Shown: positions 1 through 34,397 of the stretch, one piece after another | How positions within the stretch are numbered: position 1 is the first letter of the stretch | How the letters are laid out: each line of letters begins with the position of its first letter | The notes under the pieces: model-generated | Told to the model about the DNA's origin: nothing | The model's database searches: none | What the model saw: the letters and a program-made list of their open reading frames with translations, nothing else | Source of the DNA: Prevotella sp. | GTDB taxonomy: Bacteria; Bacteroidota; Bacteroidia; Bacteroidales; Bacteroidaceae | DNA: 34,397 nucleotides | Assembly: GCA_017615355.1 (NCBI GenBank) | Contig: JAGAAJ010000121.1 | Location: forward strand, 1-34,397 | Direction: 5' to 3' | Program-made: the position numbers and the translations under genes

Positions 1-2204
1 GTCAGGGTGACGAGGTCGCAGCGGTCGGCATCGCTCAGGTCAGCCAGGCTGATACGTCGTGGTGTCACCTCATAACCTTTCTCCACAGTGAAGCCGCTAT
101 TGTTTGACGAAGCATTGGCAGCAACCATCATCGGGATGTTGTTGGCTGTGGTTTTCTTGCCATAGATGATACCATTGAGCAGGTCGCCTGTCTCAACGTC
201 CAATCCCTCGATGTCGATGCACAAAGCACCAGAGGCATCGCGAACGAAAGCCTTATTGTCGCTGGTGAAGATCACCAGGGCATTGTTCAGGCTGAGGAAA
301 GACTCTACGTCGTCGTCCTGCTGGCAATACGTCATCACATCGGGCACAAGCTGCGGCTCCTCCACGATGACAAGGCAATGAGCCGACAGGTTCTCGTCGC
401 CATTGGCCACCACAGTGACAACGGCCTCTCCTACCTGATGCGCCGACACCTTTCCGAGTGCATCGACGGTGCACACCTCAGGATTATCGGTAAACCACTC
501 CAGCGAATAGGGTGCATAGTCGGGGGTGCGCACAGGCTCCAGCTGTATGGAGAGTCCCTGTCCGAGGGTGAGCGTCTCCTGCAGCTCGATGCTGCGCAGG
601 ACATTCACGTCGACGATGTCGAAATAGATTTTTCCGTTCTTCTCGCTGATATTCTCGAATCCCAGCACCGACGGCTTGCCGCTCCACGTCAGCAGATTGG
701 CCGGCGTGGTCGTGTTGTTCAGCGTAGTGACACGCTTCGTTCCTGGGAAGGGGTCGGACTTGCCAGTTGATGAAGTACCACCTGCGCGCAGCATCACAAA
801 ATAGTTGTGATCAGGATTACAGTTTACCGTATTGTTTTGCCACACATGGGTATTGGTGGAGTCCACACGGAACACCAGCATACCGTGTCCAGGCAGGTAC
901 TTGTCCCATTTCGACGACTGCTGGCGATTCTCGATGAGGAAGAACTCCTTCCTCACCTGCGTGTCGAGACGATAGCCTACGTTGGCTTCGCCCAGCGACT
1001 CCAGCTCATAGCTGCCTTCCTCGGTGATGACTTCCGGCGTGGCGAAACCGAGGGAGTAGCGCTCGTAGAGATTGTAGCCTGCTGGCGTACGGCCAATATT
1101 CAGATAGCTGCCGCCGGACATCACGCTCCAGTCGTCTGGATGATTGCTCTCTCCGCCACTCTTCTCATAGTCGGTATCATAAAGGTCCATAAGTCCGAGC
1201 ACGTGACTGAACTCATGACAGATGGTGCCAATACCGTCGAAGAAGTCGAAGCCCGTCTGCCCCTCAATGCCATACATCTCAGTAGAGCAGGCATAGCGGC
1301 CCAGGCGCACACCGTCTTTATAGATATAGTTCCAAGTGTCAGGATTGTAGAACTCGCTGGCGTGGGGCCAGATGTACTTCGATCCTTCACCAAAGTTTGA
1401 ACCATAGCCGGCAAAGATGATATACACCATATCGACGACGCCGTCCTGATTAAGGTCGTACTGGCTGAAGTCCACCTCTTCGTCGGCCGCTTCGACCACC
1501 TTCTTCATCAGCTGGGCAGACTTCGCCGTCTGATTGGGATACGTCTCGCTGACACTCAAAGTGAATGGTCCGGCAACATCAAACTGCGGCGTAAATATGC
1601 CGTTGGAATTATCATGGAAATAGTCGCGCACGCTGCCGGTGAAAATGCCCGACCCCACGGTGCCGTAGCCCTGATAGCCCTCCTGATTGAGCATATCGTT
1701 CACCATCTCGGGATAGTCTTCACGCGAGAACTTGCGGTCTTTATACTCGACCAGGATAACGAGTCCGCGGAAGTTGCTGTAGTCGTAATGCGGTGACTTG
1801 GCCTGAGCGGCAGCACGGGCACGGGCCTGCATCGCGTGGTCACGCTGCTGGCGGGCAGCCGCATCAGCACTCATAGCCGGCATCAGATGCTTGCCTACGC
1901 CCTGCAGCCACTGGCGCTCATCGTCAGAGCGCTGATCGGCATCACGGGCCACACGGTCGGTAGGCTCCAGCTGTCCGTCGGCATTCAGACGGGCATAGCA
2001 GTAGAAACCGTCGGCACGCCGTGTGACGGTATAGCCGTCGGCGGTGGTGGTGAAACTAAGATACTCGTCGCCCTGCAGGCGAACAGAAAGGGTAGTGCCG
2101 TCAGGCTGCTGACGGCTCATCAGTCCAGGATACGCTGGAATAGCCTTTGCCATGCTGCATAGGAGCAAGGCAAAGGCTGTCAATAGAATTCTATGTAAAT
2201 ACAC
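1..2204 (-). CDS. M6-family (immune inhibitor A-like) secreted metalloprotease, C-terminus cut by window
   Basis: Secreted zinc endopeptidase expected to degrade proteins outside the cell. About 734 codons are visible; the reading frame is open to base 1, so the C-terminus is missing. A signal peptide with a hydrophobic run (ILLTAFALLLCSMAKA) starts the protein. The zinc motif HEFSH lies at residues 330-334, followed by GLMDLYD, the family's downstream metal-binding and Met-turn type segment. A bacterial Ig-like (Big_2) segment follows the catalytic part, then an OB-fold or DUF5689-like stretch near the edge. The start is a GTG at 2204: an in-frame TGA lies at 2217-2219, and the first ATG (2154) would cut into the signal peptide. 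Only four bases separate this start from the stop of the DUF4332 gene, so the two are surely co-transcribed. The family call is firm; the substrate is unknown. Confidence 0.93.
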   Translation of the reverse strand, partial: MYLHRILLTAFALLLCSMAKAIPAYPGLMSRQQPDGTTLSVRLQGDEYLSFTTTADGYTVTRRADGFYCYARLNADGQLEPTDRVARDADQRSDDERQWLQGVGKHLMPAMSADAAARQQRDHAMQARARAAAQAKSPHYDYSNFRGLVILVEYKDRKFSREDYPEMVNDMLNQEGYQGYGTVGSGIFTGSVRDYFHDNSNGIFTPQFDVAGPFTLSVSETYPNQTAKSAQLMKKVVEAADEEVDFSQYDLNQDGVVDMVYIIFAGYGSNFGEGSKYIWPHASEFYNPDTWNYIYKDGVRLGRYACSTEMYGIEGQTGFDFFDGIGTICHEFSHVLGLMDLYDTDYEKSGGESNHPDDWSVMSGGSYLNIGRTPAGYNLYERYSLGFATPEVITEEGSYELESLGEANVGYRLDTQVRKEFFLIENRQQSSKWDKYLPGHGMLVFRVDSTNTHVWQNNTVNCNPDHNYFVMLRAGGTSSTGKSDPFPGTKRVTTLNNTTTPANLLTWSGKPSVLGFENISEKNGKIYFDIVDVNVLRSIELQETLTLGQGLSIQLEPVRTPDYAPYSLEWFTDNPEVCTVDALGKVSAHQVGEAVVTVVANGDENLSAHCLVIVEEPQLVPDVMTYCQQDDDVESFLSLNNALVIFTSDNKAFVRDASGALCIDIEGLDVETGDLLNGIIYGKKTTANNIPMMVAANASSNNSGFTVEKGYEVTPRRISLADLSDADRCDLVTL

Positions 2205-2208
2205 GGGA

Positions 2209-2616
2209 TTAATAGGTCATCTTCGGCTCAAGCTCCTTGGCCTGGTCAATCATTTTCTGCACCTCGCTGACGGCGGGCACACGGCCACAGATGTGGCGCT
2301 GCTCGTTGATCTCCACCAGCTTCGGCTGCAGATTCTCAGCCACACGGTGACGGAACTCCTTCACGGTGTCGACGCCGGCAGCCTCGAGCAGCTCAGAGAA
2401 CTGCGGGCCTACGCCATTGATGCGGAACAGGTCTGCATGGTTGGTCCAGCGGAGGATAAGCTTCTCAGGAATCTCCGTCTGCTCAGCCAGCTCCTTGCGG
2501 CCCTTGGGGGCAGCGCACTTCTCCAGCAGTTCACTCACTTTGTTGATGCCAGCGGCAGTCAGTTTGGCGGCATAGACCTCGCCCACGCCTTCGATGTCAA
2601 TAATCTTGTAATCCAT
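2209..2616 (-). CDS. DUF4332-like helix-hairpin-helix protein
   Basis: Small cytoplasmic protein of 135 residues with two helix-hairpin-helix-like units, IEGVGEVYAAKLTAAGI near residues 8-24 and INGVGPQFSELLEAAGV near 66-82. This duplicated layout is that of DUF4332, whose members resemble DNA-binding HhH domains; no enzymatic residues are apparent and the true role is unknown. The ATG at 2616 is preferred over an upstream ATG at 2658 because the homology begins there, a purine-rich AGAAAGGAAA stretch sits just upstream, and the upstream ATG overlaps the promoter -7 box. It is the first gene of a two-gene transcript with the M6 protease, an odd pairing of an apparently cytoplasmic protein with a secreted peptidase. 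Confidence 0.88.
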   Translation of the reverse strand: MDYKIIDIEGVGEVYAAKLTAAGINKVSELLEKCAAPKGRKELAEQTEIPEKLILRWTNHADLFRINGVGPQFSELLEAAGVDTVKEFRHRVAENLQPKLVEINEQRHICGRVPAVSEVQKMIDQAKELEPKMTY

Positions 2617-2655
2617 AGTTGTTTCCTTTCTTTTAATAAGGTAATATAGATGATG

Positions 2656-2687
2656 CAAATTTAAGCAGAAAAGCGCGACACACCAAA
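2656..2687 (-). promoter_or_regulatory. Bacteroidetes-type promoter for DUF4332 and M6 protease genes
   Basis: On the minus strand TTTG (2684-2687) is followed by exactly 20 bases and then TAAATTTG (2656-2663), matching the Bacteroidetes sigma factor consensus TTTG-N19-21-TAnnTTTG. It lies about 40 bases upstream of the chosen DUF4332 start. Confidence 0.8.
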
Positions 2688-2750
2688 TTTATTAACCATA
2701 ATTAAGAAGAAAGGGGAGCAAGGACAACAAAAGAATCCGGAGCGGCCAGA

Positions 2751-2789
2751 TAAAAAATGAAGGCTCCAGATCTATTTCCAGAGCCTTCA
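2751..2789 (-). terminator. Rho-independent terminator of the susCD operon
   Basis: A perfect 9-bp stem (TGAAGGCTC at 2758-2766 with GAGCCTTCA at 2781-2789) is followed on the minus strand by TTTTTTA (2751-2757). It lies 16 bases after the last gene of the susC-susD operon and separates it from the promoter of the DUF4332 gene. Confidence 0.85.
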
Positions 2790-2805
2790 GATGATTACGG
2801 TTGAA

Positions 2806-4959
2806 TTACTTGCGGATAAACTTGCGACCGTTACGAATGACAACACCGTTAATGTTCTTCAGGACACGCTGTCCTGCGAGATTATAGGTCTTGCCGTCGG
2901 CAGTGCGCACAGTGGCTGTTGTGACGGTGATGCCGTCTACATCGCCCTGATTCACCACGAGGGTGAGCTTTGCGCCCCACTGATAGAAGTCGATGGTCTC
3001 GGTGCGGCAGGTCACGCCCTCGGGCAGAGCCTCTGCCTTAACAATCAGGTCGAAGCTAAACTCGCCATCCTCATCCTCGGAGGAAGACTTGTACACCTCA
3101 TTGTCTATAGCAACGTCGAGCCACTCGGGCAGCTCGTAATCCTCAGCAAACCACAAGGCCGTGACGCGATTGCCATCTTCGTCATTACCGCAGAACATCG
3201 GTTCCACATGGATAGTAGCGCTACCACCCTCGGCAGGAATCTCCAGAGTGGTGTTGTCAGCCGTATAGAGGCTGCCGTACATACCCTCCATATAATTAAC
3301 CCACATGCGGTTCATCAGGTTCTGGAAGCCCACCACGTCGTCGTCAGCACCTGTGAGGGTGAGATAGGAGGAAGTAAGCTGAGCAGTGTTGTTGGTACGC
3401 TCGCCAACAGGTACAGCAGTGAAGGTACCGTTATCCCATCCCTCAAACACGACACAGAACTCATCATCAACCTGAACATAGTCAACAGGTGAGGTAAAAC
3501 CATTCTCATCCTCTTCCTCAAACTGTGTCCATGTAAGCAACACATCACCATCTTCCGTGATGATCATGCTCTCAGTGTCAATGCCGGCTACTGCAATCAG
3601 GTCGCCAAGCACCAGCTTACCATGTTCGTCACGCGTACACTTCATAATCTTACAATTCAATTCGAAGTCCTCCTTCTGTTCAAACTTATAGACATAGAAG
3701 CTGATGCCCTCAAAATAGAGGGGAGCAGCAGGCTTACCCTGATAGATAATCAGATTGGAAATAGAATACTTCTGAGTATTGATATCAGGTGTACCCATAT
3801 AGCCATAGAGTGAGAGTCCATAATCAAGGTTGCAGTTCGTTACCATAATATCATCAGGATCCTGCAGATAGGTGCTTGCGCCGCCACTTCCCAGTATATA
3901 TCCGTCCTCATTCCACTGGACAGGATCTGAAACTGCATCCTTAAACTTAGCCACCAGAGTAGGAATGGTGTACTCGTTATAACATTCAGGAACAAAAGTG
4001 AAGTCACGCTCAATGCCCGTGATAGTCTCATCGTTGCCATCATCTGTCACAGACCACTCATAGGCATCAGCCATATCGGTAGTGACGTTGGTGAAAACGG
4101 CTGGCACGTTAGCAGGCATTATAGAGAACTGGTGACCATACCACAAGCCCTCAGGTGTCATAGTAATGTTGAGATTGACGCCCTCAGGTGCATAGAGTGC
4201 ATTGGGCTTAGGCGACATGCCGGGCAGCAGGTACTGTATGTGACCAACATACTCAAGATAACCTAAATAATGACCGCCGTCAGCAACACGTTTATAAATG
4301 TCTTCTCCAACATCAATCTTATCGGAATCAAACACAAGATAGTTGATTTCTTCACCAATGGCAGTAGAAAGCGTACCATCTTCATTCATCGTGAGATCAA
4401 TAGAATGGTTGGTTGTATTCAATTCACCAGTTAAGAACACATGATAAGTGTCTCCAGTCTCATTGCCATTCTCATCAACAGCCTGATAGCTGAACACTTC
4501 CTGTGCGCCGATATTGATGGTGTTACCGTCCTGATTAATCTCGGCATAGATGTATTGCATCTCCTCAACATCAGGATAGGGAGTGGGAATGACGTTGGCG
4601 AAAAACATGTCACCGTCTTCATTCTCGGCCTTCAACATGTTCCATGACACATTCTCGTTAGAGTCATCGATACCATAGCAGTCATATTTGTCCTGAATCT
4701 CGACGCGTCTGCGGATGGGTTTGATGGACTTCAATTCGCGCGATGTCAGTATGACAGGATTGCCCAAGCGAGTCTGCATAGGAGCGACAGTGGTCATCTG
4801 CATAGGAATCACCGGCTTTTGCATCTGCACTTTCTGTATTTGCTTCACCTCGCTCTTTGCGGGAACACCTTTCGTTGCCTGAGACTTCCTCTCAAGCAGT
4901 TGTGCGCTGGCCGTGCTGGTTACCAACACAGCAGCGGCGATGAGTAAAAATTTCTTCAT
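2806..4959 (-). CDS. Secreted protein with BACON-like domain and YNLxGQR-type C-terminal tail
   Basis: Protein of 717 residues with a classical signal peptide (MKKFLLIAAAVLVTSTASA) and no lipobox cysteine. The central part is beta-rich and I do not recognise it. Residues about 570-672 look like a BACON domain: they open with an EIPAEGGSATI-type strand and contain a LPEWLDV segment, as in domains that often accompany SusCD systems. The C-terminus carries the pattern TYNLAGQRV followed by VVIRNGRKF, a tail frequent on secreted Prevotella proteins. It is the last gene of the susC operon, 24 bases after the DUF4302 gene, and ends at a strong terminator. Its position suggests a surface or periplasmic accessory binding protein; this is inference from context only. 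Confidence 0.85.
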   Translation of the reverse strand: MKKFLLIAAAVLVTSTASAQLLERKSQATKGVPAKSEVKQIQKVQMQKPVIPMQMTTVAPMQTRLGNPVILTSRELKSIKPIRRRVEIQDKYDCYGIDDSNENVSWNMLKAENEDGDMFFANVIPTPYPDVEEMQYIYAEINQDGNTINIGAQEVFSYQAVDENGNETGDTYHVFLTGELNTTNHSIDLTMNEDGTLSTAIGEEINYLVFDSDKIDVGEDIYKRVADGGHYLGYLEYVGHIQYLLPGMSPKPNALYAPEGVNLNITMTPEGLWYGHQFSIMPANVPAVFTNVTTDMADAYEWSVTDDGNDETITGIERDFTFVPECYNEYTIPTLVAKFKDAVSDPVQWNEDGYILGSGGASTYLQDPDDIMVTNCNLDYGLSLYGYMGTPDINTQKYSISNLIIYQGKPAAPLYFEGISFYVYKFEQKEDFELNCKIMKCTRDEHGKLVLGDLIAVAGIDTESMIITEDGDVLLTWTQFEEEDENGFTSPVDYVQVDDEFCVVFEGWDNGTFTAVPVGERTNNTAQLTSSYLTLTGADDDVVGFQNLMNRMWVNYMEGMYGSLYTADNTTLEIPAEGGSATIHVEPMFCGNDEDGNRVTALWFAEDYELPEWLDVAIDNEVYKSSSEDEDGEFSFDLIVKAEALPEGVTCRTETIDFYQWGAKLTLVVNQGDVDGITVTTATVRTADGKTYNLAGQRVLKNINGVVIRNGRKFIRK

Positions 4960-4983
4960 AGTCTCTGTGTATTAAATTATGTA

Positions 4984-6330
4984 TTAGTTGTTCAGCTTGT
5001 AGGTAACTGCTCCATCGACAGATTTCATCATAAAGCCAGTGGGCATGAAATAGCTATTAGGCGTCAAATCGTAGGTACCAACCAGCGTGGCAGCCAGTTC
5101 ACGCATCAGCGGCTCAACATTTGTACGTCCCTGCTTTACCAACGGATTGAAATTGGAATTTGCTTTGCCCATCGGATCATAAGTCATCTCTACTCTACCA
5201 TATCCCAGCTTCCTCACACCGAACTGAATGGAAGCATAGACCGATTTCTTTCCAGAAAGGAACTCTAGTGTCAATGAAGCGGCGGAACCATTATACGAGT
5301 AGAAACCTATACCCTTGACCTCCAAACCGCTCATGTCGGCCAAAATTGCATCGTAGGTAGCTTTCTGGCTTGTATTGAAGGTAGAGGAATCGAAAGCCCA
5401 CAGCTTATTCTTCTTTTTGTTGATGTCATCCACGATATAGTTATCCCAGCAGGGGAATACACGCACGCTGTCGTTCTCAGACAAAAGGCAGATGCTGTCA
5501 GCAGAAAGACGGAACTCCTGGAACTTGGTGCCGTTGATTTCGTCTTCGCGATGCAGGCGGAAGCCATTAGGCGTGAACAGACAGTTGACGGTAGTGGGGA
5601 AAAGCGGGTCATTGATACGCTCACAATATGTCACAACGCCAGAGCGTAGGTTCTTGAAGTAGAGCGTGTCGGCCTTTGGACCAATCACATAGAAATTGGT
5701 TATAGCCGTATTAGCGGCAAAATCCTTGAACGTATTCGTGGCGTTGAAATACTCCTGCCAGTCGCCAGTACAGGGAATCATGCGGATACGTGCCGAGTGG
5801 CGCTCACCGCGCAGGAGGATTTCGTCATTGCTATAGGACAACACCACGAGGTTGTGGTCGCCAGCCATACCTTCACCATCCTTCACCAGACTACCTGGAG
5901 CAGCGGAAGGATCCACAGGGTCAACCAGCGGCATGAGGATGTCGTTCCATGTGTTGAAAGCCAACACGGGGCCATCTTCACGCAGCAACTGATAGAGAGA
6001 GGAGAACTCTGTGTACTTATTGGCATTGCCGTCGCGCAGGAAACGGTGGTTGCCAGCCATCGTCACCTTACCATTCTGGTCGAAACGGGCCATGATGTTG
6101 AAGCCCTCGATATCGTCTGTACCGGTGAAATACTGCATCACCCAGCCATTGGGGGCATCGACAAGGGTTTTCTGTATCTCGGCAGTGGTCTGCTCAATAC
6201 GCAGGGCAGCAGGCTGGTCGAAGTAGTCCTCGTCCTCAAAACGGCAAGACGTCAGCACTGCAGCAATGCCACAGCCTACGAAAGCACTCGTTAATAGCTT
6301 GTTGATATATTTGCTCATCATAATCTTCAA
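4984..6330 (-). CDS. DUF4302-family lipoprotein
   Basis: Lipoprotein of up to 448 residues. The signal peptide ends in the lipobox LTSC with cysteine 29, followed by an acidic stretch (RFEDEDYFD), typical of surface-exposed Bacteroidetes lipoproteins. The sequence after it (AEIQKTLVDAPNGWVMQYF, then a FNIMARFDQNGKVTM strand) matches my recollection of DUF4302, a family found next to SusCD genes. No catalytic motif is visible. The ATG at 6330 is used; ATGs at 6321 and 6318 are equally plausible. It lies 23 bases after the metallopeptidase gene in the same operon and probably forms part of the outer-membrane uptake complex. Confidence 0.88.
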   Translation of the reverse strand: MKIMMSKYINKLLTSAFVGCGIAAVLTSCRFEDEDYFDQPAALRIEQTTAEIQKTLVDAPNGWVMQYFTGTDDIEGFNIMARFDQNGKVTMAGNHRFLRDGNANKYTEFSSLYQLLREDGPVLAFNTWNDILMPLVDPVDPSAAPGSLVKDGEGMAGDHNLVVLSYSNDEILLRGERHSARIRMIPCTGDWQEYFNATNTFKDFAANTAITNFYVIGPKADTLYFKNLRSGVVTYCERINDPLFPTTVNCLFTPNGFRLHREDEINGTKFQEFRLSADSICLLSENDSVRVFPCWDNYIVDDINKKKNKLWAFDSSTFNTSQKATYDAILADMSGLEVKGIGFYSYNGSAASLTLEFLSGKKSVYASIQFGVRKLGYGRVEMTYDPMGKANSNFNPLVKQGRTNVEPLMRELAATLVGTYDLTPNSYFMPTGFMMKSVDGAVTYKLNN

Positions 6331-6353
6331 TTATTTATTCTCCACTTGGCTTC

Positions 6354-7610
6354 TCAATTCTCATTGAGGTCATAGACTTTCACCTCGCCACTCCTCAGCC
6401 AATCGTTGATATGTTCTTGTCGGTAGCGCACCTCCTCACGCAATTCAAAGGCATGCAGGCCCCAGCGGTCGGTATACCACTCAGTGGCGATGTTGATCTT
6501 CTTCAGCAAGGCGTTGATGCCCTCCACCTTATCATCGGTGGTATAGGCCACCCAGTTCAGGAAGTCGCGGAAAGACGTGAAGTCGCGGTAAGTCGTGTAC
6601 TTGTACTTTGCCACATAGGCACCAGCCTTCGAATTGTAGACCTGCTCTGGGTTCTTGAAATATTCAGGAACGTAGGTAGTGTCCACGTCATACTCGTTGG
6701 TATTCTCGTTGAAGACATGCGTCTGTTTCAAGAGCCTAAAGTGATTCCAAGGCTTTTCGGGATCGTCAAGATTGCGGACACCGAGCGAGTCGATGAGTGT
6801 CAGCACCTCCTCGCGGTCACCCTGGCGCATACCCTTGCAGCAGGTGCAGATGATGCGGTTCATCCAGCGATGGTCGGTGTCGGTGATGATACATGAGAGG
6901 GTCTCGACGAAATCCTCATAGGTGGCACTAGAGGCATAGTGGGTGACATAGCCCAGCTGATGGGTGATGACGGAGTCACGCTCCTGCCACGTCATAGGAT
7001 CATAAGTACCCGACGTCACCTGTCCGAAAGCCACAGGATAGGCCTTAGTCTGGTGCAGGATGTGCGAGAACTCATGGTGCATTGTGTGGAAATAGCGCTC
7101 GTTGAGCACGGTGATATCATCGTTGTTATACTGCACGTCCTGCGAGAAGGGTTTCATCTCGTTGACATTATAGAGCGTGATCTTCACACCGCCGGATGCC
7201 GTACCCAGCACCTCAGTGCCCGAAGTGGCATTGTAGCCTGTGGAGCCAATGAAATGGAAGATGCGCGGACCATACTGCTTCATGAACTTCTCACCAGCAT
7301 ACTTGGTGTAAACGTCATAGAACAGATACCGGATCATGTGAGCTAGCAGCTGCGAACGGTTGTAGTCGGCAGGAGCCAGCTGGAAACTGAGGTCAGAAGA
7401 GGGGAAGTTGAACTGGTACTGCACCTCCACGTTGTAGGGTACCACAAAATTATCGTAAAGCCACTGGTCGAAAGGAGCCGTTGCCTTATTGGGATCAACG
7501 ACAGGCACGGTGGTGTCGAAGATGGAGTCGGTGAGATCGTCCTCAGAGCGGCATGAAGAGAAAGCTGCAACGAAAGCGACGATGCTCAGAAGGGAAATTA
7601 TCTTTTTCAT
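6354..7610 (-). CDS. Putative zinc-binding metallopeptidase lipoprotein (Peptidase_Mx1-like)
   Basis: Lipoprotein of 418 residues. The start at 7610 gives a textbook lipoprotein signal (MKKIISLLSIVAFVAAFSSC, cysteine 20); an upstream ATG at 7625 only adds five residues. The zinc motif HEFSH lies at residues 179-183 with a further histidine at 186. The flanking MHHEFSHILHQ pattern is typical of the putative zinc-binding metallopeptidases encoded beside SusCD pairs in Bacteroidetes. It is expected to sit on the outer membrane and trim peptides for the neighbouring transporter. It follows susD by 18 bases. Catalysis is inferred from the motif; specificity is unknown. The stop codon lies in a short TTCTCAA/TTCTCAT-type repeat (6351-6364). 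Confidence 0.9.
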   Translation of the reverse strand: MKKIISLLSIVAFVAAFSSCRSEDDLTDSIFDTTVPVVDPNKATAPFDQWLYDNFVVPYNVEVQYQFNFPSSDLSFQLAPADYNRSQLLAHMIRYLFYDVYTKYAGEKFMKQYGPRIFHFIGSTGYNATSGTEVLGTASGGVKITLYNVNEMKPFSQDVQYNNDDITVLNERYFHTMHHEFSHILHQTKAYPVAFGQVTSGTYDPMTWQERDSVITHQLGYVTHYASSATYEDFVETLSCIITDTDHRWMNRIICTCCKGMRQGDREEVLTLIDSLGVRNLDDPEKPWNHFRLLKQTHVFNENTNEYDVDTTYVPEYFKNPEQVYNSKAGAYVAKYKYTTYRDFTSFRDFLNWVAYTTDDKVEGINALLKKINIATEWYTDRWGLHAFELREEVRYRQEHINDWLRSGEVKVYDLNEN

Positions 7611-7628
7611 CTCGTATGCGTACATTAA

Positions 7629-9344
7629 TTATTTAATCTGATACGTGGCATAGGCCGGCTTATCCATATAGCTGTCCTGATTGACGCTGTAGGGCTCACC
7701 ACGGTCGGTAGAAGGATAACCGGCGTTGATAACGTTGGCAGGAATCTGCAACACACGGCGCGGATCGTTCCAGCGGAGATAATCGTGATGGATCTCATCC
7801 TCCTGCGGACCACGATAAGCATGGTGTACGGTAATACCGTAGCGCTTGATGTCGAACCAGCGCAGGCCCTCGTACATCGTCTCAATGCGGCGGAAATGGA
7901 GGATACAGTGCAGCACACGCATCTCTACGTCGCTGAGCTGCTTGAACTCAGGACTCATATCCTGCATGTGCAGGTCGCCGACATAGATATTGGTTTCAGG
8001 AGTGCCATCGTACTTAGCATCGATGCCTTCCTGCGTGAGAGGCTTCTCCACCATCTTGGCGGCTGTCCAGTAGTCAAGATCGGTAAGGGCACCTTCACGG
8101 TCACCCAAGAAAAGCTTGGCCTCAGCACGGCAGAGCAGTGTCTCCTCAGCGGTGAAGGGCTGATAAAGGATGTGCACATAGCCGATACCGGCAATCTTGT
8201 CGGTATACTCGAAATACTCATAGACACGGAAGAGCCAGATGCCGTAGTCCTGGTCGCCCCAGATGAAGAGGTTACCGGCATAGGCAGGGATATAGCCCGT
8301 CCAGTTAGGACCACCGCCATTGTAGAGAATCTTGTCGGTAGCAGCGACATCCTTCGAAGGGTCATCGTCGTCACTCTTCTTACCGTTGTTGATGCTAAAG
8401 CGGCAAGCCGACATCATACGGTCCTGAAGAGAGTAGGTGGGAACAATGAGGAAGTTGCAGGCAGCCTTCTCGTCGTTGAAGTCGTTCAGTCGGGTGTCCA
8501 TGGTGTTGGTGTTCAACGACGACCATTTACGCAGCATGGATGCAGGATTGGTACCCAAAGCGGCATTGGCATGCTCGACGCACTTGTCGTACTTGCGCCA
8601 GAACAGGTAGAAACGGGCGGCTAGGGCATGGGCGGCATTCTTGTTGAAGTGGTAGGCGGGCACTTTGTACTTCGAGTCATCGATGAGGTCGATACCCTCC
8701 AGGATATCCTTCTCAATGAGACGGTAGCACTCGGCCACGCTCTTACGATACTTCGGGCCGCTGTAGTCCACATTGACCACAGTCTCAGGCTCAGTCACAT
8801 AGGGAATACCCATGTCCTGCTCGCTCTGTGCATCGTCCTTGTAGGCCTCAGCGAAAACGTTCAGCAGGGTGAAATGCAACCAGGCACGAAGCACATGCGC
8901 CTCACCCCAAGAGTGTGAGAACTCCGGATCATTCTTCGGATCTTCACTCAACTTCTCCATAGCCTCAATAGCATGGTTGGCAGTAGCGATGCCCTGATAG
9001 CAAGCCTCCCAAGTCTGGTAGGGAGTATCATCCTCACCAGTACTATAATTGGTAATGTCCTCCCATTTGTAGGTCTGCTCATGCCAGGGCGAGTAGGCAT
9101 CATAGTGAGTGGCAGGCACAACGACATTGTTGTCGACGAGGTTGTCGCCGCTGAGCTCGCAGATGACGTTAGGCAGTCCTGCGGGATAGGCAGAAACGAG
9201 CAGCTGCTGCACCTTCTCGACACTGTTCAGCTCGGAGCGGTTGTCAGGCACCTCGTCCAGCTTGTCGCAAGCTGTGAAGGCAACGGCAACACCACAGCAC
9301 AGCAGACAGCCAACTGTATAGTTCTTTATATATGTCTTCATCAT
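7629..9344 (-). CDS. susD: SusD/RagB-family outer-membrane binding lipoprotein
   Basis: Lipoprotein of 571 residues that forms the surface lid of the TonB-dependent SusC transporter and binds the incoming ligand. The lipobox (AFTAC, cysteine 26) is followed by DKLDEVPDNRSELNSVEKV, typical of SusD N-termini. The helical TPR-like middle (HVLRAWLHFTLLNVFAEAY) and the C-terminal signature (RRIETMYEGLRWFDIKRYGI) are characteristic. Length is normal for the family. It follows susC across a 40-base gap holding an 8-bp repeat. The neighbouring metallopeptidase and the absence of glycoside hydrolases suggest a peptide rather than a glycan ligand, as for RagAB of Porphyromonas gingivalis; this is inference. 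The first or second methionine may be the start. Confidence 0.96.
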   Translation of the reverse strand: MMKTYIKNYTVGCLLCCGVAVAFTACDKLDEVPDNRSELNSVEKVQQLLVSAYPAGLPNVICELSGDNLVDNNVVVPATHYDAYSPWHEQTYKWEDITNYSTGEDDTPYQTWEACYQGIATANHAIEAMEKLSEDPKNDPEFSHSWGEAHVLRAWLHFTLLNVFAEAYKDDAQSEQDMGIPYVTEPETVVNVDYSGPKYRKSVAECYRLIEKDILEGIDLIDDSKYKVPAYHFNKNAAHALAARFYLFWRKYDKCVEHANAALGTNPASMLRKWSSLNTNTMDTRLNDFNDEKAACNFLIVPTYSLQDRMMSACRFSINNGKKSDDDDPSKDVAATDKILYNGGGPNWTGYIPAYAGNLFIWGDQDYGIWLFRVYEYFEYTDKIAGIGYVHILYQPFTAEETLLCRAEAKLFLGDREGALTDLDYWTAAKMVEKPLTQEGIDAKYDGTPETNIYVGDLHMQDMSPEFKQLSDVEMRVLHCILHFRRIETMYEGLRWFDIKRYGITVHHAYRGPQEDEIHHDYLRWNDPRRVLQIPANVINAGYPSTDRGEPYSVNQDSYMDKPAYATYQIK

Positions 9345-9360
9345 AATCTTTTTCTTTTTT

Positions 9361-9384
9361 ACCTTTTAACCTTTTATCCTTTCC
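9361..9384. repeat. 8-bp tandem repeat between susC and susD
   Basis: Two exact copies of ACCTTTTA (9361-9376) and one degenerate copy (TCCTTTCC, 9377-9384) fill the gap up to the susC stop codon. In the mRNA this reads as purine-rich AAAAGGT units ahead of susD, where it could affect translation initiation. Confidence 0.55.
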
Positions 9385-12300
9385 TTAGAAGCCCAAGCGC
9401 AGGGTTGCGGTAAACTGCTTGGAGATAGGCGAAGCCACACCGCCGGAGTTGATAAACTCAGGATCCTGTCCGTTCAGTTTCTTGTCGGCATAGAGCAGGC
9501 AGAGGTTGGTGGTGGCCAGCTTCAGCGAAGCACTGCTGAGGAAGCTGTTAGCCAGCCACTGCTGAGGCACGGCGTAGGTAAGCGCCACTTCCTTCAGACG
9601 TACGAAGTTGCCCTTGGCGATACGTGCCGTAGAGTAGTTGTAGGCGTTGTAGGCCATGCTCATGGTAGTAGAGCCATAGCGGTCGATCTGGTTGCGTGAT
9701 GCAATCACGGGGATGTTGGTCTTCAGCTCGTCGCCAGCCATCATCCAACGGTTCTTGAACTCACGCGGTAGGGCCGAAAGGTCGCTATAGCCAGAGTGGA
9801 ACACGGGGTCGAGGCGAACGACGTTACCGCCACTGTAGGTAACGAAGACGTCAAGGTTCAGGCGTCCCCAGTTGTCGGTGTAAGTGAAGGTATTGTTGAA
9901 CGAACCATACCATGTAGGATCAGAGGGGCCCTCATAGACGAGGAAGTCTTTCAAGCCCTCAGTCTCCTGGAAGTTGACATCGCCCACGGTGGTGACACCA
10001 TTCTCATTCCTTACCTGCGGCAGGCCCTCGCTGTTCAGTCCCATGAACTCATAGCTGAAGATGGCACGCACAGGATAGCCTTCAAGGGCGTAGCCCTGTC
10101 CGCTGACGAGGTCGACAGCACGGCTGGCCACATCGAGTGACGTAATCTCATTCTCAGCCTTTGAGTAGATGAGGTCGCTCGTCCACTTGAACTTCTGGTT
10201 CTGGACATTCACAGTGCTGAGGCCGATTTCCAAACCATTCGACTTCATGTCAGCCACGTTGGCGTACTTGAAAATCTCACCACCGGCACCCTGCGTATAG
10301 GTGGGGCCGATCAGGTCGAAGTTGTTACGCCAGTAAATATCGAAGTTCAAGGCAATACGGTTGTTGAAGAATCCCATATCCACACCGATGTTCAGCTCGT
10401 GCTTCTTCTCGTAGGTCAGCTCCGAGTTGCCCAGGTTAGAGATGTAAATCTGCGACTCCTGTGCCGAGGTGTAGGGACGCCAAGCCGTACGGGGCATGAA
10501 AATGGCGTTTGCATTAGTCACCCATGAAGGACCCGTGTCGGCAGTGAGCGAATAGCTGCCGCGGAACTTCAACTGCGACAACCAGTTCTGTGTCGACTGC
10601 AGGAACGGCTCGTTGGTCATATCATAGGCGGCAGATATGTTCCACGTAGGCAGCCAGCGGCTCTTACGGCTCTTGCCCAAGCGGTTGGTACCCTCATAGC
10701 GGAACGTTCCATTGATTGTATAGCGCTGTGCATAGCTGTAGACAGCCTGTCCGTAATAAGCCAGCGTGTTAGTACGGGTAAAGGACTCGCCAAAATAGTT
10801 GGTACCCTCAAGGTTATACTGCTTCAGCCAGGGATACGGCGTATAAACGATACCGCCATTGTCGAACTGATAGCCCCAGCCCGTCCAGTTGGTCGGCGTG
10901 CGCTTGACACTGCTGAACTCAGTACCGACCATAGCGTTTACAGTATGCAGGTCCTTATACACGTCACGATATTCTGCCATAAAGCGGTAGTTGTTGGAGC
11001 GCATATGGTCGTCATACTGGTACTTGATACCGCCTTCAGGCAGCACACTCTCAGGCAGAGCCAGCTCATCGTCGGGATCGGTGAAGAGCAGAGGGTTAGC
11101 GTAGCGGATGGTGCTGTTGTCATCCTGCTGGTCTACACCTGCACGATAGGCATTGGCCTGGTTTGAGTTGTCCATCACGTTGTGCTGACGGCGGGTATGC
11201 GACATACGCGTGGAGACGAGGCCGCTGAGGGTAACCGTCTGGACGGGCTTGTACTCCAGCTCAGCACGGAACATCAGCTCGTCAACATTGATGTCGTTGT
11301 AATTATTCTCCAGCTCATTAAAAATGTTGAAGGGGCTGTAGAAACGGGTATAGTTGATGTCGGGATCAAGGCATCGGCTGGTGTTCATGGCATAGCTGAA
11401 CGGGTTGATATCGAAGTCACGCTTCACCTCACCTGTCACCACATCAGTGGTCTGATTCAGCGAGCCAGGAGCCTCCTGCTCACGATGGCTGCCTTGTGCG
11501 GCCAGCTTCACGGTGAGGTTCTTCAGCATATCATACGAAGTGTTGCCGTTGAATGTGTAACGGTCTACCTTCGAGCGGTTGACATACTGACCAGGGTCAT
11601 GCATAAGTGACATTGAGAAATAGCTCTGCGACTTCTCCGTACCATTTGAAATGCTCACTGAGTGATTTTGCGACACAGCCGTAGAGAAAAGCAGGTCAAA
11701 CCAGTCGGTATTGCGGAACTCAGCAGCCTGCAGATACTCATTGCGGGCAGCCTCTGTGTTCAGCAATCCATAGGTACCGGTAATCGGGTCGTATTTGCGC
11801 AGCTGTTGGAACATGTAGCCATAGATACCCGTATTCTGCGAGTTGACCATGTTATCCAACTGTAACCAGCCCTTGTCGGCCATTTCCTTGTAAACGCCCA
11901 TGATCTCCTGCGAGTTCATGATATTGTAGTCGTTATAGGAGGGCTTCAGACGCGTAGTGAACTCACCTGTGTAACCAACGGTGGCACGTCCCTTGGCACC
12001 ACGCTTGGTGGTGATGACAATCACACCAGCCATTGCGCGCGCACCATAAATAGATGTGGCGGAGCCGTCCTTCAGAATGGTAAACGACTCAATATCATCA
12101 GAGTTCAGACCAGCCACAGCCGATGAAATCAGGGTTTTTGCGTCACCAGAAGCCAGCTCATCAGCCGAGACATCGACATTATCCTCATAGATAACGCCGT
12201 CAATCACCCACAGGGGCTTGGAGTTACCATAGATGGAAGTGGCACCGCGAACGCGAATCTTCGGCGAAGCACCGAAGGTACCACTGACGTTGGTCACCTG

Positions 12301-12735
12301 CACACCAGCCACACGGCCTTCCAGCGAGCGGCTAACGTCGGCCATACCGGCCAGTTTCGCTTTGTCAGCATCAATTTTCGTCGACGAACCTGTGAAGAGA
12401 CGCTTGTCCTGTTTCACGATACCCGTCACCACTACTTCGCCCATATTCTGGGCGTCACTCTGCAACGTCACCTTCATGCCATTCTTCGGCGTCAGTGTCT
12501 GCGACAACATACCGATGTAGCTGATGACAATCTTTTTACCTGTCGGGACGGTGATGGTAAACTTACCGTCCAGGTCTGTCTTCGTACCCTGTTTCGTGCC
12601 CTGAATCATCACAGTGGCACCAATGCAAGGTTCTCCATTGTCCTCGAAGACAGTTCCGCTGATGGCTGTTTGGGCCCATGACATTCCTATCGACAGGAAG
12701 AGGCCTACCATCAGCAAAGCTAACCTTTTCTTCAT
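9385..12735 (-). CDS. susC: SusC/RagA-family TonB-linked outer-membrane transporter
   Basis: Protein of 1,116 residues that imports ligand through the outer membrane using TonB energy. In order: a signal peptide ending SWAQ (residue 22); a carboxypeptidase-regulatory-like domain (GTVFEDNGEPCIGATVMIQG to about residue 78); the VVVTG segment before the plug; a plug domain including SLEGRVAGVQVTNVSG and FTILKDGSATSIYGARA, both SusC hallmarks; then a large beta-barrel ending in phenylalanine (LRLGF), as needed for barrel assembly. The start is fixed by the signal peptide and the promoter 70 bases upstream. It is the first gene of the operon with susD, a metallopeptidase, DUF4302 and a BACON-like protein. 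The plug begins soon after the regulatory domain and I see no extra N-terminal sigma-signalling domain, so regulation by an anti-sigma partner is unlikely. Confidence 0.97.
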   Translation of the reverse strand: MKKRLALLMVGLFLSIGMSWAQTAISGTVFEDNGEPCIGATVMIQGTKQGTKTDLDGKFTITVPTGKKIVISYIGMLSQTLTPKNGMKVTLQSDAQNMGEVVVTGIVKQDKRLFTGSSTKIDADKAKLAGMADVSRSLEGRVAGVQVTNVSGTFGASPKIRVRGATSIYGNSKPLWVIDGVIYEDNVDVSADELASGDAKTLISSAVAGLNSDDIESFTILKDGSATSIYGARAMAGVIVITTKRGAKGRATVGYTGEFTTRLKPSYNDYNIMNSQEIMGVYKEMADKGWLQLDNMVNSQNTGIYGYMFQQLRKYDPITGTYGLLNTEAARNEYLQAAEFRNTDWFDLLFSTAVSQNHSVSISNGTEKSQSYFSMSLMHDPGQYVNRSKVDRYTFNGNTSYDMLKNLTVKLAAQGSHREQEAPGSLNQTTDVVTGEVKRDFDINPFSYAMNTSRCLDPDINYTRFYSPFNIFNELENNYNDINVDELMFRAELEYKPVQTVTLSGLVSTRMSHTRRQHNVMDNSNQANAYRAGVDQQDDNSTIRYANPLLFTDPDDELALPESVLPEGGIKYQYDDHMRSNNYRFMAEYRDVYKDLHTVNAMVGTEFSSVKRTPTNWTGWGYQFDNGGIVYTPYPWLKQYNLEGTNYFGESFTRTNTLAYYGQAVYSYAQRYTINGTFRYEGTNRLGKSRKSRWLPTWNISAAYDMTNEPFLQSTQNWLSQLKFRGSYSLTADTGPSWVTNANAIFMPRTAWRPYTSAQESQIYISNLGNSELTYEKKHELNIGVDMGFFNNRIALNFDIYWRNNFDLIGPTYTQGAGGEIFKYANVADMKSNGLEIGLSTVNVQNQKFKWTSDLIYSKAENEITSLDVASRAVDLVSGQGYALEGYPVRAIFSYEFMGLNSEGLPQVRNENGVTTVGDVNFQETEGLKDFLVYEGPSDPTWYGSFNNTFTYTDNWGRLNLDVFVTYSGGNVVRLDPVFHSGYSDLSALPREFKNRWMMAGDELKTNIPVIASRNQIDRYGSTTMSMAYNAYNYSTARIAKGNFVRLKEVALTYAVPQQWLANSFLSSASLKLATTNLCLLYADKKLNGQDPEFINSGGVASPISKQFTATLRLGF

Positions 12736-12770
12736 TTGACTGTATTTGTTTTTTATAATTATCTGTTAAA

Positions 12771-12785
12771 CGCCTTTCACAGGCG
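12771..12785 (-). promoter_or_regulatory. Small hairpin in the susC leader
   Basis: CGCCT and AGGCG flank a 5-base loop, placed about 12-26 bases into the predicted leader transcript. It may stabilise the mRNA 5' end. It is short, so chance is possible. Confidence 0.35.
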
Positions 12786-12803
12786 AAAAGACAAATTAGC
12801 GTG

Positions 12804-12835
12804 CAAAGTTACTGCTATTTTGTCAGAATAACAAA
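12804..12835 (-). promoter_or_regulatory. Bacteroidetes-type promoter of the susC operon
   Basis: On the minus strand TTTG (12832-12835), a 20-base spacer and TAACTTTG (12804-12811) match the Bacteroidetes consensus exactly. The predicted transcript starts near 12797, about 60 bases upstream of the susC ATG. Confidence 0.85.
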
Positions 12836-12876
12836 AAAATTTATAAAAATCCGATAAATTTACGCAAAATTTTGCT

Positions 12877-14751
12877 TTAAAGTGGCGAACAGGCTTTTTT
12901 CAGCCAGTTTGTTTCATCTTCAGAAAGCATTGGCGAGAGGCGTTCATAAACCATTTGGTGGTAATTGTCAAGCCATTGACGCTCCTCTGCGTCAAGCATT
13001 TCTGACAAAATGGGACGTTTATCAATCGGGCAGAGTGTCAGCGGCTCGAACTGCAGGAATTGCCCAAATTCAGTCAAACCATCTTGCGGAATCTGGTCAT
13101 CAGCACTACGCGGAGTGGCAGGAACGATGAGCAGGGTATTCTCAATACGAACGCCAAAGCGACCTGCCAGGTAGATTCCCGGCTCGTCGGTTACGGTCAT
13201 ACCTGCCACGAGCGGCGCCGGTTTCCACTCCATGCGTATCTGGTGAGGACCCTCATGCACACTGAGATAGGTACCTACACCATGGCCAGTGCCGTGCAGA
13301 TAGCTGAGGCCATCGCACCACATCGCACGTTTAGCCAGCACGTCGAGCTGTGTACCGCTGATACCTTGCGGAAAGCGAGCCAACTCTACCTGGATATGCC
13401 CTTTCAGCACCAATGTATAGACGCGACGCATCTCATCGGTCAACGGACCAAGGGCGATGGTACGGGTGATGTCAGTAGTGCCGTCTATATACTGCGCACC
13501 ACTGTCGAGCAGCAACAGGTCTTCGGGCTGCAAGGGAATGTCAGTCTCGGGTGTCGGCTCATAGTGCACCACAGCACCGTGTGGGCCGTAGGCTGCGATG
13601 GTGTCAAAAGAGATGTCACGGAAAAGAGACTGTTCAGCACGCAACTGCCGCAACTGCTCGCTGACCGAAAGCTCTGTGAAGGGCACATTGGATTTATGAG
13701 CCCCACAGAACTCATCCAACCACTTCAAAAACTTCACCATCGCCACTCCGTCGCGCAACATGGCACGGCGAAAGCCTTCCTGCTCCACAGCATTCTTTAT
13801 TGTCTTCATGCGTTTTACAGGCGACTCGGCCTCAATCACCAACGGAGCCTGACGATGACCGTCACCAGCGGCGACAATATTGTAGAGTGTATGATTCACC
13901 TCGTCAGGATCCATCAGAATGTTATACTCGAAATAATTGCTCAAGGCATTCTTCACCTGCCCATAGTCCTCCACGCCAATGCCCTCAGCTTTCAGGTAGG
14001 CGGACACTTCGGCTGTCAGCTTTTCCCTATATATAAATAATGTGGCGTCGTGTGAAGTGATAAGCAGATAACTGACGAAGACAGGTGTGCAATGCACATC
14101 GGTACCACGCAGGTTGAGTGTCCATGCGATGTCGTCGAGCGAGGCCATCAGCATTCCGTCGGCATGCTGCTGCCGTAAGGCCTGGCGGATACGCTGCAAC
14201 TTGCTGGCGCACGATTCGCCGGCATATTCCATCGGATAGATCTCCACGGGATTCATGGGCACTGGCGGACGATTCCTCCATATTCGGGCCAGTAAGTCGA
14301 AATTGGTACGCAGTGTCAGACCGCCTTCGCTACGCAGCTCCTTCACCAACTCACGCACCTCATTAGCCGAAGCCACCATGCCGTCGATAGCGACCTCTGT
14401 TGAGAGGTGAGAAGTGAGGGGAGGGGCCGATGTGATTTCTTTACCGAGCCACTGTGCGATGGTAGGCGTACCTTCCATCTTCAGCTTCATCAGCTGAAAC
14501 TCAGTACCGTGCAACTGCTCCTCAGCGGCAAGGAAATAACGGGAGTCTGTCCAAAGGGCCGCACTCGTCATAGTGACAACGGCAGTGCCTGCCGATCCAT
14601 CAAATCCACTGATATACTCGCGGCCCTTCCAATGAGCGGCGGTGTACTCGCTCTGATGTGGGTCACTGCTGGGAATAATCACGGCTGCCAAGTGCTCGCG
14701 CTGCATCTCTTCACGCAACGCAGCCAGACGATCATTAATTGTTGTGTTCAT
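12877..14751 (-). CDS. pepP: Xaa-Pro aminopeptidase (aminopeptidase P, M24B)
   Basis: Cytoplasmic metallopeptidase of 624 residues that removes an N-terminal amino acid preceding proline. It has the long three-domain layout: two creatinase-like N-terminal domains, then the M24 pita-bread domain from about residue 325. Metal ligands are visible as D416 (LLLDSGAQY), D427 (GTTDITRT), H490 (GTGHGVG), E523 (TDEPGIY) and E537 (RIENTL). The start at 14751 gives the usual MNTTINDRLAALREEMQ beginning, with a -7 box about 30 bases upstream. No signal peptide is seen. Residues 111-118 (PLTSHLST) come from a heptamer repeat lying in the segment linking the first and second N-terminal domains. It could process peptides imported by the neighbouring SusCD system, although it has its own promoter. 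Confidence 0.95.
   Translation of the reverse strand: MNTTINDRLAALREEMQREHLAAVIIPSSDPHQSEYTAAHWKGREYISGFDGSAGTAVVTMTSAALWTDSRYFLAAEEQLHGTEFQLMKLKMEGTPTIAQWLGKEITSAPPLTSHLSTEVAIDGMVASANEVRELVKELRSEGGLTLRTNFDLLARIWRNRPPVPMNPVEIYPMEYAGESCASKLQRIRQALRQQHADGMLMASLDDIAWTLNLRGTDVHCTPVFVSYLLITSHDATLFIYREKLTAEVSAYLKAEGIGVEDYGQVKNALSNYFEYNILMDPDEVNHTLYNIVAAGDGHRQAPLVIEAESPVKRMKTIKNAVEQEGFRRAMLRDGVAMVKFLKWLDEFCGAHKSNVPFTELSVSEQLRQLRAEQSLFRDISFDTIAAYGPHGAVVHYEPTPETDIPLQPEDLLLLDSGAQYIDGTTDITRTIALGPLTDEMRRVYTLVLKGHIQVELARFPQGISGTQLDVLAKRAMWCDGLSYLHGTGHGVGTYLSVHEGPHQIRMEWKPAPLVAGMTVTDEPGIYLAGRFGVRIENTLLIVPATPRSADDQIPQDGLTEFGQFLQFEPLTLCPIDKRPILSEMLDAEERQWLDNYHQMVYERLSPMLSEDETNWLKKACSPL
14399..14419. repeat. 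Heptamer array inside pepP (3 units)
   Basis: Three 7-bp units, plus-strand GTTGAGA, GGTGAGA and AGTGAGG, total exactly 21 bp, so seven codons and no frame change. On the coding strand they read as TCTCAAC-type units and encode PLTSHLST, the same peptide core as the array in the pectinesterase gene. Confidence 0.8.
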
Positions 14752-14783
14752 GGCTGTGGTCTGCTTTTGTCATTTCTACTTTG

Positions 14784-14791
14784 CAAAGATA
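14784..14791 (-). promoter_or_regulatory. Promoter -7 box of pepP
   Basis: TATCTTTG on the minus strand fits TAnnTTTG. The -33 region is T-rich without a clear TTTG. It lies in the 188-base divergent gap shared with the malate dehydrogenase promoter. Confidence 0.6.
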
Positions 14792-14885
14792 CGGAAAAAA
14801 GGAGAAAGAGAAAAAAGAAAAGATAAAAATTTGTTTCACGAAAAAAAAACTGTCAGCTTTCTTCTTCTTTCTTTCCCTTTTTTCG

Positions 14886-14893
14886 TAACTTTG
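14886..14893 (+). promoter_or_regulatory. Promoter -7 box of mdh
   Basis: TAACTTTG followed by GC fits the Bacteroidetes -7 box perfectly, 46 bases upstream of the mdh ATG. Upstream is a pyrimidine-rich tract with no exact TTTG at the expected distance. The 47-base leader is A-rich with no Shine-Dalgarno sequence, as is usual for strongly expressed Bacteroidetes genes. Confidence 0.7.
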
Positions 14894-14939
14894 CGCACGA
14901 AAAAACATAAACAATCCATAAAAACAGAAGAAAAACACT

Positions 14940-15932
14940 ATGGCATTTTTGACTAACGACAAACTGGTCATCGTCGGCGCAGCTGGCATGATCGGTAGTA
15001 ACATGGCTCAGAGCGCCCTGATGATGGGCCTTACCAGCAACCTGTGTCTCTATGATGTATTCTCACCCGAAGGCGTGGCAGAGGAAATGCGCCAGAGCGG
15101 CTTCGACGAGGCCACCATCACCGCCACCACCGATGCCGAGGAGGCTTTCCGTGGTGCCAAGTACATTATCTCCAGCGGCGGTGCTCCCCGTAAGGAGGGA
15201 ATGACACGTGAGGATCTGCTGGCCGGCAACTGCAAGATTGCCGAGGAGCTGGGACAGAACATCAAGAAGTATTGCCCCGACGTGAAGCACGTGGTTATCA
15301 TCTTCAATCCCGCCGACCTCACCGGTCTCGTCACCCTGCTCTACTCAGGCTTGAAGCCTGGACAGGTGACCACGCTGGCTGGCCTCGACACCACCCGTCT
15401 GCAGAGCGCACTGGCTAAGAAGTTCAATGTGCTGCAGAGCGAGATCAAGGGTTGCGCTACCTACGGTGGACACGGTGAGCAGATGGCCGTCTTCGGCAGC
15501 CATGTCACCATCAAGGGCCGCAAGCTGACCGACATCATCGGCACACCCGAGTTCCCCGCTGAGGAGTGGGAGCAGATGAAGACCGACGTCACCAAGGGCG
15601 GTGCTGCCATCATCAAGCTGCGTGGCCGCAGCTCATTCCAGAGCCCCTCGTACCTCTCTGTCGAGATGATCCGCGCTGCCATGGGCGGTGAGCCGTTCCG
15701 CTTCCCCGTAGGCACCTACGTGAAGACCGACAAGTACGACCACATCATGATGGCCATGAAGACCACGATGACCGCCAACGGCGCCACCTTCGAGGTACCG
15801 CAGGGCACAGCCGAGGAGAACGCCAAGCTCGACCAGAGCTATGAGCACCTCTGCAAGATGCGCGACGAGCTGGTCACGCTGAACATCGTGCCGCCCATCA
15901 GCGAGTGGAACAAGATCAACCCCAACCTGTAA
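14940..15932 (+). CDS. mdh: Malate dehydrogenase (NAD-dependent)
   Basis: Oxidises malate to oxaloacetate, or the reverse in the fumarate/succinate branch used by fermenting Bacteroidales. The 330-residue protein has the Rossmann motif GAAGMIG at residues 13-19, an aspartate (D40) placed to select NAD, the substrate arginines R84 and R90 in GGAPRKEGMTRED, N122 (FNPAD), R152 and the catalytic histidine H177 in GGHGEQM. This is the Bacteroidetes-type malate dehydrogenase rather than the E. coli type. Codon use is strongly biased to C- or G-ending codons (GCC, CTG, AAG), a sign of high expression compared with its neighbours. It is the first gene of a transcript with a MerR-family gene three bases downstream. 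Confidence 0.95.
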   Translation: MAFLTNDKLVIVGAAGMIGSNMAQSALMMGLTSNLCLYDVFSPEGVAEEMRQSGFDEATITATTDAEEAFRGAKYIISSGGAPRKEGMTREDLLAGNCKIAEELGQNIKKYCPDVKHVVIIFNPADLTGLVTLLYSGLKPGQVTTLAGLDTTRLQSALAKKFNVLQSEIKGCATYGGHGEQMAVFGSHVTIKGRKLTDIIGTPEFPAEEWEQMKTDVTKGGAAIIKLRGRSSFQSPSYLSVEMIRAAMGGEPFRFPVGTYVKTDKYDHIMMAMKTTMTANGATFEVPQGTAEENAKLDQSYEHLCKMRDELVTLNIVPPISEWNKINPNL

Positions 15933-15935
15933 GCT

Positions 15936-16286
15936 ATGGCCCTGAATCTTGACAAAAACCTGAAGCTCTACTACTCCATCAAGGAAGTAGCTGAGATGTT
16001 CGACCTGAATGAAAGTACGCTCCGTTACTGGGAGACCGAGTTCCCTTATCTGAAGCCAAAGACCACAGGTCCGAACAAGGTGCGTCAGTATTCAGAGAAG
16101 GACATCGAGCAGATACGCCTTATCCATAACTTAGTGAAGGTGCGCGGCTTCAAGATTGCTGCTGCCCGCAAGATGATCAACGCCAACCGCGACGGCTCTG
16201 ACCGTAAGGCCGAGGTCATCACCCGCCTCATTGACATCCGCACAGAGCTGCAGGCAATGAAGCACCAACTCGACGGGCTGCAATGA
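15936..16286 (+). CDS. MerR-family HTH transcriptional regulator
   Basis: Cytoplasmic DNA-binding protein of 116 residues. The winged helix begins YYSIKEVAEMFDLNESTLRYWETEF (residues about 12-36), the classic MerR helix-turn-helix. The YSEKDIEQIRLIHNLVKVRGFKIAAARKMI segment follows, then a short C-terminal coiled coil (LIDIRTELQAMKHQLDGLQ) for dimerisation. There is no C-terminal ligand domain and no cysteines, so it is not a metal sensor of the classic type. The ATG lies three bases after the mdh stop, giving translational coupling. The target is unknown. Confidence 0.9.
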   Translation: MALNLDKNLKLYYSIKEVAEMFDLNESTLRYWETEFPYLKPKTTGPNKVRQYSEKDIEQIRLIHNLVKVRGFKIAAARKMINANRDGSDRKAEVITRLIDIRTELQAMKHQLDGLQ

Positions 16287-16292
16287 GCAAAT

Positions 16293-16373
16293 CCCACGGC
16301 TTGGGACTTTTGTCCCAGGCCGTGGGACTTTTTTCCCAAGCCTTGGGACTTTTTTCTTAAGCTTAGGGATTCC
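16293..16373. repeat. 21-bp tandem repeat with palindromic cores (3 units plus a degenerate fourth)
   Basis: Units start at 16293, 16314, 16335 and (degenerate) 16356, exactly 21 bp apart. Each has the form CCCA-n5-TGGGACTTTT; the third core, CCCAAGCCTTGGG, is a perfect palindrome about a central C. Because 21 is a multiple of three, the array stays open in several frames, including that of merR beyond its stop. The last unit overlaps the end of the pectinesterase gene. Confidence 0.9.
16334..16355 (+). terminator. Possible terminator of mdh-merR within the 21-bp repeat
   Basis: TCCCAAG and CTTGGGA form a compact stem followed by CTTTTTT. The two upstream units offer weaker hairpins with T tracts (CTTTTGT and CTTTTTT). 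Together they could terminate plus-strand transcription ahead of the convergent pectinesterase gene. The stems are short, so the call is moderate. Confidence 0.5.
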
Positions 16374-17352
16374 AACCATCGACACGCCGGAAGACGTTTT
16401 CGAGGGTTATTTTTTTGGCTTCTTTCTTCGTCAATTGATGGCTCCACCCTACCCTTTTGTCGGCGGCGGCGCCTTCGCCGGTATTCTCGTACTCAAGGTA
16501 GCGGGCGGTGAGCTCACGCTCCTTCTGCCAGTGATGCCAGCCTTCGGGACGAATCTGCGAAGGCAGCGTGCAATGCATGAACAGCGTATAGCCGTAGTCG
16601 CGCCAGGGACGGCCCAGATAGACCTTCGTCACGTCAGACGCACAACTGACGGTACATTTATTAAAGATGTAGCCGTACATAATCTCCTGAGGTGTGGAGG
16701 CGGCGGTGATGTAGCTATTGGCCTTGCAATAGATGTCGCAATGCTCAAACCAAGCCGTCGAAGGACCGAAGATGAAGTCGGTGGTGCCCTCGATGTAGCA
16801 GTCTTTGAAGAAGAGACGTGTGCCGGCCACGCCCGTATAGACGGTATCCTGATTGCCGAGGAAACGGCAGTTGATGAACGTGAGCCGGTCGCCCTCTGTA
16901 TGCAGGGCTACGGCCTGTCCCAGCTTGGCCGCATTATTCTCGATAGTGATGTTCTTCAGGGTGATGTCGTTGCCTTCGATCTTCAGCGTGTAGGTGCGGA
17001 AGGTGCCTATCTTTTGAGGTGAGAGGTGAGAGGTAAGAGGTGAGATGTCGGCCTCGATATTGGCGTGATCGTCCCAGGTGATGATGGTCTGGTCGCGGTC
17101 CTCGCCGCATATCTCGATATTCTGCAGCCAGGAGGGAATGACGAGTTTCTCCTTGTAGGTGCCCTTTTTTACGAAGATGACCTTGTGGTAATCCATGAAG
17201 GCACGGCACACCTCGATGGCCTCGCCCACAGTACGGAATTGGCCCGTGCCGTCGCGGGCTACCACAAGTGTGTCGGCATTGTCATAGGGACCTGCGGCGC
17301 TGGCAGCCATAACAAGGCACAATGACACAAAGGCGAAAAGGATTCTTTTCAT
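16363..17352 (-). CDS. Pectinesterase (CE8)
   Basis: Secreted enzyme of 329 residues that removes methyl esters from pectin; it should act in the periplasm or outside the cell. A signal peptide ends ASAA near residue 20. The right-handed beta-helix motifs are all present: Q146 (GQAVAL), Q168 and D169 (GNQDTVY), D192 (DFIFG) and R248/W250 (LGRPW), matching the catalytic residues of characterised pectin methylesterases. Residues 103-112 (ISPLTSHLSP) come from a heptamer repeat lying in a turn where relatives have a short charged loop. It is 49 bases after rel on the same strand, so it may be read through from that operon, but no other pectin gene is in the window. Confidence 0.95.
   Translation of the reverse strand: MKRILFAFVSLCLVMAASAAGPYDNADTLVVARDGTGQFRTVGEAIEVCRAFMDYHKVIFVKKGTYKEKLVIPSWLQNIEICGEDRDQTIITWDDHANIEADISPLTSHLSPQKIGTFRTYTLKIEGNDITLKNITIENNAAKLGQAVALHTEGDRLTFINCRFLGNQDTVYTGVAGTRLFFKDCYIEGTTDFIFGPSTAWFEHCDIYCKANSYITAASTPQEIMYGYIFNKCTVSCASDVTKVYLGRPWRDYGYTLFMHCTLPSQIRPEGWHHWQKERELTARYLEYENTGEGAAADKRVGWSHQLTKKEAKKITLENVFRRVDGWNP
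17018..17045. repeat. Heptamer array inside the pectinesterase gene (4 units)
   Basis: Four consecutive 7-bp units, plus-strand GGTGAGA, GGTGAGA, GGTAAGA and GGTGAGA. On the coding strand they are TCTCACC and TCTTACC and encode the loop ISPLTSHLSP. The peptide core PLTSHLS is identical to that encoded by the repeat in pepP, although the genes are unrelated. Confidence 0.85.
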
Positions 17353-17401
17353 TGCGAATGAGTAAGATTAGTTTGAGTAGTGTTTGTAATTAAAGAAGAG
17401 G

Positions 17402-19759
17402 TTACATAATCTGGGAAATCTCCTTGAGATCGTCCACCTCCTTGAGCTTTTCGATAATCTCGTGCACGTCCTCGCGGTCGTGGACACGCAGGTCGATACT
17501 GCCGTCGAAGATGCCGTCCTCCGTAGTGAAGGCAAGGCGACGGATGTCGACGCTGAGCTGGTTGCTGATGACGCGGGTCACCTCGTTGACAAGGCCGCGG
17601 CGGTCGATACCACCGAGGCGGATGGTGGCATCGAAGAAAAGGCGCTTGTGCATGTCCCACTTCACGTCGAGGATGCGGTTGCCGTAGCTGGCCTTCAGCT
17701 TGTTGGCCACGGGACAGGCACGCTTGTGTATCTCAATACGGTTATGATTGTCGATATAGCCCAGCACGTCGTCGCCGGGGATGGGGTGACAGCAGTCGGG
17801 GAAGAGATACTGGCTGATGTTTTCCTCGTTGAGGATGACGGGCTTCTTACGGTTGAACTGCTCAGGCACGATGAAAAGGTCGGGCTGTGTCTCCTCTTCG
17901 GTTTTCTTCGCCTTGACAAAGGGCACATATTTGCGCCATCCGCCGCCGGAATTCTCGGTCTTCTTCTTGTTCTTGCCTTTCAGCTCATTGATATCCTCAT
18001 CACCCAGAAGGATGGTCTTTTCGCCCAATCGCTGATAGAGCTCTTCGCGGCACGATGCCTCGTGGAACTTCGCCAGCTGGTCGGCAGCAGCCAGCGTCAT
18101 CTCGAAGCCGTTCTTCTGCATCCACTCGGTCAGCATTTCCTCTCCCTTCTTCTGCACCTCACGCTGTCCGCGGCGCAGGATGGCCTGTATCTTTGCCTTG
18201 GCCTTGGCCGACGACACGAAGTTGATCCATGAGGGCTGCACATGCTGTGACTTCGACGAGAGCACCTCCACCTGGTCGCCGCTATTCAGACGGTGGCTCA
18301 GGGGCACCAGCTTATGGTTCACCTTTGCCCCGATGCAATGCGAGCCGAGGAAGGTGTGGATGGAGAAGGCGAAGTCGAGGACGGTGGAGTTGGGCGGCAT
18401 CGTCTTGATCTCGCCCTTCGGAGTGAAGACGAAGATCTCGCTGGCATAGAGGTTGAGCTTGATGGCATCGAGGAAGTCCATGGCGTCGGGCTGCGGGTCG
18501 TCGAGGATTTCCTTGATGGTATGCAGCCATTCGCTCATCTCATCCTCGGAATACTCAGAGTTGTCATCGCCCTTGCTACCTGAAGAATAGCCGGCGGCCA
18601 GCTTATCGGCCATGATGTCGTCGGCCTCCTCATTGCTGTTGGCCTTCTTCAGCACGCTCTCCTTATATTTCCAGTGAGCGGCCAGTCCCTGTTCGGCAAT
18701 CTCGTCCATGCGGTCGGAGCGTATCTGCACCTCTATCCAGTGGCCCTGCTTCGACATCAGCGTGACGTGCAGCGCCTGATAGCCGTTGGCTTTCGGCTTC
18801 GTCACCCAGTCGCGCAAGCGGTCAGGATGGCGGCGGTAAATCTTGGTCAGGGCGGCATAGATCTTGAAGCAGTCGCCCACCTCGTCGTCCCTGTTTTTCG
18901 GCTTGAAGATGATGCGCACGGCCAGGATATCGAAAATCTCGTCGAAGGTGACGTGCTTATTCTGCATCTTGCTCCAGATGGAATAGGGTGTCTTCACACG
19001 TTCGCGTATCTCGTACTCGAAGCCCATGTCCTTCAGAATCTTCTCGATGGGCTGCGTAAACTGCTCGAAGGACTGGTGGCGGGATATCTGCGTAGCCTCC
19101 AGCTGATCAACAATGCTCTTGAAATCGTCGGGATGTTCGAACTTGAAGCTGAGGTTTTCCAGCTCCGACTTGATCTTATAGAGGCCAAGGCGGTGAGCCA
19201 GCGGCGCATATAGATATTGTGTCTCGCCTGCAATCTTATACTGCTTGTTGGCAGGCTGCGAGTCGAGAGTGCGCATATTGTGCAGGCGGTCGGCAATCTT
19301 GATGAGGATGACGCGGATGTCCTCGCTCATCGTGAGCAGCAGCTTCTTGAAGTTCTCAGCCTGTGCCGATGCCTGGTCGCCGAAGATACCGCCGCTGATC
19401 TTCGTCAGTCCGTCAACAATCTGCGCAATCTTCGCGCCAAACATATTCTCGATGTCCTCGACGGTGTAGTCGGTGTCCTCCACCACGTCGTGCAGCAGTG
19501 CCGAGCAGATGCTGGTACTGCCCAGACCGATGTCGGAGCAGACGATCTGTGCCACGGCGATGGGGTGCATGATATAGGGCTCACCCGAGAGTCGGCGCAC
19601 GCCCTTGTGTGCCTGTCGGGCGAAGTTGAAGGCCTTGGTGATGAGGTCTACCTTCTTGCGGTGTCGCGTGTTCAGGTAGCTGGCTATCAGCTTGTCGTAG
19701 GCCTCGCTGATGAGTTTCTCGTCAGCGGCTTCGCGGAGTTTAAGGTCATCGTCGTTCAT
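17402..19759 (-). CDS. rel: Rel/SpoT-family (p)ppGpp synthetase/hydrolase
   Basis: Bifunctional stringent-response enzyme of 785 residues that makes and degrades (p)ppGpp. In order: the HD hydrolase domain with H51, H65 and the H90-D91 pair (LLHDVVEDTDY); the synthetase domain with KPKANGYQALH and EVQIRS; a TGS domain (VFTPKGEIKTMPPNSTVLDFAF); a helical and zinc-finger-like region with CCHPIPGDDVLGYI; and a C-terminal ACT domain (GIDRRGLVNEVTRVISNQL). Intact hydrolase residues and an RLRD motif before the KPKANGY segment fit the bifunctional Rel type rather than hydrolase-dead RelA. It is the last core gene of the parA-parB-DUF5683-mltD operon. The 56-base gap before it holds a 9-bp tandem repeat. 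Confidence 0.96.
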   Translation of the reverse strand: MNDDDLKLREAADEKLISEAYDKLIASYLNTRHRKKVDLITKAFNFARQAHKGVRRLSGEPYIMHPIAVAQIVCSDIGLGSTSICSALLHDVVEDTDYTVEDIENMFGAKIAQIVDGLTKISGGIFGDQASAQAENFKKLLLTMSEDIRVILIKIADRLHNMRTLDSQPANKQYKIAGETQYLYAPLAHRLGLYKIKSELENLSFKFEHPDDFKSIVDQLEATQISRHQSFEQFTQPIEKILKDMGFEYEIRERVKTPYSIWSKMQNKHVTFDEIFDILAVRIIFKPKNRDDEVGDCFKIYAALTKIYRRHPDRLRDWVTKPKANGYQALHVTLMSKQGHWIEVQIRSDRMDEIAEQGLAAHWKYKESVLKKANSNEEADDIMADKLAAGYSSGSKGDDNSEYSEDEMSEWLHTIKEILDDPQPDAMDFLDAIKLNLYASEIFVFTPKGEIKTMPPNSTVLDFAFSIHTFLGSHCIGAKVNHKLVPLSHRLNSGDQVEVLSSKSQHVQPSWINFVSSAKAKAKIQAILRRGQREVQKKGEEMLTEWMQKNGFEMTLAAADQLAKFHEASCREELYQRLGEKTILLGDEDINELKGKNKKKTENSGGGWRKYVPFVKAKKTEEETQPDLFIVPEQFNRKKPVILNEENISQYLFPDCCHPIPGDDVLGYIDNHNRIEIHKRACPVANKLKASYGNRILDVKWDMHKRLFFDATIRLGGIDRRGLVNEVTRVISNQLSVDIRRLAFTTEDGIFDGSIDLRVHDREDVHEIIEKLKEVDDLKEISQIM

Positions 19760-19765
19760 AGGAAA

Positions 19766-19810
19766 GGATTTATGGGGCTAATGAGGCTTATAGGACTTAT
19801 GGGACCCATC
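19766..19810. repeat. 9-bp tandem repeat between mltD-like gene and rel (5 units)
   Basis: Five adjacent units GGATTTATG, GGGCTAATG, AGGCTTATA, GGACTTATG and GGACCCATC, with consensus GGRCTTATG, occupy most of the 56-base gap. In the mRNA they read CATAAGYCC, directly upstream of the rel start codon. Confidence 0.8.
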
Positions 19811-19815
19811 AGGTT

Positions 19816-21135
19816 CTACTTCACACGCAGACGCTGGCCAATGCGGATATTATTGCTGCGCAGGCCGTTGAGACTCTTAATCTTGGCCACGGTGGTGCGG
19901 TTTTTGCGGGCAATGGCACTCAGGGAGTCGCCTCGCTTCACGGTATAGTAGACGGCACGACTATTGTTGGTGGCCTGCGTCCGGTCACGACGCGAAGTCC
20001 TCGTGGAGGCGGGCTGATCTTCCTCTATCACCTCTACCGGCTTCACCTCGCGCTTGCCGCTCATGGCATAGATAGAGTCCTCCATGTCGATGAAACGCGA
20101 CACATCGCTCAGCGGTAGACGCAGGGGCGACGGCTTGCTATAGCCGGGCACCATGTCTTTGCGGTAGATGGGGTTGAGCGAACGGATCATGTCGATGTCA
20201 ACGTTGCAGACCGCTGCCACCTTTGCAAAGTCCACGTTCTGGTTGACCATCACCGTGTCGGTCTTGGCAGGCAGCTTGCTCTGCATCGGGCAGATGCCAT
20301 GCTCACAATAGTAGGTCATGGCGTAGTTGGCGGCGATGAAGGCGGGCACATAGCCGCGTGTCTCCTTCGGCAGATAGGGATAGATTTCCCAGTAGTCGCG
20401 CTTTCCGCCAGATCGGCGTATGGCACGGTTGATATTCTCCGGGCCGCAGTTGTAGGCGGCGATGACCAGGTTCCAGTCGCCGAAGATGAGATAGAGGTCG
20501 CGCAAATAGCGTGCGGCAGCATAGCTCGACTTCACAGGGTCGCGGCGGTCGTCGGTCAGCGACGTCACCTCCAGACCGTAGGCCTTTCCGGTGGCCAGCA
20601 TAAACTGCCAGAGGCCCGTAGCACCTACACGTGAGACAGCGGTGGGGTTCAATGCACTCTCGATGATGGGCAGATACTTCAGCTCCAAGGGCAGCTGATA
20701 GGTGTCGAGGGCCTGCTCGAAGATAGGCATATAGAAATTGGCGGCGCCGAGCATATAGCTCACCTGACGGCGCAGGCGGACCATGTAGCGGTCGATGCAC
20801 GAGCGTACCACGTCGTTGTAGGCCATATCCATGATGGTAGGCATCCTCTTCAGACGGTCACGATAGACTTCGTGGCTGACGTCGGGATTCTCGCTCAGCA
20901 TCTGACAGTCGTCAGCCGTGGAGAGATAGGTCTTCGACATATAGAGGTTCATCAGACTGTCGAGGTTGGCATCGGTGAGTGCCTCCGGGAAGTCGAAACC
21001 CGTCTCGGTAACGTCTTCGTTCAGCACTTCCACCTCGTTCTCGTCGTCCATTTCGTCAAACTCAGGAGCTTCAATCTGAGCCATACCCACAAAGGGCAGG
21101 CCGGCCAATAGTGTTAATATCGTTTTCTTCATCAT
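19816..21135 (-). CDS. mltD: Lytic murein transglycosylase (MltD-like) with LysM domain
   Basis: Periplasmic or envelope enzyme of 439 residues that cleaves the glycan strands of peptidoglycan. A signal peptide ends GMAQ near residue 20 and is followed by an acidic, probably disordered stretch. The SLT domain holds catalytic E159 (LPIIESALNP), GATGLWQFM, and the AAYNCGPENINRA and YVPAFIAANY motifs. A weak LysM-like segment lies near residues 310-345 and a clear C-terminal LysM at about 395-439 (YYTVKRGDSLSAIARKN). The domain order matches E. coli MltD with fewer LysM copies. It lies 28 bases after DUF5683 and upstream of rel, placing wall turnover in the partition operon. Confidence 0.94.
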   Translation of the reverse strand: MMKKTILTLLAGLPFVGMAQIEAPEFDEMDDENEVEVLNEDVTETGFDFPEALTDANLDSLMNLYMSKTYLSTADDCQMLSENPDVSHEVYRDRLKRMPTIMDMAYNDVVRSCIDRYMVRLRRQVSYMLGAANFYMPIFEQALDTYQLPLELKYLPIIESALNPTAVSRVGATGLWQFMLATGKAYGLEVTSLTDDRRDPVKSSYAAARYLRDLYLIFGDWNLVIAAYNCGPENINRAIRRSGGKRDYWEIYPYLPKETRGYVPAFIAANYAMTYYCEHGICPMQSKLPAKTDTVMVNQNVDFAKVAAVCNVDIDMIRSLNPIYRKDMVPGYSKPSPLRLPLSDVSRFIDMEDSIYAMSGKREVKPVEVIEEDQPASTRTSRRDRTQATNNSRAVYYTVKRGDSLSAIARKNRTTVAKIKSLNGLRSNNIRIGQRLRVK

Positions 21136-21163
21136 ATTGTGTGATTTCGTTGTTACAATTTTG

Positions 21164-21958
21164 TTAAAAGCCGAGCACGCAGTTCACGCCGATGGCATTG
21201 TTGGCCAGCGAGCGGGTGTCGTTGAGCATACTGCCATTGATGACGGCAGGACGCAGCTTCAATGAGAGGTCCTTGGAGATGTCGAAGACCGAGAGCTCCG
21301 CATCGACATAGGCATCGATGACCGAGATGGCATAGACACCCAGCATCACGAAGAAGCTAAGGTCGCGATAGCGGCGGAAGCGGTCCTTACGTTTCCTGAA
21401 AATCTCCTTGTATCTGTCCTCGTTTGCCGGCGTAATCTGCCGTCCCAGGTGCAGGAACTTGTTGTAGCTGGCCGTGCCAGGGTCGTCGTCCATGATGTCG
21501 AGATAGGCCTGTGCATAGTCCTTGTACATCATATTGTTCCAGCGCATGGCGTAGATGCAGCCCATGAATCCGCCGTAGACGAGGGGCAGCTTCCAGTATT
21601 TGCGGTTGTATATCTGTCCGCCGCCAGGGATGACGAGGGCCAGCCACAAGGCCCGCTGCGGATCGGGAGTCCATGTGCTCCAGTCGCGCTCTTTGTTGAG
21701 AGTTGAGCGTTGAGCGTTGAGAGACATTTGTTCTATAACAGATAGGGAGTCATCTATTGCAAATGAAGAGTCTCTCAACTCTAAACTCTCAACTCTTAAC
21801 CTTGACTGATATATTGAGTCAAGGGCCATGACGATGGAGTCGGGCACCTCGGTCTGCGCCGATGCAGGAATAGCAAACAGCATGAAAAGCATAAGCCTGC
21901 CCAAGCCCTTCCAAAGGGAGGGGCGTTCGGTTATATGATCTATCAGACTTTTCTTCAT
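21164..21958 (-). CDS. DUF5683 membrane protein with repeat-derived segments
   Basis: Protein of 264 residues. The hydrophobic stretch LMLFMLFAIPASAQ (about 22-35) looks like a signal peptide or membrane anchor; then a linker to about residue 92; then the DUF5683 core (PQRALWLALVIPGGGQIYNRKYWKLPLVYGG) with two or three membrane-associated segments and a conserved basic loop. Function is unknown; in my recollection it sits between parB and a transglycosylase gene in many Bacteroidales. Three repeats are built into the gene: residues 12-22 (RPSLWKGLGRL) come from a 29-bp dispersed repeat, and residues 53-62 and 79-88 come from inverted heptamer arrays. The part before the hydrophobic stretch is therefore not ancestral, and translation from an internal ATG at codon 23 or 26 is possible. 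Confidence 0.9.
   Translation of the reverse strand: MKKSLIDHITERPSLWKGLGRLMLFMLFAIPASAQTEVPDSIVMALDSIYQSRLRVESLELRDSSFAIDDSLSVIEQMSLNAQRSTLNKERDWSTWTPDPQRALWLALVIPGGGQIYNRKYWKLPLVYGGFMGCIYAMRWNNMMYKDYAQAYLDIMDDDPGTASYNKFLHLGRQITPANEDRYKEIFRKRKDRFRRYRDLSFFVMLGVYAISVIDAYVDAELSVFDISKDLSLKLRPAVINGSMLNDTRSLANNAIGVNCVLGF
21695..21722. repeat. Heptamer array A in the DUF5683 gene (4 units)
   Basis: Plus-strand units GTTGAGA, GTTGAGC, GTTGAGC and GTTGAGA. On the coding strand they encode SLNAQRSTLN (residues 79-88). The array is inverted relative to array B, 50 bases away; the inner edges GTTGAGAGAC and GTCTCTCAAC pair perfectly over 10 bp. Confidence 0.88.
21773..21800. repeat. Heptamer array B in the DUF5683 gene (4 units)
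   Basis: Plus-strand units TCTCAAC, TCTAAAC, TCTCAAC and TCTTAAC. On the coding strand they read as GTTGAGA-type units and encode RLRVESLELR (residues 53-62). This is the inverted partner of array A, and the only in-gene array here read through in the GTTGAGA direction. Confidence 0.88.
21895..21923. repeat. 29-bp inverted repeat, copy 1, inside the DUF5683 signal region
   Basis: GC-rich element with a CCAAGCCCTTCC core next to AAAGGGAGGGG. It matches the reverse complement of copy 2 (21978-22006) at 24 of 29 positions, and several mismatches would be G-U pairs in RNA. On the coding strand it encodes RPSLWKGLGRL. Confidence 0.85.
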
Positions 21959-21977
21959 TTCTGTATCTTTCTCAACA

Positions 21978-22006
21978 TCCCTCCCTTTAGGAGGGCTTGG
22001 GTGGGC
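21978..22006. repeat. 29-bp inverted repeat, copy 2, between DUF5683 and parB
   Basis: Begins TCCCTCCCTTTAGGAGGGC and ends TTGGGTGGGC, six bases after the parB stop. Paired with copy 1 it would enclose the DUF5683 start codon in a long hairpin with a loop of about 54 bases. Confidence 0.85.
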
Positions 22007-22012
22007 TTTCTA

Positions 22013-22927
22013 CTACAGGCCGCAGACCGCCATAATCCTTGCCAGCTCTTCCTCATCGGCGAAGGGGATGCTGATCTTGCCCTTGCCGCTGGCCGAGCAG
22101 GTGAGCTGCACCTTGGCGCCGAGGAACGAGGTGAGACGCTGACGGGCATCCACCATTGCCTTCGGCAGCTGTGCCTTGGCCGAGATTCTCTTCTTTGCCG
22201 TCTGCACGTCCTCGCCCTGCTTCAGCATCTGTACCATTTCCTCCACCTTGCGCACGCTGTACTGATTCTTCTGCACGTCGCGGAAGAGCTTCAGCTGCAG
22301 CGAAGGCGAGTCGAGGGCGAGCAGCGCACGGGCATGGCCCATGTCTATCTCATGGTTCTTCAGCGACATCTGTATCTGTGCGGGCAACTTCAGCAGACGC
22401 ATATAGTTCGTCACGGCGGTACGGCTCTTCCCCACCCTCTCGCTGATCTTCTCCTGCGTCATGCCGGTCGTCTCAGCCAGGTGCTCGTAGGCCAGGGCTA
22501 TCTCGATGGCGTTGAGGTCTTCGCGCTGGATGTTCTCCACGAGGGCCAGCTCCATCACGTTCTCGTCGTCGACGGTGCGGATATAGGCGGGGATGGCCTT
22601 CAGCCCAGCACGCTGAGAGGCACGCCAGCGGCGCTCACCTGCAATGATCTGATAGCGGTCGGGAGCCACCTGGCGCAGGGTGATGGGAGCAATGATACCC
22701 ATCGTCTGTATGCTGGCGGCCAGTTCCTGCATCGACTGCTCGTCGAATTCACGTCGCGGCTGGTCGGGGTTGGGTTCAATCTGCTCGATGGGAATCTCGT
22801 TGAGGTTCGACGAGCCCTGTGTCCTCACGTCGCTCGTGTCAATCAAGGCATCCAGGCCGCGGCCGGTGCCCATATCGTCCAGGCCACGGCCCAGCACGCT
22901 CTTGTCATATTTCTTTCTAACTGCCAT
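22013..22927 (-). CDS. parB: Chromosome-partitioning protein ParB
   Basis: DNA-binding CTPase of 304 residues that loads at parS sites and organises the replication-origin region with ParA. A basic N-terminus (MAVRKKYDKSVLGRGLDDM) provides the ParA-stimulating tail. The ParB/Srx-type fold includes PNPDQPRREFDE and the CTP-binding motif GERRWRA (residues 97-103). The helix-turn-helix region has MTQEKISERVGKSRTAVTNYMRLLKLP and a C-terminal dimerisation domain follows. Length is normal. It follows the four-helix-bundle cassette by 18 bases and precedes DUF5683. Confidence 0.96.
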   Translation of the reverse strand: MAVRKKYDKSVLGRGLDDMGTGRGLDALIDTSDVRTQGSSNLNEIPIEQIEPNPDQPRREFDEQSMQELAASIQTMGIIAPITLRQVAPDRYQIIAGERRWRASQRAGLKAIPAYIRTVDDENVMELALVENIQREDLNAIEIALAYEHLAETTGMTQEKISERVGKSRTAVTNYMRLLKLPAQIQMSLKNHEIDMGHARALLALDSPSLQLKLFRDVQKNQYSVRKVEEMVQMLKQGEDVQTAKKRISAKAQLPKAMVDARQRLTSFLGAKVQLTCSASGKGKISIPFADEEELARIMAVCGL

Positions 22928-22943
22928 AACATCTTTGATTAGA

Positions 22944-22964
22944 GTTTAGGGTTGAGAGTTGAGA
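22944..22964. repeat. Right heptamer array of the cassette (3 units)
   Basis: Units GTTTAGG, GTTGAGA and GTTGAGA on the plus strand, with a degenerate GATTAGA unit just before (22937-22943). On the coding strand the array encodes the last residues SLNSQP and the TAA stop of the four-helix-bundle gene. Confidence 0.85.
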
Positions 22965-23320
22965 GACTTTACAAACGAATACCGAAGTCCTGAAAGCATT
23001 TTTGCTACAGTCTCTACTCTTCCCTCTACTGTTCTAAAAACATCTTCATTTATATAATTAACTCTGTAGGCAATTTCCATCTGACATAAAACCTCCATCA
23101 AGGAAGTATAAGCCATACCTACGAAATGAGCCTTTTCTTTGTCCGAAGCCCTTCCGACACCTTCCACCACGTTTGAAGGAATCGAAACGACAGCCCTGCG
23201 CAATTGGTCACCAAGTGCATATTTCTCTTCTTTTGGAAAATGACCAACTATTTCATAGACATATTCTACCAAGTCGAGAGCACTATAATAAACCTTTAGT
23301 TTTCTGAAATTGAATTCCAT
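22946..23320 (-). CDS. Four helix bundle protein (23S rRNA intervening-sequence protein family)
   Basis: Protein of 124 residues in the S23/IVP four-helix-bundle family, first known from intervening sequences in 23S rRNA genes and structurally related to the Avd accessory protein of diversity-generating retroelements. Diagnostic features are the N-terminal FRKLKVYYSALDLVEYVYEI helix, the SIPSNVVEGVGR turn between the second and third helices, and a basic third and fourth helix. Members form pentameric barrels in known structures; the biological role is unsettled. The last six residues (SLNSQP) are encoded by the flanking heptamer repeat. It has lower GC than its neighbours and interrupts an otherwise tight parA-parB pair, so it looks acquired. 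The start at 23320 fits the usual N-terminus. Confidence 0.93.
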   Translation of the reverse strand: MEFNFRKLKVYYSALDLVEYVYEIVGHFPKEEKYALGDQLRRAVVSIPSNVVEGVGRASDKEKAHFVGMAYTSLMEVLCQMEIAYRVNYINEDVFRTVEGRVETVAKMLSGLRYSFVKSLNSQP

Positions 23321-23343
23321 AGCACCAAGAAATGTCTCTTATC

Positions 23344-23364
23344 TCTCAACTCTTAACTCTCAAC
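23344..23364. repeat. Left heptamer array of the cassette (3 units)
   Basis: Units TCTCAAC, TCTTAAC and TCTCAAC on the plus strand, inverted relative to the right array. The parA stop codon (23360-23362) lies inside the outermost unit. Confidence 0.88.
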
Positions 23365-24124
23365 TATTTTTTGCGATGATTTCCTTTGCCAATGCGAGGT
23401 GGTTCTTCGAACCCGTTGAGTCGGCATCGTAGAGGATGACGGGGAGGCCGTGTGAGGGGCTCTCCGAGAGTTTCACATTACGCTGGATGACGGTCTTGAA
23501 CACCAGCTCCTGGAAATGACGTTTCACCTCGTCGTAAATCTGGTTGGCCAGACGGAGGCGCGAGTCATACATCGTCAGCAGGAAGCCCTCAATCTCGAGC
23601 TTCGTGTTCAGCTTCGACTTGATAATCTTGATCGTGTTCAGCAGCTTCGAGATACCTTCCAGGGCAAAATACTCGCATTGCACGGGGATAATCACCGAGT
23701 CGGCCGCCGTGAGGGCGTTCACCGTGATGAGGCCCAGCGAGGGCGAGCAGTCGATGAGAATATAGTCGTATTCCTTGCGGATGGGCTCCAGCAGGTTCTT
23801 GATCACACGCTCGCGGTTGTCCAGGTTCAGCATCTCTATCTCGGCACCCACCAGGTCGATATGGCTGGGGATGATGTCCAGTCCCTCAATATCAGTAGTA
23901 TAGATGGCCTCGCGCACGTCAGTCTTGTCGATGATGCACTCATAGAGCGAGCAGTCCACCTGACTGATGTCCACGCCAAGGCCGCTGGAGGCATTAGCCT
24001 GCGGGTCGGCGTCCACCACCAGCACGCTCTTCTCCAGCGTGGCCAGCGAGGCCGCCAGGTTTATGGTCGTCGTGGTTTTTCCCACGCCACCTTTTTGGTT
24101 TGCTAAAGCAATGATTTTTCCCAT
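23360..24124 (-). CDS. parA: Chromosome-partitioning ATPase ParA/Soj
   Basis: Deviant Walker ATPase of 254 residues that binds DNA as an ATP dimer and is stimulated by ParB to move the origin region. The deviant Walker A motif KGGVGKTT is at residues 11-18, the VVDADPQANAS segment follows, and the DYILIDCSPSLG Walker B region is clear. Length and start are standard for chromosomal ParA. It is the first gene of the operon with the four-helix-bundle gene, parB, DUF5683, mltD and rel. The final residues AKNS and the TGA run into the heptamer array, so the original end was probably altered by the insertion. Confidence 0.96.
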   Translation of the reverse strand: MGKIIALANQKGGVGKTTTTINLAASLATLEKSVLVVDADPQANASSGLGVDISQVDCSLYECIIDKTDVREAIYTTDIEGLDIIPSHIDLVGAEIEMLNLDNRERVIKNLLEPIRKEYDYILIDCSPSLGLITVNALTAADSVIIPVQCEYFALEGISKLLNTIKIIKSKLNTKLEIEGFLLTMYDSRLRLANQIYDEVKRHFQELVFKTVIQRNVKLSESPSHGLPVILYDADSTGSKNHLALAKEIIAKNS

Positions 24125-24153
24125 TTCAAACTTTTTCCTATTGATTTAAAATG

Positions 24154-24161
24154 CAAAATTA
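24154..24161 (-). promoter_or_regulatory. Promoter -7 box of the parA operon
   Basis: TAATTTTG on the minus strand fits TAnnTTTG, 29 bases upstream of the parA ATG. No exact -33 TTTG at the expected spacing was found. Confidence 0.6.
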
Positions 24162-24245
24162 CTATTTTTCCATGAAATGCAGACATCTTAGAGAAGATAT
24201 TTAAACATTTTTCAAGAAAATGATGATGCAATACAATTTTTTTCG

Positions 24246-24253
24246 TAACTTTG
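24246..24253 (+). promoter_or_regulatory. Promoter -7 box of the two-domain lipoprotein gene
   Basis: TAACTTTG followed by C fits the Bacteroidetes -7 box, 37 bases upstream of the ATG at 24291. The 166-base divergent gap shared with parA is otherwise AT-rich without further features. Confidence 0.65.
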
Positions 24254-24290
24254 CCAAATAAATCCACGAACTAACCAAAACGAAGTAATT

Positions 24291-25268
24291 ATGAAAAAGA
24301 CATTCCTGAAAATCATTCCAACTGTACTGCTGGCAACAATGGCAGTATGCCTCTTGTCATCGTGCGAAAAAGACGATGAGAACACAGAAGAGCAATCCGT
24401 GCAGAAAGGCCCCATCTGGTTCAGTGACAAATCATTGGAGTTCAGCCTGGTGGCCTGCGAACGCGTAGGGAAGGCGCTGGTGATTGACTTCACGGTGACC
24501 AACCAATCGAAGAATACAATAAGCGGGCTGGAGATTTTCGGCGACTACAACACCGAAGTGTACCTGAGCCCCTTGGGCTACAACAGCCGCATGAAGGACA
24601 ACCTTGGTGAGGAATACTGGAACGGAATACACCTGGCCATCGGCAAGACCTACCGCGAGTACAGCGGGAAGATAGGCACGCTGGCCCCTGGCGAGTCGAG
24701 GCTATGCCACCTGCTGCTGAGCGAATTCGGGCTGGAGAACAAGGCCACCTCCGTGTCGCAGGACTGGTTGGTAAAAGGCGGCACACAGTTCAAGGACTGC
24801 TTCGGCAGGAACGACGGCATCGGCATCCTGCGATTCATCAATGTGCCCATCGTCGACAAACGGCCCACGTCAGGAGTGATGACGGCCGACAGGCAGATAT
24901 CCTTCAAATACACAAAGTTCCAGCGCAACGACGAAGGAAATCTGGAGATGACGTTCACAGTCACCAACAACAGCGACGAGCCCCTTCATCGCTTCCTAAT
25001 GAACTGCCGCGGCGGTTGTTTTGACGACCTGGGCAACGACTATGGTCTGGGGTGGACATCGAAAAACGAAAGCCGTTGGGGACTCTCCGTCGAAGGCTCC
25101 GAGTATGGCGGCTATCAGTATATGGACATTGAGGCCGGCCAGAGCGCCAATGGGCGGATTATCATTCGCGAGCCCGCAGAAGGGGCCACACGCTTCGACT
25201 GCTACTTTGAGACCTCGACCGAGAGCCGCCTCCTGGAAGACGACATGACACGGTTTGTCAATATCTGA
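24291..25268 (+). CDS. Lipoprotein with two related beta-rich domains, function unknown
   Basis: Lipoprotein of 325 residues; the lipobox LLSSC places the lipidated cysteine at 25, followed by an acidic EKDDENTEE stretch. The mature part looks like two copies of one domain. Residues about 47-155 contain LEFSLVACERVGKALVIDFTV then TNQS, and residues about 205-315 contain ISFKYTKFQRNDEGNLEMTF then TVTNNS. Each copy continues through a GLE/GGC turn to a GTLAPGESRL or MDIEAGQSANG strand, as in immunoglobulin-like folds. I cannot name the family. It is a single-gene transcript facing away from parA and ending at a bidirectional terminator. Confidence 0.88.
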   Translation: MKKTFLKIIPTVLLATMAVCLLSSCEKDDENTEEQSVQKGPIWFSDKSLEFSLVACERVGKALVIDFTVTNQSKNTISGLEIFGDYNTEVYLSPLGYNSRMKDNLGEEYWNGIHLAIGKTYREYSGKIGTLAPGESRLCHLLLSEFGLENKATSVSQDWLVKGGTQFKDCFGRNDGIGILRFINVPIVDKRPTSGVMTADRQISFKYTKFQRNDEGNLEMTFTVTNNSDEPLHRFLMNCRGGCFDDLGNDYGLGWTSKNESRWGLSVEGSEYGGYQYMDIEAGQSANGRIIIREPAEGATRFDCYFETSTESRLLEDDMTRFVNI

Positions 25269-25280
25269 GCTGACACACCA

Positions 25281-25325
25281 CAACAAAAAAACAACAGCAG
25301 CTACAGTTTGATGTAGCTGCTGTTG
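25281..25325. terminator. Bidirectional terminator between convergent genes
   Basis: A perfect 13-bp stem (AACAGCAGCTACA at 25293-25305 with TGTAGCTGCTGTT at 25312-25324, extendable by one pair) encloses a 6-base loop. On the minus strand it is followed by GTTTTTTTG; on the plus strand only by an AT-rich stretch. It can end both the lipoprotein gene and the BspA-like gene, best in the minus direction. Confidence 0.85.
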
Positions 25326-25373
25326 CTATTATTTTCAGGTATAACTACCTGTAGTTTATCGGATGCTTACCTC

Positions 25374-28010
25374 CTATTTGGATACCACGATTTTCTTTGT
25401 CAGGCGGTTGCCGACTTTCACCATATAGATGCCTGCGGGCATAGACTCGGCAGCAGGTACCTGCTGGCCTTTCATATCGAACACCTGCAAGCGCTCACCG
25501 TCGGCACCATCGACTACGATGTGACCATTGCGTGCATAGATGCTGATGCCGTTGAAATCGTTGCCCTCAATGCCGGTAGTAGTTCCCTCTACGATGTTGG
25601 CGAACTTGCCCCAGACCTCATGCTGACGATAGATGTCGGCAGTGCCATCGGGAACATAGAGCGTGGCATCGAAGACTTTAAAAGTGTTGTTTTGAGCAGT
25701 AGGCGGCGTGGTGCAGGCCAAGGTGATGTCGGTAAGCGCATTGCACTTATAGAAGACCAACGAACCAAGGGAATCAAAGCTTTCGGGAAGCACAATTGAC
25801 CGCAGTCTGTCGCAATACGCAAAGGCAGCATAGTCGATGTCACTGACTCCCTCCGGAATATCGATAGAGGTGAGACGTTTGCATTTGTAGAAGGTCAGTT
25901 GTTCTATCGTAGAGATGCCTGACGGAATTGTTATCGAAGTAAGGGTGGAGTCGTCGGCAAAGCAGTATTCACCCATATAGTCCAACTTGTCGGGCATTGT
26001 GATAGATGCCATCCGGGTACACATTCTGAAGGCGTGGCCCTCAAGTCTCTTGACGCTCTGAGGCAGTTTCACCTCAGTGAGAGAAAGATTGCTATAGAAA
26101 GCGCCATTGCCGATGGTTGTTACCCCCTCAGGGACAATAATCGACTGAAGACTTACGCAATTACTGAATGCGTCGTGAGGAATATCGGTTAGGCCCTCAG
26201 GAATGGTTATTGACGTCAGCAAAGAGTCATAGGCAAAACAATTATCACCCATAAAATCCAGATGATCAGGCATCGTGACAGAAGCTAGTTGAGTGCATCC
26301 CATGAAAGCATGGTCTTCAATTGTCTCGACGCTCTGAGGCAGTTTCATTTCCGTAAGGGAGAGGTTATGGCCGAAGGCCCAATTGCCGATGGAGGTTACT
26401 CCCTCGGGAATGTTGACCGACTGCAGGCCGGAACAACTATAGAAGGCCTGTCCGCCAATGGATGTTACGCCCTCAGGGATGTTGACTGACGGAAGACTGA
26501 CGCAATTAAAGAACATGCGGTAGGGAATACTGGTTACGCCCTTTGGAATGTTGACTGATACCAATGCCGAGTCATTTTCGAAGGTAAATGTATCTATCTC
26601 TCTGATTGTTGAGGGCAGTTGGACAGACTGGAGGCGAGTACATTCATAGAAAACTGCCTGGCCCAGTTTGAACACGCCCTCGGGTACGGTGACGTTGGTT
26701 ATTTCGTCACAGTTAGCAAATGCGCTGCGACCTACGTCAAGAACGGGATAGCTCTGCCCGTTGTACTCTATGGTACCGGGTATCACCACATCGCCCACAG
26801 GCTTGGCGTAGCCCTCCCATACGGTTTCTACGCCAGTAGGGGTCATGACAGGATAGCTGCAGATAGCATACGTCTGGTTGGTAAGGGTGTCGGTCTTCAG
26901 TCTGTAGTAAAGTGTCTGTCCCTTGTAGGCATAGGGGAAGACATTATACTTGGGATCCCATACTTCCTTGAAGTTGCTGAACGTTGTCCAATTCTCCTGA
27001 TACGACTCCAAACAGCCGCCGGGAACGATGACCTCAACATCATCCTTCGGCACATTGTAGAACGGATCACCATTGGCTAATTCCGGTGCTACAGGTGCCA
27101 ATGAGCGAATTTTCTTCAGGTTGGTGCAGTTACGGAAAGCATTACCAAAGATCTTTTCTGTAGAGTATCCGATGGTAACTTCAGCGAGCGAGGTGCAGTT
27201 TAAAAAGGCCATTATTCTGATCTTCTTAACAGAATCGGGTACGACAAAAGATTTCAGGCTTTTACAGTCGCAAAAGAGGTAAGCATCAATCATACTGATG
27301 TGCGCAGGGAGAGTCGCGGAGACAAGATTTTCGCATCCATCGAATAATCCCTTTCCGATAGAATCCACCGTATTGGGAACAACTATCGATGTCAAGCTAG
27401 GAAGCTCAGTGAACGCATAATCTGAGATCACCTTTACTGATGCAGGAATGGTCACCGTACCGTCGGCATCGGTGTCAAGACATGCATCCAACTGACTCTT
27501 GGACTCATCGGGATAGGCAAAGTTACCATCCAAAACACCGTTCAACGAAAGCGCATTCCAGTAAGACTTATCCGTAGCCGGGCCATTGTACTCAACATGA
27601 CGGACATAACGGAAAGCGTTGCTTTCGATGGAAGTGACCGTAGCGGGAACCACCAGGTTTTTGATGCCGGAGCATCCGGCGAAGGCACCCGACTCAATGG
27701 TGGTCACTGTGGCAGGAATGGACACATTCGTTAGCCCAGGACAATTCAAGAAAGCACAATTACCGATAGTAGTTACCGTGTACGTCACGTCGTCGTGGGT
27801 AACACTCTCGGGAATTATCAGGTCACCTGTCGGGAGCGTTCCGTAGGCATCGTTGCCTAAATCCACTACAATCTCGGAAACAACCTTGACATTACTGCCA
27901 TCAATGCTGTAGTACAGCGTGTGGCCGCTGGGCGACACAGCTGAGAAATCATAGGCCGAGCAGATGCCGACCATCAAACTGAATACTGCAAGAAGTAGAA
28001 TCTTTTTCAT
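25374..28010 (-). CDS. BspA-like leucine-rich repeat protein with type IX secretion tail
   Basis: Secreted surface protein of 878 residues; relatives mediate binding to host proteins or other bacteria. A signal peptide ends CSAY near residue 20. The protein has two header modules (about 22-87 and 358-431, both with TLYY and a GDLVIP-type strand) that each lead into LRR_5 repeats of about 23 residues, such as IPEGVTSIGGQAFYSCSGLQ. The repeat blocks cover roughly 78-305 and 425-765. The end (LQVFDMKGQQVPAAESMPAG then IYMVKVG to VSK) is a type A sorting domain, so export by the type IX system is expected. Residues 549-640 and 641-732 are a recent duplication. It is 20 bases after the small membrane-protein gene and likely under AraC control. 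Confidence 0.93.
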   Translation of the reverse strand: MKKILLLAVFSLMVGICSAYDFSAVSPSGHTLYYSIDGSNVKVVSEIVVDLGNDAYGTLPTGDLIIPESVTHDDVTYTVTTIGNCAFLNCPGLTNVSIPATVTTIESGAFAGCSGIKNLVVPATVTSIESNAFRYVRHVEYNGPATDKSYWNALSLNGVLDGNFAYPDESKSQLDACLDTDADGTVTIPASVKVISDYAFTELPSLTSIVVPNTVDSIGKGLFDGCENLVSATLPAHISMIDAYLFCDCKSLKSFVVPDSVKKIRIMAFLNCTSLAEVTIGYSTEKIFGNAFRNCTNLKKIRSLAPVAPELANGDPFYNVPKDDVEVIVPGGCLESYQENWTTFSNFKEVWDPKYNVFPYAYKGQTLYYRLKTDTLTNQTYAICSYPVMTPTGVETVWEGYAKPVGDVVIPGTIEYNGQSYPVLDVGRSAFANCDEITNVTVPEGVFKLGQAVFYECTRLQSVQLPSTIREIDTFTFENDSALVSVNIPKGVTSIPYRMFFNCVSLPSVNIPEGVTSIGGQAFYSCSGLQSVNIPEGVTSIGNWAFGHNLSLTEMKLPQSVETIEDHAFMGCTQLASVTMPDHLDFMGDNCFAYDSLLTSITIPEGLTDIPHDAFSNCVSLQSIIVPEGVTTIGNGAFYSNLSLTEVKLPQSVKRLEGHAFRMCTRMASITMPDKLDYMGEYCFADDSTLTSITIPSGISTIEQLTFYKCKRLTSIDIPEGVSDIDYAAFAYCDRLRSIVLPESFDSLGSLVFYKCNALTDITLACTTPPTAQNNTFKVFDATLYVPDGTADIYRQHEVWGKFANIVEGTTTGIEGNDFNGISIYARNGHIVVDGADGERLQVFDMKGQQVPAAESMPAGIYMVKVGNRLTKKIVVSK
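25815..26366. repeat. 276-bp tandem duplication in the BspA-like gene
   Basis: Two adjacent copies (25815-26090 and 26091-26366) encode four leucine-rich repeats each, with 92 residues per copy. Stretches such as GACGCTCTGAGGCAGTTTCA recur exactly 276 bp apart (26052 and 26328). Confidence 0.75.
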
Positions 28011-28030
28011 AACGGTTAATGTTTATAGAG

Positions 28031-28231
28031 TTAGTAATCTGTTGTTCCTCGTTTGGCGGTCTGCTCCAGCTTGTCGTGCAGCAGAATATTTTCACGGATG
28101 AAGCGGGCCAGTGTGCGATGACTATCCGCAAGCCGCCACCTATAATAAAAGATGAAGAGCAGCAATCCAGCCACCACCAGTACGAATGCGGCGGCAAGAG
28201 CTACGGTGAGGATAAACGTCAGGTCAGTCAT
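28031..28231 (-). CDS. Small single-pass membrane protein
   Basis: Predicted protein of 66 residues: a short N-terminus (MTDLTFIL), one transmembrane helix (about 6-28, AALAA-type residues then VLVVAGLLLFIFYY), and a basic, helical cytoplasmic tail (RWRLADSHRTLARFIRENIL to KRGTTDY). The layout of membrane helix plus charged helix resembles the junction region of the TPR-AraC regulator encoded next door. The ATG at 28231 is chosen over an upstream ATG at 28279, which would lie inside the AraC gene's terminator. A -7 box is 20 bases upstream. It lies 20 bases before the BspA-like gene and is probably co-transcribed. No homologue is recognised; it may be a relic or a small regulatory membrane protein. 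Confidence 0.6.
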   Translation of the reverse strand: MTDLTFILTVALAAAFVLVVAGLLLFIFYYRWRLADSHRTLARFIRENILLHDKLEQTAKRGTTDY

Positions 28232-28250
28232 ATCTATTAAAATTTTGTGA

Positions 28251-28258
28251 CAAAAATA
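28251..28258 (-). promoter_or_regulatory. Promoter -7 box for the small membrane protein and BspA-like genes
   Basis: TATTTTTG on the minus strand fits TAnnTTTG. It overlaps the T tract of the AraC gene's terminator, with no good -33 TTTG, which suggests dependence on an activator. Confidence 0.5.
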
Positions 28259-28287
28259 GTGGGAAACGCCCGAAAGCATTTCCCACT
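28251..28287 (-). terminator. Rho-independent terminator of the TPR-AraC gene
   Basis: On the minus strand AGTGGGAAATGC and GCGTTTCCCACT form a 12-bp stem with one T-G wobble, a TTTCGG loop and a following ATTTTTG tract. It lies 37 bases after the regulator's stop codon. Confidence 0.88.
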
Positions 28288-28318
28288 GCTTGAAAACTAT
28301 GTGCCAATTCTTGAAAAC
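28287..28318 (-). promoter_or_regulatory. Candidate AraC-type operator: direct repeats 21 bp apart
   Basis: Plus-strand TGCTTGAAAAC (28287-28297) and TTCTTGAAAAC (28308-28318) match at 10 of 11 positions and are spaced 21 bp, two helical turns. They sit just upstream of the expected -33 region of the small membrane protein/BspA-like promoter and immediately after the AraC gene, the usual place for an AraC-family activator site. Confidence 0.55.
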
Positions 28319-28324
28319 CGCTTT

Positions 28325-30025
28325 TTATGACTGTTTCGATGCTTTTCTATACTCCGACGGCGACATGGAATAGTGTTCGCGGAAGAGACGGTTGAAGGTA
28401 CTGCGGTTGGTGATGCCGCTCATTTCGATGATGAGGCCCACGGAGTCGTCAGTCGTAGAAAGCAGTTTTGCAGCATGGCGGATCCGGTGGAGGTTGAGGA
28501 AGTCGGCGGGTGTGGTGTCGGCACACTCACGCAAGGCAGCGTACACATACTGATAGTTGGTGCCAAGGAGGCGTGCCAACGTCTCGTGGTTAGTATCGGC
28601 ATCGGTATAAACATCGGACTGTTTCATCAGCTCGCACAAGCGACGGTAGAGCTGCTGATTCTGGGAAAGTGTCTCTGCCGGTTGTGCGGCAAGGGTTTCA
28701 AGGGTCTCTTCCTCATGGTGCTCCTGCTGGCGGATACGCTCATAGAGCTGACGGTTTTTCTCTGCTAATCGGCGGCTGTAGCGGTGGACGCGCCAGATGA
28801 TATAGATGGCCATCAACAACAGTACGACGGTGACGACGAGGAAGATGCGATGCGTTGTAAGCGACTGACGTTTACGGATTATTTCCTCTTCCTGCGACTT
28901 GATTTCCTGCAACTGCTCCACGTCGGCCTGCCATTCCTGCTGACGGATGGAGTCAGTCATCTGCCACATTTGGTCGTTCAAGGCCAAAGCCTCCGCCGTG
29001 CGTCCTGCCTTTTGCAGAGCATCATATTTGTATTTCAGCAGGGTCTTGACGTAGATGTTGGTGACGAGGTCGCCACTTATGTGTATGATGGAGTCGGCCT
29101 CGTCGAACAGGTGGATAGCCTCGTCGTATCGGCCCATGATGGTGAGATAGACGCCTTCAGCTGTCTTGTCGGAGACATTCAAATCCGGGGATTGCTGATG
29201 TTCGTGGAAGAGGACCTCAGCCTGCTCGTGCTGTCCGTTTGCCGCATAGACCATCGCTTTGCTGATGGTCACATTGTTGCGCCGCATCTGTACCACCCAA
29301 TCGACAATGTCAGGACACTGCGTCAGACGGTTCATCGCCGTGTCCATTTTCGCAAGTAAGGGCAGTGCCTTATCCGCCATCTTGTTGTCAAGATACAGAT
29401 CATTGAGCGCAAGCAGCGTGTAGAAGAGCGGGTCTATATCGCTGAATCCGGTGGCCTGCTGTGTGCTCTCCATCAATATGTCGATGCTTTGCAGGAACAG
29501 CCGCTCGGCTTCGCCTATATGGTTCAACTCGCTTTCACAATCGGCCATCTGCGCCAATGCCCTGCACTTCATAGCCAAAGTCTGGGGGCTTGTACCGTGG
29601 ACCGAAAAATCAAGGACTTCTTTGGCCAGGGCGATGGATTTTCCATATTCGCCATTGTCGTAGGCATTATCGGCAAGAATACAGCGAGCCGCACAATAGT
29701 CGCTGCTGTCTGCAGATGTAGAAATGACATGCCCCGCCTCCGCTGCGATTGCCTTCTCCGCGTAATAAGCCGCCATCCGTCTGCGGTCTGCATTCTCATA
29801 GATGCAGGCCTTTACGGTGTTGGCCCGTACCGCCGTGAACACCCCGGCATCCTCCGCACTATCCACCCGTTCCAAAGCCTTGTCCATATTGCTGATTGCC
29901 AAATTCTGCAGTTCGTCGCTCAGTGCAGTTGCCTCCTTGCTGCGGTCGCGATTCGTGCAGGCCGCAAAAGCCAGCACGGCAAAGAGCAATATGACAATAT
30001 AGTTTTTAGGGGTTCTTGTGAGCAT
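28325..30025 (-). CDS. Membrane-anchored TPR-AraC family transcriptional regulator
   Basis: Protein of 566 residues that couples an extracytoplasmic TPR sensor to a cytoplasmic DNA-binding domain. An N-terminal hydrophobic segment ends in LAFAAC (cysteine 23), which looks like a lipobox. TPR-like helices fill about 35-385, followed by a coiled-coil stretch, a transmembrane helix at about 394-411 (FLVVTVVLLLMAIYIIW), and a C-terminal AraC domain (about 480-562) with SVGLIIEMSGITNRSTFNRL and the YSMSPSEYRK signature. Such regulators are common in Bacteroidales, often beside surface-protein genes. The likely target is the downstream small membrane protein and BspA-like operon, because matching direct repeats lie there. 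The ligand is unknown. Confidence 0.92.
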   Translation of the reverse strand: MLTRTPKNYIVILLFAVLAFAACTNRDRSKEATALSDELQNLAISNMDKALERVDSAEDAGVFTAVRANTVKACIYENADRRRMAAYYAEKAIAAEAGHVISTSADSSDYCAARCILADNAYDNGEYGKSIALAKEVLDFSVHGTSPQTLAMKCRALAQMADCESELNHIGEAERLFLQSIDILMESTQQATGFSDIDPLFYTLLALNDLYLDNKMADKALPLLAKMDTAMNRLTQCPDIVDWVVQMRRNNVTISKAMVYAANGQHEQAEVLFHEHQQSPDLNVSDKTAEGVYLTIMGRYDEAIHLFDEADSIIHISGDLVTNIYVKTLLKYKYDALQKAGRTAEALALNDQMWQMTDSIRQQEWQADVEQLQEIKSQEEEIIRKRQSLTTHRIFLVVTVVLLLMAIYIIWRVHRYSRRLAEKNRQLYERIRQQEHHEEETLETLAAQPAETLSQNQQLYRRLCELMKQSDVYTDADTNHETLARLLGTNYQYVYAALRECADTTPADFLNLHRIRHAAKLLSTTDDSVGLIIEMSGITNRSTFNRLFREHYSMSPSEYRKASKQS

Positions 30026-30077
30026 GTTGAATTCTACAAAGCACTAAACCTTTACTCGAACTGTTCGCGGAACTAGA

Positions 30078-32227
<2,150 letters not shown>

Positions 32228-32298
32228 GATTGCAATGTTTTTCATTTTACGTTTTACGGGTTCAACATACTTCAGTAATCACGCCCGTTTTAATGCCG

Positions 32299-32330
32299 CA
32301 AAATTACGTACTTTATTCTTATCTTCCAAA
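32299..32330 (-). promoter_or_regulatory. Bacteroidetes-type promoter of the outer-membrane-like gene
   Basis: TTTG (32327-32330), a 20-base spacer and TAATTTTG (32299-32306) on the minus strand give an exact consensus match, about 70 bases upstream of the ATG at 32227. Confidence 0.85.
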
Positions 32331-32366
32331 TAAAATGCTGTTTTTTTGAATCTTCATACTCGTTTT

Positions 32367-33662
32367 CTACCCCATAAATGCACCAATGAAGAAGATGGCT
32401 CCGCTGGTATTCTCTTGAATGAGGTAGACAAACGGATGGGTAGCATGGAAGACAGGCTTGAAGCTTGCACCGTTACCTGTTGATGTTTCCATTTGTATAA
32501 TTGTAATGGCTGCAGCTTCAGTGCCATCTTCCGTTACCTCGATGGTACTCTTCTGGCGCACATCGCCCACGGCCAGATTTTCGCCATTCTCCGTCAGCTT
32601 TGTCAGCTCCCCTCTGGCCTCGAACATAGACGGTGCACCCATCTGCTTCAGCACTTGCTTAAGGTTCACGTCGTACTCAGCCTTGAAGCGGGGCAGCTTC
32701 ACATCAATGTCTATACCGCCGTATGCTGCAATCCGGATATTCTCCTTCCACGAATTGCTGTTCAGGCTGGCAATGACGTCGGCAATGCTCTTGCCCTCGT
32801 TGGGCAACAGCACAAACATCGTCCAGTTCTTACCATTTCCGTAGGGCAGTCCCAGCGTGGTGTAAGTGTCGCAATACTGATAGAAGGCAGGACCTTCGCG
32901 ATGCATCATGGGCAGGGCAACCTTTGAGCCGTCTTCCTTCGTAAACTGTTCGTTGCGAGTCTCTGCGACATCAAACTTGCCCGACCAAGGGGCCTTGAAA
33001 TAGACTGCATTGAGCAGAGCCAGCAATGTTCCGTCCAGGTTCTCCACGATGGATGGAATCATCCCCTCCGTCTGCTGGCTGCACCAGTCGTTGATATACT
33101 TGACAGCATCGGGCGAAGAAAAGTCCAGCGATGCAGTCTTTGCCAGATAGATCTGCTCAACGTCCTGCTGATACTGGCTCGACAGCGGCACCGTCTTGTC
33201 GGCTACCACCATGTCTGCCAGTCTCAGCTGTGCAGCCTCGTCGACTACAGGAGCCTGTTCAATCAGCTTTTTGCACAACTCGTTGATGCCTTCGCGTCCT
33301 TCATTACTGAAGCCGAGTATCGTAGTAATTTCATTGCTTGTCTGACCTGTTGCGCCCATATTCAGCATACCCAGGGCGTATGTCAGGCTTATCGGGGAAA
33401 CCAGGAGTCCCTTTCCTTCGTTTTCAGCTGACGAGCAGACGCTGCGGAAGAAGTTGAAGGCGAAGTCATTATTATTCTCTATGGCCTGTTTCTGTGCGGC
33501 AGTAAGAGTGATGGCAGGTGCTTTCTCCTCAGCATCCTCATTACCTGGCACCTGAGGCTCTCCCTGCTCCTCCTGTGGCTGCAAGGGCACGCTCGTCTCT
33601 TCCTCATTGCTACAGCTCCAAAGCATAAGCAGAGTAAAAATTGTAAATAATACTTTTTTCAT
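32367..33662 (-). CDS. Serpin-family protease inhibitor lipoprotein
   Basis: Lipoprotein of 431 residues (lipobox LWSC, cysteine 17), followed by an acidic, proline-rich tether and a full serpin fold from about residue 60 (SPISLTYALGMLNMGATGQT, then NAVYFKAPW, both serpin signatures). The reactive-centre loop spans about 375-402. Its hinge, EDGTEAAAIT, has the small residues required for loop insertion, so it should be a working inhibitor that traps proteases irreversibly. By alignment to the hinge the P1 residue is near S394, in METSTGNG, suggesting a target such as an elastase- or subtilisin-like protease; this is approximate. It resembles Bacteroidetes serpins such as miropin. It follows the partial secreted-protein gene by 27 bases and is likely co-transcribed. 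Confidence 0.95.
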   Translation of the reverse strand: MKKVLFTIFTLLMLWSCSNEEETSVPLQPQEEQGEPQVPGNEDAEEKAPAITLTAAQKQAIENNNDFAFNFFRSVCSSAENEGKGLLVSPISLTYALGMLNMGATGQTSNEITTILGFSNEGREGINELCKKLIEQAPVVDEAAQLRLADMVVADKTVPLSSQYQQDVEQIYLAKTASLDFSSPDAVKYINDWCSQQTEGMIPSIVENLDGTLLALLNAVYFKAPWSGKFDVAETRNEQFTKEDGSKVALPMMHREGPAFYQYCDTYTTLGLPYGNGKNWTMFVLLPNEGKSIADVIASLNSNSWKENIRIAAYGGIDIDVKLPRFKAEYDVNLKQVLKQMGAPSMFEARGELTKLTENGENLAVGDVRQKSTIEVTEDGTEAAAITIIQMETSTGNGASFKPVFHATHPFVYLIQENTSGAIFFIGAFMG

Positions 33663-33689
33663 TGTCTTCTATGATAGTTTATGGATTAT

Positions 33690-34397
33690 TCACTTTATGT
33701 AAACCTTTTGTCCATTCACGATATTCAATCCCTTCTGCAAGGAACTGATTCGCTGACCCTGAAGGTTGTAGATACTTTCATTTTTTACTTTTTCAATTTT
33801 AACATTTTCCTCTATTCCCGTTGTTTGTACTTGGAATTCGCCTGTGAATATCTCCTGGCTATTCTCTACTGTGACGGTATAGCAGCCTTCTGCATAGGTG
33901 GAGATGTCGATGTTGAGGGCCACGATGCTGCCTGCATTGATAGCTTTCTCATAGACGGGTTTGCCCGTTTCGTCAGTAATGCACACCACATAGGCATCGT
34001 CGAGCGGATCGAGATAGATACCCAACTGCTGTTCGCTGTATTCACCATGCAGCTGGCTCCCCTCATCGCTTTTCTCTCTCCTAATAGGTGTCTTGGGCTG
34101 TATCTTGGTGGTATGGGTGAAGTCGAAGCGGCCTCTTCTTGCTCCCATGATATAGGGATAATCGTCTTCGCTGTTGTAATAGATGACTTCATCGCCCACG
34201 CTACATGCCAGGAGAGTACATTTGCCTATACCTGATGCATCCCACGGATGACTAATGCCTGGAAACGACGTGTCACAGCCAATGCCTTCGAGCCAGCGTC
34301 CTATGATATGATCATCACGCCATAAATCATAATACGTACCTTTGAAGCCAGGAATGCCTCCTGACATTTTTTGAACAACAACAAGATATCCCCATGA
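33690..34397 (-). CDS. C-terminal part of a secreted protein with DUF3244-like domain
   Basis: The frame is open to the window's right edge, so the start is outside; an internal ATG at 34367 is not the real start because coding sequence (SWGYLVVVQK) continues upstream. About 235 codons are visible. The first part has RWLEGIG and a later TLLACSVGDEVIYY strand, a pattern common in secreted Bacteroidetes proteins. Residues LGIYLDPLDDAYVVCITDE through FTGEFQV look like a DUF3244 beta-sandwich. The end (YNLQGQRISSLQKGLNIVNG then QKVYIK) is the same type of tail as on the 717-residue protein of the susC operon. It probably heads a transcript with the serpin. The catalytic or main domain lies off the window. 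Confidence 0.8.
   Translation of the reverse strand, partial: SWGYLVVVQKMSGGIPGFKGTYYDLWRDDHIIGRWLEGIGCDTSFPGISHPWDASGIGKCTLLACSVGDEVIYYNSEDDYPYIMGARRGRFDFTHTTKIQPKTPIRREKSDEGSQLHGEYSEQQLGIYLDPLDDAYVVCITDETGKPVYEKAINAGSIVALNIDISTYAEGCYTVTVENSQEIFTGEFQVQTTGIEENVKIEKVKNESIYNLQGQRISSLQKGLNIVNGQKVYIK

Follow-up and report, generated by a model that had tools for sequence, protein, structure and literature searches.

We show here that one IVP/S23 gene lies between two complementary arms, each of about four tandem units of mostly 7-11 nt, and that this S23 element occupies particular operon junctions in some relatives and not in others, encodes a conserved protein and is oriented in the sense of transcription. 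Arms-only copies, many with the inner cap seen at the ends of the S23 element, are scattered in the genome of the DNA analyzed, a stretch of 34,397 nucleotides from Prevotella sp. (hereafter the window, which is one whole contig of genome G000; 89.7% complete). The cassette in the window is apparently one copy of a widespread insertable unit that carries its own repeat family. We give even chances to the reading that the S23 element is a small intercistronic insertion that is copied by way of a repeat-reading S23 ring and is an operon relative of the intervening sequence (IVS) of 23S rRNA.

A preliminary description of the window had noted an IVP/S23 gene between inverted TCTCAAC-type arrays, lower in GC than both neighbors and placed inside a parA-parB pair, and our analysis bears this out (Table 1). 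The S23 protein of the window belongs to the IVP/S23 family, exceeding the curated cut-offs of both PF05635 (E 3.8e-33; 114.3 bits against 33.8 in the profile search) and TIGR02436 (107 bits against 24). The GC content of the element is 0.387, compared with 0.550 for parA and 0.605 for parB, and only 0.4% of the 421-nt segments of the window are that low. The arrays also enter the adjoining reading frames in the way proposed: the 5' arm encodes the stop codon of parA, a TGA within AGTTGAGAG, and the 3' arm encodes the tail SLNSQP and the stop codon of the S23 gene itself. Both ends of the element have inner caps (GACATTT and GACTTTA). In the predicted RNA fold of the element, the arms are paired and the S23 gene lies in the loop of the inverted-repeat stem, with a z of -2.1 that is only moderately better than chance (2/100 shuffles folded as well). 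Sequences within two mismatches of TCTCAACTCTCAAC occur at 13 places in the window (shuffled mean 0.38, maximum 2). PF05635 has two matches in G000, the window gene and L002, and the latter is also flanked by inverted heptamer arrays, with TAATGCA as the unit.

Table 1. Features at and around the S23 element of the window (positions count from the first letter of the window)
Feature	Position	Strand	Evidence or remark
IVP/S23 four-helix-bundle gene, 124 aa (P0001)	22946..23320	-	PF05635, TIGR02436, dN/dS
3' arm (in the sense of S23), tandem TCTCAAC heptamers; GTTGAGA on the + strand	22944..22964	-	encodes S23 tail and stop
5' arm (in the sense of S23, GTTGAGA..), tandem heptamers, inverted relative to the other arm; TCTCAAC on the + strand	23337..23364	+	encodes parA stop codon
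Inner cap adjoining the 3' arm, GACTTTAC toward the center	22965..22972	+	GAC cap also on other G000 arrays
Inner cap adjoining the 5' arm, GACATTT toward the center	23330..23336	-	
parA, upstream neighbor, co-directional with S23	23360..24124	-	PF13614 E 2.3e-71
parB, downstream neighbor, co-directional with S23	22013..22927	-	PF02195 and PF17762
Arms-only hairpin, TCTCAAC unit and S23-type inner cap	21695..21800	.	inside DUF5683 coding sequence
DUF5683 gene	21164-21958	-	DUF5683 E 3.6e-52

Because L002 has a different heptamer, we asked whether S23 genes generally sit between inverted tandem arrays of any unit. PF05635 matched at E 1e-3 or better in 87 of 100 genomes of the genus, with 0 to 15 copies each (13 genomes had no match). 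We collected S23 loci from the best 30 of a longer match list, 60 further stretches, the window loci and 10 added loci; hmmsearch gave 110 matches, corresponding to 103 distinct S23 proteins, of which 102 had both flanks, nearly all from the same genus. The left 250-bp flank of each gene was aligned to the reverse complement of the right one with a threshold score of 14, and the other genes in the fetched loci served as controls. This threshold was reached by 86/102 S23 genes versus 5/165 control genes, and a score of at least 25 by 39/102 versus 0/165; 16/102 S23 genes of this mostly genus-level set stayed below 14. The top-scoring control genes themselves have array-like repeats in their flanks. 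Swapped flanks passed in 173/2000 cases, a high value for a control because S23 genes of one clade share units. In other Bacteroidota (30 best loci, 198 genomes) the score was passed by 17/30 S23 genes versus 0/7 control genes, and 13/30 loci fell below it; the signal in the phylum is weaker and its controls are few. In plasmid records (17 of 21 matching records, 16 cyanobacterial and one from Azospirillum, with related copies each counted) 16/17 S23 genes passed versus 2/41 annotated control genes. Six further places, one on a record already used and one on a Gemmatimonadota plasmid, included five with a score of at least 14; the sixth, L311, has a short ORF, a score of 8.5 and an array upstream only. 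Among the 10 added loci, the flank scores were 16 for one of Ca. Stahlbacteria, 22.5 for one of Ignavibacteria, 19 for one of Flavobacterium and 11 for another Bacteroidetes locus, L158. Genes other than S23 seldom have an inverted pair of arrays around them. The preliminary description had made its cassette idea depend on arrays being less frequent beside unrelated genes, and this holds for inverted pairs, as counted above, but not for TCTCAAC as such, which stands at many other places in G000.

The arms share a common build. Among arms of at least 20 nt, 77/84 had a clear period versus 17/84 shuffles; the period was 7 in 35 arms, 8 in 22, 9 in 7, 10 in 6, 11 in 5, and 6 and 12 once each, and the 77 arms contained a median of 4.1 units (quartiles 3.1 and 4.4). 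Read toward the center, 77 of 86 arms were purine-rich and 8 purine-poor, and the GC skew was positive in 80 versus 6. TCTCAAC (GTTGAGA on the opposite strand) is one of many units, which include GAGTTGAC and TAATGCA. Other IVP genes flanked by TCTCAAC arrays, for which the preliminary description had suggested a search, were present in G097 and G072; other units are, for example, TAATGCA at L002 and GGGAGTTAAAG in G059.

Across the 86 loci scoring at least 14, the similarity of the arms rises with the similarity of the S23 proteins (Mantel r 0.555; permutation maximum 0.130 in 1000 permutations). This comparison comprised 3458 locus pairs from different genomes and different junctions, where loci with unclustered neighbors were treated as different junctions. 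Dissimilar S23 genes within the same genome had dissimilar arms (mean 0.210, 34 pairs), and similar ones had an arm similarity of 0.358 (17 pairs, some of which are tandem duplicates). Whatever the genome or junction, the array unit tracks the S23 protein; we therefore count the arms as part of the element, and these data show that gene and arms travel as one unit. The correlation between arms and protein is one of joint travel and on its own does not demonstrate binding. As the arms follow the S23 protein, we rejected a fixed TCTCAAC target.

S23 genes sit in operon gaps, in the sense of transcription. With codon-scored neighbors within 400 bp, 81/81 S23 genes were co-directional with both neighbors versus 54/73 control genes, and codon-scored calling gave 85/89 when both neighbors were called; the cruder longest-ORF calling gave 81 co/co, 12 co/anti, and 5 anti/co among 98 S23 genes. 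The recurrent junctions, named by eye from the protein ends, are presumably sdhA-sdhB (13), pta-ackA (5), recA (6), parA-parB (7), and others. On a tree of the S23 proteins (a quick method, 128 columns, 33 open forks), the 11 junction labels require 13 changes versus 38.5 when shuffled, and several junctions were entered more than once. This clustering of labels indicates that most copies at a junction were inherited in place, with several separate arrivals.

Related genomes have both filled and empty parA-parB junctions, a comparison that the preliminary description had called for. ParB was found in 92/100 genomes of the genus, and among the best 30 loci examined parA was visible in 29, of which 4 contain S23 in the gap and 25 do not. 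In the S23-free loci the gap measures 2-62 bp in 23 cases and 101 and 155 bp in two; given these short gaps, the pair is normally adjacent, as had been supposed. Inspected by eye, 18 of these 25 gaps contain no array-like sequence, five do (L074, L075, L079, L089, and L090) and two are doubtful (L083 and L091). The filled junctions of the window, G097 and G072 have S23 genes that are 84-100% identical, with TCTCAAC arms, and the one of G059 has an S23 that is only 25% identical, with GGGAGTTAAAG arms. In G092, whose ParB is 90% identical to that of the window, the junction is empty. Three further genomes carry a window-type S23 (78-97%), again at parA-parB, and in all six genomes with a window-type S23 (78-97% identity to the window's) the gene is always found there. 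Inheritance in place together with loss explains most of this pattern for the window copy.

Nostoc plasmids provided the clearest junctions. Three loci (L293, L296, and L310) share an operon with 89-99% nucleotide identity. One junction is filled in L293 and L310 (the S23 ORF of L310 is shortened) and empty in L296; a second shows the reverse, with an insertion in L296 and none in L293 or L310. Different heptamers mark the two insertions, and the empty junctions contain no array sequence. The second junction is a stop/start overlap at which the ATG is doubled; no duplication was seen at the first, and neither gave a clear target-site duplication. This presence and absence shows that the S23 element is mobile over evolutionary time; a strictly vertical gene is refuted by it. 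The cassette reading of the preliminary description is thus supported: gene and inverted arrays form a unit that some relatives have at a given junction and others lack, and it is wider than was proposed. It is very improbable that S23 is a normal inherited operon gene, flanked by repeats by chance and without mobility beyond loss: the junction labels do cluster on the S23 tree and the six window-type copies all lie at parA-parB, but neither the reciprocal filled and empty junctions in closely related Nostoc operons nor unrelated S23 genes at one junction fit such a gene. No phage record matched. In L310, on Nostoc plasmid pNPM1, the shortened S23 ORF is succeeded by one more hairpin, additional repeat arms and a further open frame, apparently a case of nested insertions at one junction.

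The TCTCAAC arrays of G000 are not special to the S23 gene; they are dispersed tandem 7-mers. A TCTCAAC 15-mer has 319 overlapping placements in G000 at up to two mismatches, several of them as short hairpins; the count of 232 for the reversed pattern is no valid control because reversing this heptamer yields a rotation of itself. A GAC inner cap adjoins 20/33 TCTCAAC arrays in the fetched G000 loci (two of these being the arms of the S23 element itself) compared with 1/33 on the outer side, and 18/31 when the arms of the S23 element are excluded. In G097 the cap is present at 7/12 arrays, six in the S23 locus itself and 1/5 elsewhere; S23-free G010, whose stretches (L283-L288) were chosen for arrays, has it at 0/27. 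An inverted partner within 150 nt accompanies 17/33 arrays in G000, 0/12 in G097, and 12/27 in G010. In G046, AATAGACTT lies directly inside the array at 3/13 array loci, as it does at the 3' end of the S23 element L047, and is lacking at the other 10/13; its background is 5 occurrences in 797 kb of random windows. The hairpin within the DUF5683 gene (Table 1) sits in a linker, and the reading frame continues across it as LRVESLELRDSS...LNAQRSTLN; a clean empty site for it was not obtained, the linker being variable among the aligned relatives.

To some extent, arrays go with S23 genes at the level of genomes. Sampling of random 20-kb windows for arrays of period 7, 8, 10, or 11 yielded 23 calls in eight S23-rich genomes (400 kb, placed away from the listed S23 genes) versus 3 in eleven genomes whose S23 matches were weak or absent (397 kb; two of these 3 calls are one AG repeat counted twice). 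Exact TCTCAAC 15-mers number 184 in G097, 93 in G072, 69 in G035, 46 in G010, and 41 each in G000, G018, and G008, and are absent from 59 of the 100 genus genomes. G097, G072, and G000 carry window-type S23, and G010 and G018 are among the 13 genomes without an S23 match. On average, then, scattered arrays are truly associated with S23, though not strictly so. G010 and G018 are rich in arrays and have no S23 match, and G010 has array hairpins as well, so that both can form or be maintained in the absence of S23.

These S23-free arrays, some of which form inverted pairs in G010, and the five to seven array-like gaps among the 25 S23-free parA-parB loci are what one would expect if the arrays were ordinary repeats made by slippage into which S23 genes recombine. 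We disfavor this reading as improbable. The unit tracks the S23 protein across genomes and junctions, the empty Nostoc sites have no arms, and inner caps are common to arrays and S23 ends in G000 and at the three G046 loci. The earlier proposal that the cassette targets simple heptamer arrays amounts to this reading and is not supported: 18/25 empty parA-parB gaps (by eye) and the Nostoc empty sites are free of arrays, and the unit follows the protein.

REPINs are hairpins made of short inverted pairs; the associated RAYT gene is for the most part inherited and has its own type of inverted repeat on either side. The S23 element resembles this system in being an inherited gene with its own inverted repeats and, in G000 (not in G097), dispersed inverted-pair hairpins. 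It differs in that the repeats are tandem arrays, S23 has no known nuclease activity and no Y1 transposase was found in G000. One could still imagine that a Y1 (RAYT/IS200) transposase mobilizes REPIN-like hairpins and that S23 is a passenger, since inverted pairs separated by short loops make up many of the arms-only copies in G000 and PF01797 is present in 63 of the 100 genus genomes. We hold this to be extremely improbable: at E 1e-3, PF01797 has 0 matches in G000 (89.7% complete) and in the array-bearing G046, G008, G079, and G080. RAYT as a necessary mover was rejected given the lack of a PF01797 match in G000.

The S23 protein of the window is under purifying selection (dN/dS 0.06-0.16 against five relatives over 112 codons, values that are rough as dS exceeds 1 in four of the five). 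The only solved structure matched at E 1e-3 was 2gsc (XCC0516), with five chains; this relative is described in a section of PMC4990558 as a toroidal homopentamer, and the same source, where it touches on the matter, gives the function of S23/IVP proteins as not known. We envisage that the S23 element is transcribed with its operon and that its RNA would fold as the IVS of 23S rRNA does, the gene lying in the loop. RNase III may then cut the element out, or cut it, with the flanking reading frames unharmed. The S23 protein, as a five-membered ring like its solved relative, may bind its own repeats with about one unit per subunit. Through this binding and a host enzyme, the whole unit as well as arms-only derivatives could be copied to new sites.

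Alternatively, the S23 element could be a post-transcriptional control module that is not selfish, in which the ring binds purine-rich mRNA repeats, the scattered arrays are a regulon, and insertion is a past event. TRAP, for instance, binds (G/U)AG repeats. The purifying selection on S23 (dN/dS 0.06-0.16), the fixed sense orientation, the purine-rich arms of about four units, and the inheritance in place of most copies would all suit such a module. What makes it unlikely, in our judgment, is that copies are present or absent and unrelated S23 genes occupy one junction, that their number ranges from 0 to 15 per genome, and that the operons in which they lie are of many kinds (parA-parB, further ones assigned by eye, and cas genes).

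IVP proteins are known from inserts in 23S rRNA that are bounded by inverted repeats, and we read the window element as the protein-operon relative of this intervening sequence. In Coxiella, according to the relevant part of PMC4990558, RNase III cuts the IVS, which is about 430 nt long and forms an inverted-repeat stem whose loop holds a co-transcribed S23 gene, with 2-3 tandem GACAGAT heptamers just upstream of the gene. The S23 gene in a stem loop, the length and the heptamers beside the gene are thus shared features, as far as that account goes. In contrast to the IVS, the window element lies between the protein genes parA and parB and not in an rRNA helix, both arms of S23 elements are tandem arrays with clade-specific units, and related arrays are scattered in the genome. 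The S23 gene studied here is also under purifying selection, whereas the Coxiella copy is reported, in the same part of that paper, to decay. In bacteria of the CPR, IVP ORFs occur in insertions of both 16S and 23S rRNA, as stated in a passage of PMC11270868.

Dispersed tandem heptamers have been described before. The portion of Rehm et al. (2015; PMC4692102) used here gives 70 convergent inverted pairs of GGGAATC heptamers in Xanthomonas campestris (70 and 75 in two Xanthomonas genomes) and few pairs of GGGGA(C/T)T heptamers in Nostoc, where PCC 7120 has no such array on plasmids. The arrays of the window genome resemble these G-rich heptamers and the cyanobacterial STRRs in being tandem heptamers dispersed in the genome. 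Those arrays, as that portion presents them, are mostly intergenic; the window genome has at least one copy in coding sequence. No protein partner is named there, in contrast to the tie to an S23 gene found here. In a passage of MacGregor (2015; PMC4679880), the mobile element is speculated to be a protein that binds the repeats. Among open PMC full texts (subscription papers and preprints being outside the scope), we found no paper linking S23 genes outside rRNA to tandem arrays, and S23 and heptameric repeats co-occur only in PMC4990558 among those found. PF05635 resembles Avd of the diversity-generating retroelements (DGR) in a comparison drawn in PMC10053308. The S23 protein has a fold homologous to that of DGR Avd and bAvd; it differs in missing the cut-offs of both Avd profiles (PF22296, 28.9 bits against 40; DivGenRetAVD, 34.4 bits against 80), and no reverse transcriptase was present among the four proteins scanned (S23 and three neighbors).

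With the tie between S23 genes and arrays, the protein family and the heptamer arrays each acquire a role that can be tested, and a code that pairs proteins with cognate repeats is predicted. Tentatively, and with more doubt than confidence, we suggest that short tandem repeats of bacteria, namely cyanobacterial STRRs, Xanthomonas GGGAATC, and Bacteroidota heptamers, could have their missing partners in the S23 proteins. These would form nuclease-free minimal mobile elements across phyla, whose pentameric ring would read its cognate repeats and propagate them both in cis, giving S23 elements, and in trans, giving arms-only copies; the rRNA IVS would be only the rRNA branch of this class. In the literature found, we know of no partner protein of bacterial heptamer arrays. 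S23 elements would also supply intercistronic hairpins, which could influence how operons of Bacteroidota and Cyanobacteria are expressed.

S23 genes with repeat arms also occur in cas loci on plasmids of Anabaena sp. 90, Pseudanabaena galeata, and Picosynechococcus PCC 7003 (L292, L294, and L295), between cas6 and cas4 and between cas10 and a cmr3-type gene. PMC3936711, in the part relevant here, counts 18 IVP genes in cas loci, one of them between Cmr2 and Cmr3, and a figure legend of PMC10910872 names the IVP family. From the plasmid loci, IVP genes that have been classed as CRISPR-associated would seem to be insertions, and the S23 element would explain their place inside cas operons without making them cas genes.

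Tandem clusters of similar S23 genes are found at L120 (G094; three copies) and L128 (G044; two copies), and the arms of L120 hold an extra small palindrome. The window also contains, at 16292-16369, a tandem 21-mer, TCCCAAGCCTTGGGACTTTTT, in 3.7 copies with each unit palindromic, which is unrelated to the heptamers.
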